Of a stretch of 64,000 nt of DNA, positions 1-64,000 are shown piece by piece. Every line of letters starts with the position of its first letter. Position 1 is the stretch's first letter. The position numbers and the translations under genes were made by a program. The DNA lies in the NCBI GenBank assembly GCA_947447895.1, contig CANFLM010000002.1, positions 1 to 64,000 of the forward strand. The letters run 5' to 3'. Source of the stretch: Hyphomicrobiales bacterium. Its GTDB lineage: Bacteria > Pseudomonadota > Alphaproteobacteria > Rhizobiales > Beijerinckiaceae. The notes below the pieces were generated by a model. That model did not search any database. It was not told the DNA's origin and saw only the letters and a program-made list of their open reading frames with translations.

Positions 1-1
1 A

Positions 2-1009
2 GGTAATGTGGGCCGTGAAATTCTCTCCATTTTGTCGGAACGGGCGTTTCCCGTCAGTGAAGTTGTGGCGTTGGCGTCCAGCCGTTCGCTCGGCACGGAA
101 GTGTCGTTCGGTGACAAGATCCTGAAAACGCAGGTGCTTGACCATTACGATTTCTCCGATGTCGATCTGTGCCTGATGTCGGCAGGGTCCGGCATTTCGA
201 AGGAATGGTCTCCCAAGATTGCCGCGCAAGGCTGCCTTGTGATCGATAATTCCTCTTGCTGGCGTTATGATCCGACTGTGCCTCTGGTGGTGCCGGAAGT
301 GAATGCCGATGTGCTGGCCCCGTTTTTTGCCGATCCCAAATGCACCCGCATCATTGCCAACCCGAATTGCTCCACGGCGCAATTGGTGGTCGCGCTGAAG
401 CCTTTGCATGACAAGGCCGTGATCAAGCGCGTGGTGGTGTCGACCTATCAATCGGTGTCGGGAGCCGGCAAAGAGGCGATGGATGAATTGTTCACCCAGA
501 CCCGTGCTTTGCTGACCACCGGCGAGGTCAAGGTCAACAAGTTCCCCAAGCGCATCGCCTTCAACCTGATTCCGCAGATCGATGTCTTCATGGATGACGG
601 CTTCACCAAAGAAGAATGGAAGATGACCGAGGAAACCAAGAAAATCCTCGATCCCGCCATTCAGCTCACGGCCACTTGCGTGCGCGTGCCGGTGTTTATC
701 TCGCATTCCGAAGCGGTGAATGTGGAGTTCGAAAAGCCGATTTCCGCCACCGAGGCCCGCGCTTTGCTGCGTTCGGCTCCCGGCTGTCTGGTGATCGACA
801 AGCGCGAACCCGGCGGCTACATCACCCCGCATGAAGCGACCGGTGAGGATGCCACCTATATTTCGCGTATCCGCGAGGATCACACCGTTGAAAACGGCCT
901 AGCCTTCTGGTGCGTGTCCGACAATCTGCGCAAGGGCGCGGCATTGAACGCCATCCAGATCGCCGAAGCCTGCATCAACCGCAAGCTGATCAAGGCCAAA
1001 AAGGCCTGA
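2..1009 (+). CDS. asd: Aspartate-semialdehyde dehydrogenase, 5' end cut off by the window
   Basis: Catalyses NADPH-dependent reduction of aspartyl phosphate to aspartate semialdehyde, the branch point to lysine/diaminopimelate, threonine and methionine; cytosolic. The frame is open to the window edge and begins with G-N-V-G-R-E, which is the end of the Rossmann GATGNVG loop, so only about a dozen N-terminal residues are missing. The GTG at position 8 is therefore not the real start. The active-site cysteine lies in NPNCSTAQL (Cys codon at 368-370). The substrate-binding histidine region VPVFISHSE is also present. It is followed by a strong terminator and faces the carbonic anhydrase gene. Family assignment is secure. 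Confidence 0.95.
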   Translation, partial: GNVGREILSILSERAFPVSEVVALASSRSLGTEVSFGDKILKTQVLDHYDFSDVDLCLMSAGSGISKEWSPKIAAQGCLVIDNSSCWRYDPTVPLVVPEVNADVLAPFFADPKCTRIIANPNCSTAQLVVALKPLHDKAVIKRVVVSTYQSVSGAGKEAMDELFTQTRALLTTGEVKVNKFPKRIAFNLIPQIDVFMDDGFTKEEWKMTEETKKILDPAIQLTATCVRVPVFISHSEAVNVEFEKPISATEARALLRSAPGCLVIDKREPGGYITPHEATGEDATYISRIREDHTVENGLAFWCVSDNLRKGAALNAIQIAEACINRKLIKAKKA

Positions 1010-1034
1010 TTGAGTGTTATGATGCCGAAAATCA

Positions 1035-1064
1035 AAGCCCGATGGTCTCCCATCGGGCTTTTTT
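1035..1064 (+). terminator. Rho-independent terminator after asd
   Basis: An 11-bp perfect stem (arms 1035-1045 and 1050-1060) with a 4-base loop runs straight into a T tract on the plus strand. The complementary A's at 1034-1036 are short, so it should mainly stop asd transcription, but it also lies just beyond the stop codon of the convergent carbonic anhydrase gene. Confidence 0.85.
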
Positions 1065-1070
1065 GATGGT

Positions 1071-1778
1071 TTACACGGCTTCTGCGCGAAACAGCGATAC
1101 CCGCGCCCGTGCTTCGGGTTCTGCGGGGATGAACATGCCGGTATGCGGATCGCGGATGGCCAGCACCCCTGTCGTGACATCGAAATAGGCGCCGTGCAGC
1201 TGCAGCTTGCCGCGGGAGACCAGCGTGCTGACGCAAGGAAATGTCATCAGATTATCAAGGCTCTGGGCAATCGACATCAGCGCGAGCTTTTCGACATAAT
1301 CGCCCAGCGGTGTCTGCCCGCGCGGTCCGGCGCGTTCGGCGGCCGGTTTGATCAGCGTCATCCATTGGCCGATGAAATCGCCGGGCGACAGCGGGGCCGA
1401 ATCATCGGCAAAGGCCCGCACGCCGCCGCAGCGGCCATGGCCCAGCACCACGATATGTTTGACGCGCAGGGCCTGCACCGCAAATTCCAGCGCGGCCGAG
1501 GTGCCGTGGAACACGCCTTGGGTTTCGAATGGCGGCACCATATTGGCGACATTGCGGACCACAAAGACTTCGCCCGGACGCGCGTCGAAAATCACCTCGG
1601 GCGAGACACGGCTGTCGCAGCAGCCGATGACCATCACTTCGGGCTGCTGGCCGGAGCCCGACAATTCTTCGAAACGGTGCTGTTCTTGCGGAAAACGGCC
1701 CGACATGAAGGCCTTATAGCCTTCGCGAAGCCGAGGCGGAAATACATAACCAGAGGAAACGTCCTGATGATCGGTCAT
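1071..1778 (-). CDS. can: Beta-class carbonic anhydrase
   Basis: Interconverts CO2 and bicarbonate using zinc, supplying bicarbonate for carboxylation reactions; cytosolic. The 235-residue protein has the beta-class zinc motifs: Cys-Cys-Asp-Ser-Arg near residues 53-57 (CxDxR) and His114/Cys117 in GHGRCGG. Length is normal for the family. The ATG start is preceded by a good ribosome site (CAGGAGAA, then about 6 bases). It is a single gene converging with asd. Whether it belongs to the CynT or Can subgroup is not decidable from motifs; the symbol is used in the general sense. Confidence 0.92.
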   Translation of the reverse strand: MTDHQDVSSGYVFPPRLREGYKAFMSGRFPQEQHRFEELSGSGQQPEVMVIGCCDSRVSPEVIFDARPGEVFVVRNVANMVPPFETQGVFHGTSAALEFAVQALRVKHIVVLGHGRCGGVRAFADDSAPLSPGDFIGQWMTLIKPAAERAGPRGQTPLGDYVEKLALMSIAQSLDNLMTFPCVSTLVSRGKLQLHGAYFDVTTGVLAIRDPHTGMFIPAEPEARARVSLFRAEAV

Positions 1779-1852
1779 CCTGTCTTCTCCTGTTCAGTTA
1801 AGCCTGCTTGGAGGTAGTGGAGACCAGGATGTTTATCAACCCTGTATTTTGC

Positions 1853-3082
1853 TCATTTTGCGGTTTGGGGACGTTCGTCCGAGCGGGTATAGATGGCGGC
1901 ACTGGCCAGCAGGATCAAGCCGAACAGCAAAAACAGCTTTGAAAAAGCCGCTGCCGGTGCGGTGCCGAGATCGAGTGTGGCCTGCACAAATTGTCCCGAA
2001 CCGTACTGGAGTACGCCCGCGCCGGCGATGAACAGGAAATTCAGCCAGGTGATCCCGCGCCCCAGCACATCGGCGGGAATGAACAGTTTGGCGTGGCTCA
2101 TCAGAATGCCGTAGGTCAGCCCCGCCCCGCCCGCAATGCCAAGACAGACCAGCGAAACCACAAAGCTTTCGGGACCCAATACCCCCATGATGATGAAGCT
2201 GAAGGCGGTGATCAGACTGCCCCACAAGGTGGTGCGGCGCGGCGAGCCACTCCAGCGCTCGATCGGGCCATAGGCCAGCGCACCGATGGTCATGGTGACG
2301 CTCATCATCAGGGCAACCAGACCCAATTCCTGCAAATCAGATCCGTGCACATCCCTGAAAAACGGGGTAATCCACAGGCTGCGCGTGGCAACAATCACCG
2401 CATAGCTGATCACGGTCAGCGGCATCAGCGGCCACAGGTCTCTGATCCCGATAATCCGGCGGATCCCCTGCCAGAGCCCGCTGGACGGCCCGGAGTCAAC
2501 GATCACCGGCGGGTCTTTCAGCATGGTCAGAATGAAAGTGGCGCTCACTCCGGTCAGCAGCACGATGACGCCGAGGCTCCAGCGCCAGCCGACATGAGCG
2601 ACCCCCCAGGCGAGCGGGCTCGAGCTGATCAGATTGCCGAACGATCCCAGGCCGATCATCAACGAGGCCATCATGGCAAAACGATCGGCCGGATAGGAGC
2701 GGCCAAACACGAACAGCGATCCCATCAGCACCGGCGAACAGCCGATGCCGATCAAAGCCATACCGAACAGGCAGTCATGATAGGAGCGGGCCAGCGCAAA
2801 CCAGATCCCGCCGATCACCGCCACCATCAGCAAGCCGCCCACGGTGCGGCGGGGGCCGAACCGGTCGAGCAGAAAGCCGACGGGAAATTGCGCCACCGCA
2901 AAAGTGGCAAACCAGATGGCCGAGACCGCGCCGAGATCGGCGGCGTTCAGCCCCAGTTCGCGGGTCAGATCGACCGCAATAACACTGAGAAACACGCGGA
3001 AAAACTGGCTCAGGATATAGGCCGATAACAGGGAGATAAAAACCAATGCCGTGATCCGCTTGTGCGCCGCCAATGCCGTCAT
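1853..3082 (-). CDS. MFS transporter
   Basis: Twelve-helix major facilitator superfamily permease of 409 residues in the inner membrane; substrate unknown. It shows the loop 2-3 signature FLLDRFGPRRT and alternating hydrophobic helices across the whole length. I chose the ATG at 3082 rather than the start 21 bases upstream because GGAAAGG lies 5 bases before it, and the residues then begin MTALAAHKR before the first helix. It lies 33 bases downstream of trmD on the same strand, in the place where rplS is usually found, so it may be read through from the ffh-rpsP-rimM-trmD genes. Confidence 0.85.
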   Translation of the reverse strand: MTALAAHKRITALVFISLLSAYILSQFFRVFLSVIAVDLTRELGLNAADLGAVSAIWFATFAVAQFPVGFLLDRFGPRRTVGGLLMVAVIGGIWFALARSYHDCLFGMALIGIGCSPVLMGSLFVFGRSYPADRFAMMASLMIGLGSFGNLISSSPLAWGVAHVGWRWSLGVIVLLTGVSATFILTMLKDPPVIVDSGPSSGLWQGIRRIIGIRDLWPLMPLTVISYAVIVATRSLWITPFFRDVHGSDLQELGLVALMMSVTMTIGALAYGPIERWSGSPRRTTLWGSLITAFSFIIMGVLGPESFVVSLVCLGIAGGAGLTYGILMSHAKLFIPADVLGRGITWLNFLFIAGAGVLQYGSGQFVQATLDLGTAPAAAFSKLFLLFGLILLASAAIYTRSDERPQTAK

Positions 3083-3115
3083 AGTGCCCTTTCCGGACAA
3101 CAAAGCAAAGCTTGA

Positions 3116-3844
3116 TTATCTTTTGAGCAGATCCGGCCGTCTGGTCTGCGTGAGGTGCAAGGCTTGGTCGCGCCGCCATTGTGCGATTTTCTTGTGGTCG
3201 CCCGACAGCAGAATATCGGGAATGGTTTGGCCTTCCCATTCGCGCGGACGGGTATAATGGGGATATTCGAGCAGGCCGTGTTCGAAACTCTCGTCCTCGC
3301 CGGAGGCCTCTTTGCCCATCACGCCGGTGATCAGCCGCACGCAGGCATCCAGCAGCACCATGGCCGCCATTTCGCCGCCCGACAGAATGTAATCGCCGAC
3401 CGAGACTTCCTCGAGCTGGCGTGCGCCGATCACACGTTCATCCACGCCTTCGAAGCGGCCGCATATGATTACGGCTCCGGGACCGCTAGCCAGTTCACGC
3501 ACGCGGGCCTGGGTCAGAGGTTTGCCGCGCGGCGACATCAGCAGGCGCGGACGCGGATCACCGGCAGGGCTTGCGGCATCAATCGCCGCGGCCAGAATAT
3601 CGGCGCGCAGCACCATGCCCGCGCCACCGCCCGCCGTGGTGTCATCGACCGTGCGGTGCCGGCCCTGTCCGTGCTGGCGGATGTCATAGGCTGCGAGCGA
3701 CCAGAGACCCTCCTGCAAGGCGGTGCCTGCCAGCGACTGGCCGAGTGGTCCGGGAAACATATCGGGATAAAGGGTCAGAACTGTGCAGGAAAAGTGCGAT
3801 GTCGCAGACTTTGCCTGTGGCGCGAGGGGCTGATCGCCGCTCAT
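3116..3844 (-). CDS. trmD: tRNA (guanine-N1)-methyltransferase TrmD
   Basis: Methylates G37 of tRNAs reading CNN codons with S-adenosylmethionine, preventing +1 frameshifting. The 242-residue protein carries the knotted SPOUT motifs: [15 protein letters not shown] in the N-terminal half, [14 protein letters not shown] for the cofactor-binding knot, and [11 protein letters not shown]. The ATG overlaps the rimM stop by four bases (ATGA), so translation is coupled. The first 18 or so residues (rich in Gln/Ala/Lys) precede the usual TLYPDMFP start of the family, a modest N-terminal extension. Confidence 0.96.
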
Positions 3845-4488
3845 GCCTTGTCTCGCCCGCTTTTCTTGGGTTTGTCTTCGCCCTGACCGGCCGGCGGCGG
3901 GCTGTCGACGCCGAAATCGGCGGGCGGACGGGCATGGATAACCCTTTGGGCCAGATCGATGGTCGGCACAAAAGCCTTGGTAAAGGGCAAAAGTGCAGTC
4001 GGGCCGGGGCGTTTGAGCTTGATGTCGAGCATATCGCCCGCGCCGAAATTCATCAGGCCGACCACCTGGCCGATTGCCTCTCCGATCTCGTCCAGCACTG
4101 TCAGACCGACCAGATCGGCATGGTAGAATTCGTCGTCATCCTCGACCGGCGGCAATTGGCCGCGCGCCACCGACAGGACAAGATTGGTAATGGCTTCGGC
4201 AGCCGTCCGATCGCCCACACTGTCGAGCCGTGCGATGATGATATCATCCTTGACCGGACGCAGCGGTTTGATGCGATAGGTTTTGCCGTCGGCTCCCGAC
4301 AGAGGGCCGTAATCGCCGACCGCCATCGGATCTTCGGTGTAGGATTTGATCCGCACCTCGCCGCGCAGGCCGTGGGGAGCCCCCACAACCGCAATCACGA
4401 CATGATCCGCCGGCCTCTGGTTGCGCGGTTCCGCACCCGCCTTGGCGGCAGGGGTGCGGGGCGCGGAATCAGCAGGCCGACGAGCCAT
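3841..4488 (-). CDS. rimM: Ribosome maturation factor RimM
   Basis: Binds ribosomal protein uS19 and helps assemble the 30S head. The 215-residue protein has the N-terminal beta-barrel ([19 protein letters not shown], near residues 35-53) and the PRC-barrel domain ([11 protein letters not shown] to [14 protein letters not shown]). Both ends are extended compared with the core: about 30 Ala/Pro/Arg-rich residues in front and a Pro/Lys-rich tail (about 25 residues) behind. Such low-complexity ends are common in alphaproteobacterial RimM. It lies 30 bases after rpsP. Confidence 0.95.
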
Positions 4489-4518
4489 TATATGATCTCT
4501 TGTTGCCAGCGAACCGGA

Positions 4519-4893
4519 TTATTCGGCTGCTGGAGCTTCGGCAGGAGCCGCAGCGGCTTCAGCAGCGGCTGCATTGGCGGCAGCACGTTCCTGGGCCTTC
4601 TTCTTTGGCTGGGCCTTTTCAGGATTGTTGCGCGCCTTGCGCTTCAACAGGCCCATGGCATCGAGAAAACGCTCGACGCGATCGGTTGGCTGTGCGCCCT
4701 TAGCCAGCCATTCCTTGGCCTTTTCAGCGTCCAGCTTCACGCGTTCGGCATTGTCTTTGGCCAGCATCGGGTTAAATGTGCCGATCTTTTCGATGAAGCG
4801 GCCATCGCGTGGGTAGCGGCTGTCGGCCACAACGATCGAATAATGGGGACGCTTCTTGGCACCACCACGGGCGAGGCGAATTTTCAAAGACAT
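4519..4893 (-). CDS. rpsP: 30S ribosomal protein S16 (bS16)
   Basis: Structural protein of the small subunit. The first 80 residues are the conserved bS16 fold ([20 protein letters not shown], then the GTFNPM and [14 protein letters not shown] motifs). A 40-residue Lys/Ala/Glu-rich tail follows, ending in repeated Ala-Glu-Ala stretches, as in many alphaproteobacteria. AAGGA is placed about 6 bases before the ATG. Order ffh-rpsP-rimM-trmD is the widespread arrangement. Confidence 0.97.
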
Positions 4894-4971
4894 GGTCTAT
4901 CCTTACTTAAAGTTCCGTCGATGAGAGAAGACCCGATCACGGCTGACGGAAGCCGATGATCCGGCCTGTTG

Positions 4972-6549
4972 TTATTTTTTCTTCCCCCCGAAAGGGTTGA
5001 AAGCCGACAAACCGGGCATGCCCGGCATTTTGGGCGCAAGGCCCGGTAAAACAGGTGATTTGCCACCCGCCGGAAAACCCGCCGGCGGCTGGGCAGGCAG
5101 ACCGCCTGCACCGGGGAACGGGGGCAAGCCTCCGCCACCCTGCATGGCACGTGCCTGCTCGATCATTTCGGGTGTAGGCTGCGGCATGCCGCCTCCCATA
5201 CCTCCACCCATGCCGAACATCTGGGCCAGACCGGCCATCGGCCCGCGTTTGGCCTGTCCCATCTGTTTCATCATATCCGCTGTCTGGCGGTGCATTTTCA
5301 GCAATTTGTTGATGTCTTCGACCTTGGTGCCCGAGCCCGAGGCAATACGTTTCTTGCGCGAGGCCTTGAGTATATCGGGATTGCGCCGTTCGGCGCGGGT
5401 CATGGAATCGATGATGGCCTTCTGACGTTTGACCACACGCTCGTCGAGATTGGCCGAGGCGATCTGGTCTTTCATCTTGGCGACACCGGGCAACATGCCA
5501 AGCAGCCCGCCGACCCCGCCGATCTGTTCGATCTGGGTCAGCTGGTCACGCAAATCCTCGAGATCGAATTTGCCACGGCGCATCTTGTCGGCGATGCGCT
5601 TGGCCTTTTCCGCGTCCAGTGTTTCCGAGGCTTTTTCGACGAGCGAGACTATATCGCCCATGCCCAGAATACGGTTGGCAATGCGCGAAGGGTGGAAATC
5701 CTCCAGCGCATCCATTTTTTCGCCCATGCCGACCAGTTTGATCGGCTTGCCGGTCACGGCCCGCATCGACAGGGCCGCGCCGCCGCGGCCGTCACCGTCC
5801 ACGCGGGTCAGCACGATGCCGGTAATGCCCACGCGGTCTTCGAAGGCACGGGCGGTGTTGACCGCATCCTGACCGGTCAACGCATCGGCGACCAGCAGCA
5901 CTTCATGCGGCTTGGCAATGGCCTTGACCTCGGCCACCTCGGCCATCAGCGCTTCGTCGATGGTGGTGCGGCCGGCAGTATCGAGCAGCACGACGTCGAA
6001 ACCGCCCAGTCGCGCGGCATCCATGGCGCGGCGGGCGATCTGGACCGGAGATTGGCCTGCCACGATCGGCAGGCAATCGATCGACAATTGCTTGCCGAGT
6101 GTCGCCAATTGCTCCATCGCAGCCGGGCGGCGCGTATCGAGCGAGGCCATCAAGACCTTGCGCTTGTCGCGCTCGCCAAGGCGGCGTGCCAGCTTGGCGG
6201 TGGTGGTGGTTTTACCCGAGCCCTGCAGACCGACCATCAGAATGGCGACAGGCGGGGTGGATTCAAGGCTGATCGGGGCCTGTTCCGCCCCCAGCGTGTC
6301 AACCAGCGTGTCATGGACGATCTTGACGACCATCTGGCCGGGCGTGACCGATTTCACAACTTCGGCGCCGACCGCGCGGCTGCGGACCTTGTCGATGAAG
6401 GAGCGCACCACATCCAGCGCCACGTCGGCTTCGATCAAAGCAAGGCGGACTTCGCGCAGCGCAGCCGTGACATCGGCTTCCGACAACGCACCACGGCGGG
6501 TCAGCCCGTTCAAAATACCGGAGAGTTTGTCTGACAGACTCTCGAACAT
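4972..6549 (-). CDS. ffh: Signal recognition particle protein Ffh (SRP54)
   Basis: GTPase subunit of SRP; binds signal sequences and SRP RNA and delivers ribosomes to FtsY in the membrane. The start is the ATG at 6549 (MFESLSDKLSGILNGL), giving 525 residues; the open frame further upstream is not homologous. N domain about 1-90, G domain with GLQGSGKTTTTAKLA and DTAGR, then the M domain with a Met/Gly/Pro-rich tail (clusters GMGGGMGGGM). The receptor gene ftsY lies far away at 59.3 kb. Transcription probably begins at the promoter near 6.73 kb, leaving a leader of roughly 175 bases. Confidence 0.97.
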   Translation of the reverse strand: MFESLSDKLSGILNGLTRRGALSEADVTAALREVRLALIEADVALDVVRSFIDKVRSRAVGAEVVKSVTPGQMVVKIVHDTLVDTLGAEQAPISLESTPPVAILMVGLQGSGKTTTTAKLARRLGERDKRKVLMASLDTRRPAAMEQLATLGKQLSIDCLPIVAGQSPVQIARRAMDAARLGGFDVVLLDTAGRTTIDEALMAEVAEVKAIAKPHEVLLVADALTGQDAVNTARAFEDRVGITGIVLTRVDGDGRGGAALSMRAVTGKPIKLVGMGEKMDALEDFHPSRIANRILGMGDIVSLVEKASETLDAEKAKRIADKMRRGKFDLEDLRDQLTQIEQIGGVGGLLGMLPGVAKMKDQIASANLDERVVKRQKAIIDSMTRAERRNPDILKASRKKRIASGSGTKVEDINKLLKMHRQTADMMKQMGQAKRGPMAGLAQMFGMGGGMGGGMPQPTPEMIEQARAMQGGGGLPPFPGAGGLPAQPPAGFPAGGKSPVLPGLAPKMPGMPGLSAFNPFGGKKK

Positions 6550-6855
6550 TCCTGTCGCCTTTGCTCTGCCTGACCCCGTTATTCTGGCGGGCGTCAACAT
6601 GTGGACGGCGTGACCGGCTTCAAGACACCAAAGCGAAACGCGCCCGAGGGCGCAACGCGCTGTCGGACGTGGACCTCCGGTCTCTCGGACCGGTGGGTGG
6701 CTCAAAGACGAGAACGCCAATGAATGATCAGGGCAATAGGCAAAAAGCCGGACAGAGTCAAGCAAAACCGCCGAAATCGCCAAGGTCTGTCAGACCCGAC
6801 AGGGCCCGAAAATGTGGTAGAAGGGGATTCGATATTCACATTCGGGATTGTTGCC
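6550..6855. other. Intergenic region between divergent ffh and MAPEG genes, with hairpins
   Basis: This 306-base stretch holds no convincing gene. On the ffh strand it has a good sigma-70-type promoter (6733-6761) followed by two compact hairpins: CCGGTC/GACCGG arms at 6677-6682 and 6688-6693, and GCGCCC/GGGCGC arms at 6640-6645 and 6648-6653. I found no match to the conserved SRP RNA tetraloop region (GGUCAGGUCCGGAAGG type), so it is not ffs. It is either a structured ffh leader or a short RNA. Confidence 0.5.
6733..6761 (-). promoter_or_regulatory. Predicted sigma-70-type promoter upstream of ffh
   Basis: On the minus strand, TTGACT (6756-6761) is separated by exactly 17 bases from TATTGC (6733-6738). 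Predicted start of transcription is near 6726, about 175 bases ahead of the ffh ATG. Box match and spacing are good; no experimental support. Confidence 0.5.
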
Positions 6856-7248
6856 ATGACCTCTTTGACCATCATACCTCTGTATCTGGCTCCGCTGGCC
6901 GCCCTCTATCTGGTCTTGTCGGTCCGCATCATCGGTTTGCGCCGTGCGTTGAAAGTGGCCTTGGGCCATGCGGGTGACAAGGCGTTGGAGCGGGCGATCC
7001 GCGTGCAGGGCAATTTCAATGACTATGTCCCCCTGATTGCTGTTTTGCTGGTGGTTCTGGAGCTTCAATCCGCCAATGCCCTTGTGTTGCACGCCTTGGG
7101 TGCGGCTTTGCTGGCGGGCCGTCTGCTTCACGCCTATGGAATGTCCCAGACCAATGAAAATTTCCGCTTTCGTGTCTCGGGCATGATGCTGACCTTTGCC
7201 ACTTTGGCCGTGTCGGCCATCGGGCTTATTGTCATGTCTGTTCTCTGA
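6856..7248 (+). CDS. MAPEG family membrane protein
   Basis: Small integral membrane protein of 130 residues with four hydrophobic segments. The segment RVQGNFNDYVPLIAVLLVVLEL (about 46-67) is the characteristic MAPEG helix (R-x-x-x-N-x-x-E/D-x-x-P). The family includes glutathione- and eicosanoid-metabolising membrane enzymes, but bacterial members mostly have unknown substrates. I chose the ATG at 6856, which leads directly into the first helix; the longer frame upstream overlaps the ffh promoter and is charged and non-homologous. No clear ribosome site is seen. Confidence 0.8.
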   Translation: MTSLTIIPLYLAPLAALYLVLSVRIIGLRRALKVALGHAGDKALERAIRVQGNFNDYVPLIAVLLVVLELQSANALVLHALGAALLAGRLLHAYGMSQTNENFRFRVSGMMLTFATLAVSAIGLIVMSVL

Positions 7249-7270
7249 ACACTGAATTTCAGGATTGGTG

Positions 7271-8890
7271 ATGAAAATTCTCCAGCAAATACCGGCGATG
7301 AGTGCTGTCGAGCGCGAGCAGTTGCGGATCAATTGCGAGCGGTTGATTGCCGAGGGCGGGCTCAAGCAGCAGGCCGAAGCGCGGATGCTCCTGGGCGTGC
7401 TGGACCGGATCGGGGTAGACGGCGATCAGGCCCGCGGATTTTCACCTCCTGCCCGTTCCGCCTGGTCAAAAAGCGGATCATCGGGTGGGTTGACGCGCAA
7501 AAGCCCGCTCGGGGCGGCGCGCGGCTTCGGGCGGAAATCGGCTGATGCCGAGAAACCCGCCAGCAAAGTCATGCCGCGGCGCGCCGTGCCCGAACCGGTT
7601 TTTGTGAAAGATGCCGACTACGAGGCCTTGCCAGGGGTCTGTGATGCCCTGGCGGCGATTGATCAGGGTGCCAAGGCGGTGCTCGTTCTCGGCCGTGCGG
7701 GCACCGGCAAAACCACGCTGATCCGCTATTTGCGCCAGCGCCCGGGGGGTGAAACCCAAGCCATCGTCGCCCCGACCGGCGTGGCCGCCTTGAATGCCGG
7801 CGCGCAGACCATCCATTCGTTCTTCCAGTTGCCGCCGGTGATCCTGAATGCGCGCGAGCTGGATCCGGGCCGGCATTTCGGCCCGCTCTACAAGCGCATG
7901 ACCCGTCTGATCATCGATGAAATCTCGATGGTGCGGGTTGATGTGATGGATGCCATCGATGCGCGGCTGCGGCAGATCCGCAATGACCAGCGTCCGTTCG
8001 GCGGGGTGCAGATCGTCATGGTTGGCGATTTCATGCAACTGCCGCCGGTGGTGCCCGAGGGCGACCGTGCCATTCTCGAACAGATGGGTTATTCCACCCC
8101 TTATGCCTTCAGTGCGCGGGCTCTGGGCGGCGCCGAAGTCCACAAGATCGTCCTCGACCATGTCTACCGGCAGGACGAGCAGGAGTTTATCGACCTGCTC
8201 GGCATGGTGCGCTCGGGCGAGGATGTCGAGAAGGCTGTCGAGATGCTGAATGCCCGCTGCTACGGCCCGCATCGCGCCGGTGTCGCACCCTTGCTGCTCA
8301 CCGCCACGCTGGCCGCGGCGGACCGCTATAACCGCGAGGGGTTGGCCGCTCTTGCAGGTGAGCCGTCGATTTTCGAGGCGGCGCTCAAGGGCAAGTTCGA
8401 AGCCGGACGCGACAAGCCTCCAATACCGGACCGGCTGGAACTCAAAGTCGGCGCCCGTGTGATGGCCACACGCAACGACACACAAAAGCGGTGGATCAAC
8501 GGCTCGCTCGGCACGGTGACGCGTCTGGTCAATTCCGACATCACTGTTCGTTTTGATCATAGTCGCGAAGAGTGCCTGATCGAGCCGGTGAAGTGGGAAA
8601 AAATCCGCCAGGTCTGGAGCGACGAGAGCCAGAAAATCGAAAACGAGGTCATTGGCGCTTTCGAACAGGTTCCGCTGATTCCGGCCTGGGCCATCACCAT
8701 TCACAAGGCCCAGGGCCTCACTTTGAACGATGTTCGTGTCGATTTCGGCACCGGAGCCTTCGCCCCCGGTCAGGTCTATGTTGCCCTGTCACGGGTGCGG
8801 TCGATGGCAGGACTGTCACTGGCGCGGCCCTTGCGGCTCGGTGATTTCAGAACGGATCCGATGCTGAATGCCTATCTGGACTGGATGTAG
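7271..8890 (+). CDS. PIF1/RecD2-like superfamily 1 DNA helicase
   Basis: ATP-dependent helicase of 539 residues. Motifs in order: Walker A GRAGTGKTT (about 141-149), motif Ia APTGVAALNAGAQTIHSFF, Walker B LIIDEISM, motif III GDFMQLPPV, motif V ITIHKAQGLTL, and motif VI GQVYVALSRVRS. These match the PIF1-like branch of SF1B. The N-terminal 110 residues are a family-unrelated helical segment (CERLIAEGGLKQQAEARMLL) plus a Ser/Gly/Lys-rich linker. The ATG at 7271 sits 6 bases after AGGA, better than TTG/GTG codons just upstream. Likely role in genome maintenance; the exact substrate is not known. Confidence 0.88.
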   Translation: MKILQQIPAMSAVEREQLRINCERLIAEGGLKQQAEARMLLGVLDRIGVDGDQARGFSPPARSAWSKSGSSGGLTRKSPLGAARGFGRKSADAEKPASKVMPRRAVPEPVFVKDADYEALPGVCDALAAIDQGAKAVLVLGRAGTGKTTLIRYLRQRPGGETQAIVAPTGVAALNAGAQTIHSFFQLPPVILNARELDPGRHFGPLYKRMTRLIIDEISMVRVDVMDAIDARLRQIRNDQRPFGGVQIVMVGDFMQLPPVVPEGDRAILEQMGYSTPYAFSARALGGAEVHKIVLDHVYRQDEQEFIDLLGMVRSGEDVEKAVEMLNARCYGPHRAGVAPLLLTATLAAADRYNREGLAALAGEPSIFEAALKGKFEAGRDKPPIPDRLELKVGARVMATRNDTQKRWINGSLGTVTRLVNSDITVRFDHSREECLIEPVKWEKIRQVWSDESQKIENEVIGAFEQVPLIPAWAITIHKAQGLTLNDVRVDFGTGAFAPGQVYVALSRVRSMAGLSLARPLRLGDFRTDPMLNAYLDWM

Positions 8891-8916
8891 TCGGGACAAG
8901 AATGCTAAACCAATAG

Positions 8917-8945
8917 TTGCAAATCGATAAAAAGCTGTTTTAGTA
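8917..8945 (+). promoter_or_regulatory. Possible promoter of the winged-helix gene
   Basis: TTGCAA (8917-8922), a 17-base spacer, then TTAGTA (8940-8945), ending about 33 bases before the ATG. The -10 match is weak. Confidence 0.3.
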
Positions 8946-8978
8946 GCGCGCTTATTTCAATCGGGTTTGGTAAAAACA

Positions 8979-9305
8979 ATGACATTAAAAACCGCGCAAA
9001 AACTTCTTTCGTTGCTCAATACTCTGGAACGCGAGCATGGCCTGCTCCATCTTGACGGGCATCAGCGTCTGTTTCTGGAAGCCATTGTATCCCGCACCGC
9101 TGCCAAGCAGCATGTGACGCCGAATGATCTGGTCGACATGAACCTGACCAGTCGCAGTTCGACCTATCGCAAGATCGCCGAATTGCGTGCTTTGAATCTG
9201 GTTTCCGAAGAGTGGATCGACGGCAAATGCTGCCTGTCGCCCAGCCACGCGACCACCGATTTCGCCGAAAAGCTGGAAATCGGTTTCAAGGCGCTGAAGG
9301 TCTGA
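8979..9305 (+). CDS. Small winged helix-turn-helix regulator, MarR-like
   Basis: A 108-residue protein that looks like a single winged-helix domain. It has a helix at the N-terminus, a segment TPNDLVDMNLTSRSSTYRKI (about 49-68) that fits helix-turn-helix with the recognition helix around SRSSTYRKIAEL, and a wing-like WIDGKCCLSPS. No ligand-binding domain is present. The target is unknown. The ATG at 8979 was chosen over an upstream GTG in frame; neither has a strong ribosome site. The gene stands alone, with its own possible promoter and a strong terminator. Confidence 0.65.
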   Translation: MTLKTAQKLLSLLNTLEREHGLLHLDGHQRLFLEAIVSRTAAKQHVTPNDLVDMNLTSRSSTYRKIAELRALNLVSEEWIDGKCCLSPSHATTDFAEKLEIGFKALKV

Positions 9306-9330
9306 GACCCATCCGCTGAAGCTACGCCAA

Positions 9331-9356
9331 AGCCACGCATTTGCGTGGCTTTTTTT
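9331..9356 (+). terminator. Rho-independent terminator
   Basis: Stem AGCCACGC/GCGTGGCT (arms 9331-9338 and 9343-9350), loop ATTT, followed by a run of T's on the plus strand. It ends the winged-helix gene before the oppositely oriented tRNA-Gly. Confidence 0.85.
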
Positions 9357-9383
9357 ATTATATTTCGTTGTGATAAGATTATT

Positions 9384-9458
9384 TGGAGCGGGTAAAGGGA
9401 TTCGAACCCTTGACCCCAACCTTGGCAAGGTTGTGCTCTACCCCTGAGCTACACCCGC
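9384..9458 (-). tRNA. tRNA-Gly (anticodon GCC)
   Basis: The minus strand folds as a full cloverleaf: acceptor arm GCGGGTG with its partner, D arm GCTC/GAGC, anticodon stem CAACC/GGTTG around TTGCCAA (anticodon GCC), and T arm with GGTTCGAATCC. The CCA end is encoded. It reads GGC and GGU codons. Confidence 0.97.
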
Positions 9459-9507
9459 ATCCGAATAAGTGGCACCGCGTCAGCGGCAGACCAGCTTGGG
9501 TGGCGGG

Positions 9508-9536
9508 TTTATGCCCCAATCCGGATCAGATTGCAA
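9508..9536 (-). promoter_or_regulatory. Predicted promoter of tRNA-Gly
   Basis: Minus strand TTGCAA (9531-9536), 17-base spacer, CATAAA (9508-9513), placing the start of transcription roughly 45 bases ahead of the mature tRNA 5' end. Confidence 0.42.
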
Positions 9537-9638
9537 GGGGTCTTGTTGAAGCATTTTTGAATTGCCTGAGGAAAGCCGTTCGGGCAGGTTGAAAGAATGG
9601 TCCGGGTGATCCCATGAAATGCGGATAAGGCAGGTAAA

Positions 9639-10172
9639 ATGTCCACTGATACCAATCGGTTAACTCCTGAAAAACTGCTGGAATTTCTGGATCGGCACCA
9701 GATTATTCACCACACGGTGCACCATCCCGCCCTGTATACGGTGGAGCAATCAAAGGCTCTGCGCGGGGAAATCGAGGGGCTGCATGTCAAAAATTTGTTC
9801 CTCAAGGATAAAAAAGGCCGATTGTTTCTGCTGACCGCGGTGGAAAGCACGCAGATCGATCTGAAAACCCTGCATATGCGGATCGGCGGGCAGGGGCGGC
9901 TGTCCTTCTGCTCGGCCGAACAGCTGATGACCCATCTGGGGGTGGAACCGGGATCGGTGACGCCCCTGTCGCTGATCAATGACCGCGAGCATCGGGTCTC
10001 GCTGGTGCTGGATGCGGCTTTGCTGGGCGGCCAGCGCATCAATGTGCACCCGCTCGTCAACACCATGACCAGCGGATTGAGCATCGAGGGGTTTACGAAA
10101 TTTCTGGAATTGACCGGGCATCAGCCGCAAATTCTTGATCCGAGTGACGAAAAACTTGCCAACTTGTCCTGA
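9639..10172 (+). CDS. PrdX/ProX-type aminoacyl-tRNA editing protein (YbaK family)
   Basis: Free-standing editing-domain protein of 177 residues that hydrolyses mischarged tRNA, in characterised relatives Ala-tRNA(Pro). Family features seen: HHPALYTVEQSKAL, the KNLFLKDKKGRLFLLTA segment with the conserved lysine, GRLSFCSAEQL, and the glycine-rich GVEPGSVTPLSL loop. This is the PrdX subgroup common in Rhizobiales. Ribosome site AGG lies 6 bases before the ATG. It precedes the thioredoxin gene by 53 bases on the same strand. Confidence 0.88.
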   Translation: MSTDTNRLTPEKLLEFLDRHQIIHHTVHHPALYTVEQSKALRGEIEGLHVKNLFLKDKKGRLFLLTAVESTQIDLKTLHMRIGGQGRLSFCSAEQLMTHLGVEPGSVTPLSLINDREHRVSLVLDAALLGGQRINVHPLVNTMTSGLSIEGFTKFLELTGHQPQILDPSDEKLANLS

Positions 10173-10225
10173 ACATCCCATGTGAAGGGAAGCAGAGACG
10201 TGAACCGACGCAGGGAGCCCCGATC

Positions 10226-11137
10226 ATGACACCGGAAACCAATGACAAGGCAGGCACACAGGGTGCTTCGGGTGCAGTTATCGAAACCACCACGGCCACC
10301 TTCCGGCAGGATGTGATGACGGCGTCGATGTCGCAACTGGTGCTGGTGGATTTCTGGGCGCCGTGGTGCGGCCCGTGCAAGCAGCTTGAACCGGTCCTGC
10401 ACAAGGTGGTGGAAGCAGCCGGTGCGAAAGTGCGGCTGGTCAAGCTCAATATTGATGACCATCCGCAAATTCCCGGCCAGCTCGGCATCCAGTCGATCCC
10501 TGCGGTGATTGCATTCCAGCGCGGCCAGCCGGTCGATGGTTTCATGGGCGTGGTGCCCGAAAGCCAGATCCGTAGCTTTATCGAGAAGCTGATCGGCCCG
10601 ATCGGCCCAGCCCCGGTCGAACAGATGGTGGCCGAGGCGAATGAACTTGCCGAAGCCGGTGATGCGGCGGCGGCCAGCCAGCTGTTTCTGGAGGTGCTGG
10701 CCGAGGAGCCGGCCCATCTGGGGGCTTTGGCAGGACTTGCCAAGCTGCATCTCGTCAATGGCGATCTGGAAGGCGCCCGCGCTGTGCTGGCGCAGGTGCC
10801 GGAGGACAAGCGGCAGGATCCGGCGGTGAGCGGGGTGCAGGCGGCCATAGATCTGGCGGACCGCTCGGCCAAGCTCGGCGATCTCGGCGAGATCGAGGCG
10901 CGCGTTGCAGCCAATCCGAACGATCACCAGGCCCGTTTCGATCTGGCATTGGCTTTGGCGGCCCATGGTGATGGCGAACGCGCAACCGATGAGCTGATCG
11001 ACATCATCCGGCGTGACCGTACCTGGAATGATGACGGTGCCCGCCGCCAGTTGTTGCAGTTTTTCGAGGCCTGGGGTCCGATGGATGACCTGTCCAAGGC
11101 CGGCCGCCGCAAATTATCAACTGTTCTGTTCCGTTAA
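10226..11137 (+). CDS. ybbN: Thioredoxin-TPR protein (YbbN/CnoX-like)
   Basis: A 303-residue protein with an N-terminal thioredoxin domain (about 20-130; active site WAPWCGPCKQ with an intact CGPC pair) and a C-terminal helical TPR region (about 140-290). The architecture is that of YbbN/CnoX, a holdase that passes substrates to GroEL. E. coli YbbN lacks one active-site cysteine, whereas this one keeps both, so redox activity is expected. It is followed 10 bases later by the LON-domain gene and then a Trm112-like gene, a commonly seen alphaproteobacterial trio. Confidence 0.88.
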   Translation: MTPETNDKAGTQGASGAVIETTTATFRQDVMTASMSQLVLVDFWAPWCGPCKQLEPVLHKVVEAAGAKVRLVKLNIDDHPQIPGQLGIQSIPAVIAFQRGQPVDGFMGVVPESQIRSFIEKLIGPIGPAPVEQMVAEANELAEAGDAAAASQLFLEVLAEEPAHLGALAGLAKLHLVNGDLEGARAVLAQVPEDKRQDPAVSGVQAAIDLADRSAKLGDLGEIEARVAANPNDHQARFDLALALAAHGDGERATDELIDIIRRDRTWNDDGARRQLLQFFEAWGPMDDLSKAGRRKLSTVLFR

Positions 11138-11147
11138 GGCTTGTTGG

Positions 11148-11819
11148 ATGTCTGGCAGAAAAACCTATTCGACGGTGGACGAGATGCCGGACAGCGTGCC
11201 GCTGTTTCCGCTGGCCGGTGCGCTGTTGCTGCCGCGCGGACAGATGCCGCTGAATATTTTCGAGCCGCGCTATCTCGATATGGTTGATGCCGCGCTGAAA
11301 TCCGACCGGATCATCGGCATGATCCAGCCCGAATCGGAACAGCCCGACGAGACGGCCCCGCCGCGCCTGTCACGCATCGGCTGTGCCGGCCGCATCACGC
11401 AATTCGCCGATACGGGCGATGGCCGCTATCTGATCAGCCTGACAGGCCTGTGCCGGTTCACGCTGGTCGGGGAGGTGGCATCGTCTCAAAAATACCGGCT
11501 GGGCCGGATCGATGTCTCTGCCTTTGCCGATGATTTGAGGGAAGGTTTGGGCGAACGCGAGGTTGATCGTGCCGATCTGATCCGCACACTCAAGGCCTAT
11601 GTGCAAGCCGAGGATCTCGAGATCAACTGGGCCGAGGTCAACACGGCGCCGACCGAGGCTTTGGTCAATGCGCTGGCGATGATGTGTCCGTTCGGTCCGC
11701 GTGAAAAGCAGGCCTTGCTGGAGGCCGCCGATTTGCAATCGCGCGCGGCCATTCTGGTGGCGATCACGGAAGTCGAACTGGCCCGCCGCGATGACGGACG
11801 CTCCGCACCTTTGCAATGA
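11148..11819 (+). CDS. LON substrate-binding domain protein
   Basis: Single-domain protein of about 223 residues resembling the N-terminal substrate-recognition domain of Lon protease, with no ATPase or protease part. Motifs: VPLFPLAGALLLPRGQMPLNIFEPRY (about 15-40) and a mid-region GCAGRITQFADTGDGRY. The function of free-standing LON domains is not established. The ATG at 11148 was chosen because AAGG lies 8 bases before it; the next in-frame Met (about 11184) is possible. It probably forms an operon with the thioredoxin gene. Confidence 0.82.
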   Translation: MSGRKTYSTVDEMPDSVPLFPLAGALLLPRGQMPLNIFEPRYLDMVDAALKSDRIIGMIQPESEQPDETAPPRLSRIGCAGRITQFADTGDGRYLISLTGLCRFTLVGEVASSQKYRLGRIDVSAFADDLREGLGEREVDRADLIRTLKAYVQAEDLEINWAEVNTAPTEALVNALAMMCPFGPREKQALLEAADLQSRAAILVAITEVELARRDDGRSAPLQ

Positions 11820-11864
11820 ACTTCTGCAATGGGCCATGCCGTTGCTGTTTTGAAAGGCCGAAAG

Positions 11865-12092
11865 ATGAACCAGAGCATGAAGGGTTTCGGGTCCAAAAAC
11901 TCCGCAACCGGGGTCAATGTGACCAGTATCGATCCGAAATTGTTGGAAATTCTGGTGTGTCCGCTGACAAAGGCCACATTGGAATATGACCGCGAGGCGC
12001 AGGAATTGATCAGCAAGGGGGCGCGGTTGGCCTATCCGATCCGCGACGGTATCCCGATCATGCTGCCTGAAGAAGCCCGCCCGCTCGATTAG
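11865..12092 (+). CDS. Trm112/YcaR-like zinc-ribbon-type small protein (UPF0434)
   Basis: A 75-residue protein with the Trm112-fold signature: [20 protein letters not shown] near residues 21-40 and [17 protein letters not shown] at the end. Only one of the usual cysteines (VCPL) is kept, so a metal site is probably absent, as in many UPF0434 proteins. In other systems Trm112 proteins activate methyltransferases; the bacterial role is unclear. Start chosen at 11865 (AAAGG about 7 bases upstream); Met four codons later is an alternative. Confidence 0.8.
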
Positions 12093-12104
12093 TCGGGCGA
12101 TGGA

Positions 12105-12878
12105 TTATCCGTTTTGCGCCTGACGGCCCTCGGCCACCAGTCGGGCCGAGGCGGTTTCCAACTGGTGTTCGATCAGCTGCTGGAAATCGTCGCGCGGCAT
12201 GCCTGATGCAATGGCCGGCAGAAATTCGAGAATAATTGTCCCTGGACGGCTCGGCGTATAGCCATGCGGCCAGAACAGGCCGGCATTATGGGCCAGCGGC
12301 ACGCAAGGCACGTCCAGCATGCCGTAAATCATCGAAATGCCGTTGCGATAGGCGGCGGGGGCATCAACCGGACGGCGGGTGCCTTCCGGAAACAGGATGA
12401 TCTGGCGGCCGTGATCGGCATGCACCTCGGTCCGTGCCATTTTGATCAGCTTTTTCATATCCGATGGTCCGCCTTGCCGGTTGAGCGGGATCTGGTGCGA
12501 ACGGATGATGTATTGGCCCATCAGCGGGATTTTCCGCAGTTCCTGCTTCATCACGAAACAGGGATCATCGAACAGGCCCAGCAAAGCCAGCGTCTCCCAG
12601 GCCGATTGATGCTTGGCGGCAATCAGCACGGGGCCGGCGGGCAGATGCTCGCGCCCGCGGATTTCGAGTCGGAGACCGGCAAAGATCCGGCAGAAACCGA
12701 TAAAGACCTTGCCCCAGACCGACATCATGCGGATCAGCGCCCGCCGCGGCAGCAGCAGGAAGGGCGAGCCGACCAGCATCCACAAAAAGAATGCGGGATA
12801 GACCAGAATGGTGAACAGCCGCATGCGGGCAGCGGTCAGCCAATGTGTGTCCCTGATCGGATGGTGTGTGCTGCTCAC
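12105..12878 (-). CDS. plsC: 1-acyl-sn-glycerol-3-phosphate acyltransferase (PlsC family)
   Basis: Membrane acyltransferase making phosphatidic acid from lysophosphatidic acid. The 257-residue protein has an N-terminal hydrophobic anchor, block I as KHQSAWET, in which the catalytic His is followed by four residues and Glu (HX4E rather than HX4D), and block III FPEGTRR. The GTG at 12878 overlaps the stop of the upstream ydcF-like gene (GTGA). An ATG 54 bases further in, just before the first helix, is the alternative start. It is last in the ftsE-ftsX-ydcF-plsC series. Confidence 0.88.
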   Translation of the reverse strand: MSSTHHPIRDTHWLTAARMRLFTILVYPAFFLWMLVGSPFLLLPRRALIRMMSVWGKVFIGFCRIFAGLRLEIRGREHLPAGPVLIAAKHQSAWETLALLGLFDDPCFVMKQELRKIPLMGQYIIRSHQIPLNRQGGPSDMKKLIKMARTEVHADHGRQIILFPEGTRRPVDAPAAYRNGISMIYGMLDVPCVPLAHNAGLFWPHGYTPSRPGTIILEFLPAIASGMPRDDFQQLIEHQLETASARLVAEGRQAQNG

Positions 12879-13507
12879 GGGTTCTGTTTCTCGCCATTGT
12901 CGGATGTTGCATCGCCGCCTGTGCCGGACAGGCCCAGACCGATCCGCAACTGCGCTCCGTGATATTTGATCCATTCACCAATGAAAAGCCTGATTGTCAG
13001 CGGATCCGTCCACCAGCGGGGCAGGTCCAGACCGCCCGGGACCACCGGATGCGCGATGAGTTGCAGGCGGGGGTCTTCGGCACGGAATTCCTGCAAGGCG
13101 CGCGGCATGTGGTAATGCGAGGTTACGACAATCAGGGATGAATAGCCCTTGTCATGCGCCCAATGGATCGTTTCGACCGCATTGCTGCTGGTATTGGTGG
13201 CTTTGCGGTCGAGATCGACGCAGCAGTCGAGCCATTGCTGCAGTCTGGGCTCGATCCGGACCAGATCGGCAGTGGTGGTTCTGTCGTTGACACCGCTGAT
13301 CAGCAGGCGCCGGCCCTTGCCCTGGATCAACAGCGTCACGGCATCATTGATGCGGTCGCGTCCGCCTGTCAGCACGACAATGCCATCGGCCTGCGGGATC
13401 AGGGGATCCGGCGGGAGGGTGGCGAGACGGACAAACGCACCGAATGAAAGAATGGCCAGCAGGAGCAGTCCGGTCAGGACAATGAAAACCGGGCGGCGTG
13501 CTGTCAC
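12875..13507 (-). CDS. YdcF-like DUF218 family membrane protein
   Basis: A 210-residue protein with one N-terminal transmembrane segment (about 7-27) and a DUF218 domain: IVVLTGGRDRINDAV, then SSNAVETIHWAHDKGYSSLIVVTSHYHMPRAL. Related proteins (YdcF, SanA, ElyC) are implicated in envelope integrity and polysaccharide or peptidoglycan precursor control; the reaction is unknown. The GTG overlaps the ftsX stop (GTGA), and its own stop overlaps plsC, so it is coupled at both ends. Confidence 0.85.
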   Translation of the reverse strand: MTARRPVFIVLTGLLLLAILSFGAFVRLATLPPDPLIPQADGIVVLTGGRDRINDAVTLLIQGKGRRLLISGVNDRTTTADLVRIEPRLQQWLDCCVDLDRKATNTSSNAVETIHWAHDKGYSSLIVVTSHYHMPRALQEFRAEDPRLQLIAHPVVPGGLDLPRWWTDPLTIRLFIGEWIKYHGAQLRIGLGLSGTGGDATSDNGEKQNP

Positions 13508-14520
13508 GTCAGCGTCCCCAAGGTGCGGGTGACAGTGATGCGCGAGACCAGGGCGGTCAGAAAGGCCACGACAATCGCCACCATCACCACCGCCAGATAG
13601 CCGCTATACCCGATGGCAAAGGAGCCGAACAGCGTCTCCATCTGCTCGCCCCCGGGACTGCCGAGCCAGGTGCTGGCAAACAGATGTGCCGCTCCGAAAA
13701 ACACCAGGGCCAGACATCCGCCCAGCGCGCCGCCCTTCAGGCCCAAAATCAGAAAATGCCGCTCGAATTCACGGGCGATGAAGGCATCGGTGGCGCCGAC
13801 AAAGTGCAAGGCTTCCATGATGCTGCGATTGCCGGCCATCGCGCCGCGGGTGGCAAAGGCCACGGCCAGCGCGGTGGCCACCATCACAAGACCGACCAGA
13901 GCCACCGCCACCGCCACCACCGACCGTGCCATGGCGGCCAGACGCGCGATCCAGACACGGTGGTCATCCAGCGTGGCATGGCGCCATTGGTCGGTAATGG
14001 CTTTGCGCAGGCCCGCACTGTCGACCAGACTGCCATCCTCGATTTTCAGCACGATCAGCCGCGGGATCGGCAGCACATCGAAACTCAATCCGCTGCCGAG
14101 CCAGGGTTCCAGCAATTTCTCGGATTCCTGTTTGGAATAGGGTTTGACCTCGCGGATGCCCTTGAAGCTCGAGGCGAGACTGACAATCCGGCTGACATCC
14201 TGATCGATGTTGCGCCCGGGAACAGGCCGCACCTGGATGGTCATTTCTGTGGCCACCGATGTCTGCCAATCGGTCGCCGCCGAGGCAATCATCTGCGCGC
14301 TGACGGCGGTCAGGGCGGCCAGAAAGGTCATGATTGCAATCACGGTCACCAGAGCGCGTCCGGCAATATTCTCGCTGGGAACCAGCGGCAGCGTGTTGGA
14401 CGGCCCTTTGATCAGCGCCACGCACCAGGCGCCGGCATCGCGACAGCGGGTCAGCATGCTGGTGCGCCATTGGGTGAGGCGGCCGGTCCAGACCGGGTTT
14501 GTGTGCTGGGGATCAGTCAT
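13504..14520 (-). CDS. ftsX: Cell division protein FtsX
   Basis: Integral membrane partner of FtsE. The FtsEX complex at the division site controls periplasmic peptidoglycan hydrolases. The 338-residue protein has four transmembrane segments: one after the cytosolic N-terminus (about 55-75), then a periplasmic domain with the conserved start of extracellular domain VRPVPGRNID, and three segments in the C-terminal half. The ATG at 14520 overlaps ftsE by 8 bases. The large periplasmic loop is the part that contacts hydrolase partners such as EnvC-type proteins. Confidence 0.9.
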   Translation of the reverse strand: MTDPQHTNPVWTGRLTQWRTSMLTRCRDAGAWCVALIKGPSNTLPLVPSENIAGRALVTVIAIMTFLAALTAVSAQMIASAATDWQTSVATEMTIQVRPVPGRNIDQDVSRIVSLASSFKGIREVKPYSKQESEKLLEPWLGSGLSFDVLPIPRLIVLKIEDGSLVDSAGLRKAITDQWRHATLDDHRVWIARLAAMARSVVAVAVALVGLVMVATALAVAFATRGAMAGNRSIMEALHFVGATDAFIAREFERHFLILGLKGGALGGCLALVFFGAAHLFASTWLGSPGGEQMETLFGSFAIGYSGYLAVVMVAIVVAFLTALVSRITVTRTLGTLT

Positions 14521-15175
14521 AGACATGCAACCGTCCATCACCGAGCACCAGACGGCGCGCATCATCAAACTGGTTCATCAGGGCAATGTCATGGGTCGCA
14601 ATGACCACGGCGGTGCCCATCCGGTTCATTTCGACAAACAACCGCAACAGGCGTTGTGCCATCGAGGGATCGACATTGCCGGTCGGTTCGTCGGCCAGCA
14701 GCAGGTCGGGTTTGGCGATCAGGGCGCGGGCAATCGCGGCGCGTTGCTTTTCACCCCCCGACAGAACCGGCGGGATCGCATCGATCTTGTCGCCCAAGCC
14801 GACCCAACGCAACAATTCGATCACTTCCGAGCGATAGCGTGCCTCCTCCTGTCCCTGCACGCGCAGCGGCAATGCGACATTCTCGAAGGTGGTGAGGTGG
14901 TCGAGCAGACGGAAATCCTGGAACACCACGCCCATGCGGCGGCGCACCGCCGTCAGGGCATCGGGTGCGATTTGCGAGACATCGGAGCCGAACAGGCTGA
15001 TCAGTCCGCGGGTCGGTTTGAGGGACAGCAGGATCAGCCGCAGCAATGTCGTTTTGCCCGCGCCAGAGGGGCCGGTCAGAAACTGGAAGGACTGCGGTGC
15101 AATGGTAAAGCTGAGATCCTTGAGGATTTCAGGTCCCATTCCATAGCGCAAGCCGACATTTTCGAAACGAACCAC
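14513..15175 (-). CDS. ftsE: Cell division ATP-binding protein FtsE
   Basis: ABC-type ATPase of 220 residues driving FtsX. Walker A GPSGAGKTTLLRL (about 34-46), signature LSGGEKQRAAIARA, and Walker B LLLADEPTGNVD are all present, and the N-terminus MVRFENVGLRYG fits FtsE exactly when translation starts at the GTG at 15175. That GTG lies 6 bases after AAGGA; the TTG two codons upstream would have no spacing. It opens the four-gene coupled operon ftsE-ftsX-ydcF-plsC. Confidence 0.93.
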   Translation of the reverse strand: MVRFENVGLRYGMGPEILKDLSFTIAPQSFQFLTGPSGAGKTTLLRLILLSLKPTRGLISLFGSDVSQIAPDALTAVRRRMGVVFQDFRLLDHLTTFENVALPLRVQGQEEARYRSEVIELLRWVGLGDKIDAIPPVLSGGEKQRAAIARALIAKPDLLLADEPTGNVDPSMAQRLLRLFVEMNRMGTAVVIATHDIALMNQFDDARRLVLGDGRLHVYD

Positions 15176-15410
15176 GACCAATCCTTGTCAGGGTGATTTG
15201 CAGGGTGATGGAGCTGTCTTTAGCATGGCTCGACCGAATTGAGGAGAAAGTCTTGCGATCATGTTGGGCCCATCTGTCCTGTCATGCAATCATTGCCAAA
15301 ATGAGGCGCATTAACCAGACGGGGCTAAGTTGCTTGCTTCTGTGCGCCGGCACAGGCAACGTGGGGTATTGACAAGTCCGAGAGGGGTCGGGGGACGAGA
15401 TAGGTTGGAT

Positions 15411-15959
15411 ATGGCACATAGACAGATCGAGCATCGGCGCGTGAAAATTCTTTTCGATGAAAAGCAGATTGCCAAACGCAACACCGAATTGGCCAAAGCC
15501 ATTGCCGACACCCATCCCAAGGATTTGCTGGTTGTTGCCATTCTCAAGGGCAGCTTCATGTTTGCCGCCGATCTGATGCGTGAATTGCATCGCGCCGGGC
15601 TGGCACCGCAAATGGAATTCATGCATCTGTCGAGCTATCGCGCCGGCATGACCTCCAGCGGCCAGGTCACCATTTTGCGCGATGTCGAAAGCGATGTGCG
15701 CGATCGGGACGTTCTCCTGGTCGATGATATTCTCGAATCAGGCCGCACGATTGCCTTTGCGACCGATTTGCTGGCCGCGCGCGGGGCGCGGGTGCAAACC
15801 TGCTGCCTGCTGGAAAAACCCGGCAAACGGGCCGTCCAAGTCAAGGCGGATTTTATCGGCTTTACCTGTCCAGACCAGTTTGTGGTCGGTTATGGTATGG
15901 ATGTGGCCCATAGTTTCCGCGAATTGCCGTTTATCGGACTGGTGGAAACCGTCGCCTGA
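15411..15959 (+). CDS. hpt: Hypoxanthine phosphoribosyltransferase
   Basis: Purine salvage enzyme joining hypoxanthine or guanine to PRPP. The 182-residue protein has the PRPP-binding motif DVLLVDDILESGRT (about 101-114), LKGSFMFAADL near residue 45, and the flexible-loop region HLSSYRAGMTSSG. Length is normal for the family. The ATG at 15411 is preceded by GGTTGG; an upstream in-frame extension is not homologous. TTGACA occurs at 15369-15374, but no good -10 box follows at the usual distance. Confidence 0.94.
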   Translation: MAHRQIEHRRVKILFDEKQIAKRNTELAKAIADTHPKDLLVVAILKGSFMFAADLMRELHRAGLAPQMEFMHLSSYRAGMTSSGQVTILRDVESDVRDRDVLLVDDILESGRTIAFATDLLAARGARVQTCCLLEKPGKRAVQVKADFIGFTCPDQFVVGYGMDVAHSFRELPFIGLVETVA

Positions 15960-15965
15960 CGGCGC

Positions 15966-16472
15966 TCAGTTGAGCCCGACAATGGCGGCATTCAGGGCCG
16001 TCGCATAGCCGACCCAGAGCGCATAGGGCGCCAGAAGCCAGGCCGAGATGCGGTCGATCGGTCTGAAGGTGATCATGGTTGCCACAATCATCAATTCCAG
16101 CGCGATCACCACGACCAGACCCAGCAAAGGGTTGTGCATGCCGAAAAACGCCACCGACCAGAAGGCGTTCAGCGCCATTTGCACGAGAAAGACCCCGACG
16201 ACCCGCCATCCGGGGGCCGTCCACCGGGCGCGGCGCAGCAATATCCGCCAGAAGGCCAGCACCATCATCGCATAAAGCAGTGACCAGACCGGACCGAACA
16301 CCCAGTTGGGCGGGGTAAAGCCGGGCTTGTTCAACCCCGCATACCAGACCGGAATATTGGGGATTGTTGCCAGATTGCCGATCAATCCCGCACTGGCCAC
16401 CACCGCCACCGCCAACAGCAGCAACAGAACCGGACGTGTCGCGGGTTTTGGCAGGTCTGTCGGGTCGCTCAT
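15966..16472 (-). CDS. tspO: TspO/MBR family tryptophan-rich sensory protein
   Basis: Five-helix inner- or outer-membrane protein of 168 residues binding porphyrins and related tetrapyrroles. In photosynthetic alphaproteobacteria it modulates gene expression in response to oxygen. Family motifs: KPGFTPPNWVFGPVWSLLYAMM and NAFWSVAFFGMHNP. The ATG overlaps the stop of the upstream amidotransferase gene (ATGA), an unusual pairing. It converges on hpt with only 6 bases between stops. Confidence 0.92.
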   Translation of the reverse strand: MSDPTDLPKPATRPVLLLLLAVAVVASAGLIGNLATIPNIPVWYAGLNKPGFTPPNWVFGPVWSLLYAMMVLAFWRILLRRARWTAPGWRVVGVFLVQMALNAFWSVAFFGMHNPLLGLVVVIALELMIVATMITFRPIDRISAWLLAPYALWVGYATALNAAIVGLN

Positions 16473-17206
16473 GCGCGCCGCTCCTGTGGCTTGGGCTCCA
16501 GCCAATGGCCGAGGAAACCGTCAATCCATCGGTGGACAGCGTGATCGTGCTCGAACCAGCCGTCGAGATGCTCCTGACGGGTGCGCGCGCCCGGCATTGC
16601 CATGCGCTCATAGGCCCGCGTGGTCCAGCGGCACATCATCGCATAGGTCACTTCGGGGTGGAATTGCAGGCCGAAGGCACGATCGCCATAGGCAAAGGCC
16701 TGTTCGCAAAATATATCGCCGCGTGCCAGACTTTGGGCTGTTTCGGGGACATCAAAGCCGTCGCGGTGCCATTGATAGACATTTTTCGGCCAATCCAGCC
16801 CCGTTTGCGTGCTGAATGTGCAGCCTGCCTCGGTGGGATAAAGCGGGTAATAGCCGATTTCGGCCTTGCCTTCCTGATGGGTATAGACCTTGCCGCCCAG
16901 CTGGTTGGCCAGCATCTGTGCGCCCAGACACAGGCCCAGAAACGGTTTGCCGGCTTCCAGAACCTTGCCGATCCATGCGGTTTCGTCGCGCAGCCAGTCA
17001 TGGTCGTCATTGGCGCCCATCGGGCCGCCGAAGATCACGGCACCGGCATGGTCATCGAGCGTCTCTGGCAGGGCCTCTCCCAAAGGCGGGCGGCGGATAT
17101 CCAGAGAGTAGCCGCGCTCGACCAGCAAACGCCCGACGCGACCGGCAGTCGAGTGGGCCTGATGCAGAACAATGACAATCGAACCGTTATGAGACAAGGC
17201 AGTCAC
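16469..17206 (-). CDS. Class I glutamine amidotransferase (GMP synthase-like domain)
   Basis: A 245-residue stand-alone class I amidotransferase. Catalytic triad parts seen: nucleophile Cys in LGLCLGAQMLA (about residue 97), and His/Glu in FGLQFHPEV. The oxyanion loop VIFGGPMGAND is present. There is no synthetase domain, so the acceptor substrate is unknown; relatives act on small molecules such as gamma-glutamyl adducts. The GTG at 17206 is preceded by CAGG three bases upstream; the longer upstream frame is non-homologous. Coupled to tspO. Confidence 0.82.
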   Translation of the reverse strand: MTALSHNGSIVIVLHQAHSTAGRVGRLLVERGYSLDIRRPPLGEALPETLDDHAGAVIFGGPMGANDDHDWLRDETAWIGKVLEAGKPFLGLCLGAQMLANQLGGKVYTHQEGKAEIGYYPLYPTEAGCTFSTQTGLDWPKNVYQWHRDGFDVPETAQSLARGDIFCEQAFAYGDRAFGLQFHPEVTYAMMCRWTTRAYERMAMPGARTRQEHLDGWFEHDHAVHRWIDGFLGHWLEPKPQERRA

Positions 17207-17338
17207 AGACCTGAGAGGGATCCAACCGGATCCGGGAACTGTAATAAAACTGCCATGAATCGGAGCGCGGGTCGAGCCTTTTGCGGCCTGTTTGCGCCTT
17301 ATCATCAGGCAACCCTGCCGCATGCTTAGCAAAGTGCC

Positions 17339-17367
17339 ATAAAAAAACGCGGCCCGAGGGCCGCGTT
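17339..17367 (-). terminator. Rho-independent terminator of acs
   Basis: On the minus strand a 10-bp GC-rich stem (arms 17346-17355 and 17358-17367) is followed by seven or more T's. It lies 23 bases past the acs stop. Confidence 0.88.
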
Positions 17368-17389
17368 GGGAGGTTCATGTGCGGAGCCG

Positions 17390-19333
17390 TCAGTGACGCT
17401 TGTTCTGGCGGTGCTCGATCAGATCCGTGACCACGCCCGGATCGGACAGGGTCGATGTATCGCCCAGACTGCCGAATTCATCCTCTGCGATCTTGCGCAG
17501 GATACGGCGCATGATCTTGCCCGAACGGGTTTTGGGGAGGCCGGGAGCGAACTGGATCAGATCGGGCGAGGCAATCGGACCGATTTCCTTGCGGACCCAG
17601 TTGATCAACTCCTTGCGCAATGCGTCGCTTGGTTCCTCGCCGGTCATCAGGGTGACATAGGCATAGATGCCCTGGCCCTTGATGTCGTGCGGATATCCGA
17701 CCACCGCTGCTTCCGACACTTTCGGATGTGCGACCAGCGCACTTTCGACTTCGGCGGTGCCCATGCGGTGCCCCGACACGTTGATCACGTCATCGACGCG
17801 GCCGGTGATCCAGTAATAGCCATCGGCATCACGGCGGCAGCCGTCACCGGTGAAATATTTGTTCGGATAGGTCGAGAAATAGGTTTCCATGAAACGGGCA
17901 TGGTCACCATAGACGGTGCGCATCTGGCCGGGCCATGAATGGGAGATCACCAGATTGCCTTCGCACGCGCCCTCAAGCACATGGCCTTCGGCATCGACGA
18001 TTTCAGGCTGCACACCGAAGAACGGACGGGTGGCCGATCCCGGCTTCAGGGCCGTGGCACCGGGCAGCGGCGTGATCAGGATCCCGCCGGTTTCCGTCTG
18101 CCACCAGGTATCGACAATCGGGCAGCGGCTGTCACCGACCACTCTGTAATACCACTCCCAGGCTTCGGGATTGATGGGCTCGCCCACCGAACCGAGCAGG
18201 CGCAGCGACGAGCGCGAGGTCTTTTTGACGGGCTCTTCGCCCGCACCCATCAGCGAACGGATCGCGGTGGGGGCCGTGTAGAAGATCGAAACCTTGTGTT
18301 TGTCCACGACATCCCAGAAGCGGCTGATCGACGGATAGGTCGGAATGCCTTCAAACATCAAGGTTGTGGCCCCGTTGGCCAGCGGTCCGTAGACAATATA
18401 GCTGTGGCCGGTGACCCAGCCGACATCGGCCGTGCACCAATAGACATCACCGTCGTGATAGTCGAACACATATTGATGGGTCATCGCGGCATAGACCAGA
18501 TAGCCGCCGGTGGTGTGGACCACACCCTTCGGCTTGCCGGTCGAGCCCGAAGTGTAGAGCAGGAACAGCGGATCTTCCGCATTCATCGGCTCGACCGGGC
18601 AATCGGCGGAGACTTTGGCCATTTCCTCGTGATACCAGACATCGCGTCCGGCATGCATGGTGACATCGCCACCGGTGCGTTTGACAACGATCATGGTTTT
18701 CAGGCAGGGAGCCTTGTCGGCGGCCTGATCGGCATTGACCTTCAGGGGCACCTTGCGGCCACCGCGCAAACCTTCATCGGCGGTGATGATCACGGCAGAA
18801 TCGGCATCCTCGATGCGCGAAGCCAGGGAATCGGGCGAGAAGCCGCCAAATACGATCGAATGGATCGCGCCGACCCGCGCACAAGCCAGCATGGCATAGG
18901 CCGCTTCGGGGATCATCGGCAGGTAGATGGTGACACGGTCGCCTTTTTTGACGCCATGGGCTTTCAGCACATTGGCGAATTTGCACACTTCGCTGTGCAG
19001 CTCCTGATAGGTGATGTGCTTGGATTCATTGGGATCGTCACCTTCCCAGATGATGGCGGTCTGGTTGGCGCGTGTGGCGAGGTGGCGGTCGACGCAATTG
19101 AGCGCGACATTGGTCTGTCCATCCTCGAACCAGTTGATCGAGACCTTGCCGGGGGCATAGGACACGTTCTGGACTTTGGTGAAGGGCTTGATCCAGTCGA
19201 TACGCTTGCCATGCTCGCCCCAGAACGCATCGGGATCGCTGACCGATTGCTGGTACATGGTCTTGTAATGGGCATCGTCCACCCATGCGCGCTTCGACCA
19301 CTCTGCCGAAACGGCATAAATTTTCTCGGACAT
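17390..19333 (-). CDS. acsA: Acetyl-CoA synthetase (AMP-forming)
   Basis: Activates acetate to acetyl-CoA via acetyl-AMP. The 647-residue protein has the expected length and all motifs: the P-loop-like [15 protein letters not shown] (about 260-274), [28 protein letters not shown], and [17 protein letters not shown] near the C-terminus, where the catalytic lysine is the known target of reversible acetylation. GGGAGAAAAC stands before the ATG. It is monocistronic, with a terminator behind and a 358-base divergent region with palindromes in front. Confidence 0.97.
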
Positions 19334-19454
19334 GCGTTTTCTCCCAGATCAAAGGCTGTCTTTTTCAAACAGCTCGCAACAGTAAGAAGCAAAGGTGCCG
19401 TGCTGGATCTGTCAGCGGGAGGCTGGACAGCAGGCAGCGCAACCTGACCCTTTA

Positions 19455-19476
19455 CTTGTCATTCTATTGTGACAAG
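19455..19476. promoter_or_regulatory. Inverted repeat CTTGTCA-N8-TGACAAG
   Basis: Perfect 7-bp arms at 19455-19461 and 19470-19476 with an 8-base AT-rich spacer. The dyad looks like a dimeric regulator site roughly 125-140 bases ahead of acsA. It does not match the FNR box spacing. The binding protein is unknown. Confidence 0.4.
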
Positions 19477-19481
19477 GTGCG

Positions 19482-19498
19482 GCCCTTGCGGCAAGGGC
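19482..19498. promoter_or_regulatory. Near-continuous palindrome GCCCTTGC-G-GCAAGGGC
   Basis: Perfect 8-bp arms at 19482-19489 and 19491-19498 around one central base, 5 bases from the neighbouring inverted repeat. A hairpin with a one-base loop is sterically unlikely, which argues for a protein-binding site rather than a terminator. Confidence 0.4.
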
Positions 19499-19691
19499 AC
19501 AGAGGCTCGCACTTTGGTCGGTAAGGCTTTATGATGATATGAGTTGATCCGAAATGCGCACCGATTGCGTGTGACGCAAAACCCCAACAAGTAGACCATT
19601 GAAAACAAACGGATAGTAGCCCAGTTACGGCCTGACCGCGGACCTCAAGACGACAGACCCGACATCGACAACCAGGATTTGGAACATTCGC

Positions 19692-20381
19692 GTGACTCAG
19701 CCGACCGAAAATTCTGCAAAACCAACCGATCCGACCGATCCAACCCCCGCCGCGCCGCGTTCCCGTAAGGCTTTGATCAAGACCTTGCTCGAATTGGGGC
19801 CGCTGGTCCTGTTTTTTGCGGCCAATGCCCGCCCCGAATGGTTCAAGCCCCTGCTGCAATGGTCCGGTCTGACCGGCATGGATGACGTGGTCCAGACACC
19901 TCTTTTTATGGCAACGGCGGTGTTTATGGTGGCGATGCTGGTGTCACTGGTGTTGTCATGGGTGTTGCTGCGCCATATTGCCGTGATGCCGCTGGTCTCG
20001 GGTGTCATCGTGCTGATTTTCGGCGGTCTGACGCTGTATTTGCGCGACGAGACTTTCATCAAATTGAAGCCGACCATCGTCAATGTGCTGTTCGGCAGCG
20101 TCTTGCTCGGTGGTCTGCTGTTCGGCCGGTCGTTCCTGCGCATCACACTGGAAAGCGTGCTGTCGCTTGACGAGGAGGGCTGGCGCAAGCTGACCTTCCG
20201 CTGGGGAGTGTTTTTCTTTGTGCTGGCAGGTCTGAACGAGCTGGTCTGGCGCACGCAAAGCACCGATACCTGGATCAATTTCAAGGTGTTCTGCATCATG
20301 CCGCTGACGATGACCTTCGCGATCCTGCAAACGCCGCTGCTCAGCCGCCATCAATTGCCACAAGAGGGTGATTCACCCTAA
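19692..20381 (+). CDS. yciB: Inner membrane-spanning protein YciB (septation protein A)
   Basis: Polytopic membrane protein of 229 residues needed for normal septation and envelope shape in bacteria where it was studied. Family motifs: LLELGPLVLFFAANAR, GLTLYLRDETFIKLKPTIVN, and NELVWRTQSTDTWINFKVF. About five hydrophobic segments follow a 20-residue Pro/Thr-rich N-terminus. The start is GTG at 19692 with no strong ribosome site. It converges with ccmG, with 6 bases between the stop codons; in many relatives it is adjacent to ftsY instead. Confidence 0.92.
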   Translation: MTQPTENSAKPTDPTDPTPAAPRSRKALIKTLLELGPLVLFFAANARPEWFKPLLQWSGLTGMDDVVQTPLFMATAVFMVAMLVSLVLSWVLLRHIAVMPLVSGVIVLIFGGLTLYLRDETFIKLKPTIVNVLFGSVLLGGLLFGRSFLRITLESVLSLDEEGWRKLTFRWGVFFFVLAGLNELVWRTQSTDTWINFKVFCIMPLTMTFAILQTPLLSRHQLPQEGDSP

Positions 20382-20387
20382 AGGCAT

Positions 20388-20996
20388 TCACTGAAGTGAC
20401 TTGGCAGCTTTGCTCAACACTTCATTGATCGGCCCTTTCAGGGCCTCCAGGGTCAGCGGGCCGACATGTTTATAGAGAACGCGCCCGTCAGGCCCGATGA
20501 AAAAGGTTTCGGGTACGCCATAGACCCCGAAATCGATGCCCGTGCGACCCGAGACATCCGCCCCAACCGCTGTGTAGGGATTGCCCAAAGCCCCGAGAAA
20601 ACGCCGGGCATTGTCGGGCTTGTCCTTGTAATTGATGCCCCATACCCGCACACGCGGGTCTTTTGCCAGCATCAGCAGCTCGGGATGCTCGTCCCGGCAC
20701 GGCCCGCACCAGGAGGCAAAAATATTGATGGCGGTGACAGCGGACTTGGGATCGGCGGTTTTGGCATCCTGATCGGAAAAGCCCGGTACGGGCATGCCAT
20801 TGACCAACAAGCCTTCGAGCGGCGGCAGGGTAAAGACCGGAATGGAACGACCGAGCAAGGCCGAAGGCAGGCGCGCTGGATCGCCATTGCCATCAAGCCG
20901 CACATAGAACATCACGGCCAGCGCCATGAAACACAGCACCGGCGCAAACAGCCAGATCCGGTTGCGGTCTGGGGCAGGCGCGGTGTCGTCGTCCAT
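20388..20996 (-). CDS. ccmG: Cytochrome c biogenesis thiol:disulfide interchange protein CcmG (DsbE)
   Basis: Periplasmic, membrane-anchored thioredoxin-like protein that reduces apocytochrome c or CcmH before haem attachment. The 202-residue protein has an N-terminal anchor (about 16-34), the active site FASWCGPCRDEHPEL, and the family motifs GINYKDKPDNARRFL and GVPETFFIGPDG with the conserved cis-proline region. The ATG overlaps the ccmD stop (TGATG). Terminal gene of ccmC-ccmD-ccmG. Confidence 0.95.
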   Translation of the reverse strand: MDDDTAPAPDRNRIWLFAPVLCFMALAVMFYVRLDGNGDPARLPSALLGRSIPVFTLPPLEGLLVNGMPVPGFSDQDAKTADPKSAVTAINIFASWCGPCRDEHPELLMLAKDPRVRVWGINYKDKPDNARRFLGALGNPYTAVGADVSGRTGIDFGVYGVPETFFIGPDGRVLYKHVGPLTLEALKGPINEVLSKAAKSLQ

Positions 20997-21172
20997 CACT
21001 GCTCCCCGGTTTGGCCGGAGGATCTGCGGCGCAGACCCTGGGCCTCGAGCCTGGCGAGGGCCTTGCGCTGGGCACGGTCATCCAGAACGGCCAACAGCAC
21101 CAATCCGGCGACAATCACCCCGGCCAGCAGATAGGATGCCAGAATGTAACCTGCATGCGGTGTGTCCATCAT
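20996..21172 (-). CDS. ccmD: Haem exporter protein CcmD
   Basis: Small one-pass membrane protein (58 residues) that stabilises CcmE in the CcmABCD haem-handling complex. The sequence HAGYILASYLLAGVIVAGLVLL is the typical CcmD helix, followed by a basic Arg/Lys-rich cytosolic tail. The first ATG (21172) overlaps the ccmC stop by four bases; a second ATG follows directly. The longer open frame upstream in the same frame is spurious. Confidence 0.9.
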   Translation of the reverse strand: MMDTPHAGYILASYLLAGVIVAGLVLLAVLDDRAQRKALARLEAQGLRRRSSGQTGEQ

Positions 21173-21900
21173 GACCCGCCGTCCTGCCGGGCCAACTGCT
21201 GCGACAGGGTGCGCACGCGCCGCCGCATGATTTCGGTGCGCATTCCGGCCAGATGCAGCGCCAGCATCAGGGCGGTTGCGCCCGATGCCATCACAAAGAG
21301 CGGGGTCAGCATGCTTGGATCGATGCTGGGCCCGCCCATGCGGAATACGCTGGCAGGCTGATGCAGCGTGTTCCACCAATCCACCGAAAATTTGACAATC
21401 GGCACATTGATGAAGCCGAACAGGGTCAGGATCGCCACGGGGCGGGCGGCCCGCGCCGGATCATCAAAGGCGGTCCACAGCGCCATAATCCCGCAATAGA
21501 CCAGAAACAGCACCAGCACCGAGGTCAAACGCGCATCCCACACCCACCAGGTGCCCCACATGGGCTTGCCCCACAGTGCTCCGGTGACGAGGCACAGAAA
21601 GGTAAAGGCCGCCCCGATCGGCGCCAGCGCCTTGGCCGAGACATCGGCCAGCGGATGTTTCCAGACCAGCGATCCGATCGACGACAGCGCCATCAGCGAA
21701 TAGCACGACAGTGCCAGCCACGCAGCGGGAACATGGATATACATGATCCGCACGGTCGCGCCCTGCTGGTAATCCTCGGGCGAGACGGCAAACACCAGAT
21801 AGAGCCCCCAAGCTAGCAAAACAGCACCCGCACCTCCCGCCAGCGGCAACAGCCAGCGGACGAGTTTCAGGAACAGCGTGGGATTGGCAAAGCGCAACAT
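21169..21900 (-). CDS. ccmC: Haem exporter protein CcmC
   Basis: Polytopic membrane protein that loads haem onto CcmE. The 243-residue protein has six hydrophobic helices, the tryptophan-rich WWD signature GTWWVWDARLTS, and flanking haem-ligand histidines in YIHVPAAW and NTLHQP. It heads the ccmC-D-G series; ccmA, ccmB and ccmE are not in the window. Confidence 0.96.
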   Translation of the reverse strand: MLRFANPTLFLKLVRWLLPLAGGAGAVLLAWGLYLVFAVSPEDYQQGATVRIMYIHVPAAWLALSCYSLMALSSIGSLVWKHPLADVSAKALAPIGAAFTFLCLVTGALWGKPMWGTWWVWDARLTSVLVLFLVYCGIMALWTAFDDPARAARPVAILTLFGFINVPIVKFSVDWWNTLHQPASVFRMGGPSIDPSMLTPLFVMASGATALMLALHLAGMRTEIMRRRVRTLSQQLARQDGGS

Positions 21901-21951
21901 GAGGGAATCCTAAACCTGCAAACGCATTGCTGCAATGATCCGGTCAAACGG

Positions 21952-23544
21952 TCAGTGCCGGAAATGGCGGAAACCGGTCATTACCATCGCCAGTCCGGCC
22001 TCGTCCGCAGCTTTGATCACCTCGTCATCGCGCATCGAGCCGCCCGGCTGGATCACGGCTGTCGCGCCCGCCTCGGCGGCGGCCAGCAGGCCGTCGGCAA
22101 AGGGGAAGAACGCATCGGAGGCGACAACCGAACCTTTGGCAAGCGACTCGGTCAAACCGGCATTGCGGGCCGCTTCGCCGGCTTTCCATGCGGCGATGCG
22201 CGAGGAATCGACGCGGCTCATCTGTCCTGCACCAATGCCCACTGTCGCGCCGTCCTTGGCATAGACGATGGCGTTGGATTTCACATGCTTGGCCACACGG
22301 AAGGCAAAGCGCAGATCGGCCAGTTCGCGGTCGCTCGGCGCACGTTTGGTGACCACCCGCAAGGTCATGTCATCGACCACCGCATTGTCACGGGCCTGGG
22401 CCAGAAAACCCCCTGCCACGCTGCGCAGCACCAGACCTCTGGCGCGCGGATCGGGCAGACCGCCGGTCAGCAACAGCCGCAAATTCTTCTTGGCGGCAAT
22501 CAGGGCAATGGCTTCGTCATCGGCCTCGGGGGCGATGATCACTTCGGTGAAAATCTCGACAATGGCCTTGGCTGCTTCCGCATCGAGACGGCCATTGAGG
22601 GCGACAATGCCGCCAAAGGCCGAGACGGGATCGCAGGCCAGTGCCTTCTGGTAGGCGTCGCGCAGGGAAGAGCCGGTGGCGACACCGCAGGGATTGGCAT
22701 GCTTGACGATCACCACCGCCGGACCCTGTGCGGGGTTGAATTCGGACACCGCCTCAAATGCGGCATCGGTATCGTTGATGTTATTGTAGGAAAGCTGTTT
22801 GCCCTGCACCTGCCTGGCGGTGGCGACACCGGCGCGCTGTTCGGGCGTGTGATAGAAGGCCGCTGACTGGTGCGGGTTTTCGCCATAGCGCATCACTTCG
22901 GAGAGATGTCCGCCCAAGGCACGATAATCGGGCGTGTCCTGATCCAGTTCGTTGGCAAACCAATTGGAAATGGCAGCATCATAGGCCGCCGTGCGGGCAT
23001 AGGCCTTGGCGGCAAGCGCGCGCCGCAAGGGCAGGCTGGTCGACCCGTCATGCGCGGTCAATTCGGCCAGAACCCTGTCATAATCGGCGGCTTCAACCAC
23101 GACGGCAACATCGGGATGGTTTTTGGCCGCAGCCCTGATCATGGCAGGGCCACCAATATCGATGTTCTCGATACAGTCATCATAGGGCTTGCCGGCTTTG
23201 ACCGTCTCCTCGAACGGATAGAGATTGACCACCAGCAGGTCGATGGCACCGATCCCGTGGGCCAGCATTGAGGCCTGATGCACAGGATTGGAACGGATGG
23301 CCAACAGACCGCCGTGGATTTTCGGATGCAGGGTTTTCACCCGCCCGTCCATCATTTCGGGAAAGCCGGTGACATCCGAGACATCGAGCACCGGCAGGCC
23401 GGCCTCCTTGATCGCCTGGCAGGTGCCGCCGGTCGAGATCAGTTCGATGCCGTGATCATGCAGGGCTTTGGCAAAGGGAATCAGGTTGGTTTTGTCGGAA
23501 ACCGACAGCATGGCGCGGGTGACGCGGCGAAGATCAAGAGGCAT
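21952..23544 (-). CDS. purH: Bifunctional AICAR formyltransferase/IMP cyclohydrolase
   Basis: Performs the last two steps of IMP synthesis. The 530-residue protein consists of an N-terminal MGS-like cyclohydrolase domain ([34 protein letters not shown], about 12-45) and the AICARFT domain ([30 protein letters not shown]-terminal FFPFADGL and [11 protein letters not shown]). The ATG at 23544 has AGGA about 9 bases before it; an upstream in-frame extension is not homologous. A good promoter lies just upstream. The rsmB-heparinase-purH order is typical of Rhizobiales. Confidence 0.97.
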
Positions 23545-23585
23545 AAGGCTATTCCTGCAAACAGGCGAATATCGAACTCGACAGG

Positions 23586-23613
23586 GGCATAGCACGACCT
23601 GCCTTGGGGTCAA
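23586..23613 (-). promoter_or_regulatory. Predicted promoter of purH
   Basis: Minus strand TTGACC (23608-23613), 16-base spacer, TATGCC (23586-23591). This places the transcription start about 35 bases ahead of the purH ATG. Confidence 0.5.
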
Positions 23614-23698
23614 AGGGTGCAAGACCCCGCTTTGCTGTATGGCAGCTGCCTGTCTAGTGGGGGGGGAGGGCCTGAACAGGCGGACTGGCAGACCCTTA

Positions 23699-25447
23699 TC
23701 ACACCTTGCGCAGTTCCCAGCGCATCACGGATGTTTCACGGAAACGCCCGCGCATGACCAGCTGCAAGGAGCGGCGTCCGCCGTCCGGCGTGGCAAAAAT
23801 AACACTTTCCTCGACCGAAACCGGGGCATCGGCACTGATAAACACCCAGCGGCGGCTATCGGGTCCGCGCAGGGTGACCTGATGGAAAGACGCGTCGGGA
23901 ATGACCTCGAGCGCGGGATGCAAATGGAACCGCAGGTGATACCCATCATCCATTTTATGGGCGCGATTGGCCGAATGGATGAGAAGATGATCCTCGCCGA
24001 TCAGGGTCCCGGCTTCCGAAAGAGTGATGTTTCGCTGGTGGTCGATGCCGTGAGTGCGGCGGAAGCCGTCATGGGTCGCTTTGAGCGTCTGGCCGACATC
24101 ATCGTGCCCGCGCATCACCGATACCTGTTCTGAACCACTCAACAGCGGCGGCGAGCGGGGCCAGTCGACGCTGTCATTGGGGGCAAAAGACGCCGAGGAA
24201 GCATCACCGATGGCCACGGTGGAATGGGCTTGTGTCAGACGTGCTGCGCTGCGCCAGTCTTCATTGTCCTGCATCGGCATGCCGCAATTCATGATCAGGC
24301 GTTGCGAACCGTCCGAATATTCAAGCGACAGACAGCCGGCATGGGCAAATCCGGAATAGGTCACCTCGGGCACCGGCCCGCAATCCATGATCAGCACATG
24401 CGGACCGCTTTGCAGACGCTGGTAGCCGGACGGTTCGGCATTCTCCATCGCATGGGCCAGGGCATCCTGATAGGCGATCAGGGTGGCGACGAGATCGGTC
24501 GGGGTGGCACCCATGCCGTTGAACAGGGCCAGATTGCCGTCCATGTGGCGGAACAGTCGCAGCATCGGGCCGATCCGGTCGATGGCGTTCAACAAGGCCT
24601 GCGGCGGGGTAATGTTTTGCGAGGCATAGACCTGCCGCAAGGGCAGCAGATCGGCCAATAATTCGATCAGCAACGCCGGATTGCGGCTGATATGGCCGCC
24701 ATCGGCCAAAATCTGGCGATTGAGCTCTTGTCCCATCTGGCGCGAGACGCGGTTGAGGTGGCGCTGCGAGGCCTGGGTCGACAAGGCGACATAGCACAGC
24801 GCGATGCAGGCCCTCAGCCGCCGTTCCGGCGAGCGGCATTCATGGATGAATTTCGACAGATAATCGCTCTGCTTGCGGATGCTTTTGACGAACCGCTTGT
24901 AAAATTCCTGATCCGCTCCCTCGAGCACGAAGGGTGATTGGCTGATCCAGGACATCAAGCGGCGCGCCGTGATGCCGGTTTCCCAGGCCAATGCGTTGGA
25001 CGGCTTGCACAACAGGATCCAGTCATCGATCAGCGCACGGGCATTGGCGCGGGTCAGGGCGGAATCCGCGGCCCGCAAATGCCTTAACCAGCCAAAGCCC
25101 ATCAGCTCCTCCGACCAGCCGATCGGCACGGCGGTGAGGGAGAAAGGCGAGCGGCCCCCCGAGCTTAACGCTTTGCCGGCAAAGGAAAAATAGCCCGAAT
25201 AAATATCGGAAGCGGCGGTGGGATCGCTGGTGCGCAGATCCTGCGGGGCAATCACAATCCGGTTGATCGCGCCCAGACGGGGCCAACCGCGCAAAAAGGC
25301 AAAAGGACGCGTGAGCCAGAACCAGACTGTGAGGGCCTGTTCACGACTTTGAAAAACCCAGTATCTCCAGCCGCGATGTTCGGCTGTTGTCTTCAAGGGA
25401 TCATCCTCATATTTGCCAGCGGTGAAGCCGATCGGGCGTATGATCAC
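23699..25447 (-). CDS. Heparinase II/III family protein
   Basis: A 582-residue protein with an alpha/alpha toroid N-terminal part (about 100-330; [39 protein letters not shown]) and a C-terminal beta-sandwich heparinase II/III domain ([65 protein letters not shown]). No signal peptide is seen, as in the rsmB-linked rhizobial homologues, whose substrate is not established. The GTG start is uncertain; no strong ribosome site is visible. It is 27 bases after rsmB. Confidence 0.88.
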
Positions 25448-25474
25448 GCCAAACAGGCTCTGCCAGTCTTGATC

Positions 25475-26830
25475 CTAACCTACAGAACGTAAACGGGCGA
25501 TGAAGAAACCGTCGATTCCTGTCGCGGTTTCGGGCCCGAAATCCCCCATGAAAGGGAGGATCCGCAGATCGCCTTGCGGGGTCAAGGCCCGGGACAGGCC
25601 GGGGACGTCGTCACCGCTAAAGGCCCAGCGTGCCACACGCGGATTGCGCTTGAGCAAGGCTTCGATTTGCGCCTCGCCTTCCTCGGGCTCCAGAGAGCAG
25701 GTGCAATAGACCAGCCGGCCGGACGGGGCCAGCATGTCGAGCGCGTGGTCGAGCAGGCGTTTTTGCAGCTCGGCCAATTTGCCGATGTCCATGAAAGTCT
25801 TGGTCCAGGCCACATCGGGATGGCGACGCAGTGTGCCGGTGGCCGAACAGGGCGCATCCAGCAAAATGGCATCGAACGGTCCGGCTTCAAGTGTTGCCGC
25901 ATCATGCACCTTGATGGCCGCGGTCAGGCCGAGCCGGTAGAAATTGCTTTCCAGAACTTTCAGGCGGGCGGCGGAACGGTCCACCGCCAGCACATCCGCG
26001 CCCGAGACTGCCAGTTGGGCGGTCTTGCCACCCGGTGCCGCGCACAGATCGGCCACTTTTTCTCCGGTTTTGGCCTCCAGCAGGCGGGCAGGCAGGCTCG
26101 CGGCCATGTCCTGCACCCACCACGCCCCTTCGGTGTAGCCCGGCAGGGTGCTGATCGGGCTGCGATCGGCGAGACGCAGGCTGCCATTGGGCAGGAGATG
26201 GGCAGACAGCTCCTTGGCCCAATGGGCCGGATCGGCTTTGACGGTCAGATCGATCGAGGCTTCCTGGCGGCAGGCGGCGGCGATCAATGCGGCTTGTTCG
26301 GCGCCGTAATGGCGCACCCAGCGCTGGCTCAACCAGTCCGGCAGATCCAGAAACGGCGTCACTTCGGCCAGGATTTCGTCTTTCTCGCGGGAAATCCGGC
26401 GCAAAATCGCATTGACCAGCTTGGCATAGGGCAAAGTGCGCTGGTTGTCGCGCGCCGCCCGCACCATCATGTCGACGGCGGCATGGTCGGGCACATCGAG
26501 AAACAGCAATTGTGTCGCCCCGATCATCAGCAAAGGTTCGAGCTCGGCCACCTTGGCGGGCAATTTGTTGTCGCTCAACCGCTCATTGATCGCCTTGCGG
26601 ATCGTGCCCAGATGCCGGATCGCCGACGTGGCCAGAGCGCGGGTCAGGCCGCGGTCGCGTTCGGGCACGCGGTCGTCGCTCAGGGCTTTGTCGAGGGTCT
26701 CGTCGAGCGGCAGCCGCCGGTGCAGCACATCCCACAACACCTGGCAGGCCACGCGCCGCGCCGCCAGACCGGGGGCGTTGGTATCATGGCGGCGAACCGG
26801 TTTCTTGGGCGCTTGGGGAGTGCTTTTCAT
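25475..26830 (-). CDS. rsmB: 16S rRNA (cytosine-967-C5)-methyltransferase RsmB
   Basis: Methylates C967 of 16S rRNA. The 451-residue protein has an N-terminal NusB-like helical domain (about 25-160) and a C-terminal Rossmann methyltransferase domain with VADLCAAPGGKTAQLA, the catalytic DAPCSATGTLRRHPDV, and the second cysteine in LVYCTCSLEPEEGE. The ATG at 26830 is 8 bases from AAGGA; the longer frame upstream overlaps the divergent DUF1674 gene region and is spurious. Confidence 0.95.
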   Translation of the reverse strand: MKSTPQAPKKPVRRHDTNAPGLAARRVACQVLWDVLHRRLPLDETLDKALSDDRVPERDRGLTRALATSAIRHLGTIRKAINERLSDNKLPAKVAELEPLLMIGATQLLFLDVPDHAAVDMMVRAARDNQRTLPYAKLVNAILRRISREKDEILAEVTPFLDLPDWLSQRWVRHYGAEQAALIAAACRQEASIDLTVKADPAHWAKELSAHLLPNGSLRLADRSPISTLPGYTEGAWWVQDMAASLPARLLEAKTGEKVADLCAAPGGKTAQLAVSGADVLAVDRSAARLKVLESNFYRLGLTAAIKVHDAATLEAGPFDAILLDAPCSATGTLRRHPDVAWTKTFMDIGKLAELQKRLLDHALDMLAPSGRLVYCTCSLEPEEGEAQIEALLKRNPRVARWAFSGDDVPGLSRALTPQGDLRILPFMGDFGPETATGIDGFFIARLRSVG

Positions 26831-26963
26831 CGGTCTGTCCTTGACGGGACGGTCAGAATAACCATCTGTATTCCCTGTGTATCGCCTTTTCAGCCGGATA
26901 TTGGCAAGGATAGAATTGGCGGGACCGTGAAAGGGTCCGTTTGCCACTACGAGGGAGAGTCGC

Positions 26964-27212
26964 ATGAGCCATGATCCATCCACACCGGACCGATCCGAAC
27001 TGGACGCTTCTGCGCAGGACACTTCCGCACAGGCTCCCAAAATCCTGACACCTGCGGCCCAACGCGCGCTGGCCGAGGCCGAAGCCCGCCGCCGCTCCTA
27101 TGACCAGCAAGCCACAACCGCTGCCCCGTTGCGCGAAATCAACGGCCGCGAGGGCCCCGAAGCCGTGCGTTATGGTGATTGGGAAGTGAAAGGGATTGCC
27201 ACCGATTTTTGA
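26964..27212 (+). CDS. DUF1674 protein, succinate dehydrogenase assembly factor 4 type
   Basis: An 82-residue protein whose C-terminus (REGPEAVRYGDWEVKGIATDF) is the DUF1674/SDHAF4 signature. The mitochondrial homologue binds flavinated SdhA and protects it before assembly of complex II. The first 50 residues are polar and probably disordered. Strong ribosome site GAGGGAGAG before the ATG. Divergent from rsmB, as in other Rhizobiales. Confidence 0.9.
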   Translation: MSHDPSTPDRSELDASAQDTSAQAPKILTPAAQRALAEAEARRRSYDQQATTAAPLREINGREGPEAVRYGDWEVKGIATDF

Positions 27213-27306
27213 TCAAATGGGCTTGGGACAAACAGGCTTGGGAACGGACAATATCCGGAATTTATGGTAGCTTTCCAAAGTGGTGTTGCGTTGAAAAGGT
27301 TTTGTG

Positions 27307-27795
27307 ATGGCTCGTTATAAGCCGCTCTTTTTGTTGCTGGTCATGGCCATGCTTGCCTGGGTGCAAACCGGTTTTGCCCAAAGTACGCCCGATTCCCGTC
27401 GGCAGCTCAATCAGGACATCCAGACCCAGCAGCGCCAGATCCAGGAGCGCAGTCGCGAGATCGAGCAGCGTGTGCAAGACCAGCAGCGCGAGGAGGAACG
27501 TTACCGCCGCGAGCAGGACGAACGCCGCCGCCGCGAGGAATGGATCGAGCAGCAACGCCAGAACGGCCAGCCTGTGATCATCATCGACCCGAACCGGTCG
27601 CGCCCTCTTTATGACAACCGTCCTGCTCCGTCCTATCAGCCCGAGCCGAACTGGGCGGAACCGGTGATCCCCGGCTGGGACCGCCAGCGCATCATCTTGC
27701 GCGGTCAATATTGGGTCCAGCCGGGCCCGCAATGCCAGCTCGAAACATGGATGGACGGCCGCGGTCAGCCTTTCCGCAGGTGGGTTTGCCCCTGA
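27307..27795 (+). CDS. Secreted coiled-coil protein of unknown function
   Basis: I do not recognise the family. The 162-residue product begins with a clear signal peptide (about 1-24, ending GFAQ). Next comes a highly charged Gln/Arg/Glu coiled coil (about 30-85, heptad-like Q-x-x-I-Q-E-R-x-x-E). A Pro-rich section and a C-terminal globular-looking end follow, with tryptophans and two cysteines (GPQCQLETWMDGRGQPFRRWVCP) that could form a disulfide. Periplasmic or envelope location is inferred. Starts GTG 27304 and ATG 27307 are adjacent; the ATG is preferred. Confidence 0.7.
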   Translation: MARYKPLFLLLVMAMLAWVQTGFAQSTPDSRRQLNQDIQTQQRQIQERSREIEQRVQDQQREEERYRREQDERRRREEWIEQQRQNGQPVIIIDPNRSRPLYDNRPAPSYQPEPNWAEPVIPGWDRQRIILRGQYWVQPGPQCQLETWMDGRGQPFRRWVCP

Positions 27796-27919
27796 CCTGG
27801 TTTCAAACGGCAAAAAAGGGACATGACGGCCGTTTAAACTGTCGCTAACATCACTTCCAATTCAGCACCGGAACACGCAAGATCAGAATTCCGGATGTCA
27901 TAGAGAGGGAGAGACCAGC

Positions 27920-28912
27920 ATGACCATGTCAATTTCGCGCCGTGTGTTTACTTTGGGTGCCGCCAGCGCCGCCCTGTCGATGCCTGCGATCGGAGCGCGT
28001 GCGCAAGCTACCGTCATCCGGTGGGGCGAATTGCTCGCCAATAGCCATCCGCAGGTGCAGATGGCCGAGCGGATCGCCAAAGAGGTCAAGGAAAAATCGG
28101 GCGGTCGGATCGACATCCAGCTGTTTCCCAATGGCCAGCTGGGTTCGGGCAAGGACATGATCGAGTCCGTTTCCTCGGGTGCTTTGCATCTGACCACTGA
28201 CGGCGCGGGGGCCCTGAGTGCCTTTCTGCCGCAATTGTCGGTGATCGAAGCGCCCTATCTGTGGCGCGATGCCGACCATCTGGCCAAGGTGAACCAATCG
28301 CCTTTGATGGCCAAGCTGAACACCGATCTGGTCGCCAAGCGCGGCATGCGCATGCTCAATGTCACCTATTACGGCAAGCGGCACCTGACATCGGGCAGCA
28401 AGAATGTGCAATCTCCGGCCGATATGGCGGGTTTCAAATTGCGCGTTCCCGCAGTGGATGTGTTTCTGGCGATGGCCGAGGCCTGGGGCGCACGCGCCAC
28501 GCCGATTGCTTTCCCCGAACTCTATCTGGCCCTGTCGCAAGGTGCGGTTGACGGTCAGGAAAATCCGCTGCCGACCATCCAGAGCGCCAAGCTGTTCGAG
28601 GTCCAGAAATATCTGATCCTGACCGAGCATATCATTACCCCGCGCATGATTATCGTGAATGACGCGTTCTGGAAGGGCCTTCCCGCCGCTGATCGCAGCC
28701 TGGTCGAAGCGGCTTTTAACGCCGGTGCGGCCTGGCAAGACAAGGAACTGCTTTCGCAAGAAGCCGGTCTGGTCAGCACCCTCAAGGGGCAGGGCATGAC
28801 GGTGGTCGAAGCCAAGGTCGATGACTGGCGCAAGCCCGTGATGGCCAGTGTGCCGAAAAAATTCGAGGAACGCTGGGGCAAAGGCACATTCGACGCCTTG
28901 GCTGCCCTGTAA
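27920..28912 (+). CDS. dctP: TRAP transporter solute-binding protein (DctP family)
   Basis: Periplasmic binding protein of 330 residues that delivers a carboxylate-type ligand to a TRAP permease. The signal peptide has a twin-arginine-like start (SISRRVFTLG) and ends at ARAQ. The DctP fold is seen in GGRIDIQLFPNGQLGSGKDMIE, TYYGKRHLTSG and the ligand-anchoring region GFKLRVPAVDVFLAMAEAWGARATPIAFPELYLAL. The conserved arginine (LRVP) usually contacts the ligand carboxylate, suggesting an organic acid. Strong ribosome site GAGAGGGAGAG. First of dctP-dctQ-dctM. Confidence 0.93.
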   Translation: MTMSISRRVFTLGAASAALSMPAIGARAQATVIRWGELLANSHPQVQMAERIAKEVKEKSGGRIDIQLFPNGQLGSGKDMIESVSSGALHLTTDGAGALSAFLPQLSVIEAPYLWRDADHLAKVNQSPLMAKLNTDLVAKRGMRMLNVTYYGKRHLTSGSKNVQSPADMAGFKLRVPAVDVFLAMAEAWGARATPIAFPELYLALSQGAVDGQENPLPTIQSAKLFEVQKYLILTEHIITPRMIIVNDAFWKGLPAADRSLVEAAFNAGAAWQDKELLSQEAGLVSTLKGQGMTVVEAKVDDWRKPVMASVPKKFEERWGKGTFDALAAL

Positions 28913-28937
28913 AGACCTGATCGCGGGCACAGACGGG

Positions 28938-28959
28938 TGCGGGGCATTATGGCCCCGCA
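28938..28959 (+). terminator. Intercistronic hairpin between dctP and dctQ
   Basis: Perfect 8-bp stem TGCGGGGC/GCCCCGCA (arms 28938-28945 and 28952-28959) with a 6-base loop, followed by A's rather than T's. It therefore more likely protects the dctP mRNA 3' end or attenuates readthrough than fully terminates, which would give an excess of binding protein over permease. Confidence 0.5.
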
Positions 28960-28972
28960 AAAGGGGACAGAG

Positions 28973-29476
28973 ATGAGGTTCCAGGCTGTTTACGCCGCCC
29001 TGCAACGGGCCATGGCGGTCTTTGATGATTGGGTGTCCCAAACAGCCAAGCTCTTTGTCGTGGCACTCCTGCTGACGGTGCTTGCGGGGGTGTTCTGGCG
29101 CGGCTTTGGCTATCCTCTGAGCTGGACGGATGAGGCCAGCGGCTATCTGATGGTCTGGACGGCCTGTCTGGGTTGGATCATGGCAACGCGCCGACATGCC
29201 CATATCCATATCCGTTTTTTTCAGGACCACATGCCCGGATCGATGCGGCAGCCCTGCTTGCTGCTGATCGAGCTGATGGTGTGTGTGTTCGGATGCTTTG
29301 TTGCCTTCAAAAGCGTACATCTGGTTCTGGTCAATTCGGATATCGAGGCCATCAGCATGCCGATTTCTGCGGCGTGGCTCTATGTGCCTTTGCTGCCTGC
29401 GGGTCTGGTGACGGCGGGACAGGCGCTGGTTGATTTCTGCCGGCATTGGGGCGGCAAGACGGAGACCGCATCATGA
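28973..29476 (+). CDS. dctQ: TRAP transporter small permease (DctQ family)
   Basis: Four-helix inner membrane subunit of 167 residues. The family pattern WTDEASGYLMVWTACLGWIMATRRHAHI (about 41-68) is clear, as are the last helices SMPISAAWLYVPLLPAG. The ATG at 28973 has AAGGGGAC upstream. Its stop overlaps the dctM start (ATGA), so the two permease subunits are translated in step. Confidence 0.92.
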   Translation: MRFQAVYAALQRAMAVFDDWVSQTAKLFVVALLLTVLAGVFWRGFGYPLSWTDEASGYLMVWTACLGWIMATRRHAHIHIRFFQDHMPGSMRQPCLLLIELMVCVFGCFVAFKSVHLVLVNSDIEAISMPISAAWLYVPLLPAGLVTAGQALVDFCRHWGGKTETAS

Positions 29477-30753
29477 CGGCCATGATGCTGAAAATTGCCG
29501 GTGTCTGGCTGATCACGATCTTGGCTGGTTTGCCCCTGTTCGTGTCGATGGGGCTGGCCTGTCTGGTGTTTCTCCTGCTGGCCGGAATGCCCGTGACAGT
29601 GCTGCCGCAAAAAATGGCGGGGTCGATCAATTCCTTCCCGATCATCGCCGCGCCTTTGTTCATTCTGATGGGCAATATTCTGGCCGCCGCGCAACTGACC
29701 GACAAGATTGTCGCTTTTGCCAGCGCGGTGATCGGCTGGGTGCGCGGGGGTTATGCCCATGCCAGCATTCTGACCAGTATGATTTTTGCGGGCATGGTGG
29801 GTTCTGCCGTTGCCGATGCGGCGGGCGCGGGCGCAATCGAGGTGCGCGCGATGCGCAAGGCGGGGTACCGGCCCGAAACCGCCGCCTCGATTACGGCGGC
29901 GGCGGCCACCATCGGCCCGATCATTCCGCCCTCACTGCCGATGGTCATTTACGGGGTGACGGCGGATGTCTCGATCGGCAAATTGTTTCTCGCAGGGGTG
30001 ATCCCCGGCCTCCTGATGGGGCTTGCCCTGATGGTGATGGTGTCGCTGGTGGCGCGGCGCGAGGGCATGGGCCGCAAGGCCTTTGTTGGTTTCAAAGTGG
30101 TGGGAACCACATTTTTGCGCGGTTTTTTTGCCCTGATGACGCCGGTCGTGATTTTGGGCGGTATCTTTGGCGGCTTTTTCACCCCGACTGAAGCCGCCGC
30201 TGTGGCCTGTCTCTATGCGCTGTTTCTGGGTTTTGTTGTCTACCGCACCCTGACCTGGCAGCATATCGGCCCCATTCTGACGGAGACGGCTGAAACCACC
30301 GGTCTTGTGCTGGTGCTGGTGATGGCTGCGGGGGCGTTGGGCTGGTGCATTTCCATTTCGCGCCTGCCCCAGACGCTGACCCCGATGATTCTGGAGACGA
30401 TCAAGGATCCTCTGGTCTTTCTGCTGATGGCGAACCTCTTGATGCTGCTGATCGGCTGTTTCATGGAAGCTTTGGCCGCCATGCTGATCCTGATCCCGAT
30501 CCTCGTGCCTGCCGCCATCAGTTTCGGGATCAATCCTGTCCAGTTCGGTGTCATCATGGTGTTGAACCTCATTCTGGGCACGATCCACCCGCCCATCGGG
30601 GTGGTGCTGTTTGTGGTCACCCGCATTGCCGATGTGTCGTTTGAAACCATGTCCCGCGCCATTCTGCCCTGGCTGATCCCGCTGGTGGTCGTGCTGCTGG
30701 CCATCACGGTCTGGCCACCGCTGACGCTGTGGCTGCCCTCGCTTTATTTCTGA
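29473..30753 (+). CDS. dctM: TRAP transporter large permease (DctM family)
   Basis: Sodium-coupled transport subunit of 426 residues with about 12 helices. Family motifs: NSFPIIAAPLFILMGNI, GGYAHASILTSMIFAGMVGSAVADAAGAGAIEV, ATIGPIIPPSLPMVIYG, and LNLILGTIHPPIG. Coupled to dctQ. The next gene, a deacetylase, starts only 20 bases downstream, so the transporter and the envelope cassette may share a transcript. Confidence 0.94.
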   Translation: MTAMMLKIAGVWLITILAGLPLFVSMGLACLVFLLLAGMPVTVLPQKMAGSINSFPIIAAPLFILMGNILAAAQLTDKIVAFASAVIGWVRGGYAHASILTSMIFAGMVGSAVADAAGAGAIEVRAMRKAGYRPETAASITAAAATIGPIIPPSLPMVIYGVTADVSIGKLFLAGVIPGLLMGLALMVMVSLVARREGMGRKAFVGFKVVGTTFLRGFFALMTPVVILGGIFGGFFTPTEAAAVACLYALFLGFVVYRTLTWQHIGPILTETAETTGLVLVLVMAAGALGWCISISRLPQTLTPMILETIKDPLVFLLMANLLMLLIGCFMEALAAMLILIPILVPAAISFGINPVQFGVIMVLNLILGTIHPPIGVVLFVVTRIADVSFETMSRAILPWLIPLVVVLLAITVWPPLTLWLPSLYF

Positions 30754-30773
30754 GTTTTGTTGTACACAGACTG

Positions 30774-31556
30774 ATGGACAGCGTGAATCAGCAGCCGAGC
30801 ATTGTGCGGGACTGCCCGTGTTACAGCCAAATTTCAGGGATCAACCGGCGGGCGGTGCTGGGCTTTGCCGCCACAGCCATGGTCGCGGCTTCTTCTGTCT
30901 GCGCGGCAGGCGAGCATCCGGTTGAACCCCCTCTGACATTGCCGCTTGATCGGGGAGTGGCGTCCCCCGTCGCTTTGACCCTTGATGCCTGTTCGGGCGG
31001 TTTTGACGTCCATCTTTTGCAAGCGCTGATTGACTGGAAGGTCCCAGCTACCATTTTTGTCACGGGCATCTGGCTGGCCCGTCATCCGCAAGCTCTGGCG
31101 CAGATGATGGCGCATCCCCGCTTGTTTCAGTTCGGCAATCACGGTGCGCGCCATCAGGCAATGGTGCTGGGAGAGCGGCTTATCTACGGGCAAAAAACCG
31201 TCGGTACGATTGATGCGGCCCGCGAGGAGGTGCTGGAAGGCGGAAGGCTGATCGAGCAGGCCACCGGTGTCCGGCCGAAATGGTTTCGCGGCGCGACGGC
31301 CCTTTACAGCCCGTCTTTGCTGCCGATGATCGGGTCATGGGGCTATCGGGTGGCAGGCTTCTCGCTCAATGGGGATGCAGGGGCCAGCCTGCCGGCCCAA
31401 GCGGTGGCAGCACGGATCGGCCGGGCCAAAGCCGGCGATGTGATCATCGCCCATATTAACCAGCCGCAGCGCTCGAGCGGGATGGGCGTGATCGGCGGAG
31501 TGAAACGGCTTGTTGACCAAGGATTCACCTTTACCTCACTCGATGCAAATGTTTGA
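30774..31556 (+). CDS. Exported polysaccharide deacetylase (NodB-type), variant motif
   Basis: Carbohydrate esterase family 4-like protein of 260 residues with a twin-arginine-type export signal (GINRRAVLGFAATAMVAASSVCAAG, about 24-48). Motif 1 reads VALTLDACSGGFD rather than the usual TFDDG, a variant found in some CE4 members, and motif 2 is GNHGARH, with both metal-binding histidines. MTF3-like FRGATALYSP and a late IIAHINQP histidine complete the set. A deacetylase acting on a periplasmic or cell-wall glycan is likely. First gene of the SGNH/MBOAT cassette; start ATG at 30774 chosen, ribosome site weak. Confidence 0.82.
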   Translation: MDSVNQQPSIVRDCPCYSQISGINRRAVLGFAATAMVAASSVCAAGEHPVEPPLTLPLDRGVASPVALTLDACSGGFDVHLLQALIDWKVPATIFVTGIWLARHPQALAQMMAHPRLFQFGNHGARHQAMVLGERLIYGQKTVGTIDAAREEVLEGGRLIEQATGVRPKWFRGATALYSPSLLPMIGSWGYRVAGFSLNGDAGASLPAQAVAARIGRAKAGDVIIAHINQPQRSSGMGVIGGVKRLVDQGFTFTSLDANV

Positions 31557-31636
31557 GCTTGAAATCGCTGAAAACTGTTGCTCTTGGTGTGAAATCATCG
31601 CATTTGATCGAACCGCCCTCTAAATTTTCCGATTTC

Positions 31637-32302
31637 ATGTCCCGTATTGTTCCCGCCCTTCTGTGTGCTTTTGGTTTGCTGGTCAGCATGGCCGTGCCCG
31701 CCACCGTGCGCGCCGAATACTATGTTGCCGGTGACAGCATCGGCATGGGGGTCGGCATGGCCTCGCAATTGCCGTCGGTGGCGGCCATTTCCATCGCGAT
31801 CCGCGGCCCCAAAATCATCGACCAGTTGCGTGCCGTTCCTGCAGGCTCGACCGTCTTCCTGAGTCTCGGCACCAATGATGCGGTGTCCAATCTGGTCAAA
31901 GGCGGGGCGGATCTCGATCGGCTCGTGGCTTTTGCGCATGACCAGCGTTTGAAAATCTTCTGGATCGGCCCGCCTTGCGTGCTCAAGCCCTGGGACGAGA
32001 GTGCCAAGAAACTGGATGAATCTTTGCGTGCCGATCTGGCCAGAACCGGGATCATCTATGTCGGCATGCGCTCCCCGGCCCTGTGCGACCCGGCTGTGCG
32101 GGCGAAGGACGGCATCCATTTTACCATGACGGGCTATCGCATGATGTGGCAATTGGCCGCGGAAGCAGCCCATATCAAGCCGGTGGTGCAGCCTGCCCCG
32201 GTCCATGCAGGGGCCTCCCATGCCGTCCCACCGAAAAAGAAACGGAAAAAACCCCTGAAAAAGGTCGGGGCGCCGGCCGCAACGTCAGGTGCGGCCAAAT
32301 GA
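31637..32302 (+). CDS. Exported SGNH/GDSL hydrolase with basic tail
   Basis: First of three SGNH-fold proteins in a row. The 221-residue product has a signal peptide (about 1-26, ending VRA), block I VAGDSIGMG (nucleophile Ser), block III LGTNDAV (Asn), and block V KDGIHFTMTGY (Asp/His). It ends in a Lys/Pro-rich tail (PPKKKRKKPLKK). It is expected to transfer or remove acyl groups on a periplasmic glycan. A TTG overlapping the deacetylase stop is a possible alternative start, but the signal peptide supports the ATG at 31637. Confidence 0.8.
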   Translation: MSRIVPALLCAFGLLVSMAVPATVRAEYYVAGDSIGMGVGMASQLPSVAAISIAIRGPKIIDQLRAVPAGSTVFLSLGTNDAVSNLVKGGADLDRLVAFAHDQRLKIFWIGPPCVLKPWDESAKKLDESLRADLARTGIIYVGMRSPALCDPAVRAKDGIHFTMTGYRMMWQLAAEAAHIKPVVQPAPVHAGASHAVPPKKKRKKPLKKVGAPAATSGAAK

Positions 32303-33072
32303 GGTTGACGGAACGGATGCGAAGGCATGCCTCATGGCTGGCGGGTTTGGTGATGATGTCGGTCTCCGGCCTGATCTCCCCTGCGCTGGCGCAACCGGAG
32401 CCGCCGCATCTGGCCTTTATCGGCGATTCGATGAGTGATGGCCTGTGGGGCGGCTTTATCCGTCTGGCCACCAAAAATGCCTGCCTCTCCGCCATATCCT
32501 ACGAGCGGCACGGCAAAAACGGGATCGGACTGGTGCGGATGGACCAGGCCGATCTGGTGCGCGATTTCCTGTCCATCGTGCAAAAAACCGCCAGTCCGAA
32601 AGTGATTGTTCTGTCGGTCGGCTTGAATGACCGTCAGGATGCGTGGTTCGGCGACCGCACCCGTATTCCCTATGGCAGCGAGGAATGGACGGTGTTCTAC
32701 AAAACCCGTCTGACCCAGATGATGGATGCCGCCGAGGCCGCTGACCAGGGTCTGGTTATTCTGGGCCTGCCGGTGCTGCGCGAGGCCAAGGCCAATGACG
32801 ATGCGCTCGCCAAAAACAGATTGCTGGCCGATGTGGTCAAGGCCTATGGCAAGCCGTCGATCGTGTTTCTGCCAAGTCCGCTTGATCCGGCCGAGGGGGC
32901 GCAGGCTTTCAAATCCTATGACCGGATCGGTGGCAGTCTGACCCAGATGCGCGCATCCGATGGCGTGCATTTTACCCAAGCCGGTTATGACTATCTGACA
33001 CAAAGCCTGTTGCCGGCCATTCTGGCTGTGCTGCAGCAAAAGGGCTGGACGCCGGCGGGGCCCTGCCCTTGA
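32299..33072 (+). CDS. DUF459-family SGNH hydrolase, exported
   Basis: Second SGNH protein, 257 residues. Signal peptide about 1-32 (ending SPALA-Q), then block I FIGDSMSDGLWGG, block III VGLNDRQ, and block V SDGVHFTQAGYDYL, so the Ser-Gly-Asn-His set is complete. The sequence matches DUF459, found mainly in alphaproteobacteria. The ATG overlaps the preceding stop (ATGA). Likely periplasmic esterase or acetyltransferase; substrate unknown. Confidence 0.84.
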   Translation: MRLTERMRRHASWLAGLVMMSVSGLISPALAQPEPPHLAFIGDSMSDGLWGGFIRLATKNACLSAISYERHGKNGIGLVRMDQADLVRDFLSIVQKTASPKVIVLSVGLNDRQDAWFGDRTRIPYGSEEWTVFYKTRLTQMMDAAEAADQGLVILGLPVLREAKANDDALAKNRLLADVVKAYGKPSIVFLPSPLDPAEGAQAFKSYDRIGGSLTQMRASDGVHFTQAGYDYLTQSLLPAILAVLQQKGWTPAGPCP

Positions 33073-34349
33073 GTTCGCGCAACCCGCTGCCATTTGGCTG
33101 GGGTCCGGTTGTTCTGGCATTGGTGCTGTTGAGCCTGCTGGCACTAAAACTCACGAAAAACCTGATCGACGACCATCCCGAAGGGATCGGGGCCTGGCTC
33201 TCCTCTGTGCTGTCGGAGCCAGAGGACAGACCGGCTGAAACCGTCCGAAAGGGGCAGGCCACGCCGATTGTCATGGCCATTTTGGGGGACAGCCATGTGG
33301 CCGCCGATCTGTTCAGCGGGCATATCCGCTCCCTGCTGCAGCAGCATTATGGCGAGGCCAACGGGCTGCTCCTGCCGCTGGGCCAACCGCATCCGGGGAT
33401 CAGAAGCGGGGCGGTCACCGTGCAGGCCTCCCCCGGATGGTCCTACCGGACGGTCATGAATGCTCCGGCCGATACACGCTATCTGCTGTCGGGTTCACTG
33501 GCGGAAACCAGCGCGCCGGACCAGACCCTGTTGTGGCAAACCCGCCGCCATCCATTGGCCTTCGGGACCATCGAACTGCTGTTCCAGACCGGCCCGCAGG
33601 CCGGCGAGATCGAGCTTGCCCTCGATGGCGAGTCCGTCGGCCAGTTCGATCTGGCGCGCCCCGTCGAGGGGATCGTGGCGATTCCGCTACACCCGAAAGC
33701 AGGCGGTGACGGTGCCTTTCGCTCTGTGTTGCTGACCACCCGTACGGCCAGGCCGGTTGTGCTGTTGCAGGTGCTGGTCAGGCCACTGGCGGCGGGGATC
33801 AGCGTGATCAGCACCGGCTATCCGGGCGCGACATTTTCGGTGCTCGACCGGCTGGAGACCGCGCGCTTCGATCAGGCCTTGCAGCAGCTCAAGCCCGATC
33901 TGCTGGTGCTGGCTTTCGGGACCAATGAGGGGTTTGACGACCATCTGGCTATGCCGCGCTACCAGCAACTGCTGGCGCGCCAGATCAACCGGTTCAGAAC
34001 ATTGTTGCCGCAGACGCAGCTTGTGCTGATCTCCCCTCCGGTCGGGGGCAGGGCCAATGCCACACAGGATTGCGGTTGGCTGGAGCCGCCCAAACTGGCA
34101 CTGGTGCGGCAGGCGCAGGACCAGCTGGCCCAAAGCCAGGCGCTGCCGATCTGGTCCTGGGCGCAGATCATGCCGCAAAGCTGTGCAGGACATCAATGGA
34201 CACTTGATCAGCCGCGCCTGATGGCCGATGACCATATCCATCTGACCGGCGAGGGGTATCGCCGGAGCGCCGAGGCTTTTGTGACATTTGTGATGCCTGT
34301 GATTGACCGGACCATCAGGGAGCGCAACGATGCTGTTCCCAAGCACTGA
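33069..34349 (+). CDS. Membrane-anchored SGNH hydrolase, larger type
   Basis: Third SGNH protein, 426 residues, with an N-terminal transmembrane anchor (about 12-28). It has block I MAILGDSHVAADL near 70, an inserted beta-rich domain (about 120-240; LLFQTGPQAGEIELALDGES), block III LAFGTNEGFDD near 280, and block V DDHIHLTGEGY. The insertion resembles the carbohydrate-binding module seen in some acetyltransferase-associated SGNH proteins (structural inference). The start is probably a TTG overlapping the preceding stop (TTGA). Its 3' end overlaps the MBOAT gene by 20 bases. Confidence 0.8.
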   Translation: MSSRNPLPFGWGPVVLALVLLSLLALKLTKNLIDDHPEGIGAWLSSVLSEPEDRPAETVRKGQATPIVMAILGDSHVAADLFSGHIRSLLQQHYGEANGLLLPLGQPHPGIRSGAVTVQASPGWSYRTVMNAPADTRYLLSGSLAETSAPDQTLLWQTRRHPLAFGTIELLFQTGPQAGEIELALDGESVGQFDLARPVEGIVAIPLHPKAGGDGAFRSVLLTTRTARPVVLLQVLVRPLAAGISVISTGYPGATFSVLDRLETARFDQALQQLKPDLLVLAFGTNEGFDDHLAMPRYQQLLARQINRFRTLLPQTQLVLISPPVGGRANATQDCGWLEPPKLALVRQAQDQLAQSQALPIWSWAQIMPQSCAGHQWTLDQPRLMADDHIHLTGEGYRRSAEAFVTFVMPVIDRTIRERNDAVPKH

Positions 34350-35748
34350 ATTTGCTGTTTTTTTCGGATGTGTCTGGTCTGTATCCTGGCTGTTGCGCGA
34401 GGCCAATACGGCGCGCAAATCCTTTCTGGTTCTGGCCAGCCTGCTGTTTTACGCCGCTTGGGATGCCCGTTTCGTGGTGATGCTGCTGGCGGTGGCGGTG
34501 CTGATGCTGGTCTGCGGACAATGGATCGACCGCAATACGGCGCGGCGGCGGCGGGCCAGCATCACCAGCGCAGGCATCATCGTGTTGCTGGCCGTGCTGG
34601 GCTATTTCAAATATGCCGATCTGCTGATTGCCTCGGCCATGCAGTTCGCCGATCTGCTCGGCGTTCCGCTCGATCTGCTTCTGGTGGACGTGGCGGTGCC
34701 GGTCGCCATTTCATTTTTCACCTTCCACGCGATTTCCTATCTGGTCGATGTCCATAAAAACACCATCAAGGCTTCCACCAGCCTGCTGGATCTGACGCTC
34801 TATATCAGCTTCTTCCCGCATCTGGTGGCGGGTCCGATTGTGCGGGCCCGCGAGTTCTTGCCGCAACTGGCTGCGTCACCACGCCAGATGCCGATCCCGC
34901 TCGGGGCATCGCTGGCACTGATCATCGGCGGTCTGTTCAAAAAGGTGGTGATTGCCAATTATCTGGCGACCGCTTTGGTCGATCCGGTCTATGTCGATCC
35001 CTCGCGCGCATCCATGCAGGAAGTCTGGGGAGCCTTTTACGGCTATGCGCTGGTGATCTATTGCGATTTCAGCGCCTATACCGATATTGCCATCGGGATT
35101 GCCAGCCTGTTCGGCTACCGTTTCCCGCAAAATTTCGACCAGCCCTATCGTGCGCTGTCGGTGCAGGATTTCTGGAACCGCTGGCACATCACTTTGTCGC
35201 ACTGGTTGCGCGACTATCTGTATATTCCGCTTGGTGGCAACCGGCTCGGACGCTGGCTGACGGTGCGCAATCTGATGGTCACCATGCTTCTGGGCGGGTT
35301 GTGGCATGGCGCCAGCGGCACCTTCATCCTGTGGGGCGGGCTGCATGGTCTGGCGTTGATGGTCCATTACGGCTGGGCGCGGACACAGACGGCCCGTGAC
35401 TGGCGCGACCACCCCCATTATCAGGCCGCATGCTGGTGCGTGACCTTCCACACGGTCTGCCTGTTGTGGATCCTGTTCCGCTCGCCCGATCTGGACACAG
35501 CCGGACAGTTTCTCACGGCTTTGGTCCATGCGCCGGTTGCCGCGGGCGGCTTGTCGACGACCCTGCTGCTGCTGTTAGCCCTCGGCGCCCTGACGCAGAT
35601 CGTCCCGAAACAGGTCTGGGCGGGATTGGCGCAGGATTTCGAGCAAAAGCCGGTGGCACTGCAAAGCGTGCTGGTGGCTGTGGCTTTATTGGGTTTGCTG
35701 CTGATTGCCCCGACCAATGCCGCGCCCTTTATCTATTTCAGGTTCTGA
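34330..35748 (+). CDS. MBOAT family O-acyltransferase (AlgI/PatA-like)
   Basis: Polytopic membrane acyltransferase of 472 residues that moves acyl groups, usually acetyl, across the inner membrane. Family motifs: SFFTFHAISYLVDVHK, LTLYISFFPHLVAGPIVRA, SVQDFWNRWHITLSHWLRDYLYIPLGGNR, and GGLWHGASGTFILWGGLHG containing the catalytic histidine. AlgI and PatA pass the group to periplasmic SGNH proteins (AlgJ/AlgX, PatB), which fits the three SGNH genes directly upstream. Confidence 0.92.
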   Translation: MLFPSTEFAVFFGCVWSVSWLLREANTARKSFLVLASLLFYAAWDARFVVMLLAVAVLMLVCGQWIDRNTARRRRASITSAGIIVLLAVLGYFKYADLLIASAMQFADLLGVPLDLLLVDVAVPVAISFFTFHAISYLVDVHKNTIKASTSLLDLTLYISFFPHLVAGPIVRAREFLPQLAASPRQMPIPLGASLALIIGGLFKKVVIANYLATALVDPVYVDPSRASMQEVWGAFYGYALVIYCDFSAYTDIAIGIASLFGYRFPQNFDQPYRALSVQDFWNRWHITLSHWLRDYLYIPLGGNRLGRWLTVRNLMVTMLLGGLWHGASGTFILWGGLHGLALMVHYGWARTQTARDWRDHPHYQAACWCVTFHTVCLLWILFRSPDLDTAGQFLTALVHAPVAAGGLSTTLLLLLALGALTQIVPKQVWAGLAQDFEQKPVALQSVLVAVALLGLLLIAPTNAAPFIYFRF

Positions 35749-35755
35749 GGTGATG

Positions 35756-36025
35756 ATGGACCAGGCAAGGGACACTCTGTCGCAACAGTCTTCGATCCGG
35801 CGGGCGATGCTGGTGATCTATCCGGCCTTGCTGGTGGCTTGGCTGGCTTTTCCGGGACTGGTGCGGGATTGGGCCAGCGAACGGGCCGCGCAGGGTCTCT
35901 TGCCGCAAGCCCTGATGCCTGTATTCGAGACTGTGGTGGTCCTGTCCGAACAGATCGGTGTGTCACCGGTCATGCAACAGTGGCATGACCGTCTGAATGC
36001 GCGTCTCGACGAGCGGATCCGCTAG
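35756..36025 (+). CDS. Small membrane protein at the end of the acylation cassette
   Basis: Unrecognised 89-residue protein: about 18 cytosolic residues, one hydrophobic segment (about 19-36, MLVIYPALLVAWLAFPG), and a C-terminal part likely to be periplasmic, ending in a charged DRLNARLDERIR helix. TGAGG sits 5 bases before the ATG at 35756; ATG 35753 is adjacent. Its position 7 bases after the MBOAT stop suggests a subunit or scaffold of the acylation machinery (inference). Confidence 0.6.
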   Translation: MDQARDTLSQQSSIRRAMLVIYPALLVAWLAFPGLVRDWASERAAQGLLPQALMPVFETVVVLSEQIGVSPVMQQWHDRLNARLDERIR

Positions 36026-36054
36026 GCTTCAACCGCGTTCCCTAGTCTCGTTCC

Positions 36055-37152
36055 TTAGCCCCGGTCATTTTTGCGCGGCGGTGTGGCCGCTGCCGTTTGC
36101 GGCTTGGCCGCCGGCTTTTTGGTGGCTGTTGCTGTCGGCTTGCCGGCCGGTGCGGCCTTGTTGGCTGCGGTTTTCACCGGTTCAGGTTTGCCGGCAACGG
36201 TCTTGCTGGCGGCAGGCTTGCCGGCTTGTGGCTTGTTGACCACGACCGCCACAGGTTTGCCTGCTGCACTGGCGACTGTCTTGGCGGCAGCGGGGGCAGC
36301 CACTGCTTTGGCCGGCGGCTGTGGTGCGTATTTGGCTGCAGCGGCAGAAGCCGGTGCAGGCACACTGGCCGGAGTTGCCGTTTTGACCGCATTGGCCGCG
36401 GCGGGTTTTGCGGGCTCGGCTGCGGGGGCTTGCGGCACGAACGGGGCAATGCTGGCGACCTGTGCAGGCGCCGCATGGCGGTTCAATTGGGCGGGACGGC
36501 CGTCGGTGCGCAGCGTCGCGAGCAGGACCTTGTCATCATCCCCTTCCATCGGGGCGCGGCCGATATAGTCGACCTTGACGCGTGCGGTGCCCAGATGTTT
36601 GAAATTCAGGCTGGTGGCCACCTGTTCGGACACGTCGACCAGACGGTCATCATGGTAGGGACCGCGGTCGTTGACGCGGGCGATGATCGAGCGGCCGTTC
36701 AGCGTATTGGTCACGCGCACATAGCTCGGCAAAGGCATGGTCGGATGCGCCACCGAAATCGATTCGCGGTCGAACACTTCGCCATTGGCGGTCATGCGGC
36801 CATGGAAGGACGGGCCGTACCATGAGGCGGTGCCGACCGCGCTGTAATTCTTGTCCTCGCGCGGCACATAGAGCTTGCCGGCCACGGTATAGGGCTTGCC
36901 CACCATGTCATAGCCGCCACCCTTGGGGATCGGCTCGCCATCGGCTATCACTTTGGGACTGGCTTTGACCCCGTATTTGTTGCCCGAGGCGGTCTTGGTC
37001 GGATTCGAGGCGCAATTGGCGACCAGCAGGCCCAGCATGACCACCGCGGCGGGACGCCACCAGACCAGTCTATTCCGGCTCCTGATCGGCAGGCTGGCAG
37101 GCAAGACCTGTCCAGCAAGCGGGGTGATTGGGCCTTGGGATTGCTGTGTCAA
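36055..37152 (-). CDS. rlpA: RlpA-like septal ring protein with Ala/Lys/Pro-rich tail
   Basis: Envelope protein of about 365 residues with a double-psi beta-barrel (TASWYGPSFHGRMTANGEVFD, PLPSYVRVTNTLNGRSIIARVNDRGPYHDDRLVDVS). The catalytic Asp of RlpA lytic transglycosylases is in NDRGPY. The signal ends at LLVANC, a weak lipobox with Asn at -1. The C-terminal 130 residues are a low-complexity Ala/Lys/Pro/Val stretch instead of a clear SPOR domain. TTG at 37152 has AAGGA 7 bases upstream; other starts are possible. Confidence 0.85.
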   Translation of the reverse strand: MTQQSQGPITPLAGQVLPASLPIRSRNRLVWWRPAAVVMLGLLVANCASNPTKTASGNKYGVKASPKVIADGEPIPKGGGYDMVGKPYTVAGKLYVPREDKNYSAVGTASWYGPSFHGRMTANGEVFDRESISVAHPTMPLPSYVRVTNTLNGRSIIARVNDRGPYHDDRLVDVSEQVATSLNFKHLGTARVKVDYIGRAPMEGDDDKVLLATLRTDGRPAQLNRHAAPAQVASIAPFVPQAPAAEPAKPAAANAVKTATPASVPAPASAAAAKYAPQPPAKAVAAPAAAKTVASAAGKPVAVVVNKPQAGKPAASKTVAGKPEPVKTAANKAAPAGKPTATATKKPAAKPQTAAATPPRKNDRG

Positions 37153-37306
37153 ATCGTGATCCTTGAAAACACCGACTGGCAGGATTGCTCCATGTTGAAC
37201 AATCCACCTATCGTGACGGTTATAGGCCTGTCCGCCTCTGCTAGCCACACTGAGGGCGAGGTTTTTCTGCTTATGCTTACCAAAGCTTTAACGGAACCAG
37301 ATTGTC

Positions 37307-38530
37307 GTGAATCACTTGTTACGCCAAATTGCGGCCTATCAATGGTTGAGTCTGGATGAATTTGTGACCCTTTCCCACAACCGGCTTGTGCTTGAACTGT
37401 CGGTCCTGTCCGCCACCAGCTTTGCCATGCTGGGTTTGCATCAGCCGTTTTTCCCGATCTGGCTGGCCACTCGCGGGCTTTCGGCCGAGCAGATCGGCCT
37501 GATCCTGTCCGTGCCGATTTTTCTGCGGGCCTTTGTTGGACCGTGGATCACCGGCCTGGCCGACCGCTATATCGCCCCCCGCCATCTGCTGGCGGTGGTC
37601 GGCGGGCTTGCCGGTTGCGGCTGGCTGGTCATGCCGTTCAGTCCGGATTTTCCTGTCCTGCTCGGGGTGGTGACCCTGACAGTCACCATGATGCTGGCGC
37701 CGATCCCGTTGGGGGATGTGATTACCCTCGATGCGCTGCGTGACAATCCCGTGCTGGTTTACGGACGTTTGCGGGTGTGGGGCTCGATCGCCTTCATGCT
37801 GGTCACCTTGCTGGCCGGCCTGATGGTGTCCTGGCTGGATGTGGCGGTTGTTCCGGCGGTGATGGCGGTCTTCTGTTTCGGGACCACGGCCGTGGCCTTG
37901 TGGATGCGCACGGGCATGTTCATTCCTGCCCGACATCTCAAACCGGTTGCGGCTGAAGCGGACGGGCCGGATGGTTCCGTAGCGCCGGTCCCGAAGCGGC
38001 TCTATCTGTTTTTGCTCGGCACCGGTCTGGTCGGGTCTTCCAACGCCGTGCTCAACGGGTTCGGACCGGTCCTGTGGGTGCAGCAGGGCATATTGTCGTG
38101 GCAGATCGGGGTGCTCACCGCCTTTTCCGTGGTGGTCGAGATCGTCGTGTTCTGGCGGTTGGGCGGCAGTCGGGACGTCGGCAAGGCCTATCGCTATCTG
38201 ATGATCGGCGGGGCGGCGGCGATTGTCCGCTGGCTGCTGATGGGGCTGGCCCCCGATGTGATCGGCATCGGCATTTTGCAGACCTTGCACGCCTTGAGTT
38301 TCGCCCTGTTCCATCTCGGTGCGCTGGCAATGGTGGCCGCTCTGGCGCCGGTGGCGCGGCGCGCCCATGTCCAAGGCCTGTTTTCTGCCGCCAGTGCCCT
38401 GATGTTTGCATTGGTGACCGTGCTGGCCGGACCGCTGGTGCAGGCCTGGGGAATCAAGGCCTATTTCGGGATGATACCCTTTGCCGTGGCCGGATTGCTG
38501 CTGATCATGCTGTCGCATCACAAACGGTAA
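37307..38530 (+). CDS. MFS transporter, HcaT/LacY-like branch
   Basis: Inner-membrane permease of 407 residues. Twelve helices; features of the MFS_1-like/HcaT group (FFPIWLATRGLSAEQIGLILSVPIFLRAFVGPWITGLADR; YGRLRVWGSIAFM in the fifth to sixth helix region; HALSFALFHLGALA). Substrate unknown; relatives carry phenylpropionate, nucleosides or sugars. The GTG at 37307 is the first start after the divergent rlpA region; an internal start near the first helix is possible. Confidence 0.82.
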   Translation: MNHLLRQIAAYQWLSLDEFVTLSHNRLVLELSVLSATSFAMLGLHQPFFPIWLATRGLSAEQIGLILSVPIFLRAFVGPWITGLADRYIAPRHLLAVVGGLAGCGWLVMPFSPDFPVLLGVVTLTVTMMLAPIPLGDVITLDALRDNPVLVYGRLRVWGSIAFMLVTLLAGLMVSWLDVAVVPAVMAVFCFGTTAVALWMRTGMFIPARHLKPVAAEADGPDGSVAPVPKRLYLFLLGTGLVGSSNAVLNGFGPVLWVQQGILSWQIGVLTAFSVVVEIVVFWRLGGSRDVGKAYRYLMIGGAAAIVRWLLMGLAPDVIGIGILQTLHALSFALFHLGALAMVAALAPVARRAHVQGLFSAASALMFALVTVLAGPLVQAWGIKAYFGMIPFAVAGLLLIMLSHHKR

Positions 38531-38592
38531 ATGCACAAGGCAGCCCCGCGCCAGTGCATAGGCTCGACTGCTTCATAAATGCGGCGAACTGT

Positions 38593-38621
38593 TTTACAGT
38601 CGCCCTCAAGACCACAATAAA
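38593..38621 (+). promoter_or_regulatory. Possible promoter of the dehydratase gene
   Basis: TTTACA (38593-38598), 17-base spacer, AATAAA (38616-38621), with the ATG 26 bases beyond. Moderate match. Confidence 0.33.
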
Positions 38622-38647
38622 CCATCAAGGGACGGACCAGTACAATC

Positions 38648-39577
38648 ATGAGCACGCAGCACGCATCAGTCTATACCGGCATCTATCCGATTGCCCCGAC
38701 ACCTTTTCTCGAAAACGGCGATCTCGATCTCGACGGGATGCGGCGCGTCCTGGATTGCATGATCGATCAGGGCGTGGACGGGATTTGTATTCTGGCCAAT
38801 TATTCCGAACAGTTTCTGCTGACCGATGCCGAGCGCGACCTGTTGACCGATCTGTGCCTTGACCACGTGGCCGGTCGCGTGCCGGTCATTGTTACCACCA
38901 GCCATTTCAGCACCCGTATTGCCAGCGAAAGGGCTGCAAAGGCCAAAAAGGCCGGTGCGGCCATGCTGATGCTGATGCCTCCCTATCACGGCACCGGCTT
39001 GCGGGCCGATGAAAACGGCATGGTCGAGCATTTCGCAGCCGTGGCGAAGGCCTCCGGCCTGCCGATCATGGTGCAGGACGCCCCATTGAGCGGGGTCACG
39101 CTGTCGGTGTCCTTCCTCGTGCGGCTCGCCAAGGAGGTGCCGCTGGTGCAATATTTCAAAATCGAAACCGCACAGGCCGCCGCCAAATTGCGCGGACTGA
39201 TTGCGGCAGGCGGGGCCTCGATCCTCGGACCCTTCGACGGCGAGGAGTCCATTACGCTGATGGCCGATCTGGATGCAGGTGCCACCGGCACGATGTGCAG
39301 TGCCTTGCTGCCGGATCTGATCCGTCCTGTGGTGATCGATTATCTGGCCGGCCGCCGCACCGAGGCCGCCAGCCAGTATGCCCGCATCCTGCCGCTGATC
39401 AATTACGAGAACCGCCAATGCGGTTTGCGGGCCACCAAAGCGATGATGGCCGAAGGCGGGGTGATCAAACACGAAACCGTCCGCCATCCGCTCGAGCCCC
39501 TGCATCCGCAGACCCGGGCCGGATTGCTGGAGCTGGCGCGCGAGGTCAATCCGCTGGTCCTTCATTGGGGCAAATAG
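38648..39577 (+). CDS. araD: DapA-family lyase, 2-keto-3-deoxy-L-arabonate dehydratase-like
   Basis: A 309-residue class I aldolase/dehydratase barrel. The Schiff-base lysine is in YFKIETAQAA (about residue 161). Closest recognised family is L-2-keto-3-deoxyarabonate dehydratase of the oxidative arabinose pathway: shared GICILANYSEQFLLTDAERD, VPVIVTTSHFS, LMPPYHG and LINYENRQCG rather than the DapA motifs. The product would be 2-oxoglutarate semialdehyde. No other genes of that pathway are next to it, so the physiological substrate is uncertain. Confidence 0.75.
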   Translation: MSTQHASVYTGIYPIAPTPFLENGDLDLDGMRRVLDCMIDQGVDGICILANYSEQFLLTDAERDLLTDLCLDHVAGRVPVIVTTSHFSTRIASERAAKAKKAGAAMLMLMPPYHGTGLRADENGMVEHFAAVAKASGLPIMVQDAPLSGVTLSVSFLVRLAKEVPLVQYFKIETAQAAAKLRGLIAAGGASILGPFDGEESITLMADLDAGATGTMCSALLPDLIRPVVIDYLAGRRTEAASQYARILPLINYENRQCGLRATKAMMAEGGVIKHETVRHPLEPLHPQTRAGLLELAREVNPLVLHWGK

Positions 39578-39625
39578 GTCTTGGGGGCCGATAAGCCCGT
39601 TCGGAAAGGTGTATAACAGCACAAA

Positions 39626-39650
39626 CAATGGCCCCTTTTCGGGGCCATTG
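39626..39650. repeat. 10-bp inverted repeat hairpin after araD-like gene
   Basis: Arms CAATGGCCCC (39626-39635) and GGGGCCATTG (39641-39650) with a 5-base loop. There is no T tract on either side, so it is a weak terminator at best or a mRNA-end stabiliser. Confidence 0.5.
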
Positions 39651-39664
39651 CTCGTTGTGGATGG

Positions 39665-39693
39665 TTGACATCACCGGGTGAAAGGCGTGGAAT
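39665..39693 (+). promoter_or_regulatory. Predicted promoter of the ABC transporter operon with internal palindrome
   Basis: TTGACA (39665-39670), 17-base spacer, TGGAAT (39688-39693). The spacer begins with the perfect 11-base palindrome TCACCGGGTGA (39671-39681), positioned where a repressor would block RNA polymerase. A related ATCGGGTGAT element follows within 25 bases. Confidence 0.48.
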
Positions 39694-39770
39694 GATCGGG
39701 TGATAATTTAAACCAAAACAGGCTGGCAGCGGCAACAGGCCCTGACCGGATCCGGGTGGGGAGCAGGGCA

Positions 39771-40790
39771 ATGCGGGCATGGCTTTCGGGTGTGATGGGT
39801 GTTGTGGTGGCCGTGCTGGCCGCATTGTCGCCTCTGCCTGCGCGGGCCGAGCCCCTGAAAATCCGCATCGGCTGGTCGACCATGCCGGGCCATATGATTC
39901 CGGTTCTCTATTCCAAGCCGGACATCCTCAAATATTACGGCAAGAGCTATACCGTGGAGCCGATCCTGTTCCGTGGCAGTTCGCCGCAAATCACCGCGAT
40001 GGCGGCGGGTGAAATCGACATGGCCGCTTTTTCGGCCCTTGCCCTGAATCTGGCCGTGCTGAATGCGCGGCAGGATGTGAAAGTGCTGGCCGACATCATT
40101 CAGGACGGTGTGGGCGACCAGCATTCCGAAACCTTTCTGGTGCGCAAGGATTCCGGCATCAAGACCATTGCCGACATGAAGGGCAAACGGGTCGGCAGCA
40201 ATGCGATCGGTTCGGCGTCCGATACGGCGATCCGTGCGATGTTCAAGAAAAACGGCCTGATCGACAAGCGCGATTACACCGTGCTCGAAGTGGCGTTTCC
40301 CAATATTCCGGTGATGCTGGATGAAGGCAAAATCGATATGGGCACGGTGCTGCAGCCGATGTCCGACCAGCTGATCGCCACCGGCAAATACGAGGTTCTG
40401 TTCCGCGCCAAGGATGCGGTGGGTCCCTCTCAATTGGTCTTCCTGGCCGGACGCGGTGAATTTCTTGCCAAGAACCGTCCGCAAGTGATGGATTTTTTCG
40501 AGGACCATGTGCGCGCCATGCGCTGGTTTACCGATCCCGCCAACCGGACCGAGGCGTTGCAGATTATCGGGACTTTCATGAAGCAGTCGCCCGACAAGCT
40601 CGGCCATATGTTCACCAAGGCGGATTATTATCGTGATCCGTTCCTGTTTCCCAATATCCGCACGCTGCAGGACAGTCTGGCGGTGATCAAGGATGTCGAT
40701 CTGGCACCCAACATCGTCCAGCTTGAGCCGAAATATGTCGATCTGGGCTTCGTCGAGGAAGCCAAGCGGCGGATCGAGGGTAAAAAATAA
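39771..40790 (+). CDS. ABC transporter substrate-binding protein (NitT/TauT, NMT1-like)
   Basis: Periplasmic protein of 339 residues with a signal peptide ending at PARA (about residue 26). Mature N-terminus EPLKIRIGWSTMPGHMIPVLY and the motifs ITAMAAGEIDMAAFSALALNLA, TIADMKGKRVGSNAIGSASDTAIRAM are typical of nitrate/sulfonate/taurine-type and NMT1-like binding proteins. The ligand cannot be inferred from sequence. ATG at 39771 with GAGCAGGG before it; a GTG 15 bases upstream is less likely. Confidence 0.88.
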   Translation: MRAWLSGVMGVVVAVLAALSPLPARAEPLKIRIGWSTMPGHMIPVLYSKPDILKYYGKSYTVEPILFRGSSPQITAMAAGEIDMAAFSALALNLAVLNARQDVKVLADIIQDGVGDQHSETFLVRKDSGIKTIADMKGKRVGSNAIGSASDTAIRAMFKKNGLIDKRDYTVLEVAFPNIPVMLDEGKIDMGTVLQPMSDQLIATGKYEVLFRAKDAVGPSQLVFLAGRGEFLAKNRPQVMDFFEDHVRAMRWFTDPANRTEALQIIGTFMKQSPDKLGHMFTKADYYRDPFLFPNIRTLQDSLAVIKDVDLAPNIVQLEPKYVDLGFVEEAKRRIEGKK

Positions 40791-40831
40791 CCGTCCGCCA
40801 ATCCAGGCGCATGAACGGGAGAGGCAGTCGG

Positions 40832-41635
40832 ATGACAGCGGATTTTGGCATCAAAATCGAAGGTGTGTCCCATGCCTATCCTGGCACCCAAGGCCTGAAT
40901 GCGGCGGGCACTCTGGCGCTGAAACAGACAGATCTGCTGATCCGCCACCATGAATTCCACGCCTTGCTGGGACCGTCCGGTTGCGGCAAGTCGACCCTGC
41001 TCTATCTGATCGGCGGGTTCATTCCGGTCCAGACCGGTTCGATCAGCACGCAAAAGGGTCCGGTGACCGCACCCGGTCCCGACCGCAGCATCGTGTTCCA
41101 GAATTTTGCCCTGTTCCCTTGGAAAACCGTGCTCGAAAACGTGATGTACGGCCTTCAGAAAAAGGGCCTGCCGGAGGCCGAATGCCGCGACATCGCCCAG
41201 GCCCATATCAAGCTGGTGCAGTTGAGCGGTTTCGAACAGGCCTATCCTTCGCAACTGTCGGGCGGCATGCAACAGCGCGCCGCCATTGCCCGCACCCTGG
41301 CGGTCGATCCCGATATTCTGTTGATGGACGAGCCCTTCGGCGCGCTTGATGCGCAGACGCGGCGGGTCATGCAGGAAGAATTGCGGATGATCTGGAAACG
41401 GCGTCCCAAAACCGTGGTGTTCGTGACCCATGATGTCCATGAGGCGGTGTTTCTGGCGGACCGTATTTCGATCATGAGTGCGCGGCCGGGCCGGATCGAG
41501 CACCAGATCGATACAGGCTTGGGGCCGGAGCGCGACGAAAGCACGTTGACCGATCGCCGTTTTGTCGAGCTGGGCGAACAGATCTGGCGGCTGGTGCGCG
41601 AACAGGCGGTGCTGGCCAGCCGCGGGGGTCTGTGA
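40832..41635 (+). CDS. ABC transporter ATP-binding protein (SsuB/TauB-like)
   Basis: A 267-residue ATPase. Walker A GPSGCGKSTLLYL (about 49-61), Q-loop VFQNFALFPWKTVLENV, signature LSGGMQQRAAIARTLA, Walker B ILLMDEPFGALD, and the H-loop VFVTHDVHEAV. It powers the import system of the flanking genes. GAGAGG lies 7 bases before the ATG at 40832; the ATG 21 bases upstream is less well placed. Confidence 0.92.
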   Translation: MTADFGIKIEGVSHAYPGTQGLNAAGTLALKQTDLLIRHHEFHALLGPSGCGKSTLLYLIGGFIPVQTGSISTQKGPVTAPGPDRSIVFQNFALFPWKTVLENVMYGLQKKGLPEAECRDIAQAHIKLVQLSGFEQAYPSQLSGGMQQRAAIARTLAVDPDILLMDEPFGALDAQTRRVMQEELRMIWKRRPKTVVFVTHDVHEAVFLADRISIMSARPGRIEHQIDTGLGPERDESTLTDRRFVELGEQIWRLVREQAVLASRGGL

Positions 41636-42444
41636 TGGCCGCCGGCGACATGCGCTCGGTTGCTGCGGTGGACGGTCGCGGTTCGTTGGTGGCGGTCGTC
41701 GCGCTGTGTGTGCGCTATCTGCCTGTGCTGATCATGCTGGCGGTGTGGGAACTGGTCGGGCGATCCGGTCTTGTCTCGCAACAGATGCTGCCGGGCATCG
41801 GGGCGATAGCTGCGGCGTTTCTGGATCTGCTGCAAAGTGGCGAACTGGTCGTCAATGCCTGGCGGTCTTTGTCACGGGCGGCAACGGGGCTGGGATTGGC
41901 GGTGCTGGTCGGTATGACGGTCGGTCTCTTGATGGCAACGCGTCCCTTGTTCCGGACCCTGTTCAATCCCTTGGTGCGCATCCTCTATCCGATGCCGAAA
42001 TCGGCTTTGATTCCGCTGGTGATGATCTGGTTCGGGCTGGGTGACGCCTCCAAAATTTTCCTGATTTTTCTGGGCTGTCTGCTGCCGGTGATTGTCAGTG
42101 CCTATAACGGGGCGCGCGGGGTCAATCCCTTTATCGTCTGGTCGGCCACCAGTCTTGGTGCCAGCAAGGAGCAGGTGCTGCGCGAGATCATCCTGCCTGC
42201 TGCTTTGCCCGATATTCTGGCGGGCTGCCGCACGGCACTGGCCTTTTCGTTCATCCTGATGGTGAGTTCCGAATTCGTGATCGCCAAGGACGGCTTGGGC
42301 TTTCTGATCGGCAGTCTCGGGGATGGCGGCAACTATCCGGCCATGTTTGCAGTAATCCTCACGGTGGCCAGCACCGGCTTTGTGGCTGATCGTCTGTTCG
42401 GCAGTTTTGTCAGCCACCGCTTGCGCTGGAAAGAACAGGCATGA
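41635..42444 (+). CDS. ABC transporter permease 1 (SsuC/TauC-like)
   Basis: Inner-membrane permease of 269 residues, six helices, with the cytosolic EAA-type loop WSATSLGASKEQVLREIILPAALPDILAG. The start overlaps the ATPase stop (TGATG) and its stop overlaps the next permease (ATGA). This means the importer uses a heterodimeric permease, whereas many members of the family have only one permease gene. Confidence 0.92.
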   Translation: MAAGDMRSVAAVDGRGSLVAVVALCVRYLPVLIMLAVWELVGRSGLVSQQMLPGIGAIAAAFLDLLQSGELVVNAWRSLSRAATGLGLAVLVGMTVGLLMATRPLFRTLFNPLVRILYPMPKSALIPLVMIWFGLGDASKIFLIFLGCLLPVIVSAYNGARGVNPFIVWSATSLGASKEQVLREIILPAALPDILAGCRTALAFSFILMVSSEFVIAKDGLGFLIGSLGDGGNYPAMFAVILTVASTGFVADRLFGSFVSHRLRWKEQA

Positions 42445-43223
42445 GCCCGCTTTCGCTCATCCGTCACCGTGACCGCCTGTTGCAAGCCCTTGTGCTGGTG
42501 GGGCTGGTTTCGGTGTGGGAGTTGAGCAGCCGCGCCGGATGGGTGCATCCGTTTTTGCTGCCGCCGCCCAGCGATGTGCTGGCCCGCCTGTTTGCGGATA
42601 TGCAGAGCGGCGCGGTGTTTGTCGATCTCGGACTGACGCTCTATCGCGCAGTGACGGGTTTTGTGATTGCGGCGGTGCTGGCCGTTCCGCTGGGCATTCT
42701 GATGGCGCGGCGGCGCGGGGTGCAGTGGTTTTTCGATCCGTTGATTTCGATCGGTTTCCCGATGCCGAAAATCGCATTCGTACCGATTTTCATCTTGTGG
42801 TTCGATATTTACGACACATCCAAAGTGATCATGATCACGTTTTCATGCTTTTTTCCGATTGTGACCGCCACCTATTCCGGCACCAGCCATATCGACAAAT
42901 GGCCGTTGTGGTCTGCCCGCTCTCTCGGTGCCAGTGAAAGCGAGTTGCTGCGCGAAATCATTCTGCCGCTGGCCTCTCCTGCCATTCTGACAGGTTTGCA
43001 GATCGCCTTACCGGTCGGCATGATCACCACCATCGTCACCGAAATGCTGATGGGCGGATCGGGTGTCGGCGGGGCGATGATCGCGGCGGGACGGTTTGCC
43101 GATTCCGTCGGTGTCTTTGCGGGCATTATAGAAATTGCTATATTGGGGATGGTTGTCATTCGGGCGCTCGATTGGTTGCGGGCGCGTTTGCTGGTCTGGC
43201 ATCCCGAAAATCGGGCGCATTGA
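42441..43223 (+). CDS. ABC transporter permease 2 (SsuC/TauC-like)
   Basis: Second permease, 260 residues, homologous in layout to the first: PMPKIAFVPIFILWFDIYDTSKV and the EAA loop WSARSLGASESELLREIILPLASPAILTG. Coupled by ATGA to permease 1. Both permeases have intact coupling loops, so both should bind the ATPase. Confidence 0.92.
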   Translation: MSPLSLIRHRDRLLQALVLVGLVSVWELSSRAGWVHPFLLPPPSDVLARLFADMQSGAVFVDLGLTLYRAVTGFVIAAVLAVPLGILMARRRGVQWFFDPLISIGFPMPKIAFVPIFILWFDIYDTSKVIMITFSCFFPIVTATYSGTSHIDKWPLWSARSLGASESELLREIILPLASPAILTGLQIALPVGMITTIVTEMLMGGSGVGGAMIAAGRFADSVGVFAGIIEIAILGMVVIRALDWLRARLLVWHPENRAH

Positions 43224-43256
43224 ACGCTTGCGCCGAGCTTGAAGGAACAACTGGAT

Positions 43257-43985
43257 ATGGATTTGCGGGTCAACGATCTGCAGTGCGTGCCGTATGGGAT
43301 GGACCATTGGCAGATGGATGATATCAGGCTGGCCTCGTTTTCGGGTCGCGGTCTGGTGTTCTCGGCGGTCAATCCGTTCGTTTTTGTCGGGCCCGGGACC
43401 CTGCGGCTGCACCAGTTGCGCTATCATTTTGCCGGTCTCGCCGGTTCCAATAGCGGGGAGAGAACCTCCGATCTGATCTTGCGCAGCCTGCATGCCCTGT
43501 GCTCGCCGTGGGATGGGCCGAGCCGGCTGTTTCTGACCGTCTATTTCCAGGAGATCGAACAGCGGCTGTCGCAAGACGAGGCCCTGTTGGAGGCCGCGCA
43601 GCGGCTGTCAGGCCTCTATCATTGGCAGGACTGGCTGTTTTCCGCGCCGGCAGCCTTGCCGCGGGCGCATCTGTTTGCCCCGGATTTCGGTCCTGCCAGA
43701 CCGGTGGGCGAAAGCGATTTCGTGCAGGTTGCGATGGCTTTCCGCATCAAGGGACGCTTTATGGCGGTCCTGACCGAAGCCAGCGCCCCGACACCCAAAG
43801 AGGCACGGCAAAAACGCAGCCGGCTGGAGGCGCAGGACATCGAGGTGCTGCAGCTCGACAGCACCGGCGGCACGGCAGCGGTCATCCGGTTGATCGACCG
43901 GCTTCTCGAGGCAGAGGGACCGGGCTTCTGGCAGGCCGATCCGATCCCGCTAGGGCCATTCGCGCCCAATGCGTTCAGCATCTAG
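43257..43985 (+). CDS. Unrecognised protein linked to the ABC importer
   Basis: A 242-residue soluble protein I cannot assign. No signal peptide or membrane segment. It begins DLRVNDLQCVPYGMDHWQMDDI and has a tryptophan-containing central part (LYHWQDWLFSAPAALP). An alpha/beta C-terminus includes a FRIKGRFMAVLTE strand and the DIEVLQLDSTGGTAAVIRLIDRLLEAEG segment. It follows permease 2 by 33 bases in the same direction, so it is probably part of the operon and may act on the imported compound. AAGGA lies 10 bases before the ATG at 43257. Its stop codon interlocks with that of cobW (shared CTAG). Confidence 0.65.
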   Translation: MDLRVNDLQCVPYGMDHWQMDDIRLASFSGRGLVFSAVNPFVFVGPGTLRLHQLRYHFAGLAGSNSGERTSDLILRSLHALCSPWDGPSRLFLTVYFQEIEQRLSQDEALLEAAQRLSGLYHWQDWLFSAPAALPRAHLFAPDFGPARPVGESDFVQVAMAFRIKGRFMAVLTEASAPTPKEARQKRSRLEAQDIEVLQLDSTGGTAAVIRLIDRLLEAEGPGFWQADPIPLGPFAPNAFSI

Positions 43986-45073
43986 GACGGGGCCTGCCTC
44001 AACAGATCCAGACTGGCCTCGATCGCAGCCGGGGCAATGTCGCGGGTGATGAAGACAATCCGCGTGTCGTGATCGTCATCGGGCCAGTTCGCCAGACTGG
44101 TGGGCGGGTGCAACAGATGCTGCACGGCCTGAATGATCACCGGACCGGGACGCCCTGCGACATGGACAATACCCTTGATCCGCAACAAATCCTTGCTGCG
44201 CAGGGACAACAGCGAGTTGAGCCAGCGCTCGAGTGCCTTGGCTGGAATCGGTTGCGCGGTGCGCATGCAAAAGGCCCGCACATGGGCATTGTGGCGGTTG
44301 GGGTCGTTATGGGCATGGTCGTGCCCGTGATCATGGTGATGGCCGTGACCGGAGTGGACTGCGGCATCGCCGAGCCAGCGGTTGATGTCGCCATGCGGTT
44401 GATGGCTATGGGCGTCGGGTGAACCGAAAATCAGGTCGGTCGTGATCGCTCCCTGGATGACCAGATGGTTGTGCGCGGTCGGATTGATGCGCTGCAAGGC
44501 TGTCCGGATGGCGGTGTCGCCATTGGCATCTGTCAGGTCGCTTTTGGTGATCAGGACGCAGTCGGCCGCTGTCAGCTGCTGGACGGCTTCGGGATAGTCC
44601 TCCAGCGTGGACAGGCCGTTGACGGCATCCAGCGTCGCCACCACCCGGTGCAGCGTGAACAGGGGAGCGATCATCCGGTCATTGGCCAAAGTCTGGATGA
44701 TCGGGGTCGGATCGGCCAGACCCGTGGTTTCAATCGCCACCCGCGAGAAGGGCGGCAGCAGGCCCTGCTTCGACCGGCGCACCAGATCGAGCAGTGTATC
44801 GACCAGATCGCCGCGGACCGTGCAGCAGATGCAGCCGTTCTGCAGCACCACGGTGTTTTCAATCGCCTGCTCGACCAGCAGATGGTCAATCGGAATTTCG
44901 CCGAATTCATTGATGATGACGGCTGTATCCGCCATATCGGGGGCTTGCAGGACGTGGTTGAGCACGGTGGTTTTGCCACTGCCCAGAAAGCCCGTCAAAA
45001 TGGTGACGGGCACAGGTGCAGTGGCCGGTGTGGCGGTTGATGGAGTGGTCATGCCGGTGCGCGGGCGCGTCAC
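43982..45073 (-). CDS. CobW/COG0523 family GTPase (metallochaperone type)
   Basis: G3E P-loop GTPase of 363 residues. Walker A ILTGFLGSGKTTVLNHVL (about 25-42), the metal-binding CxCC motif QNGCICCTVRGDL, Walker B-like ETTGLADP and the TKSD guanine-specificity motif are present. A histidine-rich loop (near residues 240-255) follows, and the C-terminal CobW domain ends the protein. Such proteins deliver zinc, cobalt or other metals. It overlaps the LVIVD gene by GTGA if the GTG at 45073 is used; ATG at 45052 is the alternative. Confidence 0.9.
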   Translation of the reverse strand: MTRPRTGMTTPSTATPATAPVPVTILTGFLGSGKTTVLNHVLQAPDMADTAVIINEFGEIPIDHLLVEQAIENTVVLQNGCICCTVRGDLVDTLLDLVRRSKQGLLPPFSRVAIETTGLADPTPIIQTLANDRMIAPLFTLHRVVATLDAVNGLSTLEDYPEAVQQLTAADCVLITKSDLTDANGDTAIRTALQRINPTAHNHLVIQGAITTDLIFGSPDAHSHQPHGDINRWLGDAAVHSGHGHHHDHGHDHAHNDPNRHNAHVRAFCMRTAQPIPAKALERWLNSLLSLRSKDLLRIKGIVHVAGRPGPVIIQAVQHLLHPPTSLANWPDDDHDTRIVFITRDIAPAAIEASLDLLRQAPS

Positions 45074-46281
45074 AGATCGAGTTCGAGGATGTAAAGACCG
45101 CCGCTGTGCCGGTCGACGGCATAGACAATGGCATTCTCATCGACAAACACATCGTTGATCTGGATGGTGGGCACGCGTGATCCTTTCGGACCCTCCGGCA
45201 CATAGGCCGCCACTTCTTTGGGCTGCAGCGGATTGGACAGATCGTAGACCCGCACGCCGGCATTGAAGAAGGTCGAGAAAATCAGCGTGTCCGATCTGAA
45301 GGAGGTCTCGCCGGGCCGGTTTTCGTGAAGGTTGTGCGAGCCGTAGCGGCCACCGGCATGGCCGTATTTTTCAAACGGCGGCATCGGCAGGGTGCTGACG
45401 GGCACCAGATTGTTCTCGTTGCGGGCATCGAGAATCCAGGTCAGCTTCGGCCAGTCCTCGCCATTGTCCTTCACACATTCATCCGACACCACCAGCAGGT
45501 CGCGGCTGAACAGCGGCAGCACCGTATGGGTAAACCCGGGATAGGGCGGATGCGGGTTGAAATTCGAGATCACCTTGGGGCTGCCCATGTCGCTGATGTC
45601 GAGCACGAAACCGCCGCCATCGAGATAGGCGACATAAGCGCGGTCGGGCCGCTGCGGAAACACATTGGTGTTATGGGCGCGGAACCCCGAATCAATCGGC
45701 AGACGGGTCGGCTGGGCTTCCTTGTCGCCCTGCCTGGTGCCCGGCATCCACCAGCGGCCCACTTCGACCGGCTTGGACGGATTGCCGACATCGACGATGC
45801 GATAGGCCTGGTCATCCAGCCCGTTATGCGGCATGAAATCGGCCGCGCCTCCGGCAAAGTGCACATAGCGGCCGTCGACAAACCAGACCTGATGGACGCC
45901 GCGCGACAGCGGGCCGGAACAATCGAAGAAGCTGATCGAGCGGGGCTGTTCGGGAACGCTGACATCGAACAGTTCGAAGCCCGCGGGCTGCAAGCCGTGC
46001 TCGAGTGTCTGATAGGCCACAGCCATGATGTCGCCGCAGACTTCGAGCGAGTTGGAGCGCACTTTCATATGCGGCAATTCGGTCTGCACGACCACTTTGG
46101 GGTGGCGCGGATCGGTCACATCGACGCCGGTAAAGTTTTTCGGCGGGCCTTCATGTGCCAGCCACATGATGCGGCGGCCGTCACGGGTTTTCTGGATCGA
46201 CATGCCTTCGCCGATCCCTCCCCAGCCGTCCAGCAGGTCATGGGCGATCAGTTTCATGCCATAGGCTTCAAGTGCGGCCAT
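45070..46281 (-). CDS. LVIVD-repeat beta-propeller protein
   Basis: A 403-residue protein with repeated beta-blade units of the LVIVD type (GVDVTDPRHPKVVVQTELP, FELFDVSVPEQPRSISFF, YRIVDVGNPSKPVEVGRWW, VLDISDMGSPKVISNF, VYDLSNPLQPKEVAAYVPEG). No signal peptide is seen, so it is probably cytosolic. His/Glu/Asp residues such as HAGGRYGSHNLHENRPGE could bind metal, which would fit the coupled CobW gene. The ATG at 46281 was chosen for the GGGGGG tract 5 bases upstream. Function unknown. Confidence 0.8.
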   Translation of the reverse strand: MAALEAYGMKLIAHDLLDGWGGIGEGMSIQKTRDGRRIMWLAHEGPPKNFTGVDVTDPRHPKVVVQTELPHMKVRSNSLEVCGDIMAVAYQTLEHGLQPAGFELFDVSVPEQPRSISFFDCSGPLSRGVHQVWFVDGRYVHFAGGAADFMPHNGLDDQAYRIVDVGNPSKPVEVGRWWMPGTRQGDKEAQPTRLPIDSGFRAHNTNVFPQRPDRAYVAYLDGGGFVLDISDMGSPKVISNFNPHPPYPGFTHTVLPLFSRDLLVVSDECVKDNGEDWPKLTWILDARNENNLVPVSTLPMPPFEKYGHAGGRYGSHNLHENRPGETSFRSDTLIFSTFFNAGVRVYDLSNPLQPKEVAAYVPEGPKGSRVPTIQINDVFVDENAIVYAVDRHSGGLYILELDL

Positions 46282-46418
46282 TATATCCCCCCGAATATCC
46301 ATTCCCGATGCCATGTGGCATGGATCATTTTATCTGTGATATTTCTGAATAGAAATCGGCCCGCGTCCACCAAAAAAGCGGGTTCTGTCCACCTATTTAT
46401 GCAGGGCCGCAATGCCGG

Positions 46419-47060
46419 TTAGAGTATCAGCGTGGCAATCTCTGACGGATGGTCGACCAGGCGATGCACGCCGGCCGCCTTCAGCTCGTCATCCGAACCA
46501 TAGCCCCACCGCACGCCGATGGTCGGCACCTGGATGGATTTTGCGCCGATCACATCATGCTTGCGGTCGCCGATCATGACCGCCTGATGGGAGGCAAAAC
46601 CTTCCTGCGATTGGATGTAGGGCAGCAGATCGCGCTTGTCGACGCGGGTGCCGTCGAGTTCCGAACCGTAGACCCGCTCAAAAAACCTGTTCAGTCCGAA
46701 ATGCTCGATGATGCGGACCGCAAAAACCTCGGGCTTGGAGGTGGCGACAAACATGCGTTTGCCATCCGCCTGCAACTGTTCGAGCAGTTGCGGGATGCCG
46801 TCGATCAATTCGTTTTCGAACAGGCCCGTGACGCCGAAACGCTCGCGGTAGAGCCGCACGCCTTCATCGGCCCATTGTTCGCCGACCAGCGTCAGAAAAC
46901 TGGCGCGCAAAGGCGGGCCGATCACCCATTCCAGATCATCCTCGGACGGGACCGGCTGGCCCATCGTTTCCAGCGCATATTGCACCGAACGGGTGATGCC
47001 CGCTTTGGGGTCGGTCAGAGTGCCATCAAGGTCGAAAAGGATCACCGGGGTCGATTGCAT
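46419..47060 (-). CDS. gph: HAD-superfamily hydrolase, phosphoglycolate phosphatase-like
   Basis: A 213-residue haloacid dehalogenase-type phosphatase with all motifs: LFDLDGTLTDP (nucleophile Asp), VATSKPEVFA, a lysine in TRVDKRDLLPY, and MIGDRKHDVIGAK. The alpha-helical cap (about 20-80) is of the PGP type. The substrate may be 2-phosphoglycolate or a nucleotide; members of this family are hard to separate. ATG at 47060 chosen so that the DLDGT motif lies at the normal distance from the N-terminus. Confidence 0.85.
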   Translation of the reverse strand: MQSTPVILFDLDGTLTDPKAGITRSVQYALETMGQPVPSEDDLEWVIGPPLRASFLTLVGEQWADEGVRLYRERFGVTGLFENELIDGIPQLLEQLQADGKRMFVATSKPEVFAVRIIEHFGLNRFFERVYGSELDGTRVDKRDLLPYIQSQEGFASHQAVMIGDRKHDVIGAKSIQVPTIGVRWGYGSDDELKAAGVHRLVDHPSEIATLIL

Positions 47061-47194
47061 GACAAAGGCCCTGCGCAACAAGAAAACGATCATGCTGCCA
47101 TCGGCTGATGCAGCATGATCAGGCGTAACAGGCTTTTTTGGTCAAAACAATGAGCCCAGGCTTGCCCCGTGCAGAGCATCGGGCCTTGTGGCAT

Positions 47195-47230
47195 AAAAAA
47201 GGCCCGACAAGCACGGGGCTTTGTCAGGCC
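47195..47230 (-). terminator. Rho-independent terminator after the 36-residue protein gene
   Basis: On the minus strand GGCCTGACAA (47221-47230) pairs with TTGTCGGGCC (47201-47210), with one G-U pair and a 10-base loop, followed by six T's. It lies about 57 bases past the stop of the small gene. Confidence 0.8.
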
Positions 47231-47286
47231 AGAAAACGTCACATTCCGAACCCAACGGTCCGGCGGTCGGGCATCGTGAAAGGCGC

Positions 47287-47397
47287 TTATTTCGACCGCT
47301 TGCTGTTGGTTGTCAGGTCGAAATAGAAGACGCTCAATGCAAACAACGCAAAAGAACCGATGGCGGTGACGAGATAGGCTTGTTCTCCGGCTGACAT
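47287..47397 (-). CDS. 36-residue single-pass membrane protein
   Basis: Short gene supported by four features: a very strong ribosome site (GGGAGGATCAC before ATG), a coherent membrane protein, a terminator behind it and a perfect FNR-type box in front. The product MSAGEQAYLVTAIGSFALFA and onward has one hydrophobic helix (about 8-26) and a basic C-terminus (NSKRSK), which predicts N-out/C-in or a cytosolic basic tail. I do not recognise a family; it resembles in size the small subunits of respiratory oxidases (CcoQ, CydX), but no sequence match is evident. Confidence 0.72.
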   Translation of the reverse strand: MSAGEQAYLVTAIGSFALFALSVFYFDLTTNSKRSK

Positions 47398-47457
47398 GTG
47401 ATCCTCCCTTGTGGCAGCTTGATCCCTGTATTGAGGACTATTGGAAAAATCGCTGCT

Positions 47458-47471
47458 TTGATCTGGATCAA
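47458..47471 (-). promoter_or_regulatory. Perfect FNR/FixK-type box TTGATCTGGATCAA
   Basis: The 14-base site matches the consensus TTGAT-N4-ATCAA exactly and is symmetric. Its centre lies about 67 bases ahead of the small gene ATG. A TCAATA -10-like element on the minus strand falls where a class II (-41.5) activated promoter would have it. The opposite gene, an SDR, starts 184 bases away. Confidence 0.7.
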
Positions 47472-47654
47472 TTATGTGCTGCAAACGCGATTGGATTGAT
47501 GGCTTAAGCCCTTTGTCGAGGTTCCTTGTCGGGCAGGATGGCCAATAGAGGTGCCCCGGCTCTGCATTGCCTTGTGTTGACAATGGGTGGATCCTGCCCG
47601 AACGTCCGGACATCACATGACCATGAACGAATAAAAACACCGAGAGGAAACACC

Positions 47655-48422
47655 ATGACCAATCCCCTGTTCGATTTGACGGGCCGCACGGCGCTTGTCA
47701 CGGGCTCGTCGCGCGGTTTGGGGCGGGCGATCGCCGAGGGCTTGGCCGATGCGGGTGCGGCCGTCATCATCAACGGCACCACGGCGGCACGGGTTGACCA
47801 GGCGGTGTCCGAATTGGCTGCCAAGGGCCATCAGTCGCGTGCCTGCGTGTTCGATGTCACCGACGAGGCAGCCATTACCAAAGCCTTCGACGCGCTTGAT
47901 GCCGCCGGCATCCATGTCGATATTCTGGTCAACAATGCCGGCATCCAGTTACGCAAGCCGATGGTGGAACTGACCACGCCGGAATGGCGCTCGGTGATCG
48001 AAACCAATCTGACCAGTGCCTTCGTGATCGGCCGCGAGGCGGCCAAGCGGATGATCCCGCGGGGCTATGGCAAGATCATCAATATTGCCTCGCTGACCTC
48101 GGAACTGGCGCGCGCCACGGTTGCGCCCTACACGGTGTCCAAAGGCGGGATCAAATTGCTGACAAAGGCGATGGCTGCGGAATGGGCGGCCAGCGGGTTG
48201 CAGGCCAATGCGATCGGGCCGGGCTATATGATCACCGACATGAACCAGGCCCTGATCGACAATCCCGCGTTCGATGCGTGGGTCAAGGGCCGTACGCCGG
48301 CCAAACGCTGGGGCATGCCGGAAGAGCTGATCGGCGCGGCGGTGTTTCTGGCTGCTCCCGCCTCCAATTATGTCAATGGTCAGGTCATCTATGTCGATGG
48401 CGGCATGATTTCCGTGCTTTGA
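47655..48422 (+). CDS. SDR oxidoreductase, gluconate 5-dehydrogenase-like
   Basis: Classical short-chain dehydrogenase of 255 residues: cofactor motif TGSSRGLGRAIA (about 15-26), NNAGIQ, catalytic Ser in INIASLTSE, and YTVSKGG with Tyr/Lys. C-terminal GQVIYVDGGM is typical. NADP(H) preference is suggested by SRGLGR. Overall pattern fits gluconate 5-dehydrogenases, but SDR substrates are not reliably assigned by sequence. Strong ribosome site GAGAGGAAAC. Converges with an MFS gene. Confidence 0.87.
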   Translation: MTNPLFDLTGRTALVTGSSRGLGRAIAEGLADAGAAVIINGTTAARVDQAVSELAAKGHQSRACVFDVTDEAAITKAFDALDAAGIHVDILVNNAGIQLRKPMVELTTPEWRSVIETNLTSAFVIGREAAKRMIPRGYGKIINIASLTSELARATVAPYTVSKGGIKLLTKAMAAEWAASGLQANAIGPGYMITDMNQALIDNPAFDAWVKGRTPAKRWGMPEELIGAAVFLAAPASNYVNGQVIYVDGGMISVL

Positions 48423-48462
48423 TCCACGGGACCGGACTGATGCAGCCGCCGGGGCTGCCTGT

Positions 48463-49692
48463 CTATGCGGCGGGCCTCTTGCCCGGCAGGATCAGCAGGC
48501 CGCAGGCGATGATCAGGCTGGTGACATACAGGCCGAACGGGATCGAACCGGTCAGCGAGGTCAGCAGGGCAAAGCCTGCCGGACCCGCGACATAGCCGAC
48601 AAACAGCACCAGTGTCGCGCCCGAGGAGGCCTCGCGCACCTGATGCGGCGGGGCAAGCTGGGCGATTTCAGCAATCTGCACACCGTTCCAGCTTGTCACG
48701 GTAATACCCGCCACGATGCACAGAAGGGTGATGCTCAATAAAGACCATTCGGGGGTGACGAAGGGCAGGCACAGCGTGGTCAGTGCCGAACTGATCATGG
48801 CGAGGCGCAGGGTCAGGCGGCCCGATCCGAGACGGTCCGAGGCCCAGCCGAGCAGGATGCGGCCGAACACGCCGGCGCCCTGCATGATGGAGAAGTAAAG
48901 CCCGGCCATGGTCAGGCTCATCGCCATCTGGTTGACCAGAATGGTCACCAGAAAGCTGATCCACACACCCTGCCCGACGGCCAGACAGGTGCCGCTCATC
49001 GCCACCTGCATCAATTGCGGTGTCTCGCGCAGGGCGTTGATGGGTTTGGAGATATTGCCGAGACTGAGAAATTGCCGCAGATGCAGGCTCTGGCTGCGGT
49101 CGCGTTCATGGTCGATCGCGGCGCGATAGGGCTGCATCAGCAAAGCTGTGAGCGCGGCAAAACCGGCGGCAAACCACAGGCACAGGGTCAGGCCGCCCAC
49201 TTCGATCAGATAGGGCAGGATCAGTCCTGCGAGAATACCGCCGAACGGCACGCCCGCCTGCTTGATCGAGAAAATCAGCGAGCGGTGCCTGGCGGGGGCA
49301 TGGCGTTGCAGGATATCGCTGCCTGCGGGTGTCGAAGGGCCATAGCCGAAGCCCATCATCAGGGTCGCAACCAGCAAAGTAGCCGGTGCGGGCAGGGCAA
49401 ACAGCAGCGCACCGATCGAGCCGAACAACAGGCCGACCTGCAAGGAGCGCACCGACCCCAGCCTCCGCAGCAAGGGCGCACCGAGAAACAGGAACAGGAT
49501 CGCGCCGATGACATTGCTGGCCGACAGATAGCCGATGGATTCGGGAGACAGCTGGTAGCTGCCCGTCAAAGCCGGTGCGATGGCCGGCGGCATCCGCTGC
49601 AGAAAGGAGGACACGCTCTGCACCGCCAGCGTCAGCAGAAGCGGGGTGATCCAATGCGAGACTGTTGTCACTCTATCGGGTGGCTGTGTCAT
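48463..49692 (-). CDS. MFS transporter
   Basis: Twelve-helix permease of 409 residues with GAPLLRRLGSVRSLQVGLLFG in the loop 2-3 position and GRILLGWASDRLGSGRLTLRLA in the loop 8-9 position, plus GVPFGGILAGLILP. Substrate unknown; the CynX/NimT-like layout is possible. It is divergent from the SET-domain gene and converges with the SDR. Confidence 0.85.
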   Translation of the reverse strand: MTQPPDRVTTVSHWITPLLLTLAVQSVSSFLQRMPPAIAPALTGSYQLSPESIGYLSASNVIGAILFLFLGAPLLRRLGSVRSLQVGLLFGSIGALLFALPAPATLLVATLMMGFGYGPSTPAGSDILQRHAPARHRSLIFSIKQAGVPFGGILAGLILPYLIEVGGLTLCLWFAAGFAALTALLMQPYRAAIDHERDRSQSLHLRQFLSLGNISKPINALRETPQLMQVAMSGTCLAVGQGVWISFLVTILVNQMAMSLTMAGLYFSIMQGAGVFGRILLGWASDRLGSGRLTLRLAMISSALTTLCLPFVTPEWSLLSITLLCIVAGITVTSWNGVQIAEIAQLAPPHQVREASSGATLVLFVGYVAGPAGFALLTSLTGSIPFGLYVTSLIIACGLLILPGKRPAA

Positions 49693-49932
49693 GGTGCTGC
49701 GCGACGAGCCTTTTGCGGTCGGGGATAGCCTGGATCGGGGCCGTTCGATTGAGGGGCCAGTCTAGGGCCAACCGATGGCTCTGCGCTAGGGCTGCAACTG
49801 GGGAGCAGCTGTGCAATATGCTCAGAATAATTGCCGGAAATCCAAATATCACTTTGACAGCGGCAGCCAGAACAGTGAAAGTTCGGCCCGTTCGCGTTGT
49901 TTGACAGTTGTTCTCAAAAATTGTGGTTCGAA

Positions 49933-50370
49933 ATGCCTGATCAGAAGAAACTCACCCCTCAAGAAGTGATTATGAACCATCTCGCCAACGAGGTGTATTG
50001 CCATCTGGGTATTTCACCTGTGCATGGCATCGGCGTGTTTGCCGTCCGACCCATTCCCAAAGGCGTCAATCCTTTGCGCAGCCTCGTCAAACATCGCGAG
50101 ATTTCCTTCACCCATGCCGAGCTCAAAAGTCTGCCGAAAGGCGTCCGCAAGCAGATCGAGATGTTCTGCTATTATGATGATGACGAGGTGCTGGTTTCAA
50201 CCATGGGCATGAACACCATGGATTTTGCGATTTATCTCAACCACACCAAGACACCGAATGTGCGGTTGAATAAAGACGGCTCGTTCGAGGCTCTGCGCAA
50301 CATCAAGATCGGCGAAGAGCTGATGATGGATTATGACCACAGCTTTGGTGGCGTGCATATTTTCGAGTGA
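49933..50370 (+). CDS. SET-domain protein
   Basis: A 145-residue protein made almost entirely of a SET domain: GIGVFAVRPIPKGVNPL at the start of the fold, LNHTKTPNV (the NHS/C-like motif of SET proteins) near residue 100, and LRNIKIGEELMMDYDHSFGG (GEEL-x-x-DY) at the end. It should methylate lysine in a protein with S-adenosylmethionine; there are no extra recognition domains, and the target is unknown. Starts at 49933 or 49972 are both possible; neither has a strong ribosome site. TTGACA sequences occur at 49855-49860 and 49902-49907. Confidence 0.82.
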   Translation: MPDQKKLTPQEVIMNHLANEVYCHLGISPVHGIGVFAVRPIPKGVNPLRSLVKHREISFTHAELKSLPKGVRKQIEMFCYYDDDEVLVSTMGMNTMDFAIYLNHTKTPNVRLNKDGSFEALRNIKIGEELMMDYDHSFGGVHIFE

Positions 50371-50376
50371 GGCACG

Positions 50377-50418
50377 AGCAAGCGGGCGCGGGATCTATCG
50401 CGCGCCAGCCTGCTTTTT
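50377..50418 (+). terminator. Terminator of the SET-domain gene
   Basis: Imperfect GC-rich stem (AGCA...GGCGCG with CGCGCC...TGCT) followed by five T's. It lies partly inside the 3' end of the convergent GNAT-like gene. Confidence 0.6.
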
Positions 50419-51309
50419 CGACTGTTTCACTGTGCGATAAATCTTGTTCCAGTGCTCGACCTTGAAATCGGTATGCAGCGGCGAGGTCGGATCAAGCGCA
50501 AGGGGATGCTCGGGATCGGTCAGAGCCAGCGAGTAGATCGGCTCCAGCGTGGTCACAAACAGTGACTTGTAGTTATAGTCACCGACAGGCCCGAGATTGT
50601 AGTAGCGCAAGCCGTTTCTCTGGGTCCAGCGGCTGGCCAGCAGGCAGGCATACATGCCGGGCGAGCGGTTTTTATAGGCGCGGTCCCATTGGCAGAAGCT
50701 GCCATAGACCTGGTTGTAATCGGGCAGGATGATTGCCACTTCGGTCAGGACCAGTGCGCCTGCCGGATCGTAGACTTTCAGCAACAGCACATCGAGCGTC
50801 TGGATGTAGTCGACAAATCCGGCGATCTCGCGGGCATCGATTTCGCAGGTCGCAAAATGTTCGCCGCCCATCGCATAGACATCCTCGACGCTCAGGCTCG
50901 AGCCGGGGATGACTTCCTCGGTATGGGTGAAATTCTTGAACAGCTTGTCATATTCACGGAATTTGCGGGCGCGTCGGGGTTCGTTCCAGAACTCTTCGGA
51001 CTGGGTATCCACCATGCCATACTGGTCGTTGATGGGCACACCGAAGGCGCAATCGGGCGGCAGGGCATAGACAATGAACGGCTTGGGGGCCCGCTCCAGC
51101 ATGTCCTCGCTGACATCGATATAGGGGCAAAGGGCATCCCAGCGCGATGTGTAGTAGCGGATGTCGTTGTGGTTGCTTTCGACAAACAGGTTGTCGTCTG
51201 TCCAGGTCTGGTACCCGACCCGGTTGATCAGGGGTGTGGGGGCAAGATTGACCCCGATCGGCTTTGCCAGTGGTTCAACGTCAGCAAGCTGATGCTTCAT
51301 CGTATTCAT
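50395..51309 (-). CDS. GNAT-like protein resembling the ATE/Bpt catalytic domain
   Basis: A 304-residue soluble protein. The C-terminal half has a GNAT-type pattern (LVLTEVAIILPDYNQVYGSF, PGMYACLLASRWTQRNGLRYYNLGP, then NYKSLFVTTLEPIYSLALTD). This is close to the end of arginyl/leucyl-tRNA-protein transferases (x-G-x-Y-A-I-L-x-E-I-x-x-A-x-x-x-G-L-x-Y-x-Y-L-G and the YK-x-x-F motif). No N-terminal cysteine domain is present in this chain. The gene overlaps the cysteine-cluster gene upstream (ATGA). The assignment is by pattern recognition only; a general GNAT acetyltransferase is the alternative. Confidence 0.58.
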   Translation of the reverse strand: MNTMKHQLADVEPLAKPIGVNLAPTPLINRVGYQTWTDDNLFVESNHNDIRYYTSRWDALCPYIDVSEDMLERAPKPFIVYALPPDCAFGVPINDQYGMVDTQSEEFWNEPRRARKFREYDKLFKNFTHTEEVIPGSSLSVEDVYAMGGEHFATCEIDAREIAGFVDYIQTLDVLLLKVYDPAGALVLTEVAIILPDYNQVYGSFCQWDRAYKNRSPGMYACLLASRWTQRNGLRYYNLGPVGDYNYKSLFVTTLEPIYSLALTDPEHPLALDPTSPLHTDFKVEHWNKIYRTVKQSKKQAGAR

Positions 51310-51770
51310 TTAAGATGGCCCTGTGAGGGAGGTGGGGCTTGGACAGGAAGTTTCAGCAGGTCGAAATAATCGATATCGACCAGATGGTTGTGCAACAGGT
51401 ATTCGGGCTCCTGTTGCTCGAGCACCGCAATGGTCTGGCGCATCTGGGCGAGATGCTGGGAGGCCTCGCTGGAGGCGCTTGCCAGTTGTGCGATATAAGT
51501 CGGCATCAGCGGACATTCGCTGTCATAATAGAAATCCCGCGAATGGGGATTATAGGACAGCGGATAGAGTGTGCAGCCGAACGGCTTGTCATGGCCGAGA
51601 TGGCAGCCGCCCGGCCCCAGATTGGCGCAATTGTCCTCGATGCAAACGGAACCGAGACGGGCTGTTTCTGTTTGTGTCAAACTGACATCAAGCGGTGGAT
51701 GACCGGCTTCAATCGTGCAGCATTGCTGGCATTGAGCACAGTGGTCAAACAACATGCAAAAAAACTCCAC
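51306..51770 (-). CDS. Cysteine-cluster protein (YkgJ-like CxxCxxCC)
   Basis: A 154-residue protein with an N-terminal metal-binding pattern: HCAQCQQCCTIE (C-x2-C-x2-CC) and a second set in EDNCANLGPGGCHLGHDKPFGCTLYPL, then a C in DSECPLMP. This is the arrangement of YkgJ/UPF0153 proteins, which bind zinc or an iron-sulfur cluster; a similar N-terminal cysteine motif occurs in FliB lysine methylases. The C-terminal 60 residues are helical. Translationally coupled to the GNAT-like gene, so the two proteins likely work together. Confidence 0.7.
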   Translation of the reverse strand: MEFFCMLFDHCAQCQQCCTIEAGHPPLDVSLTQTETARLGSVCIEDNCANLGPGGCHLGHDKPFGCTLYPLSYNPHSRDFYYDSECPLMPTYIAQLASASSEASQHLAQMRQTIAVLEQQEPEYLLHNHLVDIDYFDLLKLPVQAPPPSQGHLK

Positions 51771-52174
51771 CCTAGATACGCGCGTTGTTTGCTTGCCCGA
51801 CTAGTCGCAAGCCCAACACTGACAAGCCTTTAAACTCATCTTGTGGTTGCAATCAACGAAATTGTTTCTGATCAAGAGTATTAAGATACAAAAAATTGCA
51901 AGATCAGACCCAGTAACGCAGGTGCATCACCCTTTTGTCACACTTCAAAGTTTAATCAATCGCAAATTAGCATGAGAGGTGCGTCTCACCGGATGATCAA
52001 CAAAGAACCTGATCCCGTCCCTGTGCCTTGGTGTCGCCGCCTTTAGTGGACGTGCCGCTCGGAGTGGTGTGCACAGACCACCGTGAGCCTCCCGGCGCTC
52101 TCATTCAGGACAGGCACATGCAAGGACGCCGGAGTTTCTGCCAGATCTATCATCATGATTTATAAAGAGAAAAA
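51771..52174. other. Intergenic stretch with possible structured RNA
   Basis: 404 bases without an open frame I can support. The first 240 bases are AT-richer than the surroundings and hold no clear repeat or RNA gene. The part after about 52000 is GC-richer and can fold (see the candidate RNA at 52015-52135). Confidence 0.45.
52015..52135 (+). ncRNA. Candidate rod-like structured RNA
   Basis: On the plus strand several helices nest around one loop: GTGGT/ACCAC (52064-52068 with 52077-52081), GCTC/GAGC (52057-52060 with 52085-52088), GTGCC/GGCGC (52052-52056 with 52094-52098), and TGTGCCT/AGGCACA (52022-52028 with 52112-52118). The GU pair in the third helix exists only on the plus strand. 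The shape recalls 6S-like RNAs, but I could not match conserved sequence, and no terminator follows. Confidence 0.28.
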
Positions 52175-52250
<76 letters not shown>

Positions 52251-52314
52251 AACGGTTGTGGTCTTACAGCAGGACGGGTTGGATTTCCATCCCTTCAGCC
52301 GACTTTTTTAGTCG

Positions 52315-53832
52315 TTAACCGCCAAACAGATGAACCGGTTTGGCCGGTTTGCTGCTTTGGGTGGCTTCATCCTCTGCGGATCGGTCCATCGGACCCGGAT
52401 CATCGGGCGAGGTCACCAGCGGAAACACCACGGATGACGCCGGTTTCGGCTTGGGCTTTTGGGCTTCTGGCGTGATTGTTGGGGCTGCCGGTGCTGCAGC
52501 CAATGTGACGGGCGCAGTTTCCGGCGCAGGATGGTCCGTCAGGTCCCGGGCGGTGATGGATTCTTGCGGATACTTCCATGCGAAGGCATCAAGACGTCCC
52601 GAAACAGGCGACACCGCTGCCCAATGATCGGAGACCAGTCCGTCGGCAATCCATGCCGCATCACGCGGAGCGCGCGAGGCGCGGGCCAGCCAGAGTTGCG
52701 CGGCCGAGGGATCGTGGTGTTCGAGCTGCTCCAGACGGGCCATCAGCAGGCAGAAGCGCGTTGTCGGCCGATTGGCGATTTCGGGGCTGAGGATCTGTCT
52801 GGCGCGGGTAAAATCACGGGCCTCGATCGCGCATTGGGCAAGGGCATAGCGGCTATCGGAGTGTTCTGCGGTCTGTCGGGTCAGCACTTCGGCGCGCGTC
52901 AGCCGGTCGGACGGGGAATCGCCGTGGCGCAGATGGATATAGGCCTGGGCCAGATCGGGATGCGGAGCGAGCGACCAGCAGGCTTCGAGCAAACGGCTGG
53001 CCTTGCGCAAATCCTCGCGGGCCATCAGCAAGTGCGCCACCAGCACCGTGGCAGGGACCAGATCGGGGGCCAGTTTGACCGCTTCCTGGCCCAGATCGAG
53101 CGCGGTTTCGGCATCGGTCCTGTGCAGACTGTTGGCATAGGCCGTCAGCAAGACCGCACGCTGGCGGCGGTAAAGCGGCTTTTCCAGCTGCTTCTGCATG
53201 CGCTGCAGCAGTGCCAGGGCTTGCGACCAGTCCTCTTGCTGGCAGTGCCATTCCAGCAGGGCCTCATTGGCCCATGGCAGAGCCGGTTGAACCTGTTGGG
53301 CCTGACGGGCAAAGGAGAGAGCCTCGTCATGCTCGCCCCGCCGCTGCGCTTCGATGAACAGGCCGCGCAGACCGAGCGTCTTGGCGTCCTCGAGGTCCAG
53401 CATAGAGCGGAAGGCGCGGTCGGCGGCAAGCCTGTCGCCGCTGAGCTGGGCGTACTGGGCCTGCAGCAGCAGCACCAGCGGCTCGGAACCCAGACATTTA
53501 TGGGCATCCCTGGCCGCGCGTTCGGCCGTTTTGCGATCGCCCATGCCGATTGCCATCATCCCGCGTGCGACGGCCTGATAGCCCTTGTCGCGTTTGCGGC
53601 CAGAATAATACTGGCTCAATGCCTGCGGAATATTGACGAGGTAGCGGATGCAGGCCCACACCATGGCCAGCATCACTGCCAGAGCGAGCGTCCCGACAGC
53701 GGCCACCGCCAGCGAGGTTTCGATCTGGTAGGGACCGAGATTGACCAGCAATCCGCCGCGCATATCCACCAGCCAGGCCAGTCCGGTGGCGGTTGCCGAC
53801 AGCAGGATCAGGGTGATCAGGGCGCGGATCAT
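52315..53832 (-). CDS. hemY: HemY-like membrane TPR protein
   Basis: Inner-membrane protein of 505 residues with two N-terminal transmembrane segments (about 4-22 and 40-65) enclosing a short loop. A long TPR array follows (about 90-400; RAARDAHKCLGSEPLVLLLQAQYAQLSGD, EALLEWHCQQEDWSQALALLQRM). The Pro/Ala-rich tail carries many acidic residues. HemY N-terminal family; associated with haem synthesis clusters, exact role unclear. The ATG overlaps the mic60 stop (ATGA). Confidence 0.9.
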   Translation of the reverse strand: MIRALITLILLSATATGLAWLVDMRGGLLVNLGPYQIETSLAVAAVGTLALAVMLAMVWACIRYLVNIPQALSQYYSGRKRDKGYQAVARGMMAIGMGDRKTAERAARDAHKCLGSEPLVLLLQAQYAQLSGDRLAADRAFRSMLDLEDAKTLGLRGLFIEAQRRGEHDEALSFARQAQQVQPALPWANEALLEWHCQQEDWSQALALLQRMQKQLEKPLYRRQRAVLLTAYANSLHRTDAETALDLGQEAVKLAPDLVPATVLVAHLLMAREDLRKASRLLEACWSLAPHPDLAQAYIHLRHGDSPSDRLTRAEVLTRQTAEHSDSRYALAQCAIEARDFTRARQILSPEIANRPTTRFCLLMARLEQLEHHDPSAAQLWLARASRAPRDAAWIADGLVSDHWAAVSPVSGRLDAFAWKYPQESITARDLTDHPAPETAPVTLAAAPAAPTITPEAQKPKPKPASSVVFPLVTSPDDPGPMDRSAEDEATQSSKPAKPVHLFGG

Positions 53833-54944
53833 TTGCTGCCGCCTTTGGCGGTCCGGCTGGCAGCCAGCAGGTCTTCGGAGGCCGATTTCAGCAGAGCCTC
53901 GCCGGCCATCACAGCCGCCAGCCGCTTGTGCAACAGGGCTTCGAAGTTGCGGGCCTGGGCACGCATGGCATCGGGCAGCAGGTTGAAATGCTTGAGCGCC
54001 TCGTCGGTCCGCCCCGCCTGCAAAGCGAGCGTGATCAGGTGCATGCGGCTTTCTGGATCGGTGGCCTGATTGTCATCCAGCCGCCGGATACGGACCAGCG
54101 TGCTCAGGCTTTGCCATATTTTAGCCGACCAGCTCTGATCGGCTGGTATCGGGATGGCTTTGCGCAACTGCGGGATTAGGCCTGCAAACTGGCCGAGCAG
54201 CTGGACCTGTGAGGGATTGCCATTGGCCGTGTCATGCAGCAGGGGCTGGATCGCGGCATCGACGCCCAGCAATTCCAGTGCGGCAAGTTCCGAGAGAAAA
54301 GGCTGGCCGGCTTCCAGCCTGTCACTGATCAGCAAAGCCAGCGACAATTTGGCGGTTTCAAACCCCAATGCGCTTGTGGCAACAGGACTTGTGACAGCAG
54401 GACTTGCGGCGGCTGGCTTGTCGTTCTGGGTGTCCTGCTTGAGCAGGACGATGGAATTTTCAAGCGCCGAGAGGCGGCGCACAAGCGGGGTGACATCGAC
54501 CGTTCCGGCCCCGTTGAGCGTGCGGTTGATGGTTTCCAGCTCGCTGCGCAGCGGATCGAACCGCGCTTCCAGAGCAGCCAGACGCTTGTCAGTGGTTTCA
54601 AGCGCGCGGCGGGTCGCGGCGGTGGCGATATTGCTCTCGGCAATGGCGAGGCGGTCCGAGAGGTCGGCCATCGGGTTCAGCAGTTGCGACAGGCCGAAAA
54701 AAAGACCGAAAGCCACTGCGCCACCCGCCAATCCGGCGAGCATGGGACGTATCAGGCCGGGCGCGGGGTTAGGGGATGCGGCAGGGGAAACGGGCGGGAC
54801 AGTGGCACTGTCGGGATGCGGCACGAAATGGGCGGCCTCGTCCATTGCAGGCGGTGTTTTGGCCGGTTCGGGAGCCGATGGGGCCGGTTTGGTGTTAGGA
54901 TCCAAAATAGTCACCTCTTGTCCGCACGGATGATCGTAATCCAT
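53829..54944 (-). CDS. Mic60/mitofilin-like inner membrane protein
   Basis: A 371-residue protein with a Pro/Ala-rich cytosolic N-terminus (about 1-60), one transmembrane segment (about 66-88; MLAGLAGGAVAFGLFFGL), a coiled coil (about 93-175), and a C-terminal mitofilin domain (about 195-360). It is the alphaproteobacterial relative of mitochondrial Mic60, which shapes inner membranes, and its position between hemD and hemY is the conserved one. Confidence 0.88.
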   Translation of the reverse strand: MDYDHPCGQEVTILDPNTKPAPSAPEPAKTPPAMDEAAHFVPHPDSATVPPVSPAASPNPAPGLIRPMLAGLAGGAVAFGLFFGLSQLLNPMADLSDRLAIAESNIATAATRRALETTDKRLAALEARFDPLRSELETINRTLNGAGTVDVTPLVRRLSALENSIVLLKQDTQNDKPAAASPAVTSPVATSALGFETAKLSLALLISDRLEAGQPFLSELAALELLGVDAAIQPLLHDTANGNPSQVQLLGQFAGLIPQLRKAIPIPADQSWSAKIWQSLSTLVRIRRLDDNQATDPESRMHLITLALQAGRTDEALKHFNLLPDAMRAQARNFEALLHKRLAAVMAGEALLKSASEDLLAASRTAKGGSK

Positions 54945-54956
54945 ATTTTTGGCAGT

Positions 54957-55676
54957 TTATATCCTCAATGCCTTTCGCATCGTTAACAGCGCGCCCATCA
55001 TCGCCTGCTGGTTGGGTTGTGTAGCGATGGTGATGTCGGTGCCGCCAGCGGCTTTGACGGCGGCTTGCAAAGCCTGCGAGATCAGCAGATGGCGGGCGCG
55101 GGGGAACAGATCGGGTCGCGGGCTGGCTTTAGCGAGGGCGGCGGCACGTTCGACCGATTGTTGCGAATAATGCAGCCAGACCGGATGCGGATCATCAAGC
55201 AGAGCCAGTGCCTCTTGCGGAAAGGCCTCGGCAGCCTCCATCCGGTAGGTGGCGAGGGTGGTCAGCCGCATTGTGTCCGATAAAGCCAGTTCGATATCGG
55301 GTTTGTGCGGTTCGCCTGTCAGGTAAAGCAGCGCCCGGCCTTGCGGCACCTTGTCATGGACGAGGCCGATCAGTCCGGTGACATCGCCGGCAGCGGAAAA
55401 AACCGTTTCAAATCCCGTTCCGCGGGCCAGATCGGCGGAGGCGTCACCTACGCAAAACACTGGAACCGGCATCAGGGGCTCCAGTTGTGTCCGATCCAGC
55501 ATCGCAACAGATGCGCGGCTGGTGATGATGAGGCCGTCAAAATGCCGGTCGGGGATCGCCACGGGCAGCGCAAGGCGTCTGGCGAGCGGGGCGATCACGG
55601 GGATGCAGCCCAGATCGGCCACCAGACGGGCGGTTGTGCGTGCATCGTCCCCGGCACGGGTGATAATCACCTGCAT
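54957..55676 (-). CDS. hemD: Uroporphyrinogen-III synthase
   Basis: Cyclises hydroxymethylbilane with ring D inversion. The 239-residue protein has the HemD layout of two lobes: N-terminal VIITRAGDDARTTARLVADLG, DGLIITSRASVAML, FCVGDASADLARGTGFETVF, and ALLYLTGEPHKPDIELAL; C-terminal HYSQQSVERAAAL and LISQALQAAVKAAGG. HemD sequences are divergent, and these are the usual anchors. hemC, commonly the immediate upstream gene, is absent here; tsaD starts divergently 181 bases away. Confidence 0.9.
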   Translation of the reverse strand: MQVIITRAGDDARTTARLVADLGCIPVIAPLARRLALPVAIPDRHFDGLIITSRASVAMLDRTQLEPLMPVPVFCVGDASADLARGTGFETVFSAAGDVTGLIGLVHDKVPQGRALLYLTGEPHKPDIELALSDTMRLTTLATYRMEAAEAFPQEALALLDDPHPVWLHYSQQSVERAAALAKASPRPDLFPRARHLLISQALQAAVKAAGGTDITIATQPNQQAMMGALLTMRKALRI

Positions 55677-55857
55677 GGCTGGCTCTGTCCCGCTGTCATT
55701 GCAACTATCAAGTCTTCGGCGACAATCAAGTCCTTGCGTCTTGTCAAAGCCTGATTATAGGGAGTAGCACTCTGGCTTGATAGGGCCGAAAAGAAACTCC
55801 AATGCCACAAAGCTGATAAAAGGCTGGTCGGGTCATGGATTGTGGAGCGAAAACCGC

Positions 55858-56931
55858 ATGATCGTTCTTGGGATCGAGACCACCTGCGATGAAACCGCCG
55901 CAAGCGTAGTGGCTTTGCAGCGCGACGGCCGCGGGCATATTCTGTCCAACGAGATTTTGAGCCAGATCGAGGAACACGCGCCCTATGGCGGCGTGGTGCC
56001 CGAAATTGCCGCGCGCGCCCATGTCACCGCTCTTGATGGTTTGATCAGCCGTGCGATGGCGCGGGCACAGGTCTCATTCAAGGATCTCGACGGCATTGCC
56101 GCTGCCGCCGGGCCCGGCTTGATCGGCGGGGTGATTGTCGGGCTGACCACCGGAAAAACCCTGTCGCTGGTCACCGACAAACCCTTTCTGGCGGTCAACC
56201 ATCTGGAAGCTCATGCCTTGTCGCCGCGGCTGACCGACGGCGTGGATTTTCCCTATCTGCTGTTGCTGGCCTCGGGGGGACATTCGCAATTGATGGCTGT
56301 GCGCGGGGTGGATGATTATGTCCGTCTCGGCACCACCATTGACGATGCCATCGGTGAAGCCTTTGATAAAACGGCCAAGATGCTGGGTCTGCCCTATCCG
56401 GGCGGTCCCTCGGTCGAGCGCGAGGCCGAACGCGGCAATCCCGAGCGTTTTGCCCTGCCGCGTCCGATGCTGGGCCGTGCCGGAGCGGATTTCTCGCTGT
56501 CCGGTCTCAAAACGGCCGTGCGGATCGAGGCGCAGCGGATTGCCCCGCTGACCAATACCGATATTGCCGATTTGTGCGCGGGCTTTCAGGCCGCTGTCAC
56601 CGATGTGGTTGTGGACCGCACCCGCGCGGCATTGCGGCTGTTCCGCACCTCGATCGGCACACCCAATGCTCTGGTGGTGGCCGGTGGTGTAGCCGCCAAT
56701 ATGACCCTGAGGCGGGCCTTGCATCGTCTGGCTTCCGAGAGCGGCCTAACCCTTGTGGCGCCGCCTTTGGCCTTGTGCACCGACAATGGTGCGATGATCG
56801 CCTGGGCCGGGATCGAGCGGTTGCGTTTGGGACTGGTGGATCCGCTTGATACGCCGCCCAAGCCGCGCTGGCCCCTGAAGGCCAAATTGTCCGATCTTCC
56901 CGACAGCATCACGCCGGAGGATGCCGCATGA
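55858..56931 (+). CDS. tsaD: tRNA threonylcarbamoyltransferase TsaD
   Basis: Transfers threonylcarbamoyl to A37 of ANN-decoding tRNAs with TsaB/TsaE. The 357-residue protein has the start [18 protein letters not shown], metal-site [12 protein letters not shown] with both histidines, [11 protein letters not shown] and the [10 protein letters not shown] region. ATG at 55858 begins exactly at the family N-terminus; the longer upstream frame is spurious. Its stop overlaps gpsA. mtaB in this window acts on the same t6A nucleotide. Confidence 0.96.
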
Positions 56932-57929
56932 CGCAACAGGCTGTGCCGGCGATTGCGGTGATCGGTGCCGGAGCATGGGGGACGGCACTGGCCAATGCGG
57001 CGGCTGTGGCCGGATGCCGCGTGACGCTATGGGCGCGCGATGCCGCCCAGATTGCCGCGATGCGGCAGGACCGCTCCAATCAGGCCCGTCTGCCGGATGT
57101 GCCCTTGCACGAGAGGGTCACTCCGGAGGCCTCGTTGCAGGCGGCGGTATCCGGCGTGCAGGCTGTGTTGCTGGTGGTGCCGGCCCAGACCGTGGCCCAG
57201 ATGGCCGCGACCCTGCAGCCTGTGCTGCCGCAGGGCGTGCCGGTGATCATTTGCGCCAAGGGGATCGACCGCGCCTCGGGCCATTTCATGAGCGAGGTGG
57301 TGGAAGAGGCCATGCCCGCTGTGCCGGTCATGGTGCTGTCGGGTCCGAGTTTCGCGCAGGATGTCGGACTTGGTTTACCCACCGCCGTGGTGCTGGCCGG
57401 ACGTGACGAGGCCGCCTGCAAGGCTCTGGCCGAAACACTCTCCTCGCCGCGCTTTCGTGTCTATCACAGCACAGATCTGCGCGGTGTCGAGATTGGCGGA
57501 GCGGCCAAAAACGTGCTGGCGATTGCGGCGGGCATTGTGGCTGGTCGCGGGTTGGGTGAAAGCGCACGCGCGGCTTTGACGGCGCGTGGTTTTGCCGAAT
57601 TGCTGCGTTTCTCGCACGCCTTTGGCGGCCGTCCCGAAACGCTGATGGGCCTGTCGGGTCTGGGTGATCTGGTGCTGACCTGCGCTTCCGACAAATCGCG
57701 CAACTTTGCTTTCGGTCTGGCTTTGGGGCGTGGCGCTTCGGTGGAACAGGCGTCGGGCGGCAAATTGGCGGAAGGCGCGCTGACCGCCGGTGTCCTGGTC
57801 GGAATGGCCCGCAGCAAGGGCGTCGATATGCCGATTGCCGAGGCCGTCAATGCGGTGCTTGAAGGCCGGTCGGGCATTGACGAGGCCGTGGCCGGCTTGA
57901 TGGCGCGCCCGCTCAAGGCCGAACATTGA
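56928..57929 (+). CDS. gpsA: NAD(P)-dependent glycerol-3-phosphate dehydrogenase
   Basis: Reduces dihydroxyacetone phosphate to sn-glycerol 3-phosphate, the backbone of phospholipids. The 333-residue protein has the Rossmann motif [12 protein letters not shown] (about 11-22), the NHxxG-like [19 protein letters not shown], the catalytic lysine region [27 protein letters not shown], and [11 protein letters not shown]. Coupled to tsaD (ATGA). Together with plsC it supplies glycerophospholipid synthesis. Confidence 0.96.
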
Positions 57930-58013
57930 CAGGGCAGCGGGCAAGCGGGGCTTTACGGATCAGCCGTTTCGCCCCATTTTCAGACGATCGCGTGACACAA
58001 TCGGGGGCAGGCA

Positions 58014-58430
58014 ATGGCCTATTGGCTTTATAAATCGGAACCGTTCAAATGGTCCTGGCAGCAGCAGGTCGAAGCCGGAGCGGAAGGCACATTCTGGAAC
58101 GGGGTGCGCAACCATCTGGCCAAAAAGCACATGCAGGCGATGAAACTGGGTGATCGCGGCTTTTTCTACCATTCCAACGAGGGAAAAGAGATTGTCGGCC
58201 TCGTCGAGGTGATCCGCGAGGCCTATCCCGACCCGACCGCCGAGCCGGGCGAGCCCTGGGTGGTGGTCGACCTTAAGGCCGTCAAGCCGATGCCAAAGCC
58301 CGTCACGCTGGCGCAGGTGAAGGCGACCGAATCTCTGTCGAAAATGGCACTGGTGACCTCGATGCGCCTGTCGGTGCAGCCTGTCACGGACGAGGAATGG
58401 GACATTGTCTGCCGGATGGGCGGGGTGTGA
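58014..58430 (+). CDS. EVE domain protein
   Basis: A 138-residue PUA-like EVE domain: YWLYKSEPFKWSW at the start, WNGVRNHLAKKHMQAMKLGDRGFFYHSNEGKEIVGLVEV in the middle, and PVTLAQVKATESLSKMALV. EVE domains bind modified bases in DNA or RNA; the free-standing form after gpsA is typical of alphaproteobacteria (often with a YCII gene between, missing here). No signal peptide. Confidence 0.92.
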   Translation: MAYWLYKSEPFKWSWQQQVEAGAEGTFWNGVRNHLAKKHMQAMKLGDRGFFYHSNEGKEIVGLVEVIREAYPDPTAEPGEPWVVVDLKAVKPMPKPVTLAQVKATESLSKMALVTSMRLSVQPVTDEEWDIVCRMGGV

Positions 58431-58548
58431 CGCCAGCAATGCGGCTCCCCGTCAATTCGCGCTCGACGGGTGCGGCAAAAGGGGTACAATCATTTCAGGC
58501 TGATAAAATAGGCATCTTCTAGAAACTTTTACAGATAGGAACGCTTTG

Positions 58549-59253
58549 ATGAGTGTCGAATATGTGATCACCCCCGCCCCGCGTGCCACCCTGCCGGTTG
58601 TCGGCACCACGGCGGTTTTTCCGGTGCGGCGCGCCTATTGCATCGGCCGCAACTATGCCGCCCATACCCGTGAAATGGGCGGAGATCCGACCCGCGAACC
58701 GCCGTTCTTTTTCCAGAAATCCGCCGATTGCCTGCAGCCGGTGCCTACCGGCGAGACGGTGCACCATCCCTATCCGACCCTGACCCATAATTACCATCAC
58801 GAGATCGAAATGGTGGTCGCGCTCAAGAGTGGCGGCGTGCATATTCCGGTCGAAAAAGCGCTGGAGCATGTGTTCGGCTATGCGATCGGTCTCGATATGA
58901 CCCGCCGCGATCTGCAGGAGGAAGCCAAGCAGTTGCGTCGCCCGTGGGACAGCGGCAAGAGCTCGGATTTCTCCGGACCCTGCGGCCCGATCCATCCGGT
59001 GGCGCAGGTCGGCCATCTGGCAAAAGGTTTTATCCGCGTCTCGGTTGACGGCATCGTCAAGCAGAAGGGCGATATTTCCGACATGATCTGGTCGGTGGCC
59101 GAACAGATTTCGATTCTGTCACAGGCCTACCATCTGGAAGCGGGCGATGTGATCTTCTCCGGCACGCCGGACGGGGTCGGCCCCGTCATCCGTGGCCAGA
59201 CCATGCTGTGCGAAATCGAACATCTGGGCGAGATGAGCTTGAAAGTCGTCTAA
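58549..59253 (+). CDS. Fumarylacetoacetate hydrolase family protein (fumarylpyruvate hydrolase-like)
   Basis: A 234-residue FAH-fold hydrolase. Motifs: RAYCIGRNYAAHTREMGGDP, PPFFFQKSADCLQP, HHEIEMVVAL (metal-binding Glu residues), GYAIGLDMTRRDLQEEAK, and SGTPDGVGPV. The metal site (Glu-x-Glu and Asp) appears intact. The closest type is fumarylpyruvate/acylpyruvate hydrolase; no other gentisate genes are nearby. ATG at 58549 has TAGGA upstream. It converges with ftsY. Confidence 0.88.
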   Translation: MSVEYVITPAPRATLPVVGTTAVFPVRRAYCIGRNYAAHTREMGGDPTREPPFFFQKSADCLQPVPTGETVHHPYPTLTHNYHHEIEMVVALKSGGVHIPVEKALEHVFGYAIGLDMTRRDLQEEAKQLRRPWDSGKSSDFSGPCGPIHPVAQVGHLAKGFIRVSVDGIVKQKGDISDMIWSVAEQISILSQAYHLEAGDVIFSGTPDGVGPVIRGQTMLCEIEHLGEMSLKVV

Positions 59254-59263
59254 ATCTGAAAAC

Positions 59264-60292
59264 TCAAGCCAAACCAGCAATGGCCTTGGCAAAATCCCCG
59301 GCGGCGAAGGGTTCGAGATCGTCGACCCCTTCGCCCACACCAATGAAATGCACGGGCAGACCCTGCGCCTCGGCCAGTGCCACCAGAATGCCGCCGCGTG
59401 CCGTACCGTCGAGCTTGGTCATCACCAGACCCGTGACGCCAGCCGCTTTCTTGAACAGATCCACCTGCGACAGGGCGTTCTGTCCTACAGTGGCGTCGAG
59501 TACCAGCAGCACCGCATGCGGGGCCGTCGCGTCGACCTTTTTGATCACGCGGATGATTTTTTCCAGCTCGGCCATCAGCTCGGCGCGGTTTTGGAGGCGG
59601 CCTGCGGTGTCGATCATCACAATATCGGTGCCCTGCTCGCGGGCCTGGGTGACGGCGTCAAAGGCCAGCCCGGCCGCATCGGCCCCTTGCGGGCGGCTCA
59701 TCACCTCGGCGCCGGTGCGTTGTCCCCAGACCTGCAATTGCTCGATGGCGGCGGCGCGGAACGTATCGCCCGCGGCCAGCAGCACCGAACGGCCTTCCTG
59801 ACGGAATTTCGCAGTCAATTTGCCGATTGTGGTGGTCTTGCCTGCTCCGTTGACACCCGCCATGACAATCACGAACGGTTTGTGATCGGCCTCGATCACA
59901 AGGGGATGGGCCACAGGCCGCAACACGGCTTCGATCTCGTGGGCCAGAATGGCGCGGACTTCTTCGACCTCGATGTCCTTTTCAAACCGGCCTTTGCGCA
60001 GGCTTTCGATGATGCGGGCCGAGACGGTGGTGCCCAGATCAGCGCGAATCAGCACATCCTCGAAATCCTGCAGCGTGTCGCTGTCGAGCTTGCGCTTGGT
60101 GATGAGGTCACTGATGCCCTGCCCGAGCGCGGAGGAGGAACGGGCCAGCCCGCTGCTCAGCCGTTGCCACCAGGAACCGCCGCTCGGCGGGGCGGTTTCG
60201 GCTGCCGACAATGCGTCATCGCTGCCGGCCTTCTGTTTGGATCCAAACAGCCGGGAGAGAAAACCTCTGTTTTGTTCATCATTTTGTGTCAT
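59264..60292 (-). CDS. ftsY: Signal recognition particle receptor FtsY
   Basis: GTPase receptor for SRP at the membrane. The 342-residue protein has a short N-terminal A region, N domain (about 50-130), and NG motifs VMAGVNGAGKTTTIGKLTAKF, DTAGRLQNRAELM, LVLDATVGQNALSQV and TKLDGTARGGIL. GTG at 60295 and ATG at 60292 are adjacent. Unlike most relatives it is not adjacent to mtaB; a pseudouridine synthase is interposed and divergent. Confidence 0.95.
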   Translation of the reverse strand: MTQNDEQNRGFLSRLFGSKQKAGSDDALSAAETAPPSGGSWWQRLSSGLARSSSALGQGISDLITKRKLDSDTLQDFEDVLIRADLGTTVSARIIESLRKGRFEKDIEVEEVRAILAHEIEAVLRPVAHPLVIEADHKPFVIVMAGVNGAGKTTTIGKLTAKFRQEGRSVLLAAGDTFRAAAIEQLQVWGQRTGAEVMSRPQGADAAGLAFDAVTQAREQGTDIVMIDTAGRLQNRAELMAELEKIIRVIKKVDATAPHAVLLVLDATVGQNALSQVDLFKKAAGVTGLVMTKLDGTARGGILVALAEAQGLPVHFIGVGEGVDDLEPFAAGDFAKAIAGLA

Positions 60293-60344
60293 CACACTCT
60301 CGATACAGCTTTCGTGCCGCCGGAGAAAGGGCTATCCGACATTC

Positions 60345-61043
60345 ATGACAGAAGAAGATCTGCTCGCCCGCTTGCTGTATCGCGATGCTTTGATGCTGGT
60401 GATTGATAAACCGGCCGGCATAGCCGTGCATCGCGGCCCCAAGGCGGCCTTCGGCGAACATGACGCGCTGGAGGCCTATTTCGGAATTCTGAAGTTCGGC
60501 TTGCCACGTGCTCCCAGCCTTGCGCATCGTCTGGATCGGGATACTTCGGGCTGTCTGGTACTTGGGCGCCACCGCAAAGCGCTAGAAACCCTTGGCGATC
60601 TGTTCAAAAAGGGCAGAATCGACAAAACCTATTGGGCCGTTGTGGAAGGTGGGCCCGGGGAGGACGCCGGCCTGATCGATCTGCCTCTGGGCCGCCGCGA
60701 TGCTTCGCGTGGCTGGTGGATGAAGGTTGACCCCGAGGGTCTGCCCTCGCAATCGCGCTTTACCGTGATGGGGCGGCATGAGGGCCTGACATGGCTGGCA
60801 CTGGATCCGCTGACCGGACGCACCCACCAGCTGCGGGTACATTGCGCGGCAATGGGCTGGCCGATTTTGGGTGATCCGATCTATGGCTCGGCACCGCGTC
60901 AGGGTGGTCCGCCGTTGCATCTGCATGCGCGCGAGGTCACCATTCCGCTCTATCGCAACAAGCCGCCGATTACCGTCACCGCCCCGGTGCCCGAGGCGAT
61001 GGCCGCCGCTTTGACGGCTTGCGGCTATGCCGGTCAGGACTGA
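60345..61043 (+). CDS. RluA-family pseudouridine synthase
   Basis: A 232-residue protein with the core RluA domain only: ALMLVIDKPAGIAVHRGPKA, catalytic AHRLDRDTSGCLVLGRHRKA (Asp in RLD), KTYWAVVEG, and LDPLTGRTHQLRVHCAAMGWPILGDPIYG. There is no S4 domain. The RNA target (23S rRNA or tRNA) cannot be decided. The ATG at 60345 was chosen; the long upstream frame overlaps ftsY on the other strand. Converges with mtaB, 6 bases apart. Confidence 0.9.
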   Translation: MTEEDLLARLLYRDALMLVIDKPAGIAVHRGPKAAFGEHDALEAYFGILKFGLPRAPSLAHRLDRDTSGCLVLGRHRKALETLGDLFKKGRIDKTYWAVVEGGPGEDAGLIDLPLGRRDASRGWWMKVDPEGLPSQSRFTVMGRHEGLTWLALDPLTGRTHQLRVHCAAMGWPILGDPIYGSAPRQGGPPLHLHAREVTIPLYRNKPPITVTAPVPEAMAAALTACGYAGQD

Positions 61044-61049
61044 GGCCGG

Positions 61050-62300
61050 TCAAGCCGCAACCAGATCATGTCCTTCGATGGCGAGGATCGGGGCCTGGAT
61101 GATCTCTCCCGCAGTCACCTGCGAACGAAAGCGGACGGTGGCAAAACCCTCGCCGCGCCCCAGATGGTCCTGTTCGACCAGCACATTCTGCACTGTGCCG
61201 AGCTGGCTTTTCAGATAGGTATCGAGCGCCAGATCACCGGCCGCGCGCAAGCGTTTGGCGCGGTCTTTCACCACCTGCTTGGGCAGCTGCGGCATCCGCG
61301 CCGCCGGCGTGCCCTCGCGCGGGGAAAAGGGGAAGACATGCAGATAGGTCAGGTCGCATTCGCGCACCAAAGCGAGTGAATTGGCAAACATCTCTTCGGT
61401 TTCGGTCGGAAATCCCGCGATAATATCCGCTCCGAACACGATATCGGGTCGTAATGACTTGATTTTCTGGCTGAAGGCAATGGCATCATCGCGTAAGTGG
61501 CGGCGCTTCATCCGCTTCAGGATCATGTCGTCGCCTGCCTGCAACGACAGGTGCAGATGCGGCATCAACCGTTTTTCGCTGGCCAAAGCGTCGATCAAAG
61601 CCTCGTCGGCCTCGATGGAGTCGATCGACGACAGCCGCAGGCGCGGCAGATCCGGCACATGCGTCAGAATGGATTGCATCAACTGCCCCAGTCGCGGCGT
61701 GCCCGGCAGATCGGCGCCCCACGAGGTCATGTCGACGCCGGTCAGCACCACTTCCTTGTAGCCGCGGTCCACCAGCCGTTTGATCTGGTCGACAGCCGCA
61801 CCCATGGCGACCGAGCGCGAGGGACCGCGCCCGTAGGGGATGATGCAGAAGGTGCAGCGGTGGTCGCAGCCGTTTTGGACCTGCACAAAGGCGCGGGTGC
61901 GCCCTTCGAAACCGTCGACCAGATGGCTGGCGGTTTCACGCACCGCCATGATGTCGGCCACCTGGACCCGTTCCGACGCGGCGGTGGGGTCGGCCAGTTG
62001 CGCCCATGTTTGGCTTTGGCTTTTCTCGCTGTTGCCGATCACCCGATCGACCTCGTCCATCGCGGCAAACATGGCCGGTTCGATCTGGGCGGCGCAGCCG
62101 GTGACCACAATGGTCGCCTCAGGCCGTTCGCGTTTGAGTCGGCGGATGGCCTGCCGGGCCTGCCGTGTGGCCTCGGCTGTGACGGCACAGGTGTTGAAAA
62201 TCACCAGATCCTGATGCCCGGCTTCCAGCGCCTGCTGGCGCATGGATTCCGATTCCACAATATTCAGACGGCAGCCGAAGGTGACAACATCGACAGCCAT
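61050..62300 (-). CDS. mtaB: tRNA (t6A37) methylthiotransferase MtaB
   Basis: Radical-SAM enzyme converting t6A37 to ms2t6A. The 416-residue protein has an N-terminal UPF0004 domain (VTFGCRLNIVESESM, FNTCAVTAEATRQARQAIR, TGCAAQIEP), the radical-SAM cluster motif NGCDHRCTFCIIPYGRGPSRS, DIIAGFPTETEE and a C-terminal TRAM domain. The ATG at 62300 overlaps the dapF stop (TGATG). The earlier frame upstream overlaps dapF and is spurious. Confidence 0.95.
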   Translation of the reverse strand: MAVDVVTFGCRLNIVESESMRQQALEAGHQDLVIFNTCAVTAEATRQARQAIRRLKRERPEATIVVTGCAAQIEPAMFAAMDEVDRVIGNSEKSQSQTWAQLADPTAASERVQVADIMAVRETASHLVDGFEGRTRAFVQVQNGCDHRCTFCIIPYGRGPSRSVAMGAAVDQIKRLVDRGYKEVVLTGVDMTSWGADLPGTPRLGQLMQSILTHVPDLPRLRLSSIDSIEADEALIDALASEKRLMPHLHLSLQAGDDMILKRMKRRHLRDDAIAFSQKIKSLRPDIVFGADIIAGFPTETEEMFANSLALVRECDLTYLHVFPFSPREGTPAARMPQLPKQVVKDRAKRLRAAGDLALDTYLKSQLGTVQNVLVEQDHLGRGEGFATVRFRSQVTAGEIIQAPILAIEGHDLVAA

Positions 62301-63169
62301 CACGCACGCCCTGCAAACAAGGCGGCATCGAAACTGCCGCGGGTTTCGAGCTCGACCAGACCCGTCATCAGCACGTGATTGTCGCTTTCGCGCCATTCGA
62401 TCACCAGCGAGCCGCCCGGCAAGGCCACAGAAATTCTGCGATCCCCGACATGGCGTCGGACGGCAGCGACGGCGGCCGCACAGGCGGCCGAGCCGCAAGC
62501 CAGTGTCAGCCCCGCTCCGCGTTCCCACACCCGCAGGATCATTGCAGACGGCGAGGTCATTTGCGCAACCGAGATATTCGCGCGTTCGGGAAACAACGGA
62601 TGATGCTCCAGCATCGGCCCGATGGTCGCCAGATCAATGGCCTGATAATCCGGCACAAAAAAGATGGCGTGCGGATTGCCCATATTGACTACTGCCGGAC
62701 CCGCCAGCACCGGCGCATCGGCGGGGCCGACCGCCAGTTCGATGCGGCGTGTATCGGCAAAATTTTCGGAGAGCGGAATGTCCTGCCAGCCAAGGCGCGG
62801 CGCACCCATATCGACGGTGAAGGTCAGCGGGCCGTCGCGGCGGCAGGCCAGCAATCCCGCTTGGGTTTCCAGCATCACGGTGTCTATCGTGGCGTGCTCA
62901 AGCAGGGCCCAGGCCACACAACGCGTGCCGTTGCCGCAGGCGCCCGACAGCGACCCGTCACAATTGAAAATCTGCATGAAAGCCGCCGTGCCGGGCGTGC
63001 GCGGATCCGACAGCACCATCAGCTGGTCAAACCCCGTCTCGGGCCCCTCGGCAATGGCGCGGGCATCCTCGGGCCGCACCAGCAGCGGGGTGCCGCGCAG
63101 ATCGAGCACGATAATGGCATTGCCGATGCCGTTCATTTTCAGAAAGGGCCGACCGATAAGCGGGTTCAC
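62300..63169 (-). CDS. dapF: Diaminopimelate epimerase
   Basis: Converts LL- to meso-diaminopimelate for lysine and peptidoglycan. The 289-residue protein has the two catalytic cysteines in [16 protein letters not shown] and [16 protein letters not shown], and the N-terminus [15 protein letters not shown]. The GTG at 63169 lies 8 bases after GAGG, which fixes the start; the longer frame has no homology. The usual FxKMHGLGND signature reads [10 protein letters not shown] here, so His is replaced by Asn and Asp by Ala. Confidence 0.94.
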
Positions 63170-63345
63170 GTTAAAGCCTCGTTGAGTAACATTGGCGAAG
63201 ATATAACGTCGAAGCGAAAAAAGTGCTACTGATACTCGACCTTCTGCCGGACAGGTCTTACCCTGTCCCAATATCGGGTTTGAGTCGGTTTCCGACGGCT
63301 TTGGCTTAAAACATTGTTTGTTCTGCAACCTTTTGGATGATCAAG

Positions 63346-64000
63346 ATGCGTCTATTCCTTGCGGTATTTGCCGGCGCGGCTGTTTTGGCTGCGGGCCTGT
63401 TCTGGTTCCAGAACCAGCAAGGCCAACCGCCTTTGGCGGTGGTGGCCCAAACAGCAGGAACTCCATCGGCCAGCACCCCGCCAGCCAGCACACTGGAAGC
63501 GGTCAAACCCGTTCCCGAGCCTGTGACGGACAAGCCCGCCGCCCTGCCTGCGCCTGTCGAGGTGGCACCGGCACCGAAAGTGGCGGATGCAGAACAGAAT
63601 TCCGCAACACAACCTTTCACAACTCTTGCGCCGCCGCCGCTCGATCCCAACAATCCCGAAGAGGTGGTGATGGTCTCGCGTCCGGCTTTTGTGATGCGCG
63701 GTCAATCCTCATGGGATGATGGCTATCAGGCGCTGGCAGGCTCATTTGCGCGTCTGAACAGTGAAGCCAAGGCACTGGACCTGAAAGTCACGGGGCGTGC
63801 CGTGGCGGTGTTTGTGGAAACCGATGATCGGGGCTTCCGCTATGAGGCGGTCCTGCCGGTCGCGTCACTGCCGGCGCAACGGCCGGCCAACTGGCCAAGC
63901 GATATGCGGCTGGGCGCGACCCCCGAGGGCAAGGCGATCCGTTTTGTCCACAAAGGTCCTTATGACGAGATCGACAGCACCTATGAGGCCATTACCGCCT
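63346..64000 (+). CDS. Exported GyrI-like/effector-binding domain protein, 3' end beyond the window
   Basis: Open frame running off the window (218 residues seen). It starts with a signal or anchor segment (MRLFLAVFAGAAVLAAGLFW), then a long Ala/Pro/Val-rich linker (about 25-110). A domain with the GyrI-like pattern follows: QALAGSFARLNSEAKALDL, FRYEAVLPVASLP and RFVHKGPYDEIDSTYEAI, where the HxGPYDxI motif is characteristic. Such domains bind small hydrophobic ligands. An in-frame ATG at 63337 is a possible start; GGAT 8 bases upstream favours 63346. Confidence 0.75.
   Translation, partial: MRLFLAVFAGAAVLAAGLFWFQNQQGQPPLAVVAQTAGTPSASTPPASTLEAVKPVPEPVTDKPAALPAPVEVAPAPKVADAEQNSATQPFTTLAPPPLDPNNPEEVVMVSRPAFVMRGQSSWDDGYQALAGSFARLNSEAKALDLKVTGRAVAVFVETDDRGFRYEAVLPVASLPAQRPANWPSDMRLGATPEGKAIRFVHKGPYDEIDSTYEAITA

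Follow-up and report, generated by a model that had tools for sequence, protein, structure and literature searches.

Why should a single MBOAT gene lie among three different exported SGNH genes, a CE4-type deacetylase gene and a gene for a small membrane protein (SMP)? The original prediction for this locus, part of the 64,000-nucleotide stretch of DNA analyzed here (the window), was a six-part machine that rewrites one glycan at several positions. All six + strand ORFs between 30774 and 36025 were confirmed as real genes, with intact Ser/Asn/His motifs in the SGNH proteins. Most junctions had been described as overlapping. In the sequence this holds for SGNH1/SGNH2 and SGNH2/SGNH3 (4 bp each) and for SGNH3/MBOAT (20 bp), and the SMP gene follows the MBOAT after a gap of 4 bp. 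CE4 and SGNH1 probably do not overlap but lie 80 bp apart: in congener L022 the TTG needed for an overlap is followed by an in-frame TGA, which makes ATG 31637 the probable start of SGNH1; the alternative TTG at 31553 is unlikely. DctM ends 20 bp ahead of CE4. A promoter and terminator scan returned two promoter-like and five terminator-like sites, no excess over shuffled sequence. The order of the six genes is identical in three of four congeners (the fourth, G004, lacks the cluster) and the core genes are kept across alphaproteobacteria; the arrangement is thus not a product of chance.

Table 1. Genes of the locus and its flanks, in window coordinates.
Feature	Position	Strand	Basis or remark
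TRAP transporter DctP-DctQ-DctM	27920..30753	+	domain matches; context only
CE4-type polysaccharide deacetylase (putative)	30774..31556	+	PF01522; neighbour, probably outside cluster
SGNH1, exported PatB/DUF459-related paralogue	31637..32302	+	DUF459 4.9e-8; alignment of 16; AF2
SGNH2, PatB-like (DUF459) O-acetyltransferase (putative)	32299..33072	+	PF04311; PatB structures
SGNH3, Ape1-like O-acetylpeptidoglycan esterase (putative)	33069..34349	+	4k3u_A match; alignment
PatA-like MBOAT O-acetyltransferase (putative)	34330..35748	+	PF03062; C-terminal tail motif
SMP, 90-aa single-pass membrane protein	35753..36025	+	family conserved directly 3' of MBOAT
RlpA-like protein, convergent neighbour	36055..37248	-	TIGR00413 117.5 bits; context only

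The MBOAT (domain match 3.4e-26) is the only one found in the genome and contains Glu7, the histidine of a GLWHG motif and a C-terminal acyl-Tyr motif, FIYFRF. An FxYxxF tail is present in 74 of the 77 MBOAT ORFs from related loci; of the other three, one includes unknown bases, one is half of a frame-split gene and one is a fragment cut off at a contig edge. Other bacterial MBOATs have this tail too, so it is necessary but not sufficient for an assignment to PatA. Glu7 is the docking residue in the published PatA model (PMC12148441); among the 74 ORFs in which position 7 can be placed, 28 have Glu there, 23 have Asp and 23 have another residue.

SGNH2 matches Pfam DUF459 (4e-36; 124.7 bits, cut-off 27.2) and the PatB structures 7trr and 7tjb (E 1.2e-11), and has the catalytic Block I Ser, Block III Asn and Block V Asp/His. 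We call it PatB-like rather than PatB because it scores 59.1 bits against the NCBIfam PatB equivalog NF045704, far under the 580-bit cut-off. Its aligned Block II residue is Gly, which is replaced by Ser or Asn in PatB from Neisseria and Campylobacter (PMC12148441). The 43 residues ahead of the catalytic Ser look signal-peptide-like by eye, and the N-terminus encoded in the window has neither the transmembrane (TM) helix nor the amphipathic helices of the PatB docking region.

SGNH3 matches Lipase_GDSL_2 (3.9e-12) and, over residues 51-406, the solved structure 4k3u_A (E 8e-22). Ape1 is marked by GDSH, Dx(V/T)H and a segment of ~100 residues after motif I (PMC1199599). SGNH3 shares both the motifs (GDSH, GTNE and DHIH, with Ile where the Ape1 pattern has Val or Thr) and the inserted segment, a long insertion within the ~200 residues between Ser 75 and Asn 286, and carries an N-terminal hydrophobic segment. 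By sequence it groups with the esterase Ape1, whose family has esterase function (PMC6174289), a role opposite to that of a transferase. In genome G144, a protein aligning closely with 4k3u by eye follows a PatB that scores 588 bits against the 580-bit cut-off. The published O-acetyl-peptidoglycan (OAP) operon consists of patA, patB and ape1, one MBOAT with two SGNH proteins of opposite function (PMC1199599, PMC12148441), and with SGNH3 placed beside the esterase the idea of three SGNH partners for one MBOAT is not supported.

The remaining SGNH protein, SGNH1, is a marginal DUF459 match (33.0 bits, gathering score 27.2) that recurs at 16 of the 80 related loci. Its triad is intact (Block I Ser, Block III Asn, Block V Asp/His), and its Block II position aligns with Ser in a region where the alignment is uncertain. 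The closest solved fold to the AF2 model is PatB (8tlb). The model has only four strands of at least three residues and no paired hairpin strands, whereas PatB has two β-hairpins (PMC12148441). Judged by sequence, SGNH1 is a PatB-related paralogue, an extra gene of one Hyphomicrobiales clade, and its role is likely that of an accessory transferase or a second esterase. The three SGNH proteins thus divide into a putative transferase, a putative esterase and a paralogue. The original prediction was to fail if each belonged to a different known pathway; this half applies, since two of them play different parts in one known pathway while the third is a paralogue.

The deacetylase and RlpA behave differently from the core genes. 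The canonical motif 1 of CE4 enzymes is TFDD, accompanied by a His pair. In the window protein (PF01522, Polysacc_deac_1; 2.2e-15) the motifs read LTLDAC and NHGARH, giving a non-canonical TLDAC; motif 1 has a single Asp here and in all seven sequences of the set, and the His pair is retained. CE4 is found in 3 of the 80 related loci, every one from a congener, also with a broader profile. Two further matches (E 0.082 and 0.38) carry no weight. RlpA is found in the same three loci, and in G004 CE4 adjoins RlpA although the cluster and any MBOAT are absent. We therefore rejected both CE4 as a member of the cassette and RlpA, which had been taken as a pointer to the substrate; from their distribution, the two appear to be residents of the site with their own histories.

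A machine in which the MBOAT feeds three SGNH transferases and works with the CE4 N-deacetylase on several positions of one glycan would account for the six-gene order that the window shares with three congeners, and for the intact triads of all three SGNH proteins. The rarity of CE4 and its retention in G004 led us to reject it, and the Ape1-like character of SGNH3, the SGNH1 model and the probable gap behind CE4 likewise count against it, so that we regard it as very improbable. The multi-position machine is mostly explained away. What remains of the earlier claim is a cassette for envelope acylation whose probable target is peptidoglycan and whose core is conserved outside the strain across alphaproteobacteria. 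We consider it likely that the locus is the alphaproteobacterial form of an OAP cluster, with a PatA-like MBOAT, PatB-like SGNH2, Ape1-like SGNH3, the SMP as probable dock, SGNH1 as paralogue, and CE4 and RlpA as neighbours. This reading draws directly on gene content, motifs, conservation, one gene fusion and helix architecture by prediction.

Comparison with known systems places two additions on a known OAP kit. The window shares with the Neisseria and Campylobacter clusters an FxYxxF-tailed MBOAT, a PatB/DUF459 SGNH, an Ape1-type SGNH with an insert, and tight linkage (PMC1199599, PMC12148441). It differs in gene order (PatB-Ape1-PatA-small protein as opposed to PatA-PatB-Ape1), in a PatB that lacks the N-terminal docking region, in the separate SMP and, in one clade, in the extra SGNH1. 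Zymomonas mobilis is an alphaproteobacterium. Its OAP cluster resembles the window in having ape2 (= patB) and ape1b upstream of pat; the published passages compared here name neither a small membrane protein nor a second DUF459 gene in that cluster (PMC1199599). The additions, both conserved in relatives, are the SGNH1 duplicate and an undescribed small membrane protein, perhaps a tether between the transferase and its membrane partner. The alginate system AlgI/AlgJ/AlgX/AlgF also combines an MBOAT with more than one SGNH protein; at E 0.1 none of the six window proteins matched an AlgJ/AlgX or AlgF domain.

All 80 Ape1-like loci contain a DUF459-type SGNH and 76 contain an MBOAT, and in the window pat is closely linked to at least one Ape-type gene, the arrangement by which an OAP cluster is recognized. 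We surveyed neighbouring genes through the 14 most widespread clusters, each judged by the 60 N-terminal residues of a single member, so that a glycan synthase may still lie among the neighbours. In 10 of the 80 loci a transglycosylase gene lies less than 200 bp (6-191 bp) upstream of PatB on the same strand (query: Pfam SLT_2 at 7e-110, with a peptidoglycan-binding domain), which indicates peptidoglycan as the substrate. The same chemistry might instead act on an exopolysaccharide or another envelope glycan: MBOAT-SGNH pairs act on alginate, cellulose and secondary wall polymers (PMC12148441), Agrobacterium with its OAP-like cluster shows only minimal peptidoglycan O-acetylation (PMC1199599), SGNH2 lacks the Block II substitution of PatB, and in 7 of 80 loci a nucleotidyl transferase gene (PF00483 7.6e-25; GalU-like by eye, for sugar-nucleotide synthesis) lies ~6 kb upstream. 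Against this stand the adjoining transglycosylase genes and the joint presence of Ape1-like and DUF459/PatB families, by which OAP clusters are defined (PMC1199599, PMC9487903). We thus think another glycan unlikely and peptidoglycan probably the substrate. The MBOAT would pass acetyl from acetyl-CoA to the tyrosine of its FIYFRF tail, and SGNH2 would take it onto its own serine and deliver it to the C6-OH of muramic acid in peptidoglycan, the acyl-Tyr chemistry and the PatB and Ape1 activities being those known for homologues. SGNH3 would strip the acetyl, and by so doing would reopen the wall to lytic transglycosylases.

The SMP matched no Pfam or NCBIfam family. With a profile built from trimmed ORFs, relatives were found immediately 3' of the MBOAT in 72 of the 75 loci with a same-strand MBOAT, the small gene lying on the opposite strand in 5 of those 72 (the 5 of 80 loci without a same-strand MBOAT are L036, which ends at SGNH3, L060, L087, L096 and L097). 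In L056 the ORF that contains the match also includes a string of unknown bases, and in L062 the match lies elsewhere within the cluster. In L047 the SMP domain is fused N-terminally to the PatB SGNH domain (E 2.2e-16), the only such fusion found. We also examined 12 loci from a PatB search, independent of the SMP profile, of which 7 have an MBOAT. An SMP follows it in all four alphaproteobacterial loci and in none of the three others, in which PatB carries an N-terminal hydrophobic stretch. The two arrangements are not mutually exclusive, since two of the four alphaproteobacterial loci (L135 and L136, with PatB in L121 and L122) have both a hydrophobic PatB N-terminus and a separate SMP.

The AF2 model of the SMP has a long helix (residues 3-32) and further helices at 34-46, 52-68 and 70-89. 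In the published description, the N-terminal region of Campylobacter PatB comprises a 32-residue TM helix and two amphipathic helices; it docks on PatA in a model, and is dispensable in vitro (PMC12148441). The predicted architecture of the SMP resembles this region, which is absent from SGNH2, with four helices in our model and three described for PatB. HHalign comparison of the SMP family with β/γ PatB N-termini was not significant with 3 sequences (probability 4%, P 0.011) or with 34 (13%, P 0.0021, TM segment only); the P values of three TM controls were 0.067, 0.069 and 0.31. A different precedent is the Dlt system, in which DltB, DltD and DltX likewise combine an MBOAT, an SGNH protein and a membrane microprotein (PMC12148441). 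As a single-pass microprotein beside an MBOAT the SMP could, like DltX, be an acyl shuttle. The acyl-Tyr motif lies on the microprotein in Dlt and on the MBOAT here, FxYxxF occurs in none of the 72 small proteins, and no Dlt carrier gene is among the six; we rejected a DltX-like role, which is scarcely probable.

We propose that the SMP is probably a PatB docking subunit encoded as its own gene. It would hold soluble PatB on PatA in trans, a task that models of Neisseria and Campylobacter PatB assign in cis to the N-terminal helices. More broadly, we propose tentatively, at slightly less than an even chance, that the alphaproteobacterial peptidoglycan O-acetyltransferase consists of PatA, a soluble PatB and the SMP as detached docking region, that the place of the SMP behind patA is a relic of the patA-patB order seen elsewhere in proteobacteria, and that a second PatB-type enzyme stands beside it in the Hyphomicrobiales clade. 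If the SMP is the PatB N-terminal region as a separate gene, with one natural fusion, its role could be tested by deleting one small gene with the catalytic domain untouched. A literature search, with subscription journals mostly outside its scope, returned no title or abstract opening that names a small membrane protein for the OAP clusters of alphaproteobacteria.

Across a sample of 337 genomes of the class, the SGNH3 and SMP profiles both matched in 16, SGNH3 alone in 2, SMP alone in 4 and neither in 315 (Fisher p 7.9e-22, all six discordant genomes left in the table). Among these six, the matches in G626 (E 2.5e-4) and G655 (E 8.3e-4) appear to be spurious and lie in loci without an MBOAT. 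G447 has a remote SGNH in a stretch without PatB or MBOAT. The match in G444 is at contig base 54, and in G542 the MBOAT reaches the end of the locus. In G670, which has no SGNH3 match, an MBOAT directly precedes the small gene.

All six open reading frames originally predicted at this locus are present, and Pfam assigns them to a polysaccharide deacetylase (CE4), two DUF459/SGNH proteins and one GDSL protein (SGNH1–3 in gene order) and an MBOAT, with the last, a small membrane protein, falling in no family. The overlapping junctions predicted along with them are found from SGNH1 through SGNH2 and SGNH3 to MBOAT (4, 4 and 20 bp), and the small protein gene follows MBOAT after a 4-bp gap. CE4 and SGNH1 probably do not overlap: they most likely lie 80 bp apart, because in the congeneric locus L022 an in-frame TGA stands behind the TTG start that would join them. 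CE4 is nearer to the preceding TRAP transporter gene (20 bp). The CE4–SGNH1 spacer may serve as a promoter or leader.

An SGNH3 alignment, scanned against genome contigs, yielded 249 confirmed relatives. Among the best 80 of these 249 loci we find a DUF459-type SGNH in 80, MBOAT in 76, and CE4 and RlpA in 3 each; a broader CE4 profile gave meaningful scores only in the same 3 loci. In the congener G004 (listed as 100% complete), neither SGNH3 nor SGNH1 nor MBOAT has a match. Its CE4 (50% identity) adjoins RlpA near a gene labelled RsmB by Pfam, as found flanking the window locus too, and neither O-acetyl-peptidoglycan (OAP) genes nor the TRAP transporter occur within the 13 kb fetched around it. 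CE4 had been counted as a member of the cassette; CE4 and RlpA are instead neighbours of the cluster. CE4 motif 1, usually the TFDD signature, reads TLDAC in the window protein, and each of the 7 sequences in our set has a single Asp there, which makes deacetylase activity uncertain.

Of the 75 loci whose MBOAT is on the same strand, 72 encode the small membrane protein directly behind it (67 on the MBOAT strand, 5 opposite; one after a 251-bp gap). The 80 loci contain 7989 ORFs, among which its profile gave 75 matches, these 72 plus L047, L056 and L062. L047 carries the domain as a fusion: a 561-residue ORF holds it at residues 147–227, ahead of the PatB SGNH domain (E = 2.2e-16). Behind the MBOAT of this locus the profile search found no separate copy. 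A PatB search supplied 12 loci independent of profile building, 7 of which hold MBOAT. The small protein lies behind MBOAT in 4/4 alphaproteobacterial loci (E = 1.4e-14 to 1.3e-7) and in 0/3 others, whose PatB has an N-terminal hydrophobic stretch. In two of the four alphaproteobacterial loci (L135, L136) PatB has such a stretch besides the separate protein, which weakens a simple either-or. Across 337 genomes of the class, 16 match both the SGNH3 and small-protein profiles, 2 SGNH3 only, 4 the small protein only and 315 neither (p = 7.9e-22, which overstates the association since the genomes are related); the two matches lie 1.4–1.9 kb apart in 15 of the 16 and 4.6 kb apart in one. A Pfam/NCBIfam scan of 29 members returned no credible family; the best values, 0.084 and 0.0052, each came from a single member.

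SGNH2 is a strong member of DUF459, a family now named PatB (PMC9487903), and matches crystallized PatB catalytic domains (7trr and 7tjb, E = 1.2e-11; 8gr2, 6e-5; 8tlb, 1.1e-4). We call it PatB-like because it scores 59.1 bits with the NCBIfam PatB model, far under the 580-bit cut-off. SGNH3 residues 51–406 align with structure 4k3u (E = 8e-22), an entry named only "GDSL-like lipase", which we take to be Neisseria meningitidis Ape1. In genome G144, PatB (588 bits, cut-off 580) is directly followed by a protein that by eye aligns closely with 4k3u. The window MBOAT, the only one found in its genome, ends in the acyl-tyrosine motif FIYFRF; FxYxxF occurs in 0/72 small proteins. In Campylobacter PatA this acyl-tyrosine motif has been shown to be auto-acetylated (PMC12148441).

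The assignment of peptidoglycan as putative substrate rests on the protein families and on a transglycosylase gene 6–191 bp upstream of PatB, on the same strand, in 10/80 loci (two copies in 7; 17 ORFs; query domains SLT_2 and a peptidoglycan-binding domain). An Agrobacterium result cautions that O-acetylated peptidoglycan may be scarce despite an OAP-like cluster (PMC1199599). PatB/DUF459-like proteins of 379–528 residues in L134 and L137–L140 have no MBOAT match within the 11 kb fetched, and DUF459 may have other partners.

Campylobacter PatB is reported to have three N-terminal helices, of which one is a membrane helix of 32 residues and the others are amphipathic; in a model they dock on PatA, and their removal left activity in vitro unaffected (PMC12148441). 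For the small protein, AF2 (mean pLDDT 84, pTM 0.49) predicts helices at 3–32, 34–46, 52–68 and 70–89, and in window SGNH2 no more than 43 residues, which by eye resemble a signal peptide, precede the catalytic Ser. Because of this comparison, we propose that the small protein would supply docking in trans. In Neisseria the place behind MBOAT is taken by PatB, here by the small protein. Homology with PatB N-termini was not established: profile comparison gave first 4% (P = 0.011), later 13% (P = 0.0021) on the membrane helix, against P values of 0.067 to 0.31 in controls. The docking residue Glu7 varies in alphaproteobacterial MBOATs (Glu 28, Asp 23, others 23; n = 74). Both points count against docking in trans.

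OAP clusters with ape1 and ape2, the latter now patB, were described in 2005, and the order published for Zymomonas, with ape2 and ape1b upstream of pat (PMC1199599), resembles that of the window cluster. As far as the open-licence literature searched shows, two features are new: the conserved small protein, including its fusion, and SGNH1, which is specific to one clade. SGNH1 has an intact catalytic triad and shares LGTND, GPPCV and two invariant Cys across an alignment of 16 (window included). The closest solved fold to its AF2 model (mean pLDDT 83; core about 97) is PatB, at a distance (TM 0.55, 20% identity). With only four strands of at least 3 residues in the model, SGNH1 probably lacks the two β-hairpins described for PatB (PMC12148441). 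SGNH1-type proteins scoring at least 260 bits, 15 of the 16 being in the alignment behind the search profile, occur in 16/80 loci, all within the first 20 listed (L021–L040) and including Methylobacterium sp. WSM2598 and Methylocapsa sp. S129. Of the remaining four of these 20, L031, L033 and L037 have no SGNH1 upstream, and L028 is cut by a contig end. Four more short SGNHs score 28–34 bits. Short SGNHs (about 142–167 residues) lie behind the small protein in four loci, three from Methylobacterium and one from a Rhodopila bin.

Features of the window and of related loci (L numbers)
Feature	Locus	Position	Remark
Six consecutive genes	window	30774-36025	+ strand
CE4 subgroup	window; L105, L106, L107	30774-31556 (window)	motif 1 TLDAC/TFDAC/TFDMC, one Asp, His pair kept
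CE4-SGNH1 spacer	window	31557-31636	strongly conserved in three congeners; non-coding by in-frame stop in one
SGNH1 start (most likely)	window	31637	ATG
Small Gln/Arg-rich protein near RsmB	window	27304-27795	no Pfam family
Small Gln/Arg-rich protein near RsmB	L109 (G004)	6808-7377	no Pfam family
SLT_2-type transglycosylase upstream of PatB	L042, L044, L048, L049, L050, L053, L058, L081, L096, L100
Short SGNH behind small protein	L031	10928-11413
Short SGNH behind small protein	L037	10909-11412
Short SGNH behind small protein	L094	10974-11459
Short SGNH behind small protein	L051	10872-11300
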